This document shows positions 1 to 64,000 of a stretch of 64,000 nucleotides of DNA, in pieces; within the stretch, counting starts at the first letter, position 1, and the number at the start of each line of letters is the position of its first letter. A program made the position numbers and the translations under genes. The DNA lies in assembly GCA_030528025.1 (NCBI GenBank), contig JAUMZP010000001.1, positions 248,001-312,000 on the forward strand, written 5' to 3'. Below the pieces are notes generated by a model that saw only the letters and a list, made by a program, of their open reading frames with translations, did not search any database and was not told the origin of the DNA. This DNA is from Candidatus Saccharimonadota bacterium. Lineage in GTDB: Bacteria; Patescibacteriota; Saccharimonadia; Saccharimonadales; Saccharimonadaceae.

Positions 1-401
1 CGTACAACCCCGAGCGAGTGCGTGGTGACGAATGGGGCGCAGCACTGGTGGGGTTTGCTGGGCCGCTGACGAACTTCGTCATTGCCTTCATCTGCTTCGG
101 TCTATATGCGACGATTGCTGGGCCAGCAGTGCAGCCGCTGCTTGCTACGGCAGTGAGTGTGAATCTTGGTTTCTTTGTCTTTAATATGCTGCCTATCCCA
201 CCGCTCGATGGTTCACGTGTGCTGTATGCTTTGGCACCGGAGTTTGTGCGCCGCGGCATGGAGGTGGTGGAGCAGTACGGCGTGATGCTGGTCTTTGTAT
301 TGGTGCTGGTCGGTAGCTCAGCTATTGGTAATGTGATGATGGCGGCTATCAGGGGTATCTTGCAGCTTTTCTCGTTGGTGTTTGGCGTGTCGCTTGGTTA
401 G
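1..401 (+). CDS. site-2 protease family (peptidase M50) protein, 3' part
   Basis: The gene enters from the left edge; the frame is open from base 3, so the N-terminus with the HExxH motif is outside the window. About 133 residues are visible, with roughly three hydrophobic segments. The motif NMLPIPPLDGS is the conserved second zinc-ligand motif (NxxPxxxLDG) of intramembrane metalloproteases of the M50 family. The protein is expected in the cytoplasmic membrane, where the family cleaves membrane-bound substrates. The substrate cannot be told from this fragment. An inverted repeat just after the stop may terminate transcription. The family call is secure; the exact role is unknown. Confidence 0.85.
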   Translation, partial: YNPERVRGDEWGAALVGFAGPLTNFVIAFICFGLYATIAGPAVQPLLATAVSVNLGFFVFNMLPIPPLDGSRVLYALAPEFVRRGMEVVEQYGVMLVFVLVLVGSSAIGNVMMAAIRGILQLFSLVFGVSLG

Positions 402-408
402 GAGTAGG

Positions 409-431
409 AAACCTGGCTTGGTACAGGGTTT
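409..431 (+). terminator. hairpin after M50 gene
   Basis: The inverted repeat AAACCTG / CAGGGTTT lies 8 bases after the stop codon. There is no long T-run, so it is a weak terminator or an RNA-end stem. Confidence 0.4.
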
Positions 432-602
432 AGATTATAGGCTAGCTTGGTGGGAGATTGAATGAGGCTGTCTCTCGTACAAAGGTGAGTGTCTGTTATG
501 AGCACTAGCAGAGTTTTAAACATCCAATACAAGAGGTGCTTCAGCAGATATTGACATGTTTAGTACTAAGGAAGAAGGTGTGAGGATCTCAACATCGCAA
601 AC

Positions 603-632
603 GTGACGCCGCTTACCATTCTGTGGTATACT
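603..632 (+). promoter_or_regulatory. promoter of the 150-nt RNA gene
   Basis: TATACT at 627-632 is preceded by TGG (extended -10). A GTGACG hexamer at 603-608 with an 18-base spacer could be the -35. The predicted start is close to 638-640, exactly at the closing stem of the RNA below. Confidence 0.55.
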
Positions 633-637
633 AAGAG

Positions 638-787
638 TGTCCCAGACGAATATCGGGCGTGTATGATTTTCCTAACATCATATGATAGGGATTCCAACAT
701 TCACCATACCCGTGGGTATGGATGAGGAGACCCACCTTGCATCATGCAGGGGAATATCAAGCGCCTGGGGTGAGTCTGGGATTTTTT
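638..787 (+). ncRNA. unassigned structured small RNA (about 150 nt)
   Basis: No reading frame is visible, but the segment has its own promoter. Its ends close on each other: TCCCAGAC (640-647) pairs perfectly with GTCTGGGA (774-781), followed by six T, so the terminal stem doubles as an intrinsic terminator. Internal helices include TGTATGAT with ATCATGCA (one G-U pair) and an apical hairpin CCATACCC-GT-GGGTATGG. The rod shape with an internal bulge recalls 6S-type RNAs. However, I do not see the conserved SRP RNA apical motif or enough 6S signatures to name it. The existence of an RNA gene is likely; its identity is open. Confidence 0.6.
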
Positions 788-817
788 GATGGTTGAAGGT
801 CAAGAGTATCACACAGT

Positions 818-949
818 TTCTCTTCATCACTTCATCCGATGGAGTGTGCTAATCGGTTGTAATAACCAATTAGCAGCCCAGCGCAAGAGGTCGATACTTG
901 GGGAGTATCGACCCTTATAGCGCTCTATCGGAGGAAGTGATGAAGAGGG
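818..949 (+). repeat. structured repeat SR, copy A
   Basis: The outer stem runs from 820-840 to 927-947 with a single mismatch. Inside it are hairpin P2 (GCTAAT 848-853 with ATTAGC 869-874, inner GGTT/AACC, loop GTAAT), the linker CAGCCC, helix P3 (AGCGC 880-884 with GCGCT 920-924) and hairpin P4 (9 bp, 889-897 with 905-913, loop TTGGGGA). Related copies lie at 5143, 41691 (minus) and 63926 (minus) with different stem sequences but retained pairing. It is a mobile or functional RNA-like element of unknown role, placed just before the rnpB promoter. Confidence 0.75.
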
Positions 950-999
950 CCCTGTACTGAAGATGAAGGCTTTGACACCCACGTATCATAAATCCCTTA

Positions 1000-1008
1000 T
1001 GCTATAAT
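1000..1008 (+). promoter_or_regulatory. extended -10 promoter of rnpB
   Basis: TGCTATAAT ends at 1008, five bases before the RNase P RNA closing stem. The same TGCTATAAT string precedes tmRNA and gyrB. No good -35 is found at 17 bases. Confidence 0.7.
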
Positions 1009-1012
1009 AGGG

Positions 1013-1379
1013 AGGCAGTCTATTAGATGATCGCTTGCTACTTGGCAAGAGGAAAGTCCGGGCAGCACAGGATACGACAGTCGCTAACGGCGACCGGGGG
1101 CAACCCTAGGGAAAGTGCCACAGAAACGATACCGCTCCGCAACACCAATGCTCGTGCGCAGTAGCGCTCGAGTAGCGGGGTAAGGGTGAAAGGAGTGAGG
1201 TAAGAGCTCACAGCGCTGCATGGTGACATGCCGCGGAGGTAAACCCTGTCGGCTGCAAGGAGATAGCCACGGATGAGTGATCCGCTTGTGGCTATCGCTA
1301 ACCGCTCGATTTGCAGAGCAATTTGCAAACTAGATAGATGATCATCCACGACAGAACCCGGCTTATCGATAGGCTGCTT
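1013..1379 (+). ncRNA. rnpB: RNase P RNA
   Basis: This is the catalytic RNA of RNase P, which removes 5' leaders from pre-tRNAs. The hallmark segments are GAGGAAAGTCCGGGC near the 5' end, GGTAAGGGTGAAA in the middle and ACAGAACCCGGCTTAT near the 3' end. The ends pair as helix P1: AGGCAGTCTAT (1013-1023) with ATAGGCTGCTT (1369-1379), with two G-U pairs. Its length of about 367 nt is normal for the bacterial A type. It has its own extended -10 promoter and a rho-independent terminator downstream. Confidence 0.95.
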
Positions 1380-1395
1380 TATGGTATGATGTGTT

Positions 1396-1425
1396 AGCTC
1401 CAACTTTGGAGCTTTGTTATTTTCT
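1396..1425 (+). terminator. rnpB terminator
   Basis: The inverted repeat AGCTCCAA / TTGGAGCT is followed by TTTGTTATTTT. Confidence 0.8.
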
Positions 1426-1443
1426 ACAACCTCCTCGCCGAAC

Positions 1444-1469
1444 AAGAAAATATCCGGAGGCCAGCGGCT
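1444..1469 (+). repeat. short intergenic repeat IR-X, copy 1
   Basis: The core AATATCCGGAGGCCAGCG matches copies at 25264, 32049 and 33628 (consensus AATATCTGGAGGCCAGCG). It lies between the rnpB terminator and the rplT terminator. The function is unknown. Confidence 0.75.
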
Positions 1470-1480
1470 GGGCAAGCAGA

Positions 1481-1511
1481 AATACACACCCCTGTTACAG
1501 AGGTGTGTATT
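1481..1511 (-). terminator. terminator of infC-rpmI-rplT
   Basis: A 10-bp inverted repeat AATACACACC / GGTGTGTATT lies 27 bases beyond the rplT stop. The T-run is short, so it may act on either strand. Confidence 0.6.
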
Positions 1512-1538
1512 CTTCACAACGTCGTATAAATTGCTACA

Positions 1539-1886
1539 CTACTTGCGGGTGACGTGCTTCACGACAGCTGCAAAAGCCTGTGGCTCGTTGACAGCGAGCT
1601 CGGCGAGGACCTTGCGGTCGAGTGCCACACCAGCAGCCTTGATATCAGCGATCAGGCGGCCATAGGTGGTGCCGTTTTGCCGGGCAGCAGCGTTGATGCG
1701 GGTGATCCACAACTGGCGCAGGTCGCGCTTGCGGTTGCGACGGTCGCGGTAGGCATATTGCAGGGCACGGATTACCCCTTGCTTGGCAAGGCGAAAGCTC
1801 CGGGTGCGATTGTGTTGCATTCCTTTAGCAGCTCGCAGCATCTTGGCGTGGCGAGCGTGGGCGGTTGTTCCTCGTTTGACGCGCAT
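1539..1886 (-). CDS. rplT: 50S ribosomal protein L20
   Basis: This 115-residue, highly basic protein matches L20 in length and in the N-terminal [13 protein letters not shown] and the [14 protein letters not shown] block. It binds 23S rRNA early in large-subunit assembly. It is the last gene of the conserved infC-rpmI-rplT order, 3 bases after rpmI, and is followed by a hairpin. In many bacteria L20 represses its own operon; a binding structure was not identified here. Confidence 0.97.
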
Positions 1887-1889
1887 ATG

Positions 1890-2084
1890 TTAGACTCCTA
1901 AGGCTCGTTTAGCATTTTTGGCCATACCACCAGTGATGGTAGCAGGGGTGTTGATATTGCGCTTGCGCGACTTGCTCTTCTTGGAGAGTATGTGGTTTCC
2001 GAAGGCACGCCGACGGGTCAGTTTGCCGGTACTGGTTAGCTTAATGCGCTTAGCAGTGCCCTTGTGGGTCTTGAGTTTTGGCAT
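1890..2084 (-). CDS. rpmI: 50S ribosomal protein L35
   Basis: A 64-residue basic protein starting [13 protein letters not shown], typical of L35. Its ATG overlaps the infC stop (TAATG), a translational-coupling arrangement. A GGAG-like SD sits inside the end of infC. Confidence 0.96.
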
Positions 2085-2590
2085 TACTTACTCCTTATTA
2101 CGATGCTGAGGTTGCGCCCAGCCATCAGTGGTTTTTGCTCGACAATCGCTTCGTCCTCAAGAGCGGAGACAACCTGGCTAATTAAATTATAGCCAAGCTC
2201 GCGATGCGCCATCTCGCGGCCGCGGAAAAAGATCAAAACCTTGACCTTGTGCCCCTCAGCCAGGAATTTGCGGATCTTGCGTAGCTTGATTTCAAGATCA
2301 TTAGCGCCAATCTTTAGGCCAAAACGCATCTGCTTGAGCTCATTGGCTTTATTGCTTCGCCTATTGCGCTGCTGCTCCTTCATCTTTTGGTACTGATATT
2401 TGCCCCAATCGATGATCTTCACAACGGGTGGGTTAGCATTGGGCGAAAACTCTACCAAGTCTACGCCAGCTTGCCGCGCCTTATCCAGGGCTGCTTGCCG
2501 GCTCATGATGCCAAGTTGTTCGCCGCTTTCGCCAATGACGCGCAACTCGCGTGCACGGATGGCTTCGTTGATGCGGGTGGTTGATTTGAT
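2084..2590 (-). CDS. infC: translation initiation factor IF-3, probable AUC start
   Basis: IF-3 binds the 30S subunit and checks start-codon pairing. The segments [36 protein letters not shown] and the C-terminal domain are intact. Homology continues upstream of any ATG/GTG/TTG: the frame reads [15 protein letters not shown] before RVIGE, matching the usual N-terminal INxxIRA block. The only well-placed Shine-Dalgarno (AAAGGAG, 2597-2603) is six bases from an ATC at 2588-2590, so I place the start there (168 residues). Rare AUU/AUC/AUA starts are the known basis of infC autoregulation. The alternative is ATA at 2591-2593, but that is too close to the SD. Confidence 0.93.
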
Positions 2591-2860
2591 TATGCTCTCC
2601 TTTGCTTGAGCTTAAAACGAATTGACTCCCCAAAAGTTTACCAGATGTCGCAGCAAAAGGCAAATAAAATATGCTGCAATTTGGTGATTTTTCGCAGCGA
2701 TTGCTTGGTGAGAGACGCTATAGGTGGGGTTATGAGAATGAAAGCCCCTTGGTTTACAGCGTTTTTCTCTTTTGCGCGTTTATAGATAACGAGCCTCACA
2801 CCCCACCAACCCCACCAAAGAAAATGTGAGAAACCGGTAGGGCGAGATGCAGATGAGCGG

Positions 2861-3394
2861 CTAATTGTCCTGCACTTGCAGCGCCTTGGCACAGGCAATT
2901 GCCTGCGTGATTGTCTCTTCGAGTGTTTTGCCTGGCTGCCGTCCAGTGCGCTCGGTGTAGAGCGCGTCGAGGTAGCGCGTCTTGGGCGCGCCCTCTGGAT
3001 GGCCGTAGACGACCTTGGCTGGGTTCTTGCCGATATGAAGGCCAAATTCTACATTGGTGGTAAAGGCAGGCATACCCAGTGTAGGTAGCGACCGGTCGAT
3101 TACGCGTGGCACCCAGAAGAGCACCACTATTGCTGCGTCGAGCGCCTCCCATTCCCAGCGTGCTTGCTTGAGGAGGTCGAGCTCGCGCTGGGGTGAGGCA
3201 TCGTGATTCTCTGGTGCATAGACGATCCCGTCATAGCCTAGCGCTGCAAATATTCGCATCGCCTCGGGCCGCCACGACGCCGAGATGAGCTGCTGCGACG
3301 CTTCATCGAAGCGTGGTGTGGGGCCAGCGAGGAAGATCGCTGACTGGCCTGGAGTAGGGTGATGAAGGGGTTGGTCAGAGTAGTTCACTTGCAT
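2861..3394 (-). CDS. nucleoside 2-deoxyribosyltransferase-like protein
   Basis: This 177-residue soluble protein has AIFLAGPTPR near the N-terminus, YAPENHD, WEWEALDAAIVVLFWVPR and a TNVEFGLHIGKNP block. These match the nucleoside 2-deoxyribosyltransferase-like fold, which exchanges bases on deoxynucleosides; such salvage would suit an organism with limited nucleotide synthesis. The start is set at ATG 3394 because CATACT (3401-3406, minus strand) lies exactly six bases upstream, the leaderless spacing seen at many genes here. The enzyme's real substrate is not known. Confidence 0.7.
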   Translation of the reverse strand: MQVNYSDQPLHHPTPGQSAIFLAGPTPRFDEASQQLISASWRPEAMRIFAALGYDGIVYAPENHDASPQRELDLLKQARWEWEALDAAIVVLFWVPRVIDRSLPTLGMPAFTTNVEFGLHIGKNPAKVVYGHPEGAPKTRYLDALYTERTGRQPGKTLEETITQAIACAKALQVQDN

Positions 3395-3519
3395 GGCTCT
3401 AGTATGGCGGGCTGGTGAGGAGTTTGTCAAATGTTGTGAATTGCACTTAATTGCCAAGTTCTCGCTGATGTATGAAAAATACAGAGGTAGAATACGATGT
3501 AAAATACATGACGATATTT

Positions 3520-5055
3520 TTACAACGCTTTGACCGGCGCTGGTTGTCGATATTGCAACACCTCGGAGATGTGAGCAATGGTGATGTGCGGCGCTTCGTC
3601 AAGGTCGGCAATGGTCTGGGCTACCTTGATAACCTTGAAGTAACCGCGTGGGCTCAGAGCGAGCTTGGTGCTGGCGGCATCGAGGAACTGCTTGACCTCT
3701 GATGAGAGTGGGATAGAGTGCCGCACCTGGGCCGAGCTGAGGCGGCTATTGCGCATAGCGCTGCCACCATAGCGGGTGGCTTGAGCGTGGATGGCAGTGG
3801 AGATGGCGGCTATCGCATGGCGCTGCTCGTGATCGGTGGTGGCGCGGTGTGAGAGCAGTTGCTCGTTGGGGATACGATTGACAGGGATGATCATGTCAAT
3901 CCGATCCATCAGTGGCCCAGACAGGCGTTTCTGGTAGGCGATGATCTGTGTGCTGCTGCAGGTGCACGCGTGCGTTGGGTCGCCGTAATAGCCACAGGGG
4001 CAGGGGTTCATGGTGGCCACCAGCATAAAATCGGCTGGGTAGGTGGCACGCCCGCGCGCTCGGGTGACTGTCACTGTGGTATCCTCGAGTGGCTGGCGCA
4101 ATACCTCAAGCGTCGTGCGTGGATATTCAGGTAGCTCATCAAGGAAGAGCACACCCAGGTGAGCCAAACTCACCTCGCCAGGCTGTGGCACCGACCCACC
4201 GCCAACCAGCGATGCGCGGCTCGCTGTGTGGTGTGGTGCACGAAATGGCCGCGTCTGGACACTCTGGTCGAGCGACAGGCCTGCCAGGCTATGCAGCTTT
4301 GTCACGGCTAGTTGCTCATCTGGAGTCAGGGGTGGCAAGAGGCTGGGCAGCGTCTTGGCAAGCATCGACTTGCCAGTGCCGGGTGGCCCGGTGAAGAGGA
4401 TGTTGTGGTGGCCTGCTGCGGCAATGGTGAGGGCGCGCTTGGCTTGAGCCTGGCCGTAGATATCGTCAAGCAGGGGCAATGACGCGGGTGTTGTTGGTTT
4501 ATCATCAGTGGATGATGGCTGGTAGATTGGCAGTGGTTTTTCGCCCTTGAGATGAAGGAAAAGTGTTGAAAGATCTGGCACACCATAGAGCGTTACCCCT
4601 GATACGAGTGAAGCTTGGGCAAGATTCTCTATGGGTAAATAGATGGTGTTGTAATTATTATCACGAGCTGCTTCGGCAATGGTAATAGCACCTTTGACTG
4701 GGCGGAGCGTGCCATCAAGTGCCAACTCACCAGCAAAGACCGCCTCGGCCACTTGCTCGGGCCGGAGCTGGCCGCTACTGGTGAGGAGGGCAAGGGCAAT
4801 CGGCAAGTCGTAGTGTGTACCATCCTTGGGTAGCTCGGCCGGTGCGAGGTTGATAGTAATGCGCTGGGCTGGATATTCCAGCAGGGAGTTGGTGATGGCG
4901 CTGCGCACTCGTTCGCGTGCTTCGTCGATGGCTTTGTTGCCCAGGCCAACGATCTGCAGGGCGGGTAGGCCCTTCGTCATGTCGCTCTCAACGTCAATCA
5001 TATGGCCAGCGAACCCCACGGGTGCAACCGACCTGATTTTTGCGACTTTGTTCAT
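3520..5055 (-). CDS. comM: YifB/ComM family Mg-chelatase-like AAA ATPase
   Basis: A 511-residue protein with an N-terminal ChlI-like domain (VESDMTKGLPALQIVGLGNKA), a AAA+ core with Walker A GPPGTGKSMLAK and Walker B VLFLDELPE, and a C-terminal Mg-chelatase domain (RLSSAQVRH, SPRGYFKVIKVAQTIADL). In Proteobacteria ComM is a hexameric helicase that promotes branch migration during natural transformation. Full length suggests the same role here, and competence has been reported in Saccharibacteria. It is transcribed alone. Confidence 0.92.
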   Translation of the reverse strand: MNKVAKIRSVAPVGFAGHMIDVESDMTKGLPALQIVGLGNKAIDEARERVRSAITNSLLEYPAQRITINLAPAELPKDGTHYDLPIALALLTSSGQLRPEQVAEAVFAGELALDGTLRPVKGAITIAEAARDNNYNTIYLPIENLAQASLVSGVTLYGVPDLSTLFLHLKGEKPLPIYQPSSTDDKPTTPASLPLLDDIYGQAQAKRALTIAAAGHHNILFTGPPGTGKSMLAKTLPSLLPPLTPDEQLAVTKLHSLAGLSLDQSVQTRPFRAPHHTASRASLVGGGSVPQPGEVSLAHLGVLFLDELPEYPRTTLEVLRQPLEDTTVTVTRARGRATYPADFMLVATMNPCPCGYYGDPTHACTCSSTQIIAYQKRLSGPLMDRIDMIIPVNRIPNEQLLSHRATTDHEQRHAIAAISTAIHAQATRYGGSAMRNSRLSSAQVRHSIPLSSEVKQFLDAASTKLALSPRGYFKVIKVAQTIADLDEAPHITIAHISEVLQYRQPAPVKAL

Positions 5056-5142
5056 GCTGTCTATAGTTAAGCATATTGGTGGGGTCTGTGCAAATTATTT
5101 TGGTGAGCTTTCGGGAATTCATCTGCCTTTAGTGCTAGCTCT

Positions 5143-5264
5143 CTCTTCCACTGCCTCATCCGATGGAGCGTGAGGACTGGTTGTAATGACTGGCTCTCAG
5201 CCCAACACACAAGGTGAATATTCTAGAGATATTCACTCATATACTGAATAGATGAAAAGAGCGC
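5143..5264 (+). repeat. structured repeat SR, copy B
   Basis: It shares CATCCGATGGAG, GGTTGTAAT and CAGCCC with copy A in the same order. P4 is GGTGAATAT (5213-5221) with ATATTCACT (5229-5237), again 9 bp around a 7-base loop, but four pairs differ from copy A with pairing kept. P2 also changed on both arms. The outer stem is shorter (TCATC/GATGA plus CTCTT/AAGAG). It lies just upstream of the tmRNA promoter. Confidence 0.7.
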
Positions 5265-5391
5265 TGCAATAGAGATAAAAATGCTTTGGTGCTACAAGAG
5301 ACGAGTCTGAGAGCCTCTCCAAGAAAGCTAACCTCAAGTTGCTCATAGTTGCAAGATCCAAGCTGCGAGAGGTTATACATGAGCAAAACCG

Positions 5392-5400
5392 TGCTATAAT
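5392..5400 (+). promoter_or_regulatory. extended -10 promoter of tmRNA
   Basis: TGCTATAAT ends at 5400, 12 bases before the mature tmRNA 5' end, so a short 5' leader would be removed by RNase P. Confidence 0.75.
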
Positions 5401-5412
5401 ATATACAGACGT

Positions 5413-5813
5413 GGGGCTGATATAGCGTTCGACGTTTGGACTTTGTCATTGTATTCTGCGAATCGGATATGCACGACACGCATAGATATAACTGCAAAAA
5501 ATAAAGTTGCAGCAGCATTCCGCAGTGTTGAGGAGATCTTCGCATCTTCCAAGACCGCGGTTGCACTCGCCGCTTAGTCTGGCGATCGCTATGAGGTGCA
5601 TGGCAACAGGGCACCTTATAGTGTCATAGCTATGTTGCTTGCTCTCCTGGTGGCAGCGGCACGAGGAGAGGACATATACCGCGCAACGATAGGCTGTATT
5701 TTTGGTTTGTTTCTGATCGGCCTCGCGTTGTCAAACACATAAACAAACCTATGTTCGTAGACGAATACGAGGGCACCAAGCGGACCCGGGGGCAGTACCC
5801 GGCAGCTCCACCA
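5413..5813 (+). ncRNA. ssrA: tmRNA
   Basis: tmRNA rescues stalled ribosomes and tags the nascent chain for proteolysis. The 5' end GGGGCTGATATAGCGTTCGACG is diagnostic. The 3' end CAGCTCC-A-CCA (5803-5813) pairs with the 5' GGGGCTG as the acceptor stem. The tag frame runs 5494-5577: it begins AKNKVAAAFR and ends SKTAVALAA, 27 residues in all, long for a tag. The T-arm is odd: stem CCGGG/CCCGG encloses GGCAGTA rather than a TTCGA-type T-loop. Transcription starts from an extended -10 and ends at the hairpin after 5828. The total length of 401 nt is normal. Confidence 0.93.
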
Positions 5814-5827
5814 TAGAGAAGATGATT

Positions 5828-5852
5828 GCTCACCAAGCGTGGGCGATTTTTT
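5828..5852 (+). terminator. tmRNA terminator
   Basis: GCTCAC / GTGGGC hairpin (one G-U pair) followed by six T. Confidence 0.75.
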
Positions 5853-6880
5853 ATTGCACCACAACCTAGGAGGCTGCATACGTACAAACCACAAACACTA
5901 CTGCGAAGTATCGCCACGATCCACTTGCTAGCCAAACCTCTCTCACCAAAAAAACAACCACCTGCGAGTAGTGGTTGTTTTTGGATGTGGAGTTTTCGTA
6001 TGTTGTTTATTTTTGGCCTCTGCATAATTTTTTTATTCAGAAGCTACCCTTATGATATGGGAGAAAACTGCTTGTGTCAACGATTTTTGGCAATATTTTT
6101 GCGTAAAAAATACCACATCGAACATATACCCAGACCGACCACACATCGCCCAAAACTTGTGTTATAAACACAACATGAGTGATAGAGTACAACAGAGGTC
6201 ACATACAGTACAGAGCCAAAAACGAACAAAAAATTATTGCAATATATACAACAAAAATGCCTGTGCACAACTCTCGAAAGTACAGAGGTGCAAGAGATGA
6301 GCAAGCCGCCAATGTTCGCGTGGGTGAGAAAGAGGGTGGCGAGGCAATGTTTTGCGATAGTTCGCACGATGACGATAATACTCATGCTTGTATATTGGTG
6401 CGATGTATAGCGGTGTCGTGAGATGATGCAAGCGCCGCCATAGTTTTGCAGCCTAGAGCCCAACCGATTGACTTACCATACCGCTTGTGCTAACGTAGAA
6501 GTAAGCTTTTACAAATATAAATACCCAAGAAAAATAAAACGGAAAAGCTTGCCCTACCATTAACCCAACACAGCGTCGCCATTGGCGTACACCAGGCAGC
6601 GGCAGAGCGCGGCATAGCGCTGAGCTTTGGCACTGCCTGCGCTCCGCCAATACTATATAGAGTACCCCCCAAGTAGAAGTACTTTTGTTATCGTTGGCGT
6701 CGACGCGTGGTGGCTTCCTCATACATGGCGCATACCGAGGGCTCACCACTCACGCTCCACACTGTGGAGCACCTCTAGCCCGTAGCGGCTGCCGGGCGTC
6801 CTAATCTTTTACTTATGAGGACGCTGCAAGCGCGTTGCTTTGTGCGGCTGCTCGGGCTTCTCACCAGGCGGATTGCTTGG
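5853..6880. other. gene-poor spacer
   Basis: No convincing coding sequence is seen. It holds a strong hairpin at 5953-5982 (AACAACCAC / GTGGTTGTT followed by T residues, terminator-like on the plus strand) and the inverted repeat AAGCTTTT / AAAAGCTT near 6506-6549. Frames here are short, overlap on both strands and lack SD or family-like composition. Confidence 0.6.
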
Positions 6881-6893
6881 TATAGTGATAGAT

Positions 6894-7271
6894 ATGTCTC
6901 GAAGAATCCTGCTTGCAAGTATGAGCATAGCTGCAGCGGTGCTGCTAGCGATTGTGCTGCAGACCACCACACCAGCGACGATTCACCCCCTGGGGATCGT
7001 GCTGGTCTTTGTGCTGTGCTATGTGGTGATGCTGGGGTTGCTAACGTACCTGCTGGCGGGTATTGCGGCGGCGCTGCGGCGTTGGTTGCCCGAGGCGCAG
7101 CGGCGAGCGGTGACGCTCAGCTTTCGGCGCTGTTATTATTTTGGCTCGGTACTGGCGCTGGCACCGGTGCTGCTGATTGGAGCGCGCTCGGTGGGGCGTG
7201 GTGGCTGGTACGAGCTGGCACTAGTCTTTGCATTTGAAGCAATTGCATGTTTTTATGTGGCAAAACGGTGA
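6894..7271 (+). CDS. small membrane protein of unknown function
   Basis: Starting at ATG 6894 the product is 125 residues with about four hydrophobic segments (SMSIAAAVLLAIVL, LVFVLCYVVMLGLL, LAPVLLIGA, LVFAFEAIACFYV) and an Arg-rich loop. The start is chosen because TATAGT (6881-6886) lies seven bases upstream, a leaderless arrangement; an upstream in-frame start would precede that promoter. I do not recognise the family. It precedes two other membrane-protein genes. Confidence 0.6.
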   Translation: MSRRILLASMSIAAAVLLAIVLQTTTPATIHPLGIVLVFVLCYVVMLGLLTYLLAGIAAALRRWLPEAQRRAVTLSFRRCYYFGSVLALAPVLLIGARSVGRGGWYELALVFAFEAIACFYVAKR

Positions 7272-7306
7272 AGGGGCGCGTATACTAGGCAGAGGAGGAC
7301 GGTTCT

Positions 7307-8287
7307 ATGCCACAAAAAATCAACCCCAGCAGTGCCCATCGCGCTAGAGACACAAGCGACATCATCTCCAAAGAAGCGCGCCCCACAGCGCACCAAGCAA
7401 AATCACAACAGTCACGACCTGTTGCGAAGAAAACAACGAAGGCAGATACGACCTCTGTTCCATCACCTAGCACACAGCTAAGCAGCTCATCACAAGCTGT
7501 CGTAGATAATACATCATCCAGCCAAACAAACGGGCAATCCCCATCATCCACCTCTGTTACGTATGCAACAGCCCGCCGCCGACCAGTGTTGGAGGCGTTT
7601 ATTGCAGCGGGGGCAGCAGGAATTATGCCATATGCACTATTCGTAGGATTGCAAGCTGCGGTTATGACTGGATTCGGTAGGCGCGCGTTGTCTGAGAAGA
7701 TCATAGGCCACCTTTTGTTTTTGTGGAGTATTAGCTTGATAGTGCAGTGCTTTATGACTTTGCGTCAGTTGGGTCGGTCGGACCATTATTGGCAGCGGCT
7801 TATTGCCTTGATTCTCCTGTCGGGTAATCCTGGGTTGTTAATTGTGGCTACATGGCTATACCATGGATTTTTCGTTGCTCCTGGCCAAGAGCCCGCTTTT
7901 TGGCTGTATGGTGAAGCAGTAGAGGTGAGTGTAATTATCAGTATACTTGGCTCACTCTATCTCTGGTATCTCCTGCTTGGCACCAAACGCGAGATTGCGC
8001 CACTTACGAACCACAAAGTGTCTAGTGTGATATTTGGGCGTCTGGCGAAGCGCCGGCGTGTGGGCTTGAGTTTAATCGCTGTGGCGCCTATTTTACCATT
8101 GCTTCTCTACGTGCTCTTGTTGGTCATAATGTCAATACTCCAAATACTGCAGCTTAACTTTATGTCATATGCCATTATGGATGTGATTGCCCAGTCAGAG
8201 CGGATAAATGAAGTCGTGTATATGACGCCGAGCGTACTGGCGTTGGTTGTCGGTATTGTCCTTGTGGCAAACAGCCAGCGCGAATAA
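7307..8287 (+). CDS. membrane protein, tandem paralogue 1
   Basis: A 326-residue protein with an N-terminal Ser/Thr/Gln-rich tail (residues 1-85) and about six membrane segments. It is a paralogue of the next gene: both carry RRRPxLEA/RRPLLEA, a WSxSxxVQ...LRQ segment, YWQRxxAL and SLYLWYLLLGT. An SD (GAGGAGG) sits before ATG 7307, with TATACT about 20 bases upstream. The function is unknown. The long cytoplasmic tail distinguishes it from its neighbour. Confidence 0.75.
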   Translation: MPQKINPSSAHRARDTSDIISKEARPTAHQAKSQQSRPVAKKTTKADTTSVPSPSTQLSSSSQAVVDNTSSSQTNGQSPSSTSVTYATARRRPVLEAFIAAGAAGIMPYALFVGLQAAVMTGFGRRALSEKIIGHLLFLWSISLIVQCFMTLRQLGRSDHYWQRLIALILLSGNPGLLIVATWLYHGFFVAPGQEPAFWLYGEAVEVSVIISILGSLYLWYLLLGTKREIAPLTNHKVSSVIFGRLAKRRRVGLSLIAVAPILPLLLYVLLLVIMSILQILQLNFMSYAIMDVIAQSERINEVVYMTPSVLALVVGIVLVANSQRE

Positions 8288-8328
8288 TCAAGCACCAAAA
8301 CTACCGCCTAACAGAGGAGAACCGCCCC

Positions 8329-9141
8329 ATGCCAACGCAATCCATCGCTACAACTACTGCAAAACAGCATAGCCACACAGGCACATCTGATGTGTCTGCA
8401 CCGCCGCGCCGCCCACTGCTTGAGGCCTGTGTGATTGCTGGTGCGGTTGGGACGATTGCCAGTGCAGCGGTGCTGTGTATGCATAGTGTCACGCTCGTGA
8501 GTAGCCGGACTATCGGGGAGCGGGCGTTTGGGTGGCTACTGGTTGTTTGGAGTGTGAGTGTGCTGGTGCAGGGCTATCTTGCGCTGCGGCAGTCGCACCG
8601 CACCGATCGGTATTGGCAGAGGATTGGAGCACTAAGCTTGCTTGCAGTTAATGCTGTGTTTATGACTGGCTCGACGCTGTATGCTTTTTGGGTGCTGCAG
8701 AATCCACTTAAGGTGGGCGTACAGAGTGATGCGATGATCATCGTTAGCGATGTGCTCAGCCTGGTTGGCTCACTCTACCTCTGGTATCTCCTGCTTGGCA
8801 CGCAGCCAGCCTTGCCAGTGCGGTCTAAAGATAATGGAGATTGCACAACGAAAAACCAGATGATGAAGCGCAAAGTTGGCTTCTGGTTGATGGTTGGGCC
8901 AGTCATACCACTGGTGATGATGCATGGTGTGTTGCTATTTGTGTTGCTATGTGCGCATGGGTATGACCTGGGTCTCTTTACTTCTGATGTAGTGAAGTGG
9001 CTGGGTACGATGAGTGCTGTGCGGGGAGGTGTCTTGTTCGTCATATCGGCTGCGATATATGGCGGTATTGCGTGGGTTGTTACTGCGCCAGCAGTGTTCA
9101 TCAGTGGTCTATGGCTCGTTGCTACGAGCAAATATGAGTAA
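8329..9141 (+). CDS. membrane protein, tandem paralogue 2
   Basis: A 270-residue polytopic membrane protein with a short N-terminal tail and about six hydrophobic segments. It is homologous to the preceding gene along its length; around the SLYLWYLLLGT motif the two genes are almost identical at the DNA level (7949-7985 and 8763-8800). The SD AGAGGAG precedes ATG 8329. The 41-base gap suggests cotranscription with paralogue 1. The function is not recognised. Confidence 0.75.
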   Translation: MPTQSIATTTAKQHSHTGTSDVSAPPRRPLLEACVIAGAVGTIASAAVLCMHSVTLVSSRTIGERAFGWLLVVWSVSVLVQGYLALRQSHRTDRYWQRIGALSLLAVNAVFMTGSTLYAFWVLQNPLKVGVQSDAMIIVSDVLSLVGSLYLWYLLLGTQPALPVRSKDNGDCTTKNQMMKRKVGFWLMVGPVIPLVMMHGVLLFVLLCAHGYDLGLFTSDVVKWLGTMSAVRGGVLFVISAAIYGGIAWVVTAPAVFISGLWLVATSKYE

Positions 9142-9146
9142 AAAGC

Positions 9147-9207
9147 TGCTATAATGTAGGCCATTCTACCCCTGTTATTTTCGCTGATTCGGCGATTATG
9201 ATACAAT
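9147..9207 (+). promoter_or_regulatory. two extended -10 promoters before gyrB
   Basis: TGCTATAAT ends at 9155 and TGATACAAT ends at 9207. Both face gyrB and give leaders of roughly 95 and 42 bases. Confidence 0.6.
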
Positions 9208-9254
9208 AAGGTGCGTGTAATGTAACCCGAATGACCTAATAGTGAGGGAAATGA

Positions 9255-11243
<1,989 letters not shown>

Positions 11244-11264
11244 TCTATGAACGAGGAACATACA

Positions 11265-13787
11265 ATGCAGCCAGAAGATAACCAACCAACCACCCCAGCT
11301 ATCATACCTGACCAGAGCCACTCGCGCAGTGTGGAGGTACGCACTGTCGAGGACGTGATGGAGGATAACTTCCTGCGCTATTCGATGTCGGTCATTGTTG
11401 ACCGCGCGCTGCCTGATGTACGTGATGGCATGAAACCTGTCCATCGTCGCATCGTCTATGTGATGGACAAAATGGGCATCGGTCCGACATCTAAGACGAT
11501 CAAGAGTGCTCAGATCGTTGGTGAGGTGATGGGTAAATACCACCCACACGGCGATAGCTCTATTTACGATGCTATGGTGCGTATGGCTCAAGACTGGGTT
11601 GAGCGCTACCCGCTGGTACAGGGGCAGGGGAACTTTGGCTCGATGGACGGTGATCCGCCTGCTGCAATGCGCTACACCGAGGCAAAAATGACGCGTGTGT
11701 CAGAGGCGCTTCTAGCTGATATCGATAAAGAAACCGTTCCATTCCGCGACACCTATGACGCTACTCGCCAAGAGCCTACCGTCTTGCCGGCCAAGTTGCC
11801 TAATCTACTACTGAACGGCCAGGTTGGTATTGCCGTTGGTATGGCAACGAACATCCCTACCCACAATCTTGGTGAGGTGGTTGATGCAACAGTCGAGCTT
11901 ATCAACAACCCTGATGCCACGCTGGATGACCTCATGCAGCACATTAAAGGACCGGACTTTCCAACTGGCGCAGTGGTCTACGGTGGCACGCCAATGCGCC
12001 AAGCCTACGCTACTGGTCGCGGTAGCGTGACAATGCGCGCCGTGGCAGCCATCGAGGAAACGAAGAAGCGTGGGCGCTACCGCATCGTTATCACAGAAAT
12101 GCCTTATGGTGTTAATAAAGCAACACTGATTGAGAAGATTGCCGACCTCGTCCACGAGAAGAAGCTCACTTCTATCAGCGACTTGCGCGATGAGTCGGCT
12201 CGGGGTAATGTGCGTGTCGTTATCGACCTCAAAAAGGATGCCTACCCCAAGAAGGTGCTCAACCAGCTCTACAAGCTCACCGCGCTGCAGACTAACTTCC
12301 ACTACAACATGCTTGCTCTTGTACCGAGTAGCGAGAACGCGATGCGTCTCCAGCCACGGGTACTTGGCTTGCATGATATTCTCGGTGAGTTTATCACGCA
12401 TCGGCGCATTGTGGTGCGTCGCCGCACTGAATATGAGCTCAAGAAGGCGAAGGCACGAGCTCATATTCTTGAAGGGCTCAAGATTGCGCTTGATAACATC
12501 GATGAGGTCGTTAAACTAATCCGAGCAAGTAAGAACTACAACGATGCTTTGCAGGGGTTGATGGAGCGTTTTGCGCTGAGTGAAATCCAGGGTAAGGCGA
12601 TTCTTGCTATGCAGCTGCGCAAGCTAACCAGCCTTGATCGCCAAGAGATCGAAGACGAGCTGCGCTATCTGCACGAGCTCATCAAGCAGCTTGAGGCCAT
12701 CCTGGCCGATGAGAATGAGATCCTGCGCCTTATCAAAGAGGAACTGCTCGAGATGAAGGAGAAGTACGGCGATGAGCGCCGCACCAAGATCATCGACCAC
12801 GAGCTCGGCAAATTCAGCGATGAAGAGCTCATCCCTGAGGAGGAGACCGTTGTTATTCTCACATCAGAGAATTACATCAAGCGTACTTTAGTGAGTGAAT
12901 ACCGCCGCCAAAACAGAGGTGGCAAGGGCAAGCGTGGCATGTCTACTAAGGAAGAAGACGGTATTGATCAGCTTATTCCGGCCAATACCCACGACTGGCT
13001 GCTCTTCTTTACCAACAAGGGTCGGGTCTTCCGCCTTAAGGGGTACGAAGTGCCTGCTGCAAGCCTCGCAGCTAAGGGTGTTGCGGCTGTCAACTTGCTC
13101 CAGCTCCAGCCTGAAGAGAAAATTACATCAATTATCAACCACGCGAAAGATGCAAGCGATGATGGCTACCTCTTTATGGCGACAACCAAGGGTACTGTGA
13201 AAAAGACAACATTACGAGACTACGCCAACATCCGTACGAATGGTCTCATCACTATCAAACTCGACGATGGTGATGAGCTGCGCTGGATCAAACAGACTAA
13301 TGGCGATAATGATGTAATAATCTCAACATCAGCTGGTCAGGCAGTGCGCTTTAGCGAGACAGAGTGCCGACCAATGGGTCGAGTTGCTCGTGGCGTGCGT
13401 GGTGTACGCCTCCGCCCCGATGATACGGTGGTTGGGATGGACATTGTCACCAGTAGCGACCAGCAATTGCTCGTCATTAGCCAAAACGGCTATGGCAAGA
13501 TTACCAAAGCGGCCAACTTCCCCTGTCATAAACGAGGTGGGGTTGGCATCAAAGCAGCGGTTGTCACCGCCAAGACTGGGCCGATTATCGCTGTGCAAAC
13601 TCTCGAGCCTGATGCCACTGAGGCACTTCTCATCAGTCAAAACGGCCAAACCATCCGTGTGGCGCTCCAAGACATCCCAACGCTTGGTCGCACCACTCAA
13701 GGTGTACGAGTGATGCGCCTTGCCGAGGGAGATACTGTCTCATCGATTGGCATTGTGCGCGAAAAAGACGAGGATAAGGAAGCATAA
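11265..13787 (+). CDS. gyrA: DNA gyrase subunit A
   Basis: The breakage-reunion subunit, about 840 residues. The winged helix carries [11 protein letters not shown] and the catalytic tyrosine lies in [15 protein letters not shown]. The C-terminal six-blade beta-pinwheel begins with the GyrA box [10 protein letters not shown], needed to wrap DNA and so diagnostic for gyrase over topoisomerase IV. I prefer ATG 11265, with GAGGA seven bases upstream, over ATG 11247, which has no nearby SD and would add six residues. It is cotranscribed with gyrB. Confidence 0.96.
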
Positions 13788-13789
13788 CC

Positions 13790-14224
13790 ATGCCGTGGTA
13801 TCTCTCGCCATATATTGTGGCCATCGCCATCAGTTGGGCAATTGCTCACGTCATTAAGTTTGCAATTGCCCACGCCAAGGGCAAGGTGCTGGACTTCACC
13901 CACCAGCTCTTCATCTCTGGCGGCATGCCGAGCTCGCATGCCGCCACATCATTGTCTGTCTGGACGGTGCTGGTACTGCAGCAAGGGCTACAGTCGCCGC
14001 TTGTTGGCGTCACGACACTACTCGTGTTGATTATTTGCTACGATGCTGTCAAGGTGCGGCGCTCATCAGGTGAGCAGGGTATAGCCATCCAGCAGGTCAT
14101 CAAGAAGACTGGTATTGACGTCACATTGCCACGGGCTGCACAGGGTCACACACCGCTCGAGATCTTCGTTGGGTCGCTGCTTGGCGTGCTTGTGGGCGTA
14201 GTTGTATTTTTTGCGACAAAATAA
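13790..14224 (+). CDS. divergent PAP2-family membrane protein (DUF212/YuiD-like)
   Basis: A 144-residue membrane protein with the signatures GGMPSSHAAT, DAVKVRRSSGEQ and GHTPLEIFVGSLLG, typical of the divergent acid-phosphatase/vanadium-dependent haloperoxidase-related family. Members are thought to act on phosphate-containing lipids, but the activity is rarely shown. It starts two bases after the gyrA stop, in the same operon, with an SD inside the gyrA end. Confidence 0.88.
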   Translation: MPWYLSPYIVAIAISWAIAHVIKFAIAHAKGKVLDFTHQLFISGGMPSSHAATSLSVWTVLVLQQGLQSPLVGVTTLLVLIICYDAVKVRRSSGEQGIAIQQVIKKTGIDVTLPRAAQGHTPLEIFVGSLLGVLVGVVVFFATK

Positions 14225-14237
14225 TAGCAAAAAAGTG

Positions 14238-14266
14238 TTGACCATCCGCAAAAAATACGCTATGAT
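14238..14266 (+). promoter_or_regulatory. 16S rRNA promoter
   Basis: TTGACC (14238-14243), a 17-base spacer and TATGAT (14261-14266). Confidence 0.75.
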
Positions 14267-14322
14267 GGTTTCAGTCTGGTTGAGGGAACGAAAACAAGGG
14301 CCAACAACGAGACGTTTTGTAT

Positions 14323-14335
14323 CTTAACAATTTAG
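14323..14335 (+). promoter_or_regulatory. boxA-like antitermination site, 16S leader
   Basis: CTTAACAATTTAG resembles bacterial rRNA boxA (TTTAACAATTTA). The same string recurs before 23S at 17795-17810. Confidence 0.6.
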
Positions 14336-14424
14336 TTGTGCAATAATCATCGTCAGTCTATTTTTGAGTTATAGACGCTTCCCAACAGGGAAGCATCTTT
14401 TATGAAAAGTACATCTTTTCTTTT

Positions 14425-15898
<1,474 letters not shown>

Positions 15899-16055
15899 CT
15901 AGGGAGTATGAATGCCTGATAGCTGAGTAATCACTATCAGAGCTAGGTCGGTCTCGTGAATATGCTGAGCTTACATATTTACACTAACCCTTCGGGGTGA
16001 GACAAAGCTTACATCAAAAGACGTGATGAGGATTGCACAACTAAGTTGTTAAGAG

Positions 16056-16082
16056 ATAGCCCAAATTACTGGGCTATTTTTT
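16056..16082 (+). terminator. 16S rRNA terminator
   Basis: ATAGCCCA / TGGGCTAT stem followed by six T. It separates 16S from the downstream tRNA and 23S genes. Confidence 0.85.
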
Positions 16083-16368
16083 GTAAGAGAAGATAATACA
16101 ACAATACCTCGATAAAAGTGAGTGATGTGGTATAAACAACGCTCATTACTGGTAGTGGGAGTTGTCTTATGTGATTAGTTACTTTCGCGAGGATGACGGT
16201 TGAGTCGTTGTTTATTACTCTTTGTATGAGCTCTCGATCTGTTATAGATAAAAGAGATATGAGTATAGCTCCTTAAATATCTAGCTACGGATAAGCTATA
16301 CATCATAAGCAGAGCAGACGAAACAAATATTATTCTACGATAGGGTAGAGGGCAAAACACTAGTAATC
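16083..16368. other. spacer between 16S terminator and minus-strand gene
   Basis: No gene or RNA recognised. Confidence 0.5.
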
Positions 16369-16392
16369 AAAAAGGAGCGCCATAGCACTCCT
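16369..16392 (-). terminator. terminator of the small membrane gene
   Basis: On the minus strand AGGAGTGC / GCGCTCCT (one G-U pair) is followed by five T. Confidence 0.65.
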
Positions 16393-16419
16393 GATCGCCT
16401 CTCAGCGAGGTTCGGTTCT

Positions 16420-16656
16420 CTAGCTAAAGTGAAAGAACAGCCCAAGAAACGCTCGCAGGATCATATCGTGCAGGTTGGTCATGACAAGCAGGCCCAGCCC
16501 GCAGCCGATCAACCCCCACATCTGGTAGCGGCTGTAGCTGCCAATGTCATCGCTAAACATATCAGACAACTGGCGGTGCCATACGACAATACAGCCACCA
16601 ACGATCAAGATAAGTGTACCGATGAAGAACGATCCCCAACTAAATGTATATTGCAT
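16420..16656 (-). CDS. small two-helix membrane protein inside the rRNA region
   Basis: A 78-residue protein with two hydrophobic segments (FFIGTLILIVGGCIVVW and WGLIGCGLGLLVM) around a short acidic loop. It is unrecognised. Support for a real gene: TATACT (16664-16669, minus) lies seven bases before the ATG, and a rho-independent terminator follows. It is transcribed away from the tRNA cluster and against 16S. No function can be assigned. Confidence 0.6.
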   Translation of the reverse strand: MQYTFSWGSFFIGTLILIVGGCIVVWHRQLSDMFSDDIGSYSRYQMWGLIGCGLGLLVMTNLHDMILRAFLGLFFHFS

Positions 16657-16672
16657 AATATCTAGTATACTC

Positions 16673-16701
16673 TTGTACTGGCGAAAAATCTATGCTAATA
16701 T
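16673..16701 (+). promoter_or_regulatory. promoter of tRNA Ala-Ile-Val cluster
   Basis: TTGTAC, a 17-base spacer and TAATAT. It is back to back with the minus-strand promoter at 16664-16669. Confidence 0.6.
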
Positions 16702-16737
16702 GGAACAGGTTCAGCGACAGAGTGCGCGAACGAACGT

Positions 16738-16814
16738 GGGGATATAGCTCAGTTGATTAGAGCACCTGCTTTGCAAGCAGGGGGTCCAGGGTTTGAGTCC
16801 CTGTATCTCCACCA
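16738..16814 (+). tRNA. tRNA-Ala(UGC)
   Basis: Acceptor GGGGATA / TATCTCC, anticodon stem CCTGC / GCAGG with loop TTTGCAA, T-loop present, CCA encoded. Confidence 0.97.
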
Positions 16815-16879
16815 TTCGCATGGGGTGGTATGGGCTTACGTCCATCCCACTCCACCAATTTTTTTGCTTGATGGTGTAG

Positions 16880-16956
16880 GGGCGATTAGCTCAGCTGGTT
16901 AGAGCGCGTCACTGATAATGACGAGGTCGGTGGTTCAAGTCCTCCATCGCCCACCA
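16880..16956 (+). tRNA. tRNA-Ile(GAU)
   Basis: Acceptor GGGCGAT / ATCGCCC, anticodon loop CTGATAA, CCA encoded. Confidence 0.97.
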
Positions 16957-16984
16957 GATAAGCAAGTGTGACATCACACAATGC

Positions 16985-17061
16985 GGGCGCTTAGCTCAGT
17001 TGGCTAGAGCATCTCGTTTACACCGAGAGGGTCGGGGGTTCGAGTCCCTCAGCGCCCACCA
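16985..17061 (+). tRNA. tRNA-Val(UAC)
   Basis: Acceptor GGGCGCT / AGCGCCC, anticodon loop TTTACAC, CCA encoded. Confidence 0.97.
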
Positions 17062-17114
17062 CAAGTTCCGTATACGAACCCTGGAGCATGCCACACCCTC
17101 AGTTACAGCTGATT

Positions 17115-17144
17115 ACCCGTTCATCGTATGAGCGGGTGTTTTTT
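17115..17144 (+). terminator. terminator after tRNA cluster
   Basis: ACCCGTTCAT / ATGAGCGGGT (10 bp, one G-U pair) followed by GTTTTTT. It isolates the tRNA cluster from 23S. Confidence 0.85.
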
Positions 17145-17725
17145 ATGAGTAGTATTGTTGGTGTGTATGCTGTGTGTGGTACTTTCCTCTGGGGTATGAT
17201 AAAGGAGCTAAATATTTACTAAATATGAGCTCCTAACGTAGAGTTGAGAAGTGGCTAAGTATACTAACAGGCACCCGCGCTTTATTGGACCATTGGGAGA
17301 GATGTAGGGGGATACGAGAAGTAATCGAGATATACTACGCAAGTTATTGCTCTAAAAACGGCTGTTCATTGAGTGCTCAGTACTACCAAGAGAAATATAG
17401 TAGCGAGCAACAGCAGTGTGTCTTGTAACCAACAACCCTCCACATTGCACCACAAAAAAGCCGATACCAACGCCTCTACCTCTGATGGCAAGACGTAATC
17501 GAGCAAGCGCTCATCAAGAATAATATTTTCTGCAAAAATCGCTCAAAAAAACCTTGCCAAACGCCGATGATTCGTGTAAACTTAAGTCCAGTGAGCACAT
17601 GTTCGGCAACGAACCTCTGGCAAGAGGGTAATGATGGAGTGGGTGCAATAATCATTGCCAAAACTACAACGAAAAGCTACTTTACACAGAGTAGCCCAAG
17701 TGGTAGAATAGACAAAGTTGCGAGT
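17145..17725. other. spacer before 23S
   Basis: No coding sequence is supported. It contains an inverted repeat near 17202-17235 (GGAGCT...AGCTCC with inner ATATTTA/TAAATAT) and tandem small hairpins near 17595-17630 (GTTCG-GCAA-CGAAC and CCTCT-GGCA-AGAGG), which could belong to an RNA. Confidence 0.45.
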
Positions 17726-17753
17726 TTGAGCACAGACAGACAGACATCATACT
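17726..17753 (+). promoter_or_regulatory. candidate 23S rRNA promoter
   Basis: TTGAGC, a 16-base spacer and CATACT, upstream of a boxA-like GTTTAACAATTTAGTG (17795-17810). Confidence 0.45.
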
Positions 17754-17877
17754 AGTGATGTTCGCAGGTGTGTGCTTACAACAAGACACATGCAGTTTAA
17801 CAATTTAGTGATGTAAGAAAATAACGATTGACGGCACTATCAGTTGGTCTATACCAATTGCTAGTTAAGTCAATGCA

Positions 17878-20989
<3,112 letters not shown>

Positions 20990-21169
20990 TGTCCTTGTCT
21001 ACGATGCTAATGCTTGCATTGGTGGCGTGGATGAGGTAGACTTAACTAGTGATTGGTGTATATCACCACTGTCAATCGTTGACACGTACATACCATACCG
21101 TGCAGATGGACATCGAAGCAGGGGTTTGGCCCACCGAGGAAATATATCGGAACCAAGCGTCTAAACCCC

Positions 21170-21283
<114 letters not shown>

Positions 21284-21290
21284 ATATAAG

Positions 21291-21317
21291 AGCCATCCGA
21301 ATAGGGTGGCTTTTATC
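21291..21317 (+). terminator. terminator of 23S-5S unit
   Basis: AGCCATCC / GGGTGGCT hairpin followed by TTTTATCTTT. Confidence 0.8.
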
Positions 21318-21586
21318 TTTGGGGGGATGATTTTATTAACGAATTGATGTTTGCCAGTATGGTTTATTCAAGCGTGATGCTGCTATGTATTTGGCGGGGC
21401 TTTGGCCATGCATTACCGCTTTTATCAACGTGCTGGTGTCTTTTGTGTGGTGAGACGTAACATAGAGTTGAAAAAGTGATAGATTCAACAGTGGTCATAG
21501 GTGCGAAGTTTGCTACTAGGTTGCAAAATCTAGAGAGAGAGAGTATTATATAGAGTACCTAAGCAACAAAAACAAGGAGAAGCAAC

Positions 21587-21799
21587 ATGCCAGTCAAACA
21601 CGCCGAATCATACCCACGAACGCCAGAAGCTCTTAATGAATACAATGAAAAGTGTGATCCAGAATATTTGCTGGAGCAAGCCAGCCAGAGCTATGAGAGT
21701 GGTAAGACGGACGAAGCGGCGCGAACGCTGGGCTATATTGGCTGGACACTAGAAGGGCTTGAGGCACTGAAGTCAGCAGAAGAAGTTGAGCAAGAATAG
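21587..21799 (+). CDS. small acidic protein of unknown function
   Basis: A 70-residue acidic, helical protein (about one third Glu/Ala/Lys) whose segment LLEQASQSYESGKTDEAARTLGYIG looks like a single TPR-type helix pair. There are no membrane segments or cysteine motifs beyond one Cys. The SD AAGGAG is five bases from the ATG, and a strong terminator follows. It is therefore a monocistronic transcript. The function is unknown. Confidence 0.7.
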   Translation: MPVKHAESYPRTPEALNEYNEKCDPEYLLEQASQSYESGKTDEAARTLGYIGWTLEGLEALKSAEEVEQE

Positions 21800-21826
21800 C
21801 GTTATTTTAATTGAAACGAGCACAAG

Positions 21827-21858
21827 CCAGCCTACTAAAGAGATAAGGCTGGTTTTTT
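21827..21858 (+). terminator. terminator of the 70-residue gene
   Basis: CCAGCC / GGCTGG stem followed by six T. Confidence 0.85.
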
Positions 21859-22075
21859 GATATATATAAATTGCCAAAGTAGTGTGCATTTTCTATAAAA
21901 TCCAGAACGTTTTTGGTACAAACGTATCATTCTATTGTATAATCGCTAGAGAGGGGTGCTTGCTCTGCGACTTGGAGTATCTTAGATGAGTGAGGCACTA
22001 CCGCTGGTGGGTCATGAGTATCTTGATGGCAATGCAGTGATAATGTGATAACCATAACCAAAAAGGAGTGTTCTT

Positions 22076-22798
22076 ATGACAGAGCAACGACCACCATCAA
22101 TCAAAAATCACTATAGCGAGCGTTCCATGCGGCCTGCCGATGTACTGTATTACGACAAGGAGATTGCAAGACGTCCGCGAATACTCGAGCCACCAGTAGG
22201 AGACAACCCATACGGGCAAGAGATGCTTGTGGGTGGCGTGGATGGTACGCAGATTGATGTTGTGCGAGAAGCAGCTTTATTGCCACAGCCCGATGAGAGT
22301 GTTGTTTATACAATGTACGATGCACAATCTCCCTATGCACTAACAGTAAGCATGCGGCACAATCGTGCACTTCTGTACCTCTGTGACGAGAGCGATAGTG
22401 GGCCTATACCACGCAAAGCAGAGGGCTATGCACTCAAAATGAGCTTGGTTGATATATCGCACCTTGCAGATATGCGATTTATCACGCTGGGAGAACCAGT
22501 CGTTTCGCTCCCTGACCCACGGAATCATCGGGCTGCGCTGACTATTACGCCAGATGCAATAGGGGTCTTTGGGGCGGGCACGGCAGTCGATGATGGCAGC
22601 AATGAGACTCAGCCAGCCCAAAGCGATGCATCGCCATATTCTATGAATGTTATGAATATACTCCATCCACAGCTTGTGCAATACGAGGTAGCTCGGCAGC
22701 GCTATAACCATGCCAAGGAGCGGCAGGATAATCCATTGCGGCCTCGCACTCTTGACCAGCTTGGCTATGTGGCGTATGGACGGAGTGGTTGGATCTAA
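22076..22798 (+). CDS. hypothetical protein (240 aa)
   Basis: A soluble 240-residue protein, rich in Pro/Arg at the N-terminus, then mixed beta-like segments (ALTVSMRHNRALLYLCDES, YALKMSLVDISHLADMRFITLGEP). The SD AAAGGAGTG supports ATG 22076, and TATAAT lies at about 21940. I recognise no family or active site. It stands alone between terminators, in a stretch of accessory small genes. Confidence 0.65.
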   Translation: MTEQRPPSIKNHYSERSMRPADVLYYDKEIARRPRILEPPVGDNPYGQEMLVGGVDGTQIDVVREAALLPQPDESVVYTMYDAQSPYALTVSMRHNRALLYLCDESDSGPIPRKAEGYALKMSLVDISHLADMRFITLGEPVVSLPDPRNHRAALTITPDAIGVFGAGTAVDDGSNETQPAQSDASPYSMNVMNILHPQLVQYEVARQRYNHAKERQDNPLRPRTLDQLGYVAYGRSGWI

Positions 22799-22848
22799 GA
22801 ATAAGAAAGCTGAGGAATGATACTGATACCTATTTCTCAAAGTGTTAG

Positions 22849-22875
22849 AGGGTCGACGTGTGCAGTGTCGACCCT
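22849..22875. repeat. hairpin resembling P4 of the SR repeat
   Basis: GGGTCGAC...GTCGACCCTAT resembles P4 of SR copies A and C (GGTCGAT...ATCGACCCTTAT), but the other SR motifs are not found nearby. It may be an orphan remnant or a terminator. Confidence 0.35.
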
Positions 22876-22961
22876 ATGGCTAGTAGTAGAGGCCTACTTT
22901 ATACTCGTCTTATGTAAGTGAAAGAGGCTCTGTCTCAAAAGAATAGAAATTACCAGATAAC

Positions 22962-22993
22962 AAAAACAACCCTGTATGCGCAGGGTTGTTTTT
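22962..22993. terminator. bidirectional terminator-like hairpin
   Basis: AAAAACAACCCTG / CAGGGTTGTTTTT, with an A-run on one side and a T-run on the other. Confidence 0.75.
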
Positions 22994-23135
22994 CATTCTC
23001 GAATCTCGCAGCAAACGAGAATTGTTGTGGTGGACCTTGGTGGAAACGATCCAAACCAAAGCTAATACTTAGTATATAGCATAGGCGTCTTAAATGCAAT
23101 ACCAATAATGCAATCTGAAAATGCTCATGTAAACG

Positions 23136-23164
23136 TTGACAAAACATATACAGTATGCTATATT
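23136..23164 (+). promoter_or_regulatory. promoter of the KGG-repeat gene
   Basis: TTGACA, a 17-base spacer and TATATT, the last preceded by TGC: a near-consensus promoter. Confidence 0.75.
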
Positions 23165-23175
23165 TAAATCATGAT

Positions 23176-23230
23176 ACATATCATATATGGTATGTAGCGA
23201 GGATTTGCTGGCCTACACTGGCAACATACC
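23176..23230 (+). promoter_or_regulatory. bistable 5' leader of the KGG-repeat gene
   Basis: GGTATGT (23189-23195) can pair either with upstream ACATATC (23176-23182) or with downstream ACATACC (23224-23230). The two 7-bp helices are mutually exclusive. The leader is about 90 nt, unusual in this window. Confidence 0.4.
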
Positions 23231-23261
23231 TCTGATAAATATATAAATAAGGAGTAACCCT

Positions 23262-23504
23262 ATGGCGGGAACAAAAGCTGGCGGCCTGAAGGCTGCGCAA
23301 AAAAACATCTCTAAAGACCCTAACTTCTACGCCAAGATTGGCGCCAAGGGCGGTAAGAATGGCCGCACTGGTGGCTTTGCGGCTAACCCACAACTTGCTC
23401 GCGTGGCTGGCGCTAAGGGCGGCCGAATCTCTCGCCGCACCAAAAAGGCCGACGATGATGCTGTTGCGGCTGCTCCGCAATCGGACGTTGCACTCGCTGC
23501 TTAG
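23262..23504 (+). CDS. KGG-repeat stress-type protein with a tmRNA-tag-like C-terminus
   Basis: An 80-residue basic, Gly-rich protein. Two copies of the KGG motif (IGAKGGKNGRTGGF at about 31-44 and VAGAKGGRISRR at about 48-59) match the general-stress GsiB/con-10 type repeat. The SD AAGGAG precedes ATG 23262. The last residues are SDVALAA; the final 18 bases (23487-23504) match tmRNA bases 5560-5577 at 17 positions, including the stop. Such an ending would make the protein a ClpXP-type substrate. The gene has a strong promoter, a structured leader and a palindromic terminator. Confidence 0.8.
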   Translation: MAGTKAGGLKAAQKNISKDPNFYAKIGAKGGKNGRTGGFAANPQLARVAGAKGGRISRRTKKADDDAVAAAPQSDVALAA

Positions 23505-23521
23505 AGGCGGCGCAGGCATCT

Positions 23522-23559
23522 CTCAAAACACCTCCCAGATATCTGGGAGGTGTTTTGAG
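23522..23559. terminator. 38-bp perfect palindrome, terminator
   Basis: The 19-base arms are exact, centred on GAT|ATC and ending in TGTTTTGAG. It lies 18 bases after the KGG gene stop. As RNA it would be an unusually stable hairpin with almost no loop. Confidence 0.75.
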
Positions 23560-23687
23560 GTATTTGCAGTTTTTTGTGTGGTGGTTATGCGCCGCTGCTA
23601 TGGCTGCCTGAGCGACATTCTCCCGCATTGTGCTCGTGAGAGCGAAGTAGCGGTGCGCGAGAATTACTGCGGCAATTAAGGCTCGCG

Positions 23688-24203
23688 TTATATTATCGTG
23701 CTTTTTACAACATAACGTCGGAGTTGGCAGGTAGTGGCGCTGTTGGCACGCCAGTGGGTGGAGCAGGCAAGGCAGGTGTATGTGCCATCGCTGCGCTGTA
23801 AGCCAGTTGCGTTGCAGTGTGGGCAGCGCGAGCGGGCATGGAGCCAGTCGCGGTAGGTGTCGAGGGCAGATTCGATAAGATCATCATCGACCGTCAGCTG
23901 CCAGCCAGCTCCAACACGGTAGCCAGCACTCCATGCAGCGCGCTCCATTGCAACGAGCTGCACATCGTGCGCATAGCCACAGTGCCCCAGAAGCGCATGA
24001 CCATACTCATGGAGAAGGTAGGCAGAGGCCTGGGCATCGTGTGGATCGTAATAAACTGTGCGGCTTGGGTGATGCCAATGAAAGTGGCCACCTGGGCGAA
24101 AGGTGAGTGGCGCAATACCCGACGTGCGAGCGTGCTGGGTGAGGTGAGAGATAAGCTGATCGAGTGGCATGGGTGGTGGTGATATAGCCACGTCTATCGA
24201 CAT
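23688..24203 (-). CDS. ImmA/IrrE-like zinc metallopeptidase with C-terminal zinc ribbon
   Basis: A 171-residue protein. The motif LLHEYGHALLGH (HExxH at about residues 65-69) is the zinc-binding active site of M78/ImmA-type peptidases. A C-terminal ribbon carries CPHC and CLAC pairs, which could bind a second metal or nucleic acid. ImmA-type enzymes cut repressors or antitoxins, but no partner XRE gene is adjacent here. No clear SD precedes ATG 24203, so the start is uncertain. A SprT-like family is an alternative. Confidence 0.7.
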   Translation of the reverse strand: MSIDVAISPPPMPLDQLISHLTQHARTSGIAPLTFRPGGHFHWHHPSRTVYYDPHDAQASAYLLHEYGHALLGHCGYAHDVQLVAMERAAWSAGYRVGAGWQLTVDDDLIESALDTYRDWLHARSRCPHCNATGLQRSDGTYTCLACSTHWRANSATTCQLRRYVVKSTII

Positions 24204-24457
24204 GCGAACCAGCTAGCGAAACAATAGATACTTCGCACGATTTGACAGAGGTGGAGATTATGATTTGTTCGTGTATTGTATGTGTCAAGATCAGTGTAGC
24301 ACAGCCTGCCTGCAATGCCTAGTGGGTGGTGTGAAGTATCGGTGTATGGTGAGCTCCAGAGAGGCAGAGCGAGACGCATGAGTAATAGAGCGCGTGCGTT
24401 GCGTTTTGCGATTGATTACGGTATAATAGAGAGAGTAACGTAAACGAAGGTTTGGCA

Positions 24458-25000
24458 ATGAAGCAGCAAGGATCAATTATCGGATACGTCGTCGTCGGGA
24501 CAGTGCTGACACTCGCACTGGTTGGCGGGGTCTTAATCGTCAAGAATAGTCACAATAGCAGCGCTCGACAAGTGGCAAGCACCACTGCTACCGACGCCAA
24601 GAAAAAGGAATCAACACAGAGCAGCAAGAGCGCTAACGACAAGCTGGTCGATAGCCTTAACAGCAAATCAACAGAGGCCAGCAAGAGCAAAGAGACGAAA
24701 GAAACTCAGTCGCAAGACAAGAAAAACACCACATCGACTGCAACTAATAGCGAGACGAGTGGCGCATCGAGCACAACTACACAAAGCCAATCGACTCAGT
24801 CTACTCAATCTCAATCCTCAAGCACGCCTGCCGCGACATCATCGACCAACTCCAGCACTCCTTCGCAAACTCAATCTACCCAGCAAGTGAGCGCTTTGCC
24901 GCAAACCGGCCCCGCTGAGGGCCTAGCAGCCGTTGTGGCGGTGAGCAGCCTGGCTGGTGTAGCGCTAGCTTACCGCAAGTCGCGCACACCCGCGCTGTAA
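24458..25000 (+). CDS. LPXTG-anchored, Ser/Thr/Gln-rich surface protein
   Basis: A 180-residue protein. An N-terminal hydrophobic segment (GYVVVGTVLTLALVGGVLIV) acts as signal or anchor. Residues about 30-145 are a low-complexity Ser/Thr/Gln/Lys stalk. The C-terminus carries a complete sorting signal: LPQTG, a hydrophobic stretch and a basic tail RKSRTPAL. It should be exposed on the cell surface if a sortase exists elsewhere in the genome, and could take part in host-cell contact. ATG 24458 has GAAGG upstream; TATAAT lies at 24422-24427. A terminator follows. Confidence 0.85.
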   Translation: MKQQGSIIGYVVVGTVLTLALVGGVLIVKNSHNSSARQVASTTATDAKKKESTQSSKSANDKLVDSLNSKSTEASKSKETKETQSQDKKNTTSTATNSETSGASSTTTQSQSTQSTQSQSSSTPAATSSTNSSTPSQTQSTQQVSALPQTGPAEGLAAVVAVSSLAGVALAYRKSRTPAL

Positions 25001-25035
25001 GATATACAACATCGACGCTGTTTTATTGGTAACAC

Positions 25036-25070
25036 AACAATTACCCCTGTGCAGAGCAGGGGTAATTGTC
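25036..25070 (+). terminator. terminator of LPXTG gene
   Basis: A 12-bp stem, CAATTACCCCTG / CAGGGGTAATTG. No strong T-run on the plus strand. Confidence 0.65.
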
Positions 25071-25263
25071 ATCTGAGAGAGGTAATATAGGTGCTGTGAT
25101 TATAGCATCGTTGTGTATATAACTGCATGATAGTTCGTGCTATGTATAGTGTGGGTGAGAGGGGTGAGCCGGGGGACAAGTGGCTTGGCGTTCTCAGACT
25201 GCTGAGCCGAAGCCGTTAAACCTTATAGTATGATCTGGAAATACAACAGCAAACCTATCGCAC

Positions 25264-25289
25264 AAGAGAATATCTAGAGGCTAGCGACT
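25264..25289 (+). repeat. short intergenic repeat IR-X, copy 2
   Basis: The divergent core AATATCTAGAGGCTAGCG. Relative to the consensus, CTGG/CCAG became CTAG/CTAG, which keeps the small hairpin. Confidence 0.6.
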
Positions 25290-25409
25290 GTGGAGTGGAC
25301 AAGGTCTGTGATTCACCGAGCTGGAGTGCTTTTGGTGCGATGAGTGTGCTGTGTGGGCTATCTGTTTGGGTTGATTATTTATAGAGGTGAGGCTGAGGAG
25401 CTCCAGGTT

Positions 25410-25438
25410 TTGACGCTTGCAGCGACTTTGTGTATAAT
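25410..25438 (+). promoter_or_regulatory. rpsA promoter
   Basis: TTGACG, a 17-base spacer and TATAAT. The leader is about 70 bases, with SD AGAGGAG far from the ATG. Confidence 0.75.
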
Positions 25439-25512
25439 ACAGAGGAATGGTGCGCCGCACGGCCGGCGTGTCTCATAATATAATTAAATAAGAGGAGTCT
25501 GTACCAAGACTT

Positions 25513-26577
25513 ATGGCAACACAAGCCTTAACAATGGATGATTTGCTCGCTGGCGACGGCGTCAAGCAACTAGTAACCGGCGAGGTCGTGACTGGCCGCG
25601 TATTATCGGTGCGCAAACGAGATGTATTAATAGACCTAGGCCCACAAGGGGTTGGCTATGTGCCACGGCGCGAGATTGGCGCTGCCAAGGCGCTAGCAGT
25701 TGGCGATGAAGTAACAGCCAGTGTGGTAGATAGCGAGCTCGAGAATGGCTATAGCCTGCTGAGCTTGCGCAAAGCAGCCAAGGACCGTGGCTGGGAAGAA
25801 GCAATGGCTAAGCTGGATGCTGGCGAGATCATCGAGGTAGCACCATACGACGCCAACCGCGGTGGTATGCTGGTTGAGTACGAAGGCGTGCGAGGTTTTT
25901 TGCCGGTGTCGCAACTGTCGGCCGAGCACTACCCACGGGTGGGCGGTGCTGATAAAGATGAGATCTTGGCACGGCTCAATACTCTGGTGGGGCAGACACT
26001 CAAGGTGCGCATCCTTGACTGCGATCGCAAGGCCAATAAGCTGATCTTTAGCGAAAAAGAAGCCATCAAGGATGGCCTGGCCGCCCACTTTGAGAAGCTC
26101 AAGGTTGGCGACACCGTCAAGGGTGTCGTGACTGGTGTGGTGGACTTTGGCGTCTTCGTGAATGTCGAAGGGATTGAGGGGCTTATCCACATCTCAGAGA
26201 TTAGCTGGGAGCGCGTCAACAACCCAGCCGACTATGTCAAGGTGGGCCAGAGCGTTGAGGCGAAGATTATCAGCATCGACAAAGATCGCCTAAGCCTGAG
26301 TATGAAGCAGCTCACCAAGGACCCATGGCTTGATGAGGTGGATCAATTCACCAAGGGTCAGACCATCGAGGGCACAGTAACGCGCATTACCCCATATGGT
26401 GCCTTTGTCCAGATTAGCCCAGCAGTTGAAGCGCTGGTGCACGTGAGTGAGCTCGGCAGCGGCGGTGCCGACCCAGAGAAGGTCTTTACACTCAATGAGC
26501 GCAAGAGTTTTGTCATTCTCGACATCGACAAAGATGCGCACAAAGTGAGCTTAAGTCTCGCCGACAAGAAAAAATAA
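25513..26577 (+). CDS. rpsA: 30S ribosomal protein S1
   Basis: A 354-residue protein with four S1 RNA-binding repeats, at about 17-85, 100-170, 190-258 and 275-350. The third is the most canonical (VKGVVTGVVDFGVFVNVEGIEGLIHISEISW). S1 brings mRNA to the 30S subunit. Four repeats is the length common in Gram-positives and CPR, shorter than the six of E. coli. infB follows 52 bases later. A strong promoter lies upstream. Confidence 0.93.
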   Translation: MATQALTMDDLLAGDGVKQLVTGEVVTGRVLSVRKRDVLIDLGPQGVGYVPRREIGAAKALAVGDEVTASVVDSELENGYSLLSLRKAAKDRGWEEAMAKLDAGEIIEVAPYDANRGGMLVEYEGVRGFLPVSQLSAEHYPRVGGADKDEILARLNTLVGQTLKVRILDCDRKANKLIFSEKEAIKDGLAAHFEKLKVGDTVKGVVTGVVDFGVFVNVEGIEGLIHISEISWERVNNPADYVKVGQSVEAKIISIDKDRLSLSMKQLTKDPWLDEVDQFTKGQTIEGTVTRITPYGAFVQISPAVEALVHVSELGSGGADPEKVFTLNERKSFVILDIDKDAHKVSLSLADKKK

Positions 26578-26629
26578 CCAGTAAATTACAAAAGATGACC
26601 GGCTGTGGCCGGCAGAAAGGAGTGTGTGT

Positions 26630-28405
26630 ATGAGTCAGTCTGAAAAAGTGTTGGTCATTGCCGATTCGATCACCGTTGGTGAGCTGGCCCAAACCCTGAA
26701 TCTGCCGGTCACGAAGCTGATTGGCGAGCTCTTCAAGAATGGCTTTACGGTAACAATCAATCAGCGGATTGATTTTGAGATTGCTGAGATTATCGTGGAG
26801 GAGCTGGGCTTGGCAGTGACGCTGCAGCGCAAAGCTGCCGAGCAGCATACTGTGCAGCACCTGCACAAGCCATCGAGCAATGCTGTACCGCGCCCGCCAA
26901 TTGTGGCGGTGATGGGGCATGTCGACCACGGCAAGACAACACTGCTCGATACTATCCTCGAGATGAAGACGGTTGCTAGTGAGGCTGGTGGCATTACCCA
27001 GCACATCAGTGCCTATCAAGCCCAAAGGGGTGGTCGCACGATGACGCTGCTTGACACCCCTGGCCATGAGGCCTTTGCGGCGTTGCGTCAGCATGGTGCC
27101 GCACTGACCGATGTGGTGGTGATTGTTGTGGCAGCCGATGATGGTGTGAAGCCACAGACGGTGGAGGCGATCCGCTTTGCACGCGATGCCAATGCCAAGA
27201 TTATCGTTGCTATTAACAAGATTGACAAAGACACAGCCAATCCTGATATGGTTAAAGCTCAGCTTGCTAGTGAGCATCATCTCAACCCTGAGGAGTGGGG
27301 TGGCGATACCATTATGGTGCCAATTAGCGCTAAGACTGGCCAGAATATTGATAAGTTGCTCGATACCATCCTACTTGTGGCCGACATGGAAGAGCTCCGC
27401 GCCGATACGGATGTGCCAGCTGAGGGGCTCGTTATTGAGGCACATATGGAGAAGGGTCGTGGCTCGGTAGTAAACTTACTCATCGAGCAGGGCCGCTTGG
27501 CACCAGGGCATTTCCTCGTGGCAGGGCAGGCCTATGGCAAGGTGCGTACTTTGCTCGATTACACTGGTACGCCTATCAAGACAGCTATGCCCGCTACGCC
27601 AGTGACGGTAACAGGTTTTAAGGAATTGCCGCAATTTGGTGATATTTTCACAGTGGTCAAAAACGAGAAAGAAGCTCGCCTGGCGGTGCAAAAGGCTAAG
27701 CTCGACCAAGCGCGCAATGCCGCTACCACCAATGTGACTGGTGCTGACTTGCTCAAGCTTATGACGCAGAAACACGACGCTCAGGAATTCGACGTCATCG
27801 TCAAGGCCGATGTACAGGGGTCACTTACCTCAGTGATGGATAGCTTGCGCCTGGTGGAGACGGGCGGGGCGATCACGCTGCGGATCATTGGCCATGGCGT
27901 GGGCAATATTACCGAGAGTGATGTGCGCTTGGCTGGTAGTAGTAATGCAATTATCTATGGCTTTAACGTCGACCTGCCGCCAGCTGTCAAACGCCTGGCA
28001 ATGCGTGACAAAGTGACAGTGCGCCGCTACCAAGTGATCTATGAGCTACTTGACGATGCACGCCATAGCATGGAAGCGATGCTCGCACCAGAGGTGGTGG
28101 AGACGGAGATCGGCCAGCTAGAGATTAAGGGTGTTTTCCGGACGATGCGCGATGCGGTAATTGCCGGTGGGCAAGTGACAAAGGGTAAAGTGATGGCAGG
28201 GCTGCTGGCCCGTGTGATGCGTGGCGAGGAGCAAATTGCCGAAGTAATAGTAGCCAGCGTGCAGCGCCAGCAGCAAGAAGCTAAGGAGGTTTTTGAGGGT
28301 GAGCTCTGCGGCCTCAATCTCACGACCAGCAAGAAGCTCCAGCTCGAGATTGGCGACACCCTCGAGTTCTTCACCCGCGAGCTAGTGAAGCGTACGCTGC
28401 AGTAG
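26630..28405 (+). CDS. infB: translation initiation factor IF-2
   Basis: The GTPase that delivers fMet-tRNA to the 30S subunit. From ATG 26630 (SD AAAGGAG, good spacing) it has 591 residues: an IF2-N fold at about 5-65, GHVDHGKTT (96-104), [12 protein letters not shown], then the central and C-terminal domains that bind fMet-tRNA. The long N-terminal extension of many bacteria is missing. A GTG six bases upstream is the alternative start. A terminator follows at 28489. Confidence 0.96.
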
Positions 28406-28488
28406 TGGGTTTGGCGGTGCTTGCTTTGCCCTGTAGAATCTCGGTATATTTATATTAAGTGGTAACTCTGTTTTGCTGCTGGTATATA

Positions 28489-28518
28489 AAACCCGCTATG
28501 GGATAATGGCGGGTTTTT
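28489..28518 (+). terminator. rpsA-infB terminator
   Basis: AAACCCGC / GCGGGTTT hairpin followed by T residues. Confidence 0.8.
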
Positions 28519-28539
28519 AAGATTGGGGCATCTCCCTCA

Positions 28540-28568
28540 TTGACACATCACCTCTGTTGTGGTAGGAT
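28540..28568 (+). promoter_or_regulatory. promoter of the 707-residue protein gene
   Basis: TTGACA (28540-28545), a 17-base spacer and TAGGAT (28563-28568). Confidence 0.65.
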
Positions 28569-28608
28569 GTGGGCAGAATATATAAGGAAAAAAATTAGGA
28601 CGGGTAGT

Positions 28609-30732
28609 ATGGCAAAAGGACATGAGGCAACAGGAACAAGCACGCTTGACCCAGTGCTCGAAACAGGCTCAGCCACACGAGCTGGCGTTAGAGGTGTGGT
28701 GAATCATATGATTGGAGCGGCAAAACGCATTCCTGACGTATACACGAGGAATGTAGAGACGCAAAAGGCTGTGAATGAACAACTCGGCGAGTCAGGCCCA
28801 ATGGCTGGGCTAGACCGACGACTTAGGGATTTTCAAACCACGCAACAAGAGCAGCGCTTGGCACGACAAACAAGTCCCGAAGCGAATAAGAATACAGTGA
28901 GAAAAACACTTGTTGTGGTCGGCGAGACTATCAGAGCTGGTCTTGATAGTTTTGGTGTTGGGACGATTGGTGAGGAATACTCTGAACCCAAGACGACAGA
29001 GCAAAAAATCTCTCCTGCTCCACCAACAGAAGAAGACTATGCATGGGATAAAGCACAGCGTGAAGCCGAAACACAGCAAAACCAACCATCAACGCCTGAG
29101 CAAACATCACCAACTGAGCAAGAGCAATATGCCGGCGAGGAAGCAACCCTTGCTCGTCTACAAACGGAAGTTACAGCACTGACTAACGAGAAGGTTCAGG
29201 AGATTAGCACAGCAGAGTCGGCTACAGACGCGGCATTTGCCAAGGGTATGGCAGATATTGCGGTGCAGAGCAAAATTGCGCATGAGGTGATCTTGCCATA
29301 TTCGGCGGAGGGGATTGCTCAGCTGGAGGCGATGCGCAGTGACGCACTTGCTACCTTGCAGCAAGCCTTCGACGCGCGCAATCAGGGCGCAAAACCTACT
29401 GCTACTCCAAACCAAGAACTAGCCCAAAGCGTAGCTCATGCAGAGCATACTCCTGTGCCAGTCTCGACGAGTGAGCAAACACCTCAAGCTCCGGCTGGCT
29501 TCGAAGCGCAGGTGAACGAGCTAACAGACCACACTGCCCAGGAGATTATGGCGAGCCACTCGACTATGGATGCAATCCGCATGAAGGGTGAGGCAGCAAG
29601 TGTAGTGCTGAGCATGACGGCGCGCGAGCTGATGCAGCCACACCTTTCGCGCGAAGATGCAGCACAACTCAAAGACACGCGCGACCGATCCCTCGCAGTA
29701 CTCCAAGCAGCACTCGACGTGCGGCTGGAGTCGCCAGACTCACACCAAGCTGCCTCTGTAACGGTAGAGAGTCAGCCTCTCGCAGAAGCAACACAGATCT
29801 CCGGAGCAACCACAGCAGAACCAACACATGAGGAAGCTGATGGTAGTGTTGAGGAGAATCGCGCAGCGAGTATTGAAGCGGCTGAAGGGGTAGGGGAGAA
29901 GAAAAAAGACCGATTGATACGTCGGACACAGACTGCTCAGCATATGGCCCGGAAAGCAATACGAGCTGTGAAAGATTGGTTTAGCCAGAAAGTGCCAGAT
30001 TCAAAGCCAACACCAAATCGCCCTCTCAAGGACCACTCTTTTACCAAAATGTCTAGTGACGAAGCGCATAAACAACCAGTAGCAGTTGATACCGAGGCAC
30101 AAGCTACTCAGCCGCACACTCCATCACAAGAGATGCCAGTTGCTAATACAGAGGATCCTTTTGCGCTTGCAGAGGCGGCAGGGGTTATTACAGGGAACAG
30201 CAACCCTGACGAAGTAGTCGTGACAACCCCTGATGAAGCGACTCATCGTGGTGAAGATGAGCCAGAAGAACTAGCTGAAGTCATTGATCTTCTGAGTGTT
30301 GTAGCTGGTACACAGCAAGAGCCCCACACTGACGTTGAAGCCCCCACCGAAGAACTTGAAACTGTCGCCGAGGCAATCAACACACAAGAAGATGCGCCGC
30401 TTTCGCGAGATGAAATGCGTCAGATGGAGCAAACAGCAAGAAGCAAGATACAGCTTGGTGAGTATGATTTGTGGGCGGAGATTACAAAGGCTGATCTCAA
30501 TGGTGCAGAGGTAGATATTGATGAGCTCATCAAAAACACTCGCACAGCGATACAGCTAAATATGCGAGGTTGGCTCCAAGAAGAAGGCCGGCAGCACCAA
30601 GTAAGTGGCTTATACCTGAGCACACTAGAAGTACGAACAATGGAAAGTGCGGATAGCGCCCTGGAGTCGATCAAACAGGCATATCTCAAAACCAAGCAAG
30701 CACGAGAGAGCCGACAGGATAGCGCAGCCTAG
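28609..30732 (+). CDS. large acidic low-complexity protein with internal repeats
   Basis: A 707-residue soluble protein, rich in Glu/Gln/Thr/Ala, with no recognised catalytic motif. Two segments are related to each other: VTALTNEKVQEISTAESATD...IAQLEAMRSDALATLQQAFD and VNELTDHTAQEIMASHSTMD...AAQLKDTRDRSLAVLQAALD, each about 75 residues. They are joined by disordered Pro/Gln linkers, and a helical C-terminal region follows. ATG 28609 is chosen because the -10 at 28563-28568 makes earlier starts unlikely. A DUF5663-like gene follows 12 bases later. A scaffold or surface role is possible, but nothing proves it. Confidence 0.65.
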   Translation: MAKGHEATGTSTLDPVLETGSATRAGVRGVVNHMIGAAKRIPDVYTRNVETQKAVNEQLGESGPMAGLDRRLRDFQTTQQEQRLARQTSPEANKNTVRKTLVVVGETIRAGLDSFGVGTIGEEYSEPKTTEQKISPAPPTEEDYAWDKAQREAETQQNQPSTPEQTSPTEQEQYAGEEATLARLQTEVTALTNEKVQEISTAESATDAAFAKGMADIAVQSKIAHEVILPYSAEGIAQLEAMRSDALATLQQAFDARNQGAKPTATPNQELAQSVAHAEHTPVPVSTSEQTPQAPAGFEAQVNELTDHTAQEIMASHSTMDAIRMKGEAASVVLSMTARELMQPHLSREDAAQLKDTRDRSLAVLQAALDVRLESPDSHQAASVTVESQPLAEATQISGATTAEPTHEEADGSVEENRAASIEAAEGVGEKKKDRLIRRTQTAQHMARKAIRAVKDWFSQKVPDSKPTPNRPLKDHSFTKMSSDEAHKQPVAVDTEAQATQPHTPSQEMPVANTEDPFALAEAAGVITGNSNPDEVVVTTPDEATHRGEDEPEELAEVIDLLSVVAGTQQEPHTDVEAPTEELETVAEAINTQEDAPLSRDEMRQMEQTARSKIQLGEYDLWAEITKADLNGAEVDIDELIKNTRTAIQLNMRGWLQEEGRQHQVSGLYLSTLEVRTMESADSALESIKQAYLKTKQARESRQDSAA

Positions 30733-30744
30733 CGGTAGAAAATC

Positions 30745-31086
30745 ATGAGCACTGTGCCCCTCCCAACAGATGATGACAACCCCTTTTCATCTCTCATCAC
30801 CCAGCACGACCTCGATCGCCTTGGGATTAAGACGCGCGACTCAGCAGCGCTGCTACAGGAGGTGAATAACACGCTCTATGAGCGGGTGGGGCTAGAGGTT
30901 ATTGGCCGCTTGTCGGATAATGACCTCGATGAGCTAGTGCGCCGCCAGGAGACGGACGATGGCGCAGCGCTATTTGCTTGGCTGTCGCAGCGAGTTGCGC
31001 ACCTCGACGAGATCCTGAGCGACGAGCGCACACTCATCCTTGGCGACCTAGCCAAAAAGGCTGATGAGTTGAATGACACAGCGTGA
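30745..31086 (+). CDS. DUF5663-like small protein
   Basis: A 113-residue acidic helical protein. The segment ALLQEVNNTLYERVGLEVIG followed by LSDNDLDELVRRQETDDGAALFAWLSQRVAHLDEIL matches the pattern of the DUF5663-type domain common in CPR genomes (two or three helices, Leu-rich, FxWLxxxxPxxDEIL-like). It is cotranscribed with the 707-residue protein and related to the domain at the start of the gene at 31406. The function of the domain is not known to me. The family name is from memory, not a search. Confidence 0.65.
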   Translation: MSTVPLPTDDDNPFSSLITQHDLDRLGIKTRDSAALLQEVNNTLYERVGLEVIGRLSDNDLDELVRRQETDDGAALFAWLSQRVAHLDEILSDERTLILGDLAKKADELNDTA

Positions 31087-31405
31087 GTTCTGTGTAAGAG
31101 CTGTAGGCGTACTAGTGCGAATGTATTGATCGATGACTGCGCGAAGTATCTCAACGCCACCCTCGCAATGAATAACGAATGCCCAGCCTCTCTACAGTGT
31201 GCCGCACTGTATATACTATTCTCTTTGTTGATTGAGTACTTACTTTACCTGGTTGGTTATCGAGCGCACGATAAAAAGATTACTCAGGGCGAGGGTGTAA
31301 CAGAGGTAGACAACACTACTGAGGGAAATTACACCACATTTTACCATTTTTATTGTATGAGGGGTGGATTGTTTGGTATACTAGGGGCAGGAGGAATTGA
31401 AAAAC

Positions 31406-31948
31406 ATGTTTCAATTAGACGATGCTTTTTTGCAAAAAATCGGTATAGCAGACTGGCCACCAGAGGTACAGCAGCGCTTTGTCGACAACTTTCGCCAAGT
31501 GCTGGAGCTGCGCGTTGGCACGGTGCTGAGCGATGGCTTGAGCGAGGTGCAGCTGAATGAGTTTGAGTCGTTTATGAACCAAGACGCTGCGGTTATTACC
31601 GCGTGGATCGACGAGCACGAGCCTGACTACGAAGATGATAAGATATACCAGAGCCAGCGCAAAGCCTACGAGAAAGCGGCAGAGCAGCGTGGTGTGGAGG
31701 TAGACCAGCTGGCACTCTTTGCGGAGTATGCGCAGCTTAAGTGGCTCACCCACAACCGCCCAGACTACAGAACTGTCGTGCGTGAGACTTTTGAAGGCCT
31801 CGTGGATCTCGCCAAGGCTGACCCGCAGAAGTTCCTTACCCAAGAGGGCTTGGCTAGCATCTTCCAGAGTAGTGATGCGGCAGATGGTGGTACACCAGAC
31901 GAGCTTGAGGGTGGCCACCCCGACTCTGATGTAGCGCTTGCTGCGTAG
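31406..31948 (+). CDS. DUF5663-like protein with a tmRNA-tag-like C-terminus
   Basis: A 180-residue acidic protein. The N-terminal ~70 residues (FVDNFRQVLELRVGTVLSDG ... FMNQDAAVITAWIDEHEPDYED) resemble the DUF5663-type domain of the gene at 30745. A helical middle follows, then an acidic tail ending HPDSDVALAA. This ending mimics the tmRNA tag end but uses different codons, so it is not a simple copy. AGGAGG (31389-31394) supports ATG 31406. TATACT lies at 31377-31382. It probably turns over quickly if ClpXP reads the tail. Confidence 0.7.
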   Translation: MFQLDDAFLQKIGIADWPPEVQQRFVDNFRQVLELRVGTVLSDGLSEVQLNEFESFMNQDAAVITAWIDEHEPDYEDDKIYQSQRKAYEKAAEQRGVEVDQLALFAEYAQLKWLTHNRPDYRTVVRETFEGLVDLAKADPQKFLTQEGLASIFQSSDAADGGTPDELEGGHPDSDVALAA

Positions 31949-32048
31949 TGATAAGGACGAAGTAAAAACACGTATGACCCCTGTGAATGCAGGGGTTTTG
32001 TGTTTGGTTAGCTTCTTTGATTAGTCTTGCAATGCTTTGCCATCGAAT

Positions 32049-32119
32049 AAGAAAATATCTGGAGGCCAGCGACTGGGCAAACAAAAAAGCTATCTCTATG
32101 ATCTAGTTGGAACATTTTT
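32049..32119 (+). repeat. short intergenic repeat IR-X, copy 3 (long form)
   Basis: The core AATATCTGGAGGCCAGCG sits at 32054-32071. GAACATTTTT (32110-32119) begins 36 bases after the end of the shared block, the same spacing as in copy 4. It ends seven bases from the fmt stop codon. Confidence 0.75.
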
Positions 32120-32125
32120 CATCAT

Positions 32126-33013
32126 TCATACCCGATACCCGCGCAAAAATGCTGCGGCGCTGAGTTCTTTGCCGCTGGGGGCGATGAGCTGGTCGATGAC
32201 AAGATAGGCGCCGTCGCTGCAGCGTGGATCGAGCGTGGTGACAGGAGCCAGAGCGGTGTGTGCCTGAGTGATGATATAGTGCCGCTCGCCCAGCTGGAGG
32301 CGAGCGCGTGGGTAGTGATGGTAGGCGCGCACTATTGCTTCGGCCGCTGCGGCAGTGTGCTGAGCAGGGTTGATAATGCCACTGGCTTTGGTGAGGAGCT
32401 GGCAGTAACTTGCGTTGGACTCATCTTGTGGTGTGGGCTGGAGGCTACCACTCACGATGCGTGGCAGGAGTTGCACTAGTGCCTTGCTGCCAAGCTGGCC
32501 TAGTGTGCTGTAGAGTTCGAGCTGCTGCTCGTCACCGCGTAAGGGGTGGGTGAGCTGCGCATAGACTGGTCCGGCGTCCATAGCAGCGCTGAGCTGCATG
32601 ATGCTGACGCCAGTGGTGGTATCGCGATTGGCAATGGCGCTCTCAATCGGTGAAGGGCCGCGATAGCGTGGCAGAAGTGATGGGTGGAGGTTGATAATCC
32701 CTGGGGAAAAGCAGTCGATTACTACTTGGGGGATAATCTTACCAAAGCTCACCAGTACGCCAACAGGCTGGTCGAGCGCTTGGATATCGGGGATAATATC
32801 GCGCAGTTTGGTGGGCTGTAACACTGGAATGTCGTGTGTTAGAGCAAGCTGTTTGACTACTGGTTGACACAGTTGCTTGCCGCGCCCACGCCGGCTGTCT
32901 GGCTTAGTGATAACCAACCGGACGGGAAAGTCATGCTCCAGTAGCTGCGCGAGGCTGATAGCGCTGAAGTCTTCAGTCCCAAAGAATACGATTGGTCTTG
33001 ATATGCTCGTCAT
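32126..33013 (-). CDS. fmt: methionyl-tRNA formyltransferase
   Basis: It transfers a formyl group from 10-formyl-tetrahydrofolate to Met-tRNA for initiation. The protein has 295 residues from ATG 33013. It shows IVFFGTEDFS, ITKPDSRRGRGK, VSFGKIIP and INLHPSLLPRYRGPSPIESAI, plus a C-terminal OB-like domain. The start lies inside the end of def (41-base overlap), so the two are translationally coupled. Longer in-frame starts would extend further into def without homology. Confidence 0.95.
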   Translation of the reverse strand: MTSISRPIVFFGTEDFSAISLAQLLEHDFPVRLVITKPDSRRGRGKQLCQPVVKQLALTHDIPVLQPTKLRDIIPDIQALDQPVGVLVSFGKIIPQVVIDCFSPGIINLHPSLLPRYRGPSPIESAIANRDTTTGVSIMQLSAAMDAGPVYAQLTHPLRGDEQQLELYSTLGQLGSKALVQLLPRIVSGSLQPTPQDESNASYCQLLTKASGIINPAQHTAAAAEAIVRAYHHYPRARLQLGERHYIITQAHTALAPVTTLDPRCSDGAYLVIDQLIAPSGKELSAAAFLRGYRV

Positions 33014-33551
33014 AATCAACTGGTTGGAGCTCGCCCTTCTCATCGAGGTGATAAAATGCGCTGGTATCATCGCGAATGCGGTCAATAAATACAATGCCAT
33101 TGCAGTGGTCAATCTCGTGTTGCAGCACTCGCGCTAAGAAGCCGTCGGCCTTAAGGCGGATGGTGTTGCCATTGATATCAAGTGCCTTGACCCGGACGCG
33201 GCTGTAGCGTGGCACCTTGCCATAGATCCGGCCTGACACGCTCAGACAACCCTCATAATCACTCACCAGCTGGCCTTCGTATTTGACGATCTCTGGGTTG
33301 ATGAGGGGGATAAAGGTGCGGTTGTCTTTGTCATCGAAATCTTCGCGTACAATAACGACTCGCTCTAGCTGATCGATCTGCACTGCCGCCAGTGCTGCAC
33401 TGATCTCGTGTGGACGTGAATTCTCCCAGTCGATGCTGGCGCTGGTCATATCGGCCACCAGCTGGCGTGTCTCGTCGGTAATAACATGTACCCGCTGCGA
33501 CTTCTGACGCAGGTGCGAGTTGGGTAGGGTGATAATAGCGTCTTTTTTCAT
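32973..33551 (-). CDS. def: peptide deformylase
   Basis: It removes the formyl group from nascent N-termini. The protein has 192 residues. Motif 2 is EGCLSVSG and motif 3 is LQHEIDHCNG, which supply the Cys and His metal ligands. Motif 1 reads AALAAVQI in place of the usual GLAAPQ, a mild divergence. ATG 33551 is chosen because TATAAT (33559-33564, minus) lies seven bases upstream, predicting a leaderless def-fmt mRNA. Confidence 0.93.
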   Translation of the reverse strand: MKKDAIITLPNSHLRQKSQRVHVITDETRQLVADMTSASIDWENSRPHEISAALAAVQIDQLERVVIVREDFDDKDNRTFIPLINPEIVKYEGQLVSDYEGCLSVSGRIYGKVPRYSRVRVKALDINGNTIRLKADGFLARVLQHEIDHCNGIVFIDRIRDDTSAFYHLDEKGELQPVDYDEHIKTNRILWD

Positions 33552-33627
33552 TAGCTTTATTATAGCAGATGGTGGATGGGGTGAGCGAGTGGGGCGGCTG
33601 CTTAGTAGATCAGCCGTATCATCAGAC

Positions 33628-33698
33628 AAGAAAATATCTGGAGGCCAGCGACCAACTAAGCGGTAGAACTCTGTATATTATCTGGCCAGAACATTTTT
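33628..33698 (+). repeat. short intergenic repeat IR-X, copy 4 (long form)
   Basis: The core AATATCTGGAGGCCAGCG is followed by GAACATTTTT (33689-33698) at the same 36-base spacing as copy 3. It lies upstream of def, so copies 3 and 4 form direct repeats around def-fmt. Confidence 0.75.
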
Positions 33699-33837
33699 GG
33701 TATGATGATATGGCTGATCTACTACGAAGAATGTTTGATCAAAACACCACTATTCTCTATCAGTCCATTGCATATTCCACCAGAGTGAAATAGGGATGAG
33801 GTGTTATCGCTAAGAAAGAGGAGTTCTTGCGCCTCTA

Positions 33838-35778
33838 TCATAGCAGTGACTGTGGGTCGATATCCACCTGCCAATGTTTGGTGGGCATGTCGGCAATAAC
33901 AGCGAGGAGGTCGCGGCGTTGGGCGGCTTTGATGATGAGCTGCCAGCGGTAGGTGTCGCGCAGCCGCTCGTGGAAGGCGGGCGTGGGGCCAAGAATGTTT
34001 ACTGCGGGGTGGTGCTGGCGAATCTGCTGAGCGAGTGCTTGACTATTGCGGATGGCGGCTGCCTCCGTCTTGTATACGCAAGTGAGCTTAAGCAGGTGGA
34101 CGAAGGGCGGGAACTGCCCACGGCGGCGCTCGGCCAAGGCTTGGTGATAAAACGCGGTATAATCTTGAGCCAGGCCAGCCTGAATCACTGGGTGCTGCGG
34201 CTGATACGCTTGTACGATAACTGTAGTGGCGTGAGCAGAGCGCCCCACTCGTCCCACCACTTGAGCAAGCAGCTCGAAGATGCGCTCGTTGGTGGTGTAA
34301 TCGGGCAAAGCCAGGCCAGCATCAGCCTGCACTACTCCAACGGTGCGTAGCTGCGGCAGGTCGAGCCCCTTGGCTACCACCTGCGTGCCAATGATAATAT
34401 TGGCTGTGCCATCATAGAGGGCTTGATATTGCTGCTCGAGACTGCTTGTGCTACTGCTGTCGCCATCAAAGCGAACAATACGCGCCTGGGGCCAGCGCGC
34501 TGCCACCTCTGCCTCGATGAGTTTTGTTCCAATCCCGCGGTGGACAATATCTGTGCTATGGCAGGTGGGGCACATCGTTGGCACTGTGGTGTGGTAGCCA
34601 CAGATATGACACTGCAGCTGGTGACGGTCGGCGTGGAGGGTGAGGGGAACAAAGCAGCGTGGGCACTCGGCTGCCCAGCCGCAGTTGGTGCAGAGCGATA
34701 CATTGGCGCTGCCACGGCGGTTATGAAAAAGCAGGATCTGCTGATTTGCTGCAAGTGTGGCATCAATGGTGGTGATAAGCTGATTTGACAAAAAGCGATG
34801 CTGGGTGAGGTTGCTCCGCTGGGTGAGGTCGACCAGCTGAATGGTAGGGGCGATAGCCTCAGGCCGAGCTTTGCTCGGTAGGGTAGCGATCGGCCGCTTG
34901 GCTTTTTGTGCTAGATAATACTCGCTGACCAGTGGTGTGGCTGACCCCTGCACCACGGTCGCACCATGTTGCTGAGCTAGCACACTTGCGGCCCGCAGCG
35001 CCGAGTAGCGGGGGGATTTGTCTTGCTTGTAGCTAGTCTCGTGTGCTTCGTCGATGATGATATATCCCAGATGCTGCAGTGGCAAAAAGAGGGCAGAACG
35101 TGGGCCAATTGCCACCCGAGGCTGTGTACTTGTCAGAGCAGCTAGCCAGGCACGGTGGCGCTCGGCCTCTGTCTGGTGCGAATGGGTGAGGATGATATCG
35201 GCAAAGTGTTGCCGAAACTCTGCCACTAGCTGGGGTGTAAGGGCGATCTCTGGCACGAGGACAATCACCGACCGGCCTGCAGCCAAAGCGTGGCGTGCAA
35301 GCTCGATATATACCGCCGTCTTGCCGCTACCTGTCACACCGTGGAGGAGTACTGTGCCAGGGCTGGCTTGGCGGATGGTGCGAACGGCCTCTTCTTGCTG
35401 CAGGTTGAGTGAGAAGGTGGGTGTGCGGCGCTGTGGCGGTGGGTTGGCAGGGCGGTGCGGTGTGCGGCGCTGCTTGGCAATGCCAGCTGGTAGCACTGTC
35501 TGTAACACAGTGGCGAGGTGCGTGGCATAATAATCGCTCAGCCATTGGCTCGTCGCTAATAGGGGAGCAGGCAGCGGTGGCAGTGGCACGATGGCATCAA
35601 GTGGCTTAGTAGTATATGTCGGCTTTTTGGCGCGCGTCATGATGATGCCCACCACCTGCTGCACACCAACGCTCACCTGCACCACCTGGCCCAGCGGTAA
35701 TGCTTCTGGCCAGTGATAAGTGAAGCTCTTGCTGGTAGCGCGGATAATCTTGAGCGGCGCAACTTCGTAATAGTGCAT
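33838..35778 (-). CDS. priA: primosomal protein N' (PriA helicase)
   Basis: It restarts collapsed replication forks. The protein has 646 residues: an N-terminal 3'-end-binding domain, Walker A GVTGSGKTAVY, the DEAH box DEAHE, the zinc cluster CTNCGWAAECPRC ... CHICGYH ... CPTCHS, and helicase motifs up to QVVGRVGRSAHATTV. The start is ATG 35778, seven bases after TATAAT (35786-35791, minus), giving a leaderless mRNA. It is transcribed divergently from the winged-helix/recJ operon. Confidence 0.95.
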   Translation of the reverse strand: MHYYEVAPLKIIRATSKSFTYHWPEALPLGQVVQVSVGVQQVVGIIMTRAKKPTYTTKPLDAIVPLPPLPAPLLATSQWLSDYYATHLATVLQTVLPAGIAKQRRTPHRPANPPPQRRTPTFSLNLQQEEAVRTIRQASPGTVLLHGVTGSGKTAVYIELARHALAAGRSVIVLVPEIALTPQLVAEFRQHFADIILTHSHQTEAERHRAWLAALTSTQPRVAIGPRSALFLPLQHLGYIIIDEAHETSYKQDKSPRYSALRAASVLAQQHGATVVQGSATPLVSEYYLAQKAKRPIATLPSKARPEAIAPTIQLVDLTQRSNLTQHRFLSNQLITTIDATLAANQQILLFHNRRGSANVSLCTNCGWAAECPRCFVPLTLHADRHQLQCHICGYHTTVPTMCPTCHSTDIVHRGIGTKLIEAEVAARWPQARIVRFDGDSSSTSSLEQQYQALYDGTANIIIGTQVVAKGLDLPQLRTVGVVQADAGLALPDYTTNERIFELLAQVVGRVGRSAHATTVIVQAYQPQHPVIQAGLAQDYTAFYHQALAERRRGQFPPFVHLLKLTCVYKTEAAAIRNSQALAQQIRQHHPAVNILGPTPAFHERLRDTYRWQLIIKAAQRRDLLAVIADMPTKHWQVDIDPQSLL

Positions 35779-36066
35779 AGGATTTATTATACCCGACGGC
35801 AAGCAAGAGTGTAGAAGGGCTCGTCTCTCCGTCGCTACTTCATCTGGGTGGCGTGCAAAACGTGCACATCAATCTTGCTCACCCTGCCTAAAGCTGGTAT
35901 GATAAGGGCTAGGCACGTGTGCCAGGTGGATGGTAAATTAGCAACGGTTGCGACAAAATATGCACAACCGTCGGTGGGTGGTCTTGCCAAATTGCCATCA
36001 AAAAGTGTAGAATAAAAAGCAACAGTTGAGTAGAGGTAACGGAAGCGAGAATTCGCTAAGGGAAGC

Positions 36067-36369
36067 ATGTTAGAAACGTTTATTACATCACGGGTGCGGC
36101 GCAAAATCATTGTGGTCTATGCTAAGTATCCAGAGTTCCATACCCATGTCCGCGGCTTGGCGAAGTTGATCAAAGAAGACCCGGGCAATATCCAGCGCGA
36201 GCTTAAGAATCTCGAGAAAGCTGGTTTTTTGATGGCCGAAAAACAGGGTAATACCAAAATGTATTACACGAACAAGCAATATATCTTCTTCAAAGAATTG
36301 CAGAGCATGGTAATCAAATCCTCGCAGCAGCAAAAGGGTCAACAAGCGGCGGATACTGTGCAGCTCTGA
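36067..36369 (+). CDS. winged-helix transcriptional regulator
   Basis: A 100-residue protein with an ArsR/MarR-like winged helix: SRVRRKIIVVYAKYPEFHTH, VRGLAKLIKEDPGNIQRELKNLEKAGFLMAEKQGNTKMYYTN (recognition helix and wing). No metal-binding Cys is seen. SD AAGGGAAG precedes the ATG. The stop TGA overlaps the recJ start (TGATG), so the regulator and recJ are coupled. A target is not known; autoregulation of the pair is a guess. Confidence 0.8.
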   Translation: MLETFITSRVRRKIIVVYAKYPEFHTHVRGLAKLIKEDPGNIQRELKNLEKAGFLMAEKQGNTKMYYTNKQYIFFKELQSMVIKSSQQQKGQQAADTVQL

Positions 36370-38006
36370 TGAGTTTATTCGCACAGATATTAGCGGCGCG
36401 GGGCTTGCATGGAGTAGCTGCTGAGGAGTTTTTACACCCCGATTATGACGCGAAGCCCGATCCATTCCTGCTCTCCCAGATGCAGATGGCGGTGGATCGC
36501 TTAGTGCAGGCGCACCAGCGGCGCGAAACAATCGTGATTTATGGCGATTATGATATCGACGGCCTCAGTGCGACGGCACTGTTGCTTGATGCCTTTGCGA
36601 GCTTTGGCTTTGCTGCGGTGGAAGCCTTTATTCCTAATCGCTTCGTAGAGGGTTATGGTATGACTAAAGGTGCGGTAGATAAGGTAGCGGCGATGGGGGC
36701 GCAGCTCATCGTCACGGTGGACTGCGGCAGCCTCTGCCATGAGGAAATAGCCTATGCGAAGGAGCGCTACGGTATCGACACAGTAGTGACCGATCACCAC
36801 AACATTGCACCGACTCGCCCACCCGCCATCGCCACGGTTAATCCGAAATATGACGACCACCACTATCCCTTCCGTGACCTCTGTGGGGCAGGTGTGGCCT
36901 TTAAGCTTGTTCAGGCTCTGCAGACGGTGCTGCCGGGTTTGCCAGCTGGCTACGAGAAGTGGCTGCTAGACTTGGTAGCGCTGGGTACAGTATGCGACAT
37001 AGTATCGCTACAGAATGAGAACCGCGCCAATGTGTACTGGGGGATCGAGGTGTTGAAGAAGCAGCGCCGCCCTGGCCTCAAGGCACTGCTGGCGGTGGCT
37101 GGTGTGCAGCCAGCCCAGATTACCGCTCGGACGCTCGGTTTTGGTCTTGGCCCGCGTATGAATGCGGCAGGGCGATTGGCATCGGCTGAGTATGCCCTCG
37201 ATATGCTGCGGGCGCGCGATGGTTTGGCGGCGCTTGAGGCGGCTCAGCAATTGGATCGCTTCAATACCGAGCGCAAAGCCATCCAGCAGGCCATCTACGA
37301 TGAAGCTTGCCAGCAGGCCGAGCGCTATGCTACCGACCCTGTCCTCGTTGTGAGCCAGCAGGGATGGAACCATGGCGTGATTGGGATTGTGGCATCCAAG
37401 CTGGTAGAGGCGTATCATAAGCCAGTTTTTATCATTAGCGAGCGGGGCGAGACAGCAACAGGTAGTGCGCGCAGTTTTGGCGATTTTTCGGCTGAGCGGG
37501 CAGTGCGCGCTGCCGATGATGTCATTCTGCGTGGCGGTGGCCATGCGGCAGCGGCTGGTGTGACACTCGAGACACGGCAGATCATCGCCTTTCGCCAGCG
37601 AGTGAACGACTACTACCGCTCGCTCCATCTCTCCGACCAAACGCACTACCTCTTGCCGCAGGCTGATGTAGTGATTGATGATTTATCAGAGGTAACAGAG
37701 CAGCTAGTGGCCGACATTGCCCACCTTGAGCCCTTTGGCAATGGCAACCCAGAGCCTGTTTTGCAGCTGCGCCGCGGCACTGTCTCACAGGTACGTCACA
37801 TGGGCAGTGATGGGCAGCACATCAAGCTTACTGTGCAGGATGGGCAAGGTACAGCGCTGCAACTATTGGCCTTCAACGCGCCACCGAACTTTGTACGCCA
37901 GCCAGGCGATGTTATTGCGGCTTGGTTTCAGCCAACTATCAACGACTGGCGTGGTATGCGCAGTGTAGAGGGGCGGCTGCTCCATGTAGAGCTGGTGAAT
38001 GAGTAG
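36369..38006 (+). CDS. recJ: single-stranded-DNA exonuclease RecJ
   Basis: A 5'-3' ssDNA exonuclease of recombination and mismatch repair. The protein has 545 residues. DHH-family motifs: YGDYDIDGLSATALL (I), VTVDCGS (II), VVTDHHN (III), and the DHHA1 motif GGGHAAAAGVTL. A C-terminal OB-fold region follows. The Asp/His metal ligands are intact. It begins within the stop of the regulator gene. Confidence 0.94.
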   Translation: MSLFAQILAARGLHGVAAEEFLHPDYDAKPDPFLLSQMQMAVDRLVQAHQRRETIVIYGDYDIDGLSATALLLDAFASFGFAAVEAFIPNRFVEGYGMTKGAVDKVAAMGAQLIVTVDCGSLCHEEIAYAKERYGIDTVVTDHHNIAPTRPPAIATVNPKYDDHHYPFRDLCGAGVAFKLVQALQTVLPGLPAGYEKWLLDLVALGTVCDIVSLQNENRANVYWGIEVLKKQRRPGLKALLAVAGVQPAQITARTLGFGLGPRMNAAGRLASAEYALDMLRARDGLAALEAAQQLDRFNTERKAIQQAIYDEACQQAERYATDPVLVVSQQGWNHGVIGIVASKLVEAYHKPVFIISERGETATGSARSFGDFSAERAVRAADDVILRGGGHAAAAGVTLETRQIIAFRQRVNDYYRSLHLSDQTHYLLPQADVVIDDLSEVTEQLVADIAHLEPFGNGNPEPVLQLRRGTVSQVRHMGSDGQHIKLTVQDGQGTALQLLAFNAPPNFVRQPGDVIAAWFQPTINDWRGMRSVEGRLLHVELVNE

Positions 38007-38081
38007 TGTTGCACCGCAGCATCGACACACGATGCCAAACCAGCTATACTACCACTAGAACTAACCCAGGGGACCAACGCA

Positions 38082-38570
38082 GTGCCACCCCTCTACCTCG
38101 ATACCAGTGCGCTCGACTTTAGCGCCATTACAGACACCTACACCAAAATTGCCGACCCAACCGGAGCGGTACGTCCGGAATTTGCGACCGAGCAGCAGGC
38201 CCTGACTACCAGCTTCGCACGGGCGGATGGCCAGCAGTATGTAGAGACAGAGAACATTGCCGAAGTGGGCGATGCCATTATCACTGGGCCAGAGGGCGAG
38301 CGCTATAGCATCCCGGCGGCAGATTTTGCCGCCTTGTATGAACCGCTGCGTGGTGAGGATGGTGCAGTGGTGCCTGGCGCGTATCTGCCGAAGAATCAGA
38401 TCAAGGCCATGCCCAACCCAACTGGCCACGAGATCGTCATTGATGCGCCGTGGGGTGGCCAGCAGCACGGCGAAGCAGATTGCTGGCTGGCGGAGAGCCA
38501 GGTCACTGGCGACCGCTACATCATTGAGGCGGCTGCCTTTGCTCAGACATATCGGCTGAGTGAGTCATGA
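38082..38570 (+). CDS. hypothetical protein with a GDxIxxGxxGExYxI motif
   Basis: A 162-residue soluble protein from GTG 38082 (SD GGGGA upstream; TATACT at about 38044). It has two similar halves: AEVGDAIITGPEGERYSIPAADFAALYEPL and ADCWLAESQVTGDRYIIEAAAFAQTYRL. This pattern resembles small beta proteins often annotated as phage-type, with a PGDxI...G...Y.C..xxFxxxYE motif. The role is unknown. Confidence 0.6.
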   Translation: MPPLYLDTSALDFSAITDTYTKIADPTGAVRPEFATEQQALTTSFARADGQQYVETENIAEVGDAIITGPEGERYSIPAADFAALYEPLRGEDGAVVPGAYLPKNQIKAMPNPTGHEIVIDAPWGGQQHGEADCWLAESQVTGDRYIIEAAAFAQTYRLSES

Positions 38571-38653
38571 GAAGGTGCGCTCATTTATCGCTAGGTGAGC
38601 CGATTATTAACAGGGGTCAATAGCGATTGACTCCTTTGCCTAGCATAGCGTTT

Positions 38654-39187
38654 TTAGTAGTAACCGCTTGGTGGAGTTTGGCGCCGTGGGTCGTATAAAT
38701 CAATATCGGAGTGGTAGCGGCGCTCAAGATCCTCCATACTCTCCCATGTACCAGGGGCCTCAAGCATAAGGGTGATGTCCCAGGTTAACATCGAAAGCGT
38801 CACTCGCACACCATCATCAAGGTACCACTCAATGTGTGCCATATCATCATCACGCTCGATCTCCGTTCCCTCACCAAACTGCGCAGCAAGAGCTGTCTCG
38901 TATGCGTCATAAGCGTTTGTTGGTATCATATAATACTCACCGTAATATAAGTCATCTCTGCCTGCTACATCGCCACCTTCGAGAGAGGCAAGGGATAACC
39001 CGATAGATTGCGGATGATCACCACCTGGTACGCAGGTAATATTAGGGTATGTTGCCACTTGCGTGTCTAATTCTCTGTAAGATTGTGGCCACTTACCGGT
39101 CAAGTCAGCCACAGCTTGTAGCATCGTCTCAACGGATGCGGCGCGATATACATAGGGGTGTGGTAGAGTTGGTGTGTCGTCTGACAT
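38654..39187 (-). CDS. hypothetical protein (177 aa)
   Basis: A soluble acidic protein. ATG 39187 is preferred: AAGGAA lies seven bases upstream, and the longer frame would start in a hydrophobic, non-homologous extension. It is rich in Asp/Tyr with repeated YYGEYYMIPTNAYDAYETAL-like aromatic segments and ends PPSGYY. No family recognised. It is divergent from the next gene. Confidence 0.6.
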   Translation of the reverse strand: MSDDTPTLPHPYVYRAASVETMLQAVADLTGKWPQSYRELDTQVATYPNITCVPGGDHPQSIGLSLASLEGGDVAGRDDLYYGEYYMIPTNAYDAYETALAAQFGEGTEIERDDDMAHIEWYLDDGVRVTLSMLTWDITLMLEAPGTWESMEDLERRYHSDIDLYDPRRQTPPSGYY

Positions 39188-39324
39188 GGTGTTTCCTTGC
39201 TTTAGATTCTTATCAGCCAGTGTAGCAAATATTTCAATTTGCGCCAACCCGATCATCTGTGCTATAGTAGGGGGCAAACAAACCACACCAACAGAACATC
39301 CACCACATAACCACGGGAGGTCCC

Positions 39325-39888
39325 ATGGAAAGATTTGTTTGTCCGATAGACACGCCAGAATTGCAAAAATCAGAAGAAGCGCTGCAGCCACTCGCTGCTA
39401 CATTGTTGGAGAGTGCTCAGTGGCAGCAGCTGAATGGTATAGAGGATAAGACCCCTGAAGTAGCTAAGCAGCTAGCAACCGAGCAAGCCAAACGGGCAGA
39501 GCAGTTGGTGTTGTCGCTACGGAAGCATAGCTCTAGCGAAGACAGACAACGGATGACCAGCGAACAATTAACCAATCCAGAGAGTAGGTTGTATAAAGAT
39601 GCGCGAGCGGCAATCTATATCCAAGAGGTTAATACTCAGACTCAGAAGAATAAAGGGTTGGCTGGAGCGTCCAAGTTACCTGTATCAGGAAAACTACCTG
39701 AGAGTGAGCAGCGTCGCTTGCTATTGCCTATTGAGTACGCCTTGCAGGCAGCGGAGACGACAAACGAGGAGTATGCGCAGCGCAAGGGTGGAAAGAGTAG
39801 GTCGGCTGCAGGAATGGGCCGAGCGGCAGTGATAGTTACTGGCCCCACAAGCTCATCAGACAAGAGCCAGTGGACTTTGGGAGCGTAA
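39325..39888 (+). CDS. hypothetical helical protein (187 aa)
   Basis: A soluble, Gln/Glu/Ser-rich, mainly helical protein with no membrane segment and no recognised motif. SD GGGAGG precedes ATG 39325, TATAGT lies about 60 bases upstream, and a good terminator follows (39910-39937). It is therefore a monocistronic gene. The C-terminal 40 residues are Gly/Ser-rich and probably disordered. Confidence 0.6.
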   Translation: MERFVCPIDTPELQKSEEALQPLAATLLESAQWQQLNGIEDKTPEVAKQLATEQAKRAEQLVLSLRKHSSSEDRQRMTSEQLTNPESRLYKDARAAIYIQEVNTQTQKNKGLAGASKLPVSGKLPESEQRRLLLPIEYALQAAETTNEEYAQRKGGKSRSAAGMGRAAVIVTGPTSSSDKSQWTLGA

Positions 39889-39909
39889 AACTACTAATAG
39901 ACAAGACAA

Positions 39910-39937
39910 AACCAGCTACAAAGGCTGGTTTTTTTAA
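39910..39937 (+). terminator. terminator of the 187-residue gene
   Basis: AACCAGC / GCTGGTT stem and seven T. Confidence 0.85.
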
Positions 39938-40212
39938 CTATTTGCATTGTTTCATTACACCAAAATACTTGAGAAAGTTAGTGGATGAGAGGGGATAGAC
40001 AGGGAGAATCTGAGCTGATAGACACATTGCGCTGCACCGATAGCGCTGTCCTCAGTCAGAATGCACCCATACTTCGCACCATCGTATCATATCTTCACCT
40101 CTGTAATTACGCGCACAAATGTACTATGTTCCAAAATTAGACAAAATGGTTGTATAACTTTGGCAAGTACGCTACAATGGAGGCATGATGCAACAGGAAG
40201 GACCAAATCGCA

Positions 40213-41070
40213 ATGAGTTTTGAGGCAAGTATTAGGCAACTGCGTGGCAATGCGGGGCTTTCGCAGCAGGCGGTGGCCGATGCAGTTGGGATTGCCCGCG
40301 CGACGTATATCAAGCTAGAGAATGGTGGCCGCGAGCCAAAGCTTGGTGAGCTGACGAAGATTAGCCAATACTACGAAGTTGGCGTGCAGGAATTGATTAG
40401 CGGCATTGCCATGACGGATACTATTGCACAGCAAGCTCAGCACAGTCCGTGGCGGGTGGCGGACGATGCAGCGCTGTATGTGGGTGATGCACCAGCCGAA
40501 TACCGCCACGATGATGCGCAGGGTGCCCAGCCCGCGGCTGCTCAGTCGCGCGATGCTATCCCGCGGCTCCACACCACCAAACTGCGCCAGGTGTTACTCT
40601 ATACGCTGGGCAAGATTGGTGCGCGGCCCAATGTGGGCGAGGCGGTGTTGCATCGGCTACTGTACTTTATTGATTTTGATTATTACGAGCGCACAGGCAA
40701 GAGCGTTACCGGCCTGGCGTATCTGCACGAGACCTATGGGCCCGCACCGGCTGCAGATTTGCAAGCTTTGGTCGATGAGATGCGGGCACATGATGAGCTG
40801 GATGTTATCGAGACGAAGCACTTTAGCCACAAGCAGCGCAAGTTCCTTCCGCTCAAGAATGCCGAGCTGAGTGAGCTCAGTGCCAACGAGATCAAGCACA
40901 TCGATGCCGAGCTAGAGCGCCTCGGGAGCAAGAGCGCTGCCGAGCTAAGTAATCTTGCCTACAAAGATGCGCCATGGGTGATTGCGAAATATGGACAGAC
41001 GATTGATTACCGCGACACGTTTTATCGGACGGACGTTACCTCTGTAATCGAGTCAGATGATGATCTATAA
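40213..41070 (+). CDS. XRE-Panacea antitoxin-type protein
   Basis: A 285-residue protein. Residues 4-63 are an XRE helix-turn-helix (IRQLRGNAGLSQQAVADAVG, YIKLENGGREPKLGELTKI). Residues about 120-265 match the Panacea/SocA-like domain (LHRLLYFIDFDYYERTGKSVTGLAYLHETYGPAP, LSNLAYKDAPWVIAK). Panacea domains act as neutralising domains in toxin-antitoxin pairs. The gene overlaps the next by 14 bases, the usual two-gene layout. The HTH suggests autorepression. The SD is weak (AGGAAGG, far). Confidence 0.8.
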   Translation: MSFEASIRQLRGNAGLSQQAVADAVGIARATYIKLENGGREPKLGELTKISQYYEVGVQELISGIAMTDTIAQQAQHSPWRVADDAALYVGDAPAEYRHDDAQGAQPAAAQSRDAIPRLHTTKLRQVLLYTLGKIGARPNVGEAVLHRLLYFIDFDYYERTGKSVTGLAYLHETYGPAPAADLQALVDEMRAHDELDVIETKHFSHKQRKFLPLKNAELSELSANEIKHIDAELERLGSKSAAELSNLAYKDAPWVIAKYGQTIDYRDTFYRTDVTSVIESDDDL

Positions 41071-41482
41071 GCAGGCAACAGAATTTTCGAGTGATCTCCA
41101 GACGCTGGCACAGCGCATTCACACACTGCCAGCCGATATCGAGCGCGTTAAGCCGCGGCTAGTGCGTATCTTTGCTGAGCCAAGTGAGGTAGTGGTAGCG
41201 GATTTTCGCCAGCAGCTCTTTGCGTGTGGCAAGGCGGCCATTATACAGCAAACTGCTCAGTGTACAGTAGTGCAGCTCTGTCTCGATACCGACACAGCGG
41301 CCTATCAGCGGGCAGTGTGGTTGGTGTTTGCAGTGGTGCGAGCACTACCTCGTGATGCACCGTCGCGGGCGGCTCGAGCTGCCAGCACGATTATCCTTAT
41401 CGAAGTCTATGCCACCCCTAATAAAGCGCATGGGGACAAGCGGCGTATCAAGCGAATTATGAACAAATTGGAGGAAGCATAA
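41057..41482 (+). CDS. probable toxin partner of the XRE-Panacea protein
   Basis: A 141-residue protein overlapping the Panacea gene by 14 bases. The C-terminal STIILIEVYATPNKAHGDKRRIKRIM resembles the last strand and helix of RelE/HigB-type toxins (IxLIExYxKxDKxxxDxxRI). The N-terminal half is helical and not recognised. The genetic position strongly suggests the toxin of a type II pair. The mode of action is not shown; mRNA cleavage is a guess from the C-terminal resemblance. Confidence 0.55.
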   Translation: MMIYKQATEFSSDLQTLAQRIHTLPADIERVKPRLVRIFAEPSEVVVADFRQQLFACGKAAIIQQTAQCTVVQLCLDTDTAAYQRAVWLVFAVVRALPRDAPSRAARAASTIILIEVYATPNKAHGDKRRIKRIMNKLEEA

Positions 41483-41559
41483 TGTAGAGCAACAGGGTAC
41501 TCACACTGGTCGAAAATAAGCTGCGTAGAAGAGAAGAGAGCCACGCACGGCTGATGGGG

Positions 41560-41588
41560 TTGACAAACAAGACGCGATTTGCTAGAGT
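41560..41588 (+). promoter_or_regulatory. orphan strong promoter
   Basis: TTGACA, a 17-base spacer and TAGAGT. No gene follows; a T-run at 41664-41669 could end a transcript of about 75 nt with no obvious fold. It points against the SR copy at 41691. Confidence 0.5.
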
Positions 41589-41690
41589 AGTGTCCTTGGG
41601 TCTGGGGTATAGACAATGCTACTCTTGTCCGGTTTACTGTCTTGTGACTGTGTGATACCACTGTTTTTTGCGCTCCGCTTTCTACCGCTT

Positions 41691-41794
41691 ATGCTTCCTC
41701 CGACCAAATACTCGCTCTAGGCTCCCAATATTAGAGCGAGTATTTGGGCTGAGGCATCCATACCTCTCGAGATGCGAGAGGCGCTCCATCGATG
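41691..41794 (-). repeat. structured repeat SR, copy E (divergent)
   Basis: On the minus strand the order is CATCGATGGAG, hairpin CCTCTCG-CATCT-CGAGAGG, CAGCCC, a 14-bp hairpin (AAATACTCGCTCTA with its complement) whose loop contains TTGGGAG, then TCGGAGGAAG. It shares the unpaired motifs of copies A and C with wholly different stems. Confidence 0.6.
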
Positions 41795-41900
41795 TGGTGT
41801 ACCACGTAGCTACAAATTAAAGCACCCGTCACAAACTATTCATAACAGTGTAGCATATTTGTTGCAATTTTGTGAAAAATAGGCAAATAAGTATCGGTCG

Positions 41901-42560
41901 CTAGCGATACATACCACGCTTGCGATTTTGCAAAAATAGCACAAGACTGACGACAAAGGCGATGGCATATACAGTGATGAAGAAGGCATAGAGGCATAAT
42001 GAGATAATTGCCTCATGAGAAGGGACATTCCAGAGGTTTGGTATTATCACATGGGTTGGCGTGGTATAGTCTCCTCCAAGCATCCCGATTGTGGCGTGGG
42101 CAATCATCTCGAATAGACTAACAATGAGCATGCCACCAGTAACGAATAGCCCCTGCGACATACTGCTATCACCCTCCGTTTGCTCTGGTGCAACAATGAG
42201 CAGGATCGGCAATATACCAAGGTTTACATAAATAATGTAGCTGTACGCTGCGCCAAGAATACCAAAAATGGCAGCAATAACGATGTACAGCACCAACAGC
42301 GCAAATAATAGCCCAGCAGACACCCAGCGGATAACTACACCAAGTGACGAGCCAGTGCGCGGCATGGCTGTGGGTGAATAAGCTGGTGGCATTGGTGCTG
42401 GTGCGCTTTGTGGTGGCTGAGGCGGGTACTGTGGGTATTGTCCGTATGGCTGTGGTTGTTGTTGCTGCTGCTGGGGATATGGTTGCTGGATGTATGGCTG
42501 AGGCTGCTGGGGTGGCTGTGGTTGTTGTGATTGCTATGGGTATGGTGAGGAAGGTGTCAT
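41901..42560 (-). pseudogene. membrane protein with amber-interrupted Pro/Gln-rich N-terminus
   Basis: The open part (ATG 42392 onward, 163 residues) encodes about four membrane segments. Upstream, the same frame continues for 56 codons to ATG 42560, with a Pro/Gln/Tyr-rich cytoplasmic tail of the kind common on such proteins. TATAAT (42570-42575, minus) sits just before that ATG. Codon 9 is TAG (42534-42536); one change from CAG would explain it. Either the N-terminus is lost and translation restarts at an internal ATG, or the base is an error. The function is unknown. Confidence 0.65.
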
Positions 42561-42811
42561 AGTAGATTGATTATAATACAGAGACAAGCGCTGCGCCAAG
42601 CAAAAATAGCACAATAACTCAGCCCTAGAGCCTCACTGTTGCTCATATCTCTCGACGCGAGGGTGTAATTGTGCTAAGCTACATGAGTTTCGGAGTTGTG
42701 CTAGCACCAGAGTAGTGAGGGGTATATCACACCTGAGCGCTGGTTTTTTGTAGGTGATACAGTAATTTGCACAACTTTGCGCGATAGAATTGCAAAAATT
42801 GTCGCATCTGC

Positions 42812-42817
42812 TATAAT
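42812..42817 (+). promoter_or_regulatory. rpsU promoter -10
   Basis: TATAAT preceded by TGC (extended -10), only ten bases before ATG 42828. The SD GAGGAG overlaps the expected start point. Confidence 0.6.
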
Positions 42818-42827
42818 GAGGAGCGAT

Positions 42828-43043
42828 ATGGTACAAGTAACACGAAAAGACGAGCGCGAGGCGAATGAGAACATCATCCGTCGGTTTAACAGCCGAGTGT
42901 TGAAGAGCGGTGTGCTAGCAAAGGCACGAGCATCGATGCGGTTTGCCAAGCCGATCAGCAAGACCGATCGCCGCAAGAAGGCCATTACCCGTCGTCAGCG
43001 CAAGGCTGACAAGATGGCCAAAGTTCGCCTGGGGATCCGCTAG
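42828..43043 (+). CDS. rpsU: 30S ribosomal protein S21
   Basis: A 71-residue, very basic protein: VQVTRKDEREANENIIRRFNSRV is the S21 signature, and a Lys/Arg-rich tail follows. ATG 42828 is chosen because the -10 at 42812-42817 leaves no room for earlier starts. yqeY begins on the base after its stop, the classic rpsU-yqeY pair. Confidence 0.93.
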   Translation: MVQVTRKDEREANENIIRRFNSRVLKSGVLAKARASMRFAKPISKTDRRKKAITRRQRKADKMAKVRLGIR

Positions 43044-43502
43044 GTGACGACGCTCAAGCAGCGTATCAAAGACGAAACGAAAGCCGCTTTGCTTAGCGGC
43101 GATCGTTTTGTTGGTGACACCTTGCGCAACCTTGGTGCTGCTATCCTCGATGAAGAGGTGAAGCAGGGCGTGCGCGAGACTGGCCTGGACGATGCTGCCG
43201 TCGAGCAGGTGATCGTTCGTGAGGTGAAGAAGCGGCGTGATGCCGCAGCAATCTATCGCACCAATGGTCGCCCTGAACTTGCTGAGCCTGAGGAGCGCGA
43301 GATGGCAGTGCTCCAGCACTATCTGCCGCAGCCACTGAGTGATGAGGAGCTGCAAGCCGTGGTGACCCAGACGATTGCCGAGCTTGGAGCAGATAATCCA
43401 CGGATGACGGGCCAGGTGATTGGCGCTGTCAAGGCCAAGGTGGGTAACCGAGCTGACGGTGGGGCGATCGCTCAACTGGTGCAACGTGCCCTTGCCCCGT
43501 AG
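43044..43502 (+). CDS. yqeY: GatB/YqeY domain protein
   Basis: A 152-residue protein with MTTLKQRIKDETKAALLSGD, YRTNGRPELAEPEEREMAVLQHYLPQ and ADGGAIAQLVQRAL, all YqeY signatures. The domain is shared with the tail of GatB and is thought to bind tRNA. GTG start directly after the rpsU stop, so coupled translation. Confidence 0.92.
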   Translation: MTTLKQRIKDETKAALLSGDRFVGDTLRNLGAAILDEEVKQGVRETGLDDAAVEQVIVREVKKRRDAAAIYRTNGRPELAEPEEREMAVLQHYLPQPLSDEELQAVVTQTIAELGADNPRMTGQVIGAVKAKVGNRADGGAIAQLVQRALAP

Positions 43503-43568
43503 TTTTATGACAAGAGCAATAATTTTTCTTAATAATAACTATAACCACATAATAACAAGGAGGCACAG

Positions 43569-44120
43569 ATGATTCTTTTGTTTGGCCCAACTGGTGCCGG
43601 TAAGAGTATGCAGGGGCAGATGCTGGCAGTACGCCAGGGGTGGAAGTGGCTCTCGACGGGTGAGATGCTGCGCCAGAGCACCGATCCAGCGGTGATTGCT
43701 ACCCTCAAAGCTGGTGAGCTCGTGAGTGACAAGCTTACTTACCAGGTCTTCGATCATGCAGTGCAAGAGGCGTATCGCAAGCATTACCAAAATATTATTG
43801 TTGATGGATTCCCGCGCACGAAAGAGCAAGCCGCGTGGCTCGATGACCATCTCGCGCGTACTGGTGATAACATTGACCTCGTCGTGGTGCTGGAAGTGCC
43901 TGAGCAAGAAATCATGCGCCGCTTAGCCAAGCGAGGCCGAATGGAGGATACACCCGAGACGATTGCGCGTCGCATGGCCATCTACCGCCAAAAGATGTAC
44001 CCAGTACTTGGTATCTTTGCTGAGGCTGGGGTGAAGATCATCCACCTCGACGGGACTGGCACCGCGGGCGAAGTGCACGACCGGATTTATGACGAGGTAA
44101 TGCACGCATGGCCCAACTAA
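43569..44120 (+). CDS. adk: adenylate kinase-type nucleoside monophosphate kinase
   Basis: A 183-residue protein. The P-loop is GPTGAGKSMQGQ, the NMP-binding segment has LSTGEMLR, and DGFPRTKEQAAWLDDHL is the adenylate kinase signature. The LID is short (KRGRMEDTPETIARRM), without zinc cysteines. It makes ADP from AMP and ATP. SD AAGGAGG is present. It overlaps map by 13 bases. Confidence 0.88.
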   Translation: MILLFGPTGAGKSMQGQMLAVRQGWKWLSTGEMLRQSTDPAVIATLKAGELVSDKLTYQVFDHAVQEAYRKHYQNIIVDGFPRTKEQAAWLDDHLARTGDNIDLVVVLEVPEQEIMRRLAKRGRMEDTPETIARRMAIYRQKMYPVLGIFAEAGVKIIHLDGTGTAGEVHDRIYDEVMHAWPN

Positions 44121-44878
44121 TCACTGGTATCAAGACACCCGAGCAGCTCGAGGCGATGCGCGAAGGGGGCAAGCGCCTGGCACAGATCTTTGCTGATATC
44201 CGTCAATTTGTTCATGCCGGGGTAAGCGAGAAGCAGATCGATGCCTTTACGGCAGAACGGATTGCTGCCTACGGTGCTGAGCCAACCTACAAAACCCCAG
44301 AGGTAAACTTCCCTGGGGTGATTTGTATTAGCACCAACGAAGCAATCGTCCATGGCGTACCAAGCGATTATATCTTGCAGCGGGGCGATGTCGTTAGTTT
44401 CGATCTCGTCATTACCTACCGCGGGATGAAGACAGACAGCGCCTTTACTATGGTGGTGGACGATGCACCCACTGGGGCTATTAAGCACTTGCTCCACACT
44501 ACCGAACGCAGTCTCTATGCTGGCATTGACGCGATCAAAGGGCCAGTGCGCACTGGCGATATTGGTGCAGCGGTGGAAGCTGTGCTGCAAAAGGGCCGCC
44601 TTGGGATTATTCGCGAGCTGGTGGGGCACGGTGTGGGTCTCGAGATGCACATGCCGCCCGATGTGCCAAACTATGGCCGCAAAGGTACTGGCCCGCTGCT
44701 CCAGCCTGGTGATACCATTGCCATCGAGCCCATGGCTACCCTCGGTGGTAGCGCCATCTACAGCGACACTGCTGGCGATGGCTGGACAATTTACAGCCGC
44801 GATGGTAGCCTCGCCGCCCACTTCGAGCACACTGTCCTCATCACTGAGACAGGGGCGGAGATTATGACGAAGCTGTAG
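44108..44878 (+). CDS. map: methionine aminopeptidase, type I
   Basis: A 256-residue protein that removes the initiator Met after deformylation. The metal ligands of the pita-bread fold are seen in VSFDLVITYRGMKTDSAFT, GHGVGLEMHMPP, IEPMATLGG and HFEHTVLIT. The N-terminus IKTPEQLEAMREGG is typical. It starts inside adk; the adk-map pair is a remnant of the ribosomal-operon order. Confidence 0.95.
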   Translation: MAQLITGIKTPEQLEAMREGGKRLAQIFADIRQFVHAGVSEKQIDAFTAERIAAYGAEPTYKTPEVNFPGVICISTNEAIVHGVPSDYILQRGDVVSFDLVITYRGMKTDSAFTMVVDDAPTGAIKHLLHTTERSLYAGIDAIKGPVRTGDIGAAVEAVLQKGRLGIIRELVGHGVGLEMHMPPDVPNYGRKGTGPLLQPGDTIAIEPMATLGGSAIYSDTAGDGWTIYSRDGSLAAHFEHTVLITETGAEIMTKL

Positions 44879-44986
44879 AGTGTTGATTTACCAACACAGC
44901 ACCAGGTCTAGAAACTCGTCAGGATAATGAATGACGAGTTTATACTATACTAAACATACATCAGAATAACCAACAGAGGTATAGAT

Positions 44987-45502
44987 ATGGCGACAGACAA
45001 GACAACGACACCAACACCGCGCACGCTAAAGATGTGGTTTAATGTAGAAAAGGTCAACACTGAGTGTGATCTTGTGATCGATGGCCTAGATGATAGCGGT
45101 AAGTTTATTTATGTACCATTTACAAATTGGTATAGCTTAACTAATCCTGAAGATATGCATCGTCTCTTTACGAGGGACCTTGGACCTGGCTTTTTCCCAT
45201 ATGGCTTTGCAGCGGGGACATTTGAGCTAGAGCAGTGGTACATTCAGATTGCCTTTCGCCCAATTGACAGGGTTATAGATAAAAGAAACCGTCCATCAGT
45301 TGTCTATATGACGGTTGTTGGCGATGGAGTTAGGGATGATGGTATCTGGGATGTGCCGGTTGACCCCGAACAAGTGCGCAAAGAGTACTGCCGTGCCTTT
45401 CAGAAATTCTATAAAGAGAGACATGAGGAGCTTGCTAAGGAAGGGGTTCGACTCGGAGAGGATGATTTTTGGGGTAATAGAGATTACCCTTTGCATGATT
45501 AA
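44987..45502 (+). CDS. hypothetical protein (171 aa)
   Basis: A soluble mixed protein with many aromatic residues (FFPYGFAAGTFELEQWYIQIAF) and a charged helical end. SD GAGGT precedes ATG 44987; tandem TATACT motifs lie about 45 bases upstream. No family recognised. ftsA follows with its own promoter. Confidence 0.6.
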   Translation: MATDKTTTPTPRTLKMWFNVEKVNTECDLVIDGLDDSGKFIYVPFTNWYSLTNPEDMHRLFTRDLGPGFFPYGFAAGTFELEQWYIQIAFRPIDRVIDKRNRPSVVYMTVVGDGVRDDGIWDVPVDPEQVRKEYCRAFQKFYKERHEELAKEGVRLGEDDFWGNRDYPLHD

Positions 45503-45518
45503 GATTTGTCCTCCCATA

Positions 45519-45548
45519 TTGTACAAGACACAGCATAACCTGTATAAT
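45519..45548 (+). promoter_or_regulatory. ftsA promoter (leaderless)
   Basis: TTGTAC, an 18-base spacer and TATAAT (45543-45548). The ATG comes six bases later. Confidence 0.7.
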
Positions 45549-45554
45549 GGTACT

Positions 45555-46793
45555 ATGCATGAAAATTCTCAATACGCAGTAGGAATAGATGTCGGGACGA
45601 CGACGATTCGATGCGTGGTGGGGCATATGAATCCAGAGACAGGTACGCCGACGATTGTTGGCGTAGGGCAGGCACCGAACAGTGGTATGCGCAAGGGTAT
45701 GGTGGTCAATCTCAGTGGCCCAGCCCGCACGATCGACGAAGCGCTGGGTGAGGCCGAGCGGATGAGCGGCTACGAAGTCAACAGTGCGACGGTGAGTGTC
45801 AATGGTGCGCACATTACCAGTACTCGTGCCACTGGGATGATTGCCGTGGGCACGATCGATCACGAGATTAATAATGATGATGTGGCACGCATTGAAGAAG
45901 TTGCCACAACAGGCAAAGTACAAGCCAACCGCGAGATCCTCGAGGTCGTGCCGCATAGCTATACACTTGATGGCCAAGCGGGTATCAAAGACCCGCTGGG
46001 TATGACGGGCACACGGCTGGAGATTGATGCCAATGTCGTCTCGGCTTTAGCGCCCTATGTGGCGAATTTGCAAAAAGCGGTGGAAATGGCGACCGTCCAT
46101 CCTCATGCCATTACACCAGCGGTATTGGGAGCGGCTAAGGCAGTGCTGAATGAGCGGCAGATCGAAAGCGGTGTAGCAGTGGTTGACCTTGGTGGAGCAA
46201 CGACCAGCGTGGCAGTCTTCGAAGAGGGGGATTTGCAGTACGTTGGTGTCATTCCAATGGGTAGTGTGAATGTAACGAACGACCTCGCTATTGGTCTCAA
46301 AACTGACCCTGATGTTGCGGAATTGGTCAAGGTCAAGCATGCTGCGGCTGGCATTAAGGCAAGCGACGCGGTGGCTAAGGTGCGGCGCGATAAGGAATCG
46401 TACGAGTTTGCTACGGAGGAGATTGACGAGATTGTTGATGCCCGGCTGGAGGAGATTTTCGAGGCAGTACAGAAGGAACTCAAGAAGGCAGGTCGCGCTG
46501 GCAAGCTGCCCAGTGGTGTTGTACTGACTGGTGGCATGGCTCAGATGCGTGGCATGGCGAGCTATGCCAGGGAACAGCTGGGAGTAGCTGCTCGGGTGGG
46601 TCGACCAACTGGCTTTACGAGCGGGGTGGCCGACCAGATAGAAAAGCCGCAGTTCGCCACCGCAGTCGGCCTGATGCTCGCCGATAGCGAAGGCGGTCAG
46701 CAGCCTACACAAGCCTATACCAACAGTGGTACAGCACACGCCAAGGGCGCGATTAGCTGGCTTCGTCGGCTGCTGGGATGGCTCAAGGCCTAG
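45555..46793 (+). CDS. ftsA: cell division protein FtsA
   Basis: The actin-fold membrane tether of FtsZ. The protein has 412 residues. Phosphate 1 motif AVGIDVGTTTIRCVVG, phosphate 2 VVDLGGATTSVAV and adenosine motif GVVLTGGMAQMRGM are clear. The C-terminal amphipathic helix (ISWLRRLLGWLKA) should bind the membrane. The start is ATG 45555, six bases after TATAAT, so the mRNA is probably leaderless. Longer in-frame starts overlap the preceding gene and lie before the promoter. ftsZ follows 72 bases later. Confidence 0.95.
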   Translation: MHENSQYAVGIDVGTTTIRCVVGHMNPETGTPTIVGVGQAPNSGMRKGMVVNLSGPARTIDEALGEAERMSGYEVNSATVSVNGAHITSTRATGMIAVGTIDHEINNDDVARIEEVATTGKVQANREILEVVPHSYTLDGQAGIKDPLGMTGTRLEIDANVVSALAPYVANLQKAVEMATVHPHAITPAVLGAAKAVLNERQIESGVAVVDLGGATTSVAVFEEGDLQYVGVIPMGSVNVTNDLAIGLKTDPDVAELVKVKHAAAGIKASDAVAKVRRDKESYEFATEEIDEIVDARLEEIFEAVQKELKKAGRAGKLPSGVVLTGGMAQMRGMASYAREQLGVAARVGRPTGFTSGVADQIEKPQFATAVGLMLADSEGGQQPTQAYTNSGTAHAKGAISWLRRLLGWLKA

Positions 46794-46865
46794 AATCATA
46801 CCGATGAGGATGATATACTAAATGGTAATGGTAAAGTTGATAGTTGCACAAGGGGAGAAACGTGA

Positions 46866-48047
46866 ATGCCGGAAGTAAAACCAAGCGAGATCCAAACCTT
46901 TGCTAGTATCAAAGTCGTTGGCGTCGGTGGCGCTGGTGGGTCTGCTGTCAATCGAATGAAGGACGCCGGCCTGGCTGGTGTGCAGTTCATTGCAATGAAC
47001 ACCGATGCTCAGGCGCTGCATAATTCGCAAGCTGATATTAAAATTCATCTTGGGCATAACACCACCAATGGCCTTGGTGCTGGTGCTGACCCCAGTGTGG
47101 GTGAGGCTGCGGCACGTGAGTCGCTCGACGAGATCCGTCAGGCGCTTGAGGGGGCAGATATGATCTTCGTGACGATTGGTGCTGGTGGTGGTACAGGTTC
47201 GGGGGCTGGCCATGTGGTAGCAGAAGTGGCGCGTGATCTCGGTATTCTTTGTGTGGGCGTAGCTACCAAGCCTTTTACCTTTGAGGGCGAGAAGCGGCGT
47301 ATCAATGCTGAGTGGGCGATCAAGCAGTTGGGGCGGCAAGTCGATACGCTCATTACTATCCCCAATGATCGTTTACTTGACACAATTGACCGCCGGACGC
47401 CACTACTTGAGACCTTCAAGATTGCCGATGATGTGCTGCGCCAGGGTGTGCAGGGGATATCGGAGTTGATTACCGAGCATGGACTGATTAACTTGGACTT
47501 TGCTGATGTCAAGGCAATTATGAGCAGTGCTGGTAGTGCACTGATGGGGATCGGTCGGGCTAGTGGCGAAGACCGAGCTCAGATGGCAGCCCAGCAGGCA
47601 ATTGATTCGCCACTGATTGAGGTGTCGATCAACGGTGCCAAGGGTGTACTCTTCAATGTGACGGGTGGCTATGATATGAGTATGGCCGAGATTCAAGAAG
47701 CGGCTGAGATTATCACTGGTGCGGTGTCGTCCGATGCCAACATTATCTTTGGTGCGACGCTCAAGCCCGAGCTGGAGGATGAGCTGATCATTACCGTTAT
47801 CGCGACTGGCTTTGATAGTGATTCGTTCTTTGATGACGATAAACCAAGCGATGCCGAAGATGACGAAGAGTCGGCCGAGACGGTTGACGAAGCAGTCGAT
47901 AGTGTCGATATGGCCATCGACCCCGAGGCGGCTGCTCACTTTGCCCAGGAGAATGAGACGAATATTTGGGATCAATCGATGGATGACGACGAGGATGACA
48001 CCCCGGCCTTCTTGCGCCGCCGCCGCAAAAAGGAGGCAGACGCGTGA
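46866..48047 (+). CDS. ftsZ: cell division protein FtsZ
   Basis: The tubulin-like GTPase that forms the division ring. The protein has 393 residues. The G-box GGGTGSGA is at 107-114, with NTDAQ and the T7 synergy region SSAGSALMGIG. An acidic linker (about 325-380) leads to the conserved C-terminal peptide DDTPAFLRRRRKK, which binds FtsA. The SD GGGGAGA is before ATG 46866. The stop overlaps the nrdR GTG (GTGA). Confidence 0.97.
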   Translation: MPEVKPSEIQTFASIKVVGVGGAGGSAVNRMKDAGLAGVQFIAMNTDAQALHNSQADIKIHLGHNTTNGLGAGADPSVGEAAARESLDEIRQALEGADMIFVTIGAGGGTGSGAGHVVAEVARDLGILCVGVATKPFTFEGEKRRINAEWAIKQLGRQVDTLITIPNDRLLDTIDRRTPLLETFKIADDVLRQGVQGISELITEHGLINLDFADVKAIMSSAGSALMGIGRASGEDRAQMAAQQAIDSPLIEVSINGAKGVLFNVTGGYDMSMAEIQEAAEIITGAVSSDANIIFGATLKPELEDELIITVIATGFDSDSFFDDDKPSDAEDDEESAETVDEAVDSVDMAIDPEAAAHFAQENETNIWDQSMDDDEDDTPAFLRRRRKKEADA

Positions 48048-48514
48048 CAACCCACCGCGACAAGATTGGCAACAGCCGCGTGTTAGAATCGCGTGAGTCG
48101 GCTGATGGCGTGACGATTCGCCGCCGCCGCGAGACTCCTGATGGACACCGCTTTACCACCTATGAGCGGATCGAATACCCAACGATTGCAGTGCTCAAGC
48201 AAACGGGATCGCGCGAGCTCTTTGATCGAGCGAAGCTTCGCGCCTCGGTACGACGCTCGGTGGGGAAGTTTTTTCAGTCGGAGCTCGAGTTGGAAGCAAT
48301 TATTGATGCAGTAGAAGACCGTATCCATGATGCAGGCGAGAATGAAATTGAGTCGCGAGTGATCGGCGGTTTTGTGCTAGATGAGTTGGCTGCTCGCAAT
48401 GAGGTAGCCTATGTGCGTTTTGCAAGCGTGTTTTATAAGTTTAAAACGCTCGATGACTTTGTAAAGATATTAGAGCAGCGTCGTACTGCTAAGCAACGGG
48501 CGAAGCAGGATTAG
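48044..48514 (+). CDS. nrdR: NrdR-like ATP-cone regulator lacking the zinc ribbon cysteines
   Basis: NrdR represses ribonucleotide reductase genes. The 156-residue protein keeps IRRRRETPDGHRFTTYERIE, the end of the zinc ribbon, and a full ATP-cone (about 45-135: KRELFDRAKLRASVRR..., VIGGFVLDELAARNEVAYVRFASVFYKF). The N-terminus, however, reads MTTHRDKIGNSRVLESRESADG; all four ribbon cysteines are gone. DNA binding may be altered or supported without zinc. GTG start overlaps the ftsZ stop. Confidence 0.85.
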   Translation: MTTHRDKIGNSRVLESRESADGVTIRRRRETPDGHRFTTYERIEYPTIAVLKQTGSRELFDRAKLRASVRRSVGKFFQSELELEAIIDAVEDRIHDAGENEIESRVIGGFVLDELAARNEVAYVRFASVFYKFKTLDDFVKILEQRRTAKQRAKQD

Positions 48515-48520
48515 AATACA

Positions 48521-48781
48521 ATGCGTGCGCTTATTATCTACCGAACTGAAAGCGATTATGCGCGTCGTGTTTTTGATTATCTACGTGATTTTAGTCGACG
48601 TACAGGTCATGCAATCGAAGAGGTTAGCCCAGACACACGCGAGGGGCAATCACTCTGCCGCACGTATGACATTGTGGAGTACCCCACCATCCTTGCCTTG
48701 GCGGATAACGGCCAGGTGCTGGGCATGTGGCGCGGCTTGCCACTGCCAACTATCGACGAAGTGGGGTACTATGGTCGTTAA
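48521..48781 (+). CDS. thioredoxin-fold-like small protein without CxxC
   Basis: An 86-residue protein with a thioredoxin/glutaredoxin-like layout: an initial strand MRALIIYRTES, a helix, a second strand, EYPTILALADNGQVLGMWRG (the cis-Pro strand pair). The CxxC site is absent; one Cys remains (SLCRTYD). It overlaps the VKOR gene by 11 bases, so a disulfide-linked role is plausible but not catalytic in the normal way. Confidence 0.65.
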   Translation: MRALIIYRTESDYARRVFDYLRDFSRRTGHAIEEVSPDTREGQSLCRTYDIVEYPTILALADNGQVLGMWRGLPLPTIDEVGYYGR

Positions 48782-49415
48782 AACGCCCAAAGCACACACC
48801 ACGACTACTGTGGTGGCGGACGATACGAGCCGCACACCATGGCTCCGTCGCCCTGGCATGGCAGCGTTGCTGGCGGCAGCTTTGGGCAGTGGCCTGGGGC
48901 TTATGGCATCCTTTGTTCTTTCGCTTGAGGCACTGCATTTGGCGCAGCACCCTGGTGGGGCGCTCAATTGTGACGTCAATGCCGTGCTGAGCTGCTCCAC
49001 AGTAGCACAGCATTGGTCGGCGACGGTGTTTGGCTTCCCTAATAGCTTCATTGGTATGATGGCCGTGCCAGTGATGATAACGGTGGTGGTGGCACTGCTG
49101 GCTGGGGCACGTCTGCCGCGCTGGTTTGTGCGGAGTGCGTGGGGCGGCACTGTACTGGGGATGATTTTTGCACTGTGGATGTTTTATATGAGCTTTGTTG
49201 TTATTCGTGTGCTGTGCCCGTGGTGCCTAACGCTCGATGTGGGGATGCTGCTGATCTTCTTTGGGATGACGCGCTACTGCATTGAGGCTGGGGTGATTGG
49301 TAGGGAGCGTACTAAGCGCTTTGCTCGCCATGGCTACGATGTGCTGTGTGGTGTGAGTGTGCTAGTGCTGGCGGTGGCGTTGATTATTGTGAAGTTTGGC
49401 GCGGAGCTGCTGTAG
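48771..49415 (+). CDS. vitamin K epoxide reductase (VKOR) family protein
   Basis: A 214-residue membrane protein with about five membrane helices. A loop Cys pair (CDVNAVLSCSTVAQHW) and the quinone-side CPWC motif match bacterial VKOR homologues, which reoxidise DsbA-like thiol oxidases using quinone. No DsbA is seen next to it; the preceding small thioredoxin-like gene is the closest partner. ATG 48771 overlaps that gene. Confidence 0.88.
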   Translation: MVVKTPKAHTTTTVVADDTSRTPWLRRPGMAALLAAALGSGLGLMASFVLSLEALHLAQHPGGALNCDVNAVLSCSTVAQHWSATVFGFPNSFIGMMAVPVMITVVVALLAGARLPRWFVRSAWGGTVLGMIFALWMFYMSFVVIRVLCPWCLTLDVGMLLIFFGMTRYCIEAGVIGRERTKRFARHGYDVLCGVSVLVLAVALIIVKFGAELL

Positions 49416-51694
49416 GTAAAGTCGTTTTTTGCACGGTGAGATTGTCGAGCTTGTCAGGATTGGCAGGCTTTTTAAAATGAACAGAATGTTATATTATTCA
49501 TTACGTTTTTATGTTTATTGGTGTAATAGTGAGTATTTTCTCGTACCAGGGATGCTATGGTATAGTGGCAGCTACCACTATATCGACGCAAGTGAGTTAC
49601 CTGTTAGCTTGAGATGCTCATTTGGTGTAGTAGGAAAATAATGCGTAAGGATAATGTATGATGAATTTTAACATAGTTATGAAGCTCTTTGTGAGACTTA
49701 AGCACAACGTGCTGTTAACGCATAGGCTATTGTTGCATGACGCAACCGAAATAGCAAGATAGCGGGAGGAAGATGTCGCCTATTGGTGAGCCTGTGCATA
49801 TGAATATAGATAGCATCTCGTTCATTACGCACTATTGATGGTGAGTGTGTTGGCGGGCTTGTGTGCATCGTGAATTTGCTAGCAAATATGATGACAATAT
49901 GCTAATGCCGCCGTGCTGCAATAGATGAAATTTGTCTGAATATCAATCATAACGTATTCAGCGAGAGGTGAGTGATATATTTTGCTAAGTGGTGCAATTT
50001 TGAACGAAAGAAAAGGTATGTTCAGTTTGGTGGAGATGTGAAATCGATAAAGTTGCATGGGTTAGTTTGATTTTTATCGGCCAGTTGCCAAGTATGTTTG
50101 CGAAGGACAATTCAACATGCTGGAAAATGAAACGATTGATACCTGAAAAATGAGCGAGCTACAACGATACGGCTATGATGACAATATGCGTGCGATAGCA
50201 GGGGGCTGTTGTAAACTGTGAAGTGGATGCGCGTGATGTCATAGCTTGGCATGGTAGCAAAGATTCTTTGCAAAGTGGGTGAGTAAGCTACAGCACGATG
50301 CTAAAAATGAAGTAAGGCTCTTGGCTGGGCGATGGTGGCTGCACATTGACTGATATTTGTTAAAGAAAACCGATTAGTATAAGGACACTATAGAGCGAGA
50401 AGCAAGCAAAAATGCTGCTGCGTCACAGCATGTAAATTTCATAGAATTGTGTAGATGAAGTGGTGTATCAAAAAAATCATTTCGGTTGCATAATGAAAGT
50501 AATATGCTATGCGTAAGAGACATAGCGCGTACGCGACAAAGCGTCCGTTATCGTAGCACAACGCAGTGCCCGCAGACGGATGCTATGCGAAGTAAGATGG
50601 AAGGTGTAATAATTTGCAATATGCTCATGTTTTTAAAAATTCTCAAGCGGCACTTATTCCTAGCTGCTTACTACATCAACTATACTGAAGTGGCTTGCAT
50701 CTATTTTTACATACAGTAATAACAGAATATGCGCATGTTTCTATAGCGCAAAAATGAGGCTATAGGACATGATATAGGGCGGAAGGAAGACGATCAACTG
50801 CTATAGCGAAGTTATCGTGCAGCGCGGCAGACTCATCGCTCTATATTTTATACCAAACAAAAAATGCGAAGCAGCTAAAGATATGTAAGGTATACAAAAA
50901 TAAGCTATATGCAAAATATGAATATGCTGAGCAGAACCGTTGCAGAAAAACTGGCTACAAGCGTAAGTGTACCAAATGGGCGCTAGATATGTATAAGAAC
51001 GTTATAGATGTATATATCCCGCTCTAGATATACAGAATGCCTGTTATAAGCGCTGTCACGCGCTAAGCTCTAGATAAGGGAGGTGTAAGAAGCTATATGA
51101 GCATTTGCCAAGCATCTGTGGCCCCTCAGAAGGCAAATAGACCATTGTTTGTCGTTGATAAGAGAAAATGAGCCTGTGTATATGGTGTGTATAGTACAAC
51201 ATAGCTCTGTTGTAAAAAAACTAGAGTAGTGTGAGGAGAGTAAATTGAGATTGTGTTGTCTAAAATACACAATATTGTTGACGGTAAGGGATAGGGAGCA
51301 AGATGTGATATATACAACGATCTATGTTAGAAGCAGACATGCCATATGTATATAAAAAACAACATACAGAATCACAACGAAATAAACTCGAAAACAAGGG
51401 AGATAAAGCGACAAGTCTACAACGTTGTAGGCAATAATGTATATTGTACATATAACAACAATTGATTTTGGGTACCGTAGAAGGAATGACAGGGGTGAAT
51501 CAGACAAAGTTGTTAAAAGTATAACGCACATAAAATAAAAGTATGCTAATGAATAGCAGAGGTAGACAATTCTTTGCAAAGTATACTAATGCATGATAGA
51601 AATCTTCTCGATAGCGTCCTCATTAGTATATTAGCTACTTTGAGATGATAGTTGGGACAGACGTAGAGCTTGTTGTGCACTATCTATAATAATA
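49416..51694. other. 2.3-kb AT-rich tract without supported genes
   Basis: No frame over 80 codons has a start signal or family resemblance. It contains an inverted repeat TATAGTGG / CCACTATA (near 49560), the direct repeat ATGATGACAATATGC at about 49889 and 50175, and several TTTGCAAA-type palindromes (near 50270 and 51572). It may be decayed coding DNA. Confidence 0.5.
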
Positions 51695-51707
51695 GTATGC
51701 TAGAGAC

Positions 51708-52370
51708 ATGAAGAACAATACAATTTTACGCATTGGTGCTGGCGCGGCGTTTGTGGCGCTAGGCGGAATATTATTCAGCGAGAGCTTCGGTGTGCAATTT
51801 CATTACTGGCGGGAATTTTGGTATGGTTTGTGCGCATTCGGATTTATCATGGTTGGTGTGCTCACACTGCGCAATCGTAATTGGTTGTGGGGGGCGCTCT
51901 GTGTAGCAGTTGGCCTAACAATTGGCGCGAATGCATTTTTGCATAACAACGTTAATATTTGGCGAATGTTTTTACCCCTGGTGCTGATCGCGATTGGCCT
52001 GACAATTATTTTTAATTTGTCGCAGCGCCAGCGCCGTATCGCAAAAAAATCGCCGGACGATAATATGGTTGCCTCCTTCTCGGGCAACACGCGCAAGATA
52101 AAAGGCGAATTTGCAGGAAACTCTCTCTCGGCGGCGTTTGGTCAGGTGGACCTCGACCTGCGCCAAGCCAAGATAGAGGATGGTGCGGTGATTGATATTT
52201 TTATTGTGTGTGGTGGCATCAATATTATTTTTCCAGACAACGTCATCGTCAAGACGCAGGTCACTAGTATCTTTGGTGGGGTAGAGGACAAAACCAACGC
52301 TGTCAAGAGTGCAAAAAAGACTGTCTACATTCGCGGCGACTGCGTCCTTGGTGGGCTTGAAATTAAATAA
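51708..52370 (+). CDS. LiaF-like membrane stress-response protein
   Basis: A 220-residue protein. About four N-terminal membrane segments (residues 8-105) resemble the LiaI/LiaF transmembrane region, and the C-terminal half (SFSGNTRKIKGEF, SAAFGQVDLDLRQAKIEDGAVIDIFIVCGGINIIFPDN, FGGVEDK) matches the cell-wall-active-antibiotic-response beta domain of LiaF. LiaF restrains an envelope-stress kinase; no kinase is adjacent. TATGCT lies six bases before ATG 51708 (leaderless). A strong terminator follows. Confidence 0.8.
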   Translation: MKNNTILRIGAGAAFVALGGILFSESFGVQFHYWREFWYGLCAFGFIMVGVLTLRNRNWLWGALCVAVGLTIGANAFLHNNVNIWRMFLPLVLIAIGLTIIFNLSQRQRRIAKKSPDDNMVASFSGNTRKIKGEFAGNSLSAAFGQVDLDLRQAKIEDGAVIDIFIVCGGINIIFPDNVIVKTQVTSIFGGVEDKTNAVKSAKKTVYIRGDCVLGGLEIK

Positions 52371-52393
52371 TAAGAAAAACAATAATTTGCTAC

Positions 52394-52431
52394 AACACGC
52401 TTCTTGATAACAACGAGAAGCGTGTTTTTTT
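52394..52431 (+). terminator. terminator of LiaF-like gene
   Basis: AACACGCTTCT / AGAAGCGTGTT (11 bp) and a T-run. Confidence 0.9.
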
Positions 52432-53030
52432 GTGTTGAGGTGCGCAGCTAGTAGAGTGCGGGTTGAAGCTGGTACGATAGTATGCTGCCAGATTTTAAAC
52501 TTCGCACTTGGTTGAGGAGCTTTGCTAACACTACTGGCAACGAGCCACATGTTTGTTACATACAATTGATAAAATTTTTCGTTGCTTGATTGCTCATTGT
52601 CAAATATTAATTGTAGTATTGCAATGTGAGAGTGGTTTCGTAACATGCGTCAACGTTTTTTGATTTTTGTGTGCGCTACTCGGCGAGGATTGCGACAGCT
52701 TTGCGATATTTGCACATGATGGATTAATACGCCTCGCTAGTAATAATAAATGTACATGACAACAACGCACACAAAAATGTGCTGCTTGCAAAAATAGTAT
52801 GCAGAGTCTTATGGTTTGCTAATTCACTTGCACTTCTTGCAAAATAAATAAGATGAACATAATGCAAAAAGCATTCAAGTTTCATACAAGCACGTCTTGC
52901 AAGTCTACCTTAGCTACGGCACATACATAAAGCATAAAAATGTACTGCTAAGATTTTTGCGCAAGGTATACTTTGAGGTGGGTGAGCCAGAGCGCCACAA
53001 ATGCCAGTATGCTGTGTCAAGCATTCTTGC
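52432..53030. other. AT-rich spacer before tag
   Basis: No gene seen. CTTGCAA occurs three times between about 52785 and 52900. Confidence 0.5.
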
Positions 53031-53042
53031 TATACTAAAATT

Positions 53043-53630
53043 ATGAACCGTTGCCCCTGGGCCGAATTGAGCGATAACGAGTGCACCTACCACGACACTG
53101 AGTGGGGTGTGCCGCTGTATGATGATCAGAAGTTATTTGAACTGCTCTGCCTGGAGGGTGCACAGGCTGGCTTGAGTTGGAGTACAATTCTGGCTAAGCG
53201 AGCGGGCTACCAGCAGGCTTTTCATCAGTTTGCAATTGCTCGCGTCGCGGCTATGACGGATGCGGTGCTGGAGGCGCTTATTCACGACGCACGTATCGTC
53301 CGTAACCGGCGCAAAATTTATGCGGTGCGCACCAATGCCCAGGCGGCGCTGCAGGCTATTCACCAGCACGGCAGCCTACAGGCGTACTTATGGGACCTGG
53401 CGGGTGGTGCGCCAGTGCAACATCACTGGCATACTGCAAGTGATGTCCCCGCCGATACGGCCACATCCCGAGCAATGAGTGCGCAGCTCAAGCGGGACGG
53501 CTTTGCCTTCGTCGGCCCAACGACGTGCTATGCCTTCATGCAGGCTGCGGGGATGGTGAATGACCACGTGGTGGGGTGCTTTCGGTACAAGGAGTGTGCG
53601 GTGCTGAACATTCACTCTACATTAGAGTAA
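53043..53630 (+). CDS. tag: DNA-3-methyladenine glycosylase I
   Basis: It excises 3-methyladenine from alkylated DNA. The protein has 195 residues: MNRCPWAELSDNECTYHDTEWGVP, LCLEGAQAGLSWSTILAKR, DARIVRNRRKIYAV and GPTTCYAFMQAAGMVNDHVVGCF. The zinc ligands Cys4, His17 and the C-terminal His/Cys are present. TATACT (53031-53036) is six bases before ATG 53043, so the mRNA should be leaderless; the earlier in-frame ATG lies before the promoter. Confidence 0.94.
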   Translation: MNRCPWAELSDNECTYHDTEWGVPLYDDQKLFELLCLEGAQAGLSWSTILAKRAGYQQAFHQFAIARVAAMTDAVLEALIHDARIVRNRRKIYAVRTNAQAALQAIHQHGSLQAYLWDLAGGAPVQHHWHTASDVPADTATSRAMSAQLKRDGFAFVGPTTCYAFMQAAGMVNDHVVGCFRYKECAVLNIHSTLE

Positions 53631-53701
53631 AAAGATATATAGTTATATTAACCGGGCTATATCTTGAGGTATAAGTACTTTTGGTTTTGCGGCTAGTGCG
53701 C

Positions 53702-53707
53702 TACAAT
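53702..53707 (+). promoter_or_regulatory. promoter -10 of the T-box leader
   Basis: TACAAT; transcription would start near 53714. Confidence 0.5.
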
Positions 53708-53713
53708 AGACCC

Positions 53714-53995
53714 AGAGGCATTTTTGCGTAGCTTATGGTGCGCAAAATGAGTGGCTATCACCCACGAAGCCTGCGGGAAGAAATTGGTTTGTTGTTTTCA
53801 TGGGGAGCTGTGAATCTAAGAAGCCAAGAATAGACCCCGCCGCGAATGCTGCGACAAGGCAATAATCAAGTGCTGAAAGAGTATAGCTATTTCTGTCATT
53901 CTACCGGGAAATGCTAGAATCACTTCTTTTGGAATCGAGATGGTACCGTCCGCGCGAATACCCAGCGGATTCTCGAAGCTAAGAGAGGTGATTTT
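53714..53995 (+). promoter_or_regulatory. T-box riboswitch leader of DUF4145-ileS
   Basis: The T-box bulge TGGTACCG (53941-53948) lies between helix TCGAGA (53935-53940) / TCTCGA (53971-53976) and helix TCCGC (53949-53953) / GCGGA (53965-53969), the classic antiterminator/antisequestrator shape. An Ile codon ATC (53757-53759) sits in the loop of a short hairpin GTGG / CCAC. This recalls ultrashort-stem-I, translational T-boxes of ileS genes in Actinobacteria. There is no T-run, so control of translation is likelier. An outer helix joins AATCAC (53918) to GTGATT (53988). Confidence 0.8.
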
Positions 53996-54014
53996 ATATT
54001 GTAGAGGGAAAACA

Positions 54015-54686
54015 ATGGCATCAGTAAAATATTACCAACCAGAGTATGAAAGTGAGAGCTTTCATTGTGCACATTGTGGGGTGTATGCAAGTCAATATTG
54101 GGGTTATCTTTGTACGAGAAAAATGACAGATATAGTCCATATCAGCCAGAATCAGTCATTGTCTGACAAGTTTGCTACGTCAATCTGTAGTTATTGTAGA
54201 GAATGGTCGATATGGGTTGAAGAATCTTTAGTTTATCCGGCGCAAATTACAGTAGAAAATCCGAACGACGATATGCCAGACGATGTTAAAAAATTATATA
54301 AAGAGTCTGCTCAAATATTACCTGCTTCACCGCGTGCAGCTGCGGCATTGCTGAGGCTAGGATTGCAGATACTTCTCGGTGCTGTGGGTGGTGATGGCAA
54401 GAACATAAATGATGATATAGGAAAAATAGTCGCGTTGGGTGTTGAGCCTGAAACGCAAAAAGCTCTAGATACTCTGAGGATATTTGGCAATAATGGAGCT
54501 CACCCTGGGGAGATTAAGCTTGATGAAGATCCTGACCTAGTGAACAAAATGTATGGGCTAATGAATTACGTTACCGATAGGCTTATTACTCAGAAGAATC
54601 AGATAAATGAATTATTCGAAGGTTTGCCAGAGGGAATTAAAAATCAGATTAAATCACGAGATAGTAAAAATAAGGAGAAAGTATAA
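54015..54686 (+). CDS. DUF4145 domain protein in the ileS operon
   Basis: A 223-residue protein. The N-terminus carries CAHC and CSYC pairs of a zinc ribbon, and the helical core (SPRAAAALLRLGLQILLGAVGG, FGNNGAHPGE, YVTDRLI) matches DUF4145, a domain often found with restriction or defence proteins. SD GAGGG precedes ATG 54015. Its stop overlaps the ileS ATG, so the Ile T-box controls both. Why ileS is preceded by this gene is unclear. Confidence 0.8.
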   Translation: MASVKYYQPEYESESFHCAHCGVYASQYWGYLCTRKMTDIVHISQNQSLSDKFATSICSYCREWSIWVEESLVYPAQITVENPNDDMPDDVKKLYKESAQILPASPRAAAALLRLGLQILLGAVGGDGKNINDDIGKIVALGVEPETQKALDTLRIFGNNGAHPGEIKLDEDPDLVNKMYGLMNYVTDRLITQKNQINELFEGLPEGIKNQIKSRDSKNKEKV

Positions 54687-57600
54687 TGAAATTCACACAC
54701 GGTACACGCCGCCGAGCGGCAGAATATGAGAAGGACTGGGTGCAGCGCTGGAAGGACGACCAGACGTTCCAGAAGTCGGTGGCGCAGCGGCCAGCGGATA
54801 ATGCCTACGTCTTTTATGACGGGCCGCCGTTTATCACCGGTGTGCCGCACCACGGTACGCTGCTCAGCAGCATCGTTAAGGATGCGGTGCCGCGCTACTG
54901 GACAATGAAAGGTAAGCGCGTGGAGCGCCGTTGGGGCTGGGACTGTCATGGCCTGCCGGCAGAGAATTTCGTCGAAAAGCAGATGAATATTGTGGATCGG
55001 CGGCAGATTGTGACGAGTAGCGACCAGCCAGCACCGCTAGATAAGGACGGTAATCCTTTGCCGACTATCAGTCTGGAAAGATACATCACCAAAGCGCGCG
55101 AAAGTATGGTGGCAAATAGCGAGACGTGGCAGGGCGTGATCGACCGGATTGGTCGCTGGGTAGACTTTACAGGTGCCTACCGCACCATGGACAAGGACTT
55201 TATGGAGAGCGTCTGGTGGGCCTTTAAGCAGTTGTATGAAGCGGGCAAGATCTATGAAGGCGAAAAGGTGCTGATGTATGACACCAAGTTCGCTACCCCT
55301 GTGAGCAAGGCGGAAGTGACCATGGATAATGATGCCTACCAGACAGTGACCGACCCGAGTGTGTATGTGAGGTTTAAGCTAGTGGGCGAAGACGCTGCCA
55401 TTTTGGCTTGGACAACCACGCCGTGGACATTGCCAGCCAACCTGATGCTGGCCGTCAACCCAGATATGACCTACTGCGAAGTGCTAGTGGATGGCGAAAA
55501 GCTCATCCTTGCCGAAGAAGCCCTCGAGCGTACCCTGCAGGATGAAAAGCATCAGCTACTGAATTACGAAGTGCTGCGTACCTTCCCGGGTAGCGAATTG
55601 GTGGGCAAGAAGTACCGGCCGCTGGGTACCGGCTCGACCTGGCCAGACAGTGACAAGATTCACACCATTTACACGGCGGATTTCGTCACGAATGAATCGG
55701 GTACGGGCATTGTGCATATCGCGCCGGCTTACGGTGAGGATGACTTTGAACTTGGTAAGGCTAATGGTATCGCGCCCTTCCATGTGATTGACGACAACGG
55801 TTACTACACCGATAGTAATTACAAAGGCCTGGAGGTATGGGACAACAACAAGTTCATTGCCAAAGACTTGAAAGAAAAGGGCGCGGTATGGAAGATTGAG
55901 TATATTCGTCACGAATATCCGTTCAATCCGCGTAGCAAGCAGCGCATTATGTACCGGGCTATTCCAAGCTGGTTCTTCGACATCCAGGGGCAGAAGCCGC
56001 TGATGCTAGATGAGAACGAGCATATTAATTGGTTCCCGCGCCACCTCAAGCATGGCCGCTTTGCGAAGAATATTGAGCAGGCACCAGACTGGAACCTGAG
56101 CCGCGACCGCTTCTGGGCGACGGCGATGCCAGTGTGGAAGGGTGACCGTGGTACGGTTAAGGTGGTTGGCTCGTACGCGGAGCTGAAGGAGTTGAGCGGT
56201 GTGGAACTGGATGATTACCACCGCCCGTGGGTGGATGACATCACCTTTACGATTGATGGCGAGACATTTACGCGTATTGATAAGGTGCTCGATTGCTGGT
56301 TCGAGAGTGGCAGCATGCCGTTCGCGCAGCTGCATTATCCGTTTGAAAACCAGGCCACGTTTGAGCAGAATTACCCGGCGGACTTCATCGTTGAGTACAT
56401 CGGCCAGGTGCGGGCATGGTTCTACTATGTGCATGCCGTCAACGTCGCCTTAGCAGAGATTGGTGCCTTTGGTGAGGCAGGTGCGCAACACAAAAACGCC
56501 TACAGCAACGTCATTACTACCGGTGTGGTGGCGGGCAATGACGGCCGCAAGATGAGCAAGTCACTCGGTAACTTTACCGATCCGAACGAGCTGATGGATA
56601 AGTTCAGTGCTGATTCCTTGCGCTTCCTACTGCTGAGTAGCCCGCTGCTCAATGGCGAGGACTTCGCTCTGCACGATAAGGATGTGGGTGATGTGGCTCG
56701 GAAGCTGGCGATGATCTGGAATATGTATGATTTCTTCACCATGTATGCTGAGGTAGACGGCTGGGAATTTGACGGTGAGTTGAGAGACCCACTCGATGAG
56801 CTGACTAACCCGCTGGACATCTGGATCATCAGCCGCTTGCATCAGTTGGTGGCGGAAGTTGAGCGTCACATTGATACCTATAATATCCCTGATGCGCTGA
56901 GCCCAATTTTGCCATTCCTTGACGACGCCAGCAACTGGTATGTCCGTCGTAGTCGTCGCCGCTTCTGGAAGTCTGAGGATGATGGCGACAAGAGCGACGC
57001 CTACCGCACACTGCACTATGTGCTGGTGCGCCTGAGCTACCTGCTGGCACCGTTTACGCCGTTCTTGGCTGAGGAGTTGTACCATAACCTAACGGGCGAT
57101 AACGAGTCGATTCACCTCAAGGATTGGCTGCCAGCTGGCGCGGTGAATGAGCAGGTGCTGGCTGATATGGCTCGCACGCGTGAGCTGATCAACAACGGAC
57201 TAAGCTTGCGGATGAAACAGGATGAGCACCAAGTATCGATCAAGGTTCGCCAGCCGCTGCAGTGTGCGGTCTATGCGGGTGCGAAATTGGCTGAGTACTA
57301 CGAGCAGATCATGGCCGAAGAGCTGAACGTCAAGGAAGTTCGCTGGGTTGAGAATCAAGATGAGCACTTGGCGGATTATGGCCTGACTGAGGGTGTGGTC
57401 AAGCCAGAGAGCTGGGTCGAAATTGACAAAACCATCACCCCTGAGCTCAAACGCGAAGGTTTGATGCGTGAAGTCATTCGCCATGTGCAGAGTGCGCGCA
57501 AGAAGGCTGGGCTGCAGGTGGATGATCGGATTATGCTGCACCTCGTGGTCGGGGCTGAGCCCGCCAGCCAGCCAGCGGCGCCGGGCCAGGTGCAACCAGC

Positions 57601-57760
57601 TGATGACGCAGCCGCGCAGCTGCGCCAAGCCCTCACTGAGCACGCCGACACAATCGCGAGTGAGACGCTGGCCACAATGCAGCAGCCCGGCGATGTACTC
57701 TACCAAACGACGGCTATGGTAGATGGCGCTGAGCTGCAGATGAGCCTCGCCAAAGCATAG
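54686..57760 (+). CDS. ileS: isoleucyl-tRNA synthetase
   Basis: It charges tRNA-Ile. The protein has 1024 residues. The HIGH-type motif reads PHHGTL (GPPFITGVPHHGTLLSS), the class I KMSKS is exact (DGRKMSKSLGNF), and WGWDCHGLPAE and the editing-domain WTTTPWTLPANL are present. The sequence is of the eukaryote-like IleS type, often linked to mupirocin tolerance. SD AAGGAGA lies before ATG 54686. Expression is expected to respond to uncharged tRNA-Ile through the upstream T-box. Confidence 0.96.
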   Translation: MKFTHGTRRRAAEYEKDWVQRWKDDQTFQKSVAQRPADNAYVFYDGPPFITGVPHHGTLLSSIVKDAVPRYWTMKGKRVERRWGWDCHGLPAENFVEKQMNIVDRRQIVTSSDQPAPLDKDGNPLPTISLERYITKARESMVANSETWQGVIDRIGRWVDFTGAYRTMDKDFMESVWWAFKQLYEAGKIYEGEKVLMYDTKFATPVSKAEVTMDNDAYQTVTDPSVYVRFKLVGEDAAILAWTTTPWTLPANLMLAVNPDMTYCEVLVDGEKLILAEEALERTLQDEKHQLLNYEVLRTFPGSELVGKKYRPLGTGSTWPDSDKIHTIYTADFVTNESGTGIVHIAPAYGEDDFELGKANGIAPFHVIDDNGYYTDSNYKGLEVWDNNKFIAKDLKEKGAVWKIEYIRHEYPFNPRSKQRIMYRAIPSWFFDIQGQKPLMLDENEHINWFPRHLKHGRFAKNIEQAPDWNLSRDRFWATAMPVWKGDRGTVKVVGSYAELKELSGVELDDYHRPWVDDITFTIDGETFTRIDKVLDCWFESGSMPFAQLHYPFENQATFEQNYPADFIVEYIGQVRAWFYYVHAVNVALAEIGAFGEAGAQHKNAYSNVITTGVVAGNDGRKMSKSLGNFTDPNELMDKFSADSLRFLLLSSPLLNGEDFALHDKDVGDVARKLAMIWNMYDFFTMYAEVDGWEFDGELRDPLDELTNPLDIWIISRLHQLVAEVERHIDTYNIPDALSPILPFLDDASNWYVRRSRRRFWKSEDDGDKSDAYRTLHYVLVRLSYLLAPFTPFLAEELYHNLTGDNESIHLKDWLPAGAVNEQVLADMARTRELINNGLSLRMKQDEHQVSIKVRQPLQCAVYAGAKLAEYYEQIMAEELNVKEVRWVENQDEHLADYGLTEGVVKPESWVEIDKTITPELKREGLMREVIRHVQSARKKAGLQVDDRIMLHLVVGAEPASQPAAPGQVQPADDAAAQLRQALTEHADTIASETLATMQQPGDVLYQTTAMVDGAELQMSLAKA

Positions 57761-57781
57761 GACTACAAGGAATAACATGCT

Positions 57782-57823
57782 AAGCTCGAGTGGCGCATCA
57801 GTAGTGAGACGTCACTCGAGCTT
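57782..57823 (+). terminator. hairpin after ileS
   Basis: AAGCTCGAGTG / CACTCGAGCTT, 11 bp, with a 20-base loop and no T-run. Confidence 0.45.
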
Positions 57824-58095
57824 GGTGGCTGGCAATATTTGAGTTTCTACAGCCATCCTCACTCCTTGTGCTAGTACAGCGTCCTCACTAAAAATATTGA
57901 GAGACCAGCTGCATAACAAGCAGAAGAGCTTGTTTATCATTTCATTCTAATCGAGATATTTTTAGTGTGGTAAGTGTGCTGTACTGGCTACTAATAGGGT
58001 ACTTAAAGAACTAACTGCTAGCTTGATCACTCTCTCGCGTTAAATCGCGTCCTTGTTCCTCTTAAAAAGGCTCAGGAGTACAGAGCGACAATTGC
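57824..58095. other. spacer between ileS and the ABC gene
   Basis: No gene is visible. TACAAT at about 58096 may be the -10 for the ABC gene. Confidence 0.45.
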
Positions 58096-58133
58096 TACAA
58101 TGGGGTTATAAGCCTGCACGATAATTGAATATC

Positions 58134-59939
58134 ATGACTAAACTACCTACTACCATACCTACCTCCTCATTACGTCAGCGCTTGGCGGGGTTGTGGCTGG
58201 TGGTGCGGATTATTTGGCAGGAGGCACCGCTGACGATTGCAGTCCAAACGGTGGGAGCGGTGCTGTCGGCGGTACTGCCATTGGCCACGGCATACTATGC
58301 CGCTCTTGCGACAACGGCTTTGGCTGAGGCATACGCGACGGGTGGGCAGCCGCAACTCCTCATCTATGTAGTAGTGACTGTGGTACTGGGCGTTGTGGCG
58401 AGTGTGTGGTCGGTGGTGCAAGGGTATTATGACCAAGTGTCGCGCTATCGCATCGAGGCTGCCATGAGTGACCATATGTATACCCGTCTCCATGCGCTGG
58501 ATTTTTGGCGATACGATGACCCTGCGACTATTGATATGTTTGATAAAGCGCAGCGCTTCGTCCAGTCATTTTCGTACCTCTTTACCCAACTGGTGCGAAT
58601 GCTGACGGCGCTGGTGTCGCTGGCAACAAGCCTGTGGATGATGGTGATGGTGAGCTGGTGGCTGGGGTTGCTCGTGCTCGTGGCGCTTGTGCCAAGTAGT
58701 GTGGTGCAGGTGCGGCTGTCGCGTTTGCAGGCTGGTCACTGGCGCGAGCAGGTGGCGACGCGGCGGCGCATGGCGTGGATTGAGCACATCCTTAGTCGAC
58801 CGAACTTCATTGCTGAGCTACGCCTCTACGGAGTGATCCACCATCTACTTGGTGAGCGAGCAGCACTGCGGGATAAAGATCGGCTGCGGGTGCTTGGCTA
58901 CGAGCGTCGCTTTATGGGGCAGCGCCTGGGCGGAGAGATTATCCAGGCGGCAGCGGAGGTAGTGGCGCTTGTCTGGGTGGTGCTGGAGATCGTGGCACAC
59001 CGTCAGCCGATTGGGCAATTTGTGCTCGTGCAGCAAATGGTAGGGCGAGTGATGAGCGAGATGGATAGCGTGATCAATACATATAATATGATTGACGAAG
59101 ACCTCGCCACTATGGTAGACTACCAGCGGTTTATGGCACTGCCAGTTGCAAGCCATGCAGCCACCATTGATGAGGTAACGCTGCGTGATGCGATCGCGGT
59201 GCAGCAAGTGTCATTTTGCTATCCAGGCACGCAGACGGCGGTGCTGCGTGATATTTCTCTCACTATTCGCCGTGGTCAGCACATTGCCATTGTGGGCGAA
59301 AATGGCGCTGGCAAGAGCACGCTCGCTCGGTTGCTTACTGGACTGTACCAGCCTACCAAGGGCACCATTACTATTGATGGGCACGATCTCCGCCATATCA
59401 ACCCAGCAGCCTGGCATCGGCAATTGGCCGTATTGGGGCAGGAGTTCATCCGCTATGACTTCGCCACGGCGCACGAGAATGTCTGGTATGGCGATGTCTC
59501 GCAGCCAGTGGATGCAGCGCGCCGCGATGCTGCACTGCGCCAGGCCGAGGCAGCCGATTTTGTCCGCAAACTCCCTCATGGTGGGGACAGCTACATCAGC
59601 AAATGGATGGAGGCGGATGACCACGAAACAGGGGTCGACCTATCTGGTGGGCAGTGGCAGCGCCTGGCCTTAGCGCGCAACTTGTATCGCAATGCGCCTA
59701 TCATCATCCTCGACGAACCCACCAGTGCCATTGACGCCGCCGCCGAAGCACGCATCTTTCGCCACCTCTTTGCCAAGCAGGGTAAGACTATCATCACCAT
59801 TAGCCACCGCTATAGCACTGTTAAGAAGGCGGATGCTATCTACGTTATCGCCCACGGCCGCATTGTTGAGCATGGCACTGCCACTGCATTGATGGCGCAG
59901 CGTGGTGCATTCTACGAGATGTTCAAAGAACAGATATAG
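58134..59939 (+). CDS. ABC exporter, fused permease-ATPase
   Basis: A protein of about 601 residues: six membrane helices (residues 20-300), then a nucleotide-binding domain with Walker A GENGAGKSTLARLL, signature LSGGQWQRLALAR, Walker B IIILDEPTSAID and switch His ISHRYS. Half-exporters of this type form homodimers that export lipids, peptides or drugs. The substrate is unknown. No clear SD is seen; the start ATG 58134 is likely but an upstream TTG is possible. Confidence 0.88.
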   Translation: MTKLPTTIPTSSLRQRLAGLWLVVRIIWQEAPLTIAVQTVGAVLSAVLPLATAYYAALATTALAEAYATGGQPQLLIYVVVTVVLGVVASVWSVVQGYYDQVSRYRIEAAMSDHMYTRLHALDFWRYDDPATIDMFDKAQRFVQSFSYLFTQLVRMLTALVSLATSLWMMVMVSWWLGLLVLVALVPSSVVQVRLSRLQAGHWREQVATRRRMAWIEHILSRPNFIAELRLYGVIHHLLGERAALRDKDRLRVLGYERRFMGQRLGGEIIQAAAEVVALVWVVLEIVAHRQPIGQFVLVQQMVGRVMSEMDSVINTYNMIDEDLATMVDYQRFMALPVASHAATIDEVTLRDAIAVQQVSFCYPGTQTAVLRDISLTIRRGQHIAIVGENGAGKSTLARLLTGLYQPTKGTITIDGHDLRHINPAAWHRQLAVLGQEFIRYDFATAHENVWYGDVSQPVDAARRDAALRQAEAADFVRKLPHGGDSYISKWMEADDHETGVDLSGGQWQRLALARNLYRNAPIIILDEPTSAIDAAAEARIFRHLFAKQGKTIITISHRYSTVKKADAIYVIAHGRIVEHGTATALMAQRGAFYEMFKEQI

Positions 59940-59958
59940 TTTGGTATAATAGGGGTGT

Positions 59959-60032
59959 GGCGCGTTGGCGGAGCGGTTACGCAGAGGTCTGCAAAACCTT
60001 TTAGACGAGTTCGACTCTCGTACGTGCCTCCA
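59959..60032 (+). tRNA. tRNA-Cys(GCA)
   Basis: Acceptor GGCGCGT / ACGTGCC, discriminator T, anticodon loop CTGCAAA, T-loop TTCGACT, CCA encoded. TATAAT at 59945-59950 is just upstream. Confidence 0.95.
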
Positions 60033-60044
60033 CAATTGTTGATG

Positions 60045-60071
60045 AATAGCTCTCTCGATAGAGCTATTTTT
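60045..60071 (+). terminator. tRNA-Cys terminator
   Basis: AATAGCTCT / AGAGCTATT hairpin with T-run. It overlaps the end of the convergent hydrolase gene. Confidence 0.8.
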
Positions 60072-60654
60072 GCTCTAATAATTCTTTTAGCTCAGGGAAG
60101 GTTGGCTGGAAGAAATGATTGCGATCTTCGAAAATATGTGCCTGAGCAGTTGGCACGTCTCGCTGAAATTTAGCAAGTTCTGTAAACGGCACGACTGGGT
60201 CATCTTTACTATGAAATAGGTGGATTTCTTTGGTGGATTTTTCTAAACCAGTGGTGCTTGTTACCTGAAAGCTACCGAGGTCTTCATTCGATTCATCATC
60301 ATAGCACGGCGAAACTAGCACGAGCCGCCGGACTGGCATTTGCAGTGGTGATTCATGCAAGTACTTTGCCAAAAACATTGCGCCCAAACTATAGCCAACC
60401 AGCTGAACGTCATTGCTAAGCAGGAGCAGTAGTTTCTCAAAATATATTTTCCACTCAGCGTAGCTAGCGTTTTGCTTATTAGGGAAATCTGGTAGTAAAA
60501 CATCAGCATCAACGATTTCTTGTGCCAGCCAGTCACGCCATTTTTGTGCCCACAGTAGTCGTTCATATTGCAGCTGACTATTCTTTAGATTATTCAAGTA
60601 ATTTTCGTAGCTATTAAAGCTTGATCCGCCGTGAATTATTACAATTTGCTTCAT
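60064..60654 (-). CDS. alpha/beta hydrolase, RBBP9/YdeN-like
   Basis: A 196-residue protein starting MKQIVIIHGG, with the nucleophile elbow GYSLGAM (Ser), a strand RRLVLVSPCYD, HSKDDPVVPF (Asp) and EDRNHFF (His), a complete catalytic triad. Family members are serine hydrolases of unclear substrate. ATG 60654 is chosen: TATACT (60661-60666, minus) is exactly six bases upstream, which predicts a leaderless mRNA. It is convergent with tRNA-Cys and divergent from tRNA-Leu. Confidence 0.85.
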   Translation of the reverse strand: MKQIVIIHGGSSFNSYENYLNNLKNSQLQYERLLWAQKWRDWLAQEIVDADVLLPDFPNKQNASYAEWKIYFEKLLLLLSNDVQLVGYSLGAMFLAKYLHESPLQMPVRRLVLVSPCYDDESNEDLGSFQVTSTTGLEKSTKEIHLFHSKDDPVVPFTELAKFQRDVPTAQAHIFEDRNHFFQPTFPELKELLEQK

Positions 60655-60709
60655 AAACATAGTATAATACAAGCAGCACATGGCTGCTATGCCAGAAGTG
60701 CGACTGCAA

Positions 60710-60795
60710 GCGCGAGTGGCGGAACTGGTAGACGCGAGGGACTTAAAATCCCTTGGCCAAAAGCCGTGCGGGTTCGATTCCCGCCTTGCGCACCA
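60710..60795 (+). tRNA. tRNA-Leu(UAA)
   Basis: Acceptor GCGCGAG / CTTGCGC (one G-U), a class II long variable arm, anticodon loop CTTAAAA, CCA encoded. Confidence 0.95.
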
Positions 60796-60982
60796 GACAT
60801 GATATAACAGAGAAGGCCACTTGAGGAGAGTGGTTTTTTCGTATACATAGCCAGAAGGGTAGAGTATGGCGGCATTAGTACTAGCTACGAGCCCAAGATT
60901 TATTGTAGAATTACCATAGCGGCTAGTATAAGCCACACAATTTGGTATAATAAGACTATAACCAAAAAGGAGAAACGACACT

Positions 60983-61552
60983 ATGACAACAGCATTAATC
61001 GTTTTGCTCGGCGTGATTGGCCTGCTCGTTTTGTTTGGCATCTTCATGTGGGCAACGTACAACAGCTTGGTCAAGCTGAAGATCCGCGTGGACGAAGCCT
61101 GGAGCGACATCACCGTCCAGCTCAAGCGCCGAACAGACCTCATCCCGAACTTAGTCGGTACTGTAAAGGGCTATGCAGCACACGAGAAGGAAGTCTTTGA
61201 GAATGTGGCAGAGGCTCGCAGTGCCATCATGAATGCCCAAGGCGTGCAAGAGACAGCTGCGGCAGAGAATATGATCGAAGGCGCTCTGAAGAGCTTGTTT
61301 GCTGTAGCAGAGGCTTACCCAGAGCTCAAAGCTAACCAAAACTTCATCCAGCTGCAGCAAGAGCTGGTGGACACTGAGGACAAAATCCAGGCTGCGCGCC
61401 GCTTCTACAACGGTGGTGTACGCGACCTCAACACCCGCATCGCCATGTTCCCGGCCAACATCGTGGCTGGCATGCTGGGCTTCAAGGCTCGCGAGTTCTT
61501 CGAGGTCGAAGACCGTGCCAGCGTCGAGAACCCAGTACAAGTGCAGTTCTAG
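60983..61552 (+). CDS. lemA: LemA family protein
   Basis: A 189-residue protein with one N-terminal membrane segment (residues 4-27) and the LemA signature YNSLVKLKIRVDEAWSDITVQLKRRTDLIPNLV, then ARRFYNGGVRDLNTRIAMFPANIVA. The long helical bundle faces the cytoplasm or cell surface. SD AAAGGAG is present and TATAAT lies about 30 bases upstream. It sits beside htpX, a common pairing, but each has its own promoter. Confidence 0.95.
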   Translation: MTTALIVLLGVIGLLVLFGIFMWATYNSLVKLKIRVDEAWSDITVQLKRRTDLIPNLVGTVKGYAAHEKEVFENVAEARSAIMNAQGVQETAAAENMIEGALKSLFAVAEAYPELKANQNFIQLQQELVDTEDKIQAARRFYNGGVRDLNTRIAMFPANIVAGMLGFKAREFFEVEDRASVENPVQVQF

Positions 61553-61577
61553 ACACCTCGCACACTATATATAGTGA

Positions 61578-61606
61578 AGCCGCTCTCGATGGAGGGCGGT
61601 TTTTTA
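61578..61606 (+). terminator. lemA terminator
   Basis: CCGCTCTC / GAGGGCGG (one G-U), loop GATG, six T. Confidence 0.9.
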
Positions 61607-61683
61607 TAACTTGAATTTCACAGCGTCACTGTTTAGCATTAGCTCCACCTCGCAAAACCACCATTATCTGCTACAATATATCT

Positions 61684-62577
61684 ATGTACAGAGCAATTGC
61701 ACACAACAAACGTAATACAGTTATTTTGATGATCGTCTTCGTCGCGATGGTGGCGGTGATTGGCCTGGCGGCGCAGTTGATTATGAATAGCCGTGGCATG
61801 CAGGGCAACCTGACGATCTTTTGGGGGACGTTCATTGGGGCGCTGATCTATGCATTGGTGCAGTATTTCATCGCTTCTAAACTTGCTATGAGCATGACTG
61901 GTGCGGTAGAGATTCGCAAAGCAGATAACCCCCGTTTGTGGCGCACCGTCGAGAATCTTGCCATCACCGTGGGGCTACCTATGCCGCAGGTGTATATTAT
62001 CGACGACCCAGCACCGAACGCTTTTGCTACTGGCCGCGACCCCAAGCATGCCATTGTAGGCGTGACGACGGGCCTGCTGGAGATTATGGATGATCGTGAG
62101 CTGACCGCTGTGCTGGCCCATGAGATGGGGCACGTCCAAAACTACGATATTCGGGTGAGTATGATTACCTTTGGTCTGGTGAGTGCGATTGGCCTAGTGT
62201 CGGATATTGCACTGCGTATGCTGTGGTTCCGTGACAACGATGACCGCGAGACCAATCCGGTGCTGCTGGTGCTTGGTGTTATCGCCATCATCCTCGCACC
62301 CATCGTGGCGGCCATTATGCAAATGGCGGTGAGTCGCCAGCGTGAGTACCTGGCCGATGCGACTGGTGCACTAACGACACGCGACCCAGCTGGCCTGGCT
62401 AGCGCGCTGGGTAAGCTGCAGGCATACACTCGCCCGATGGAGAAGCAGGTCAGCTCAAGCGCTAATATGTTTATGGTGAACCCGCTCAAGCCGGGGTTCT
62501 TTAGCCGGTTATTTAGCACCCACCCACCGCTTGAAGATCGTATCAAGCGTCTCAACGAAGATATGAACAAATGGTAG
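61684..62577 (+). CDS. htpX: membrane zinc metalloprotease HtpX
   Basis: A 297-residue M48 protease that degrades misfolded membrane proteins. Four hydrophobic segments; the active site VLAHEMGHVQNYD holds HExxH, and SRQREYLADATGA carries the third ligand Glu. TACAAT (61672-61677, preceded by TGC) lies six bases before ATG 61684, so the mRNA is probably leaderless. The next membrane-protein gene begins almost directly after the stop. Confidence 0.95.
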   Translation: MYRAIAHNKRNTVILMIVFVAMVAVIGLAAQLIMNSRGMQGNLTIFWGTFIGALIYALVQYFIASKLAMSMTGAVEIRKADNPRLWRTVENLAITVGLPMPQVYIIDDPAPNAFATGRDPKHAIVGVTTGLLEIMDDRELTAVLAHEMGHVQNYDIRVSMITFGLVSAIGLVSDIALRMLWFRDNDDRETNPVLLVLGVIAIILAPIVAAIMQMAVSRQREYLADATGALTTRDPAGLASALGKLQAYTRPMEKQVSSSANMFMVNPLKPGFFSRLFSTHPPLEDRIKRLNEDMNKW

Positions 62578-62578
62578 G

Positions 62579-63832
62579 GTGGTGACTGTGGCAAAAAAAA
62601 CAACAAAGTCAACTCGCCGCTCATCATCACGCACCGCTCTCACGGTGACTACGAGCCAACATTGCTCAAAAAAAGAGGCAAAACACCTTGACGTTGCAAA
62701 AAATGCAACATCATCCTCTCGCGGTACTGCTTCCACAAAAGCCCGCTCGCAGCACTCGAATGATGCTCTATCGACGCGACCCAGCTGGCGCGCCAACCTC
62801 CATTGGCGTACCTGGCAGGCTCGCGGTGGTAGGGTAGTAGCGAGCAGCCGTCAATGGTTGCATAATTTACAACTGAGACGGCCGCATCGAAGCTTCCGTC
62901 GCACTCGTCGACGTGATTATGCGCGTTCATTGCAATTACCAGGCTACGTCGTCTTTACTGCACAAGCGATGCGGATGGTGCGGGCGCACTGGTGGACGTT
63001 CTGTCTCTTGGCGGTGTTTTATGCTGTGCTGCTCTTGGCGCTTGGGGCGATTACCAACCAAGCGATGTACGACCGCCTGCAGAGTATGCTAGCAGAGTCG
63101 GGCAAGGATATTCTTACTGGTGCCTGGGGCAAGCTAGGCGAGGCAGGGCTCCTCATGGTGACGGCCTTCGGTACGGGCAGCGGCAATCTTAGCGCTGACC
63201 AGCAGCTCTATGTGGTGCTGGGCTTTTTGTTGGTGTGGCTCACCACGGTGTGGTTGTTACGCGAGTATAAGGCAGGACGAGTGCCACGTCTGCGTGATGG
63301 GCTGTATAATGCCTGTGCACCACTGGTAGCCACGCTGATGATTGTTCTCGTCTTCCTCGTGCAGCTTATTCCGCTAGGGGCGATGGCGCTGGTGTATATC
63401 GGTCTGTCGAGTAATGGAGTGATTAGCGAAGGATTTGGCTCGATGCTCTTCTATGTGCTACTAGCTACTGTGGCAGTGCTGACGCTCTATTGGGGTACGA
63501 GCACCTTCATTGCGCTTGTGGTGGTGACACTGCCTGGTATGTACCCTATGCGGGCGCTGGCAGCGGCGGGCGATTTGGTGGTAGGGCGACGGCTGCGGAT
63601 ATTGTACCGGCTGCTGTGGCTATTTGGCAGTGTGGCAGTGCTGTGGTGTGTGGTGATGATCCCTGCTATTCTCCTTGATGCCTGGCTCAAGCACCTATGG
63701 CAATGGTACGCCTCTGTGCCGACGATGCCCGTCCTAGCGGGCTTCATCAGCTCGGTGACAATGGTATGGTGTGCAGCGTATATCTACCTCCTTTATCGCA
63801 AGATTGTTGATGATACGGCAGCACCAGCGTAA
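62579..63832 (+). CDS. polytopic membrane protein with basic N-terminal tail
   Basis: A protein of about 417 residues. The first ~110 residues are Lys/Arg/Ser/Thr-rich and probably disordered, then about six membrane segments follow (for example WWTFCLLAVFYAVLLLALG and LYVVLGFLLVWLTTVWLL). No family recognised. GTG starts at 62579, 62582 and 62588 are all possible; no clear ATG or SD decides. It is coupled to htpX by position. Confidence 0.65.
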   Translation: MVTVAKKTTKSTRRSSSRTALTVTTSQHCSKKEAKHLDVAKNATSSSRGTASTKARSQHSNDALSTRPSWRANLHWRTWQARGGRVVASSRQWLHNLQLRRPHRSFRRTRRRDYARSLQLPGYVVFTAQAMRMVRAHWWTFCLLAVFYAVLLLALGAITNQAMYDRLQSMLAESGKDILTGAWGKLGEAGLLMVTAFGTGSGNLSADQQLYVVLGFLLVWLTTVWLLREYKAGRVPRLRDGLYNACAPLVATLMIVLVFLVQLIPLGAMALVYIGLSSNGVISEGFGSMLFYVLLATVAVLTLYWGTSTFIALVVVTLPGMYPMRALAAAGDLVVGRRLRILYRLLWLFGSVAVLWCVVMIPAILLDAWLKHLWQWYASVPTMPVLAGFISSVTMVWCAAYIYLLYRKIVDDTAAPA

Positions 63833-63925
63833 GGTGGCGTGCCTCGGCAGCGTGTTGTTGGATAAGATATGTGCGTGATTGGCGGGAAATAAACTACCTT
63901 CTCTAGTATGGCGGTAGCTTGTCCT

Positions 63926-64000
63926 CTCCACATCCCTCCGATAGAACACTATAAGGGTCGATGTCTCCCAGACATCGACCTCTTGACGCCAGGGCTGAAA
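63926..64000 (-). repeat. structured repeat SR, copy C (cut by window end)
   Basis: On the minus strand it reads CAGCCC, then a 9-bp P4 GGTCGATGT / ACATCGACC (63956-63964 with 63972-63980) with loop CTGGGAG, then CCCTTATAG and ATCGGAGG. P4 differs from copy A at the inner pairs with pairing kept. The 5' half (P2) lies beyond the window. Confidence 0.75.

Follow-up and report, generated by a model that had tools for sequence, protein, structure and literature searches.

The window analysed here, a stretch of 64,000 nucleotides (C9:248001-312000 of a 1.03-Mb Saccharibacteria genome, G000), carries copies of a branched hairpin which we judge, with somewhat more confidence than doubt, to represent a hitherto undescribed family of mobile DNA elements, small, palindromic, non-coding and non-autonomous, restricted to one Saccharibacteria family, whose folded strand is recognised and whose stems are kept by template switching. 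The first-pass annotation had put the repeat forward as a candidate for an undescribed element and, in agreement with this, the family has no match in Rfam. The element is ~130-200 bp in size and consists of a head of 80-90 nt (junction, P3 and P4) on a stem of ~20-50 bp. Within the head, (C)TGTG is followed by hairpin P3 with a TGYAATA-like loop, by CAGCC[CG]A[AG], and by the P4 base CGC/GTG (or GCG) with an A-rich bulge on its 3' side. Above this base, the P4 stem pairs perfectly and is free in sequence apart from a short conserved part at its apex; (A)AGTG and P2 come next. The GGGAG previously listed as a shared P4 loop motif does not characterise the family: this loop differs between copies and genera.

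A first covariance model (R1), built from seven copies of the window's genome, detected 9 intact and 4 decayed copies in that genome (13 altogether) and additional copies in three further genera. A second model (R2), built on all copies found up to then in the window's genome and these three genera, detected the element in 23 of the 393 genomes searched from the class; these carriers belong to 11 genera, every one of which falls within the window's own family (Saccharimonadaceae). With the final model (R3), built from 64 copies, each carrier genome was found to have between 1 and 14 copies, while the 380 genomes searched from the phylum gave no copy outside the window's family. In total, the covariance models recover ~100 copies in 23 genomes, and the model-based search suggested by the first-pass annotation thus did produce further homologues. 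The 12 other genomes of the window's genus contain no copy, and six of them, rescored at full sensitivity, again gave none. Strict exact patterns, two of which were derived from copies of the window's genome only, had no match in plasmid and phage collections, viral contigs or GTDB r220 contigs. A looser pattern matched two viral contigs (one locus, 99.98% identical), which we regard as a chance match to phage sequence without the fold, rejected by the model.

The copy at 818, for which a multibranch fold had been proposed, is real and complete. Extending the fold outwards from the core gives an element on the + strand at 818..949 (1511-1642 of locus L042), whose outermost pair is 818-949. Fold and arm pairing define its 5' arm (818..846, +), in which the copy-specific outer stem P1 is followed by P2 as far as GGAGTG. 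Fold and family alignment place the P3 hairpin TGCTAAT...ATTAGCA with its conserved loop TTGTAATAA at 847..875 (+), and a block of conserved columns marks the junction GCCCAG (CAGCC[CG]A[AG] in the family) at 876..881 (+). P4 occupies 882..922 (+); according to pair counts and the model it has the base CGC/GCG (882-884 with 920-922), an A-rich bulge and, within the same interval and strand, a variable and perfect stem GGTCGATACTT/AGTATCGACC. The fold then gives the 3' arm of P2/P1, CTCTATCGGAGGAAGTGATGAAGAG, at 923..949 (+). R1 matches this copy at 808-957 (E 3.5e-35) and R3 at 829-938 (94.1 bits); the fold has a z score of -10.8 as RNA and -10.5 as ssDNA, the 150-nt stretch being ~10 SD better than shuffles.

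Four copies had been proposed in the window, and three of them hold. The one listed at 5143 is a real but decayed member (5131..5281, +; 46.6 bits with R1, 28 bits with R3, many columns unpaired); its 5' half is good and its 3' half is lost, pairing being gone in the 3' half of the P4 base and in the outer stem. The one listed at 63926(-) is real and intact (63912..64000, -), cut off by the window end, beyond which its 5' part runs for 63 nt. The full copy (C9:311912-312063) scores 155.5 bits with R1; 102 bits were obtained for the complete copy and 32 bits for the in-window part with R3. The fourth, listed at 41691(-), does not belong to the family. The stretch 41690-41820 (-) combines short family-like motifs with an unrelated 14-bp perfect hairpin (AAATACTCGCTCTA...TAGAGCGAGTATTT), and all models reject it: even with filters off the scores are 8.7 and 15.4 bits, which come from the hairpin alone. 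It was therefore left out of the copy count.

All intact copies of the window's genome are on contig C9 (52% of the assembly), at C9:198271-470707, and decayed copies are found alongside them; the only match on the 267-kb contig C3 is a weak one with R1 (E 0.02). By position among the ORFs the copies are intergenic, with one inside a short, doubtful ORF, and they occupy unlinked places, as is required of MITEs as short non-coding multi-site elements. No replication-strand bias was seen in this genome on the basis of GC skew (5 copies on + vs 7 on - in the right replichore); across the inferred origin from these there is one weak copy, at 64.8 kb. Two separate sequences were noted in the course of this analysis. 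Approximately 80 nt adjoining one copy (C9:240013-240092) are a distinct short repeat, present at three more places in the nearest relative, G003, with 78-80% identity. Window positions 637-785 (+), between a gene for an M50-type peptidase and rnpB, are a divergent 6S/SsrS RNA candidate (26.7 bits vs a gathering score of 46.4), and this stretch is kept in 12 of 12 other genomes of the genus.

The head and the stem behave differently. Between copies of one genome core identity is 0.82 (G089), 0.88 (G109) and 0.73 (G076), whereas 5'-arm identity in the same three genomes is 0.56-0.59, compared to 0.54-0.56 after shuffling; the two arms of one copy nevertheless pair at 0.81-0.87. Since the arms show only shuffled likeness between copies but match within each copy, the outer stem is copy-specific and yet paired. 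The arms are not always renewed, because those of the window's genome are partly related (0.70 vs 0.59), as are some outer arms of G134.

The earlier observation that stems change on both arms is borne out across the family. We assessed covariation by pair counting, comparing cells with two-sided change to shuffled and slid versions of the alignment. The 64-copy alignment, which leans to the model, has 840 such cells vs 227 +/- 15 shuffled and 170-222 slid, and two-sided change occurs in 39 of 42 pairs; an alignment that had not been adapted to the structure has 75 vs 29 shuffled and 18-28 slid. The first-pass annotation had staked its proposal on further homologues and on significant covariation beyond the copies of the window; the proposal survives because homologues exist and covariation is overwhelming (840 vs 227 shuffled). 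The ratio of two-sided to one-sided changes is 840:64 overall, 343:29 in P1/P2, 163:9 in P3 and 334:20 in P4, with the remaining helix count at 0:6. Stems are almost purely Watson-Crick, and G.T pairs make up just 2-6% in stems outside the P4 base. RNA stems are usually richer in G.U.

Strong covariation by itself is no proof of a functional RNA. Template switching is known to homogenise arms and to invert the spacer between them (PMC8604942, PMC8794818). Template switching during replication predicts the near absence of one-sided changes and G.T pairs, and likewise homogenised arms and inversion between the arms. A purely mutational account of the stems is countered by the excess of G.T over A.C on the core strand. 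In the arms this ratio is 124:50, outside the modelled region it is 79:40 (p = 4e-4, with cells that are not fully independent), and in copies antisense to both neighbours it is 32:13. From this excess, selection probably acts on the folding of the core strand itself, whether as ssDNA or as RNA. This strand-specific selection is not uniform, since P4 has no G.T excess (29:27).

These results bear directly on the view that the copies form a multi-copy family of trans-acting structured RNAs, each transcribed and selected as RNA. The three-way-junction fold, the conserved loops and junction, the strong covariation, the excess of G.T that the core strand shows beyond the modelled region and the retention of copies at orthologous loci are all consistent with this view, but the element is neither preceded by a conserved promoter nor followed by a terminator, is missing from all congeners and most of Saccharimonadaceae, exists in decayed copies, tolerates arbitrary sequence in its outer stem, and has unusually rare G.T pairs and changes that are nearly always two-sided. 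We therefore consider an RNA family of this kind unlikely. The first-pass annotation had left the choice between a selected RNA and a ssDNA hairpin substrate. A selected folded element is upheld, and of the two options the RNA gene is less supported and the ssDNA hairpin substrate fits better, because copies act like mobile insertions, their orientation is independent of genes, conserved promoter and terminator signals are lacking, and stems are near-pure Watson-Crick.

Evidence that copies are lineage-specific insertions comes from comparison of occupied and empty sites. In the nearest relative, G003, each spacer that could be aligned lies between the same genes but is shorter and lacks the element. 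In genus g60, where the comparison covered three sites of G134, the spacers of five relatives are 16-50 nt and G134 has ~165-170 nt more; judging from these spacings, the excess fits the whole 150-nt hairpin, not the head plus one arm. Exact boundaries could not be drawn from either G003 or the g60 relatives, whose flanking sequence has diverged too far. Two copies of G073 are identical over exactly 144 nt (GGCGCC...GGCGCCA) and have unrelated flanks; because this identity spans both arms, the duplicated unit in G073 is the whole hairpin. No target duplication is visible at this pair, the sole one that is exactly delimited.

Arms and head bear further marks that fit template switching. In G191, G165 and G158 the arms extend into the closing codons of rplU, and elsewhere into other genes, so that an inverted repeat of these codons stands on the far side. 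At the orthologous parB-lepB site the head is reversed in G172 relative to G019. One copy in G076 has an arm that includes some of the arm sequence of the copy facing it head-to-head. Arms that are paired but unrelated between copies of one genome, arms that enter the codons of adjacent genes, and the shared arm sequence in G076 could be explained if only the head moves and the outer stem is made anew, at insertion or later, by inverted duplication of adjoining target DNA. Against this stand the whole-hairpin duplication in G073, the g60 spacers, which match the remainder of G134 and contain neither arm, and the related arms among copies of G000 and some copies of G134, so that movement of the head alone appears improbable. 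Similarly, we give little weight to a mobile hairpin head that would gain a fresh, locus-specific self-complementary stem on insertion, or be read by structure plus a few loop bases, through a hitherto unknown folded-strand recombination system in Patescibacteria.

Contexts in which the neighbouring genes were confirmed by homology comprise 13 convergent, 20 tandem and 6 divergent arrangements. Relative to genes the orientation of the element is random, with either direction occurring, and regulation of a neighbouring gene was rejected on this ground. There is no enrichment of promoters upstream of the element and no conserved one. A U-tract directly follows the hairpin in 0 and 1 of 66 cases on the two strands, and a bidirectional terminator was consequently rejected as well. 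More broadly, the element might serve the host as a bidirectional 3'-end element between genes, stopping transcription or protecting mRNA ends. A stop codon lies within 20 nt of the start of many outer stems, divergent contexts are few, and in genus g8 copies are retained at the ends of rplU and parB, all of which would suit such a role. But the U-tract is missing on both strands, the strand bias tracks the core and not the adjacent gene, an elaborate conserved head would be needless, and closeness to stop codons would be expected anyway of insertions in a compact genome, where those landing elsewhere do harm and are lost; a host-useful 3'-end element is therefore rather unlikely. The g8 copies, located after rplU (rplU-parA) and at parB-lepB, are structurally intact in several species, and since the same loci are occupied in these species, copies can persist for long. 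Such persistence suggests either a benefit to the host or very effective correction, and counts against the mobile-element reading.

The mobile element that we favour would work as follows. It would act as a single strand in folded form, most likely ssDNA that becomes accessible while DNA is replicated or taken up, and a trans-acting enzyme would read the conserved loops and junction together with the mere presence of a stem. Replication template switching between the arms would keep the stems perfect, extend them into flanking sequence and at times flip the head. Recognition and template switching, acting together, could yield stems that are wholly changed and still paired.

The literature searched contains no mention of a small palindromic mobile repeat in Saccharibacteria, although such repeats are already known in many bacteria. 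The attC sites of integrons are recombination substrates recognised in folded-strand form, in which the stem may vary freely and few unpaired bases are constant. They form a single hairpin and not a three-way junction; inspection by eye revealed neither R-box sequences nor cassette arrays in the present case. REP sequences mobilised by TnpA-REP (RAYT; PMC8266576) are likewise extragenic palindromes that can act as folded ssDNA and are recognised strand-specifically; however, they are short single hairpins following a conserved motif, in contrast to ~150 nt with a three-way junction. Their Y1 (HUH) transposase, TnpA-REP, has no counterpart here, PF01797 being absent from the window's genome while control genomes were positive. 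Reverse transcriptase (PF00078), expected for a retron ncRNA, is also absent from this genome, and no transposase was recognised by eye among the species-specific ORFs listed for it. That neither a Y1 transposase nor a reverse transcriptase turned up in this genome as a mobilising enzyme counts against the mobile-element reading.

The MITE-like repeats ERIC, RUP, BOX and Correia (PMC10969869) are the closest in form: they are short, non-coding and intergenic, with a long palindromic fold, and repeats of this kind vary in copy number between close relatives and are often near gene 3' ends. Such families share terminal repeat sequence, whereas here the arms differ from copy to copy and the internal three-way-junction core is conserved; shared terminal inverted repeats are lacking in G089, G109 and G076 and partly present in G000 and G134. 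As for a target duplication and a parent transposase, none of the former is visible at the one G073 pair, and searches of the window's genome for a Y1 transposase and for a reverse transcriptase were negative. Mitochondrial double-hairpin or repetitive hairpin-forming elements (for example PMC2800124) are non-coding hairpins spreading through intergenic regions too, but differ in genomes, size and architecture.

What sets the family apart is an unusual split: the branched head is conserved, whereas the stem is free to take any sequence provided that it pairs. Its ~100 copies are natural replicates for asking how perfect hairpins persist, whether by selection or by template switching during replication, and the mobilising enzyme, once found, could give a new folded-strand recombination system. 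Saccharibacteria are parasitic, and the bacteria that host the element are only now becoming genetically tractable.

Copies also occur in close groups. Head-to-head pairs of elements, with cores only ~24-32 nt apart, were observed in G076 (L201, L241) and G117 (L288); two species of a single genus have two such pairs apiece. In G109, three elements lie within ~1.1 kb around a pilin-like gene (L226, C2:123104-124239).
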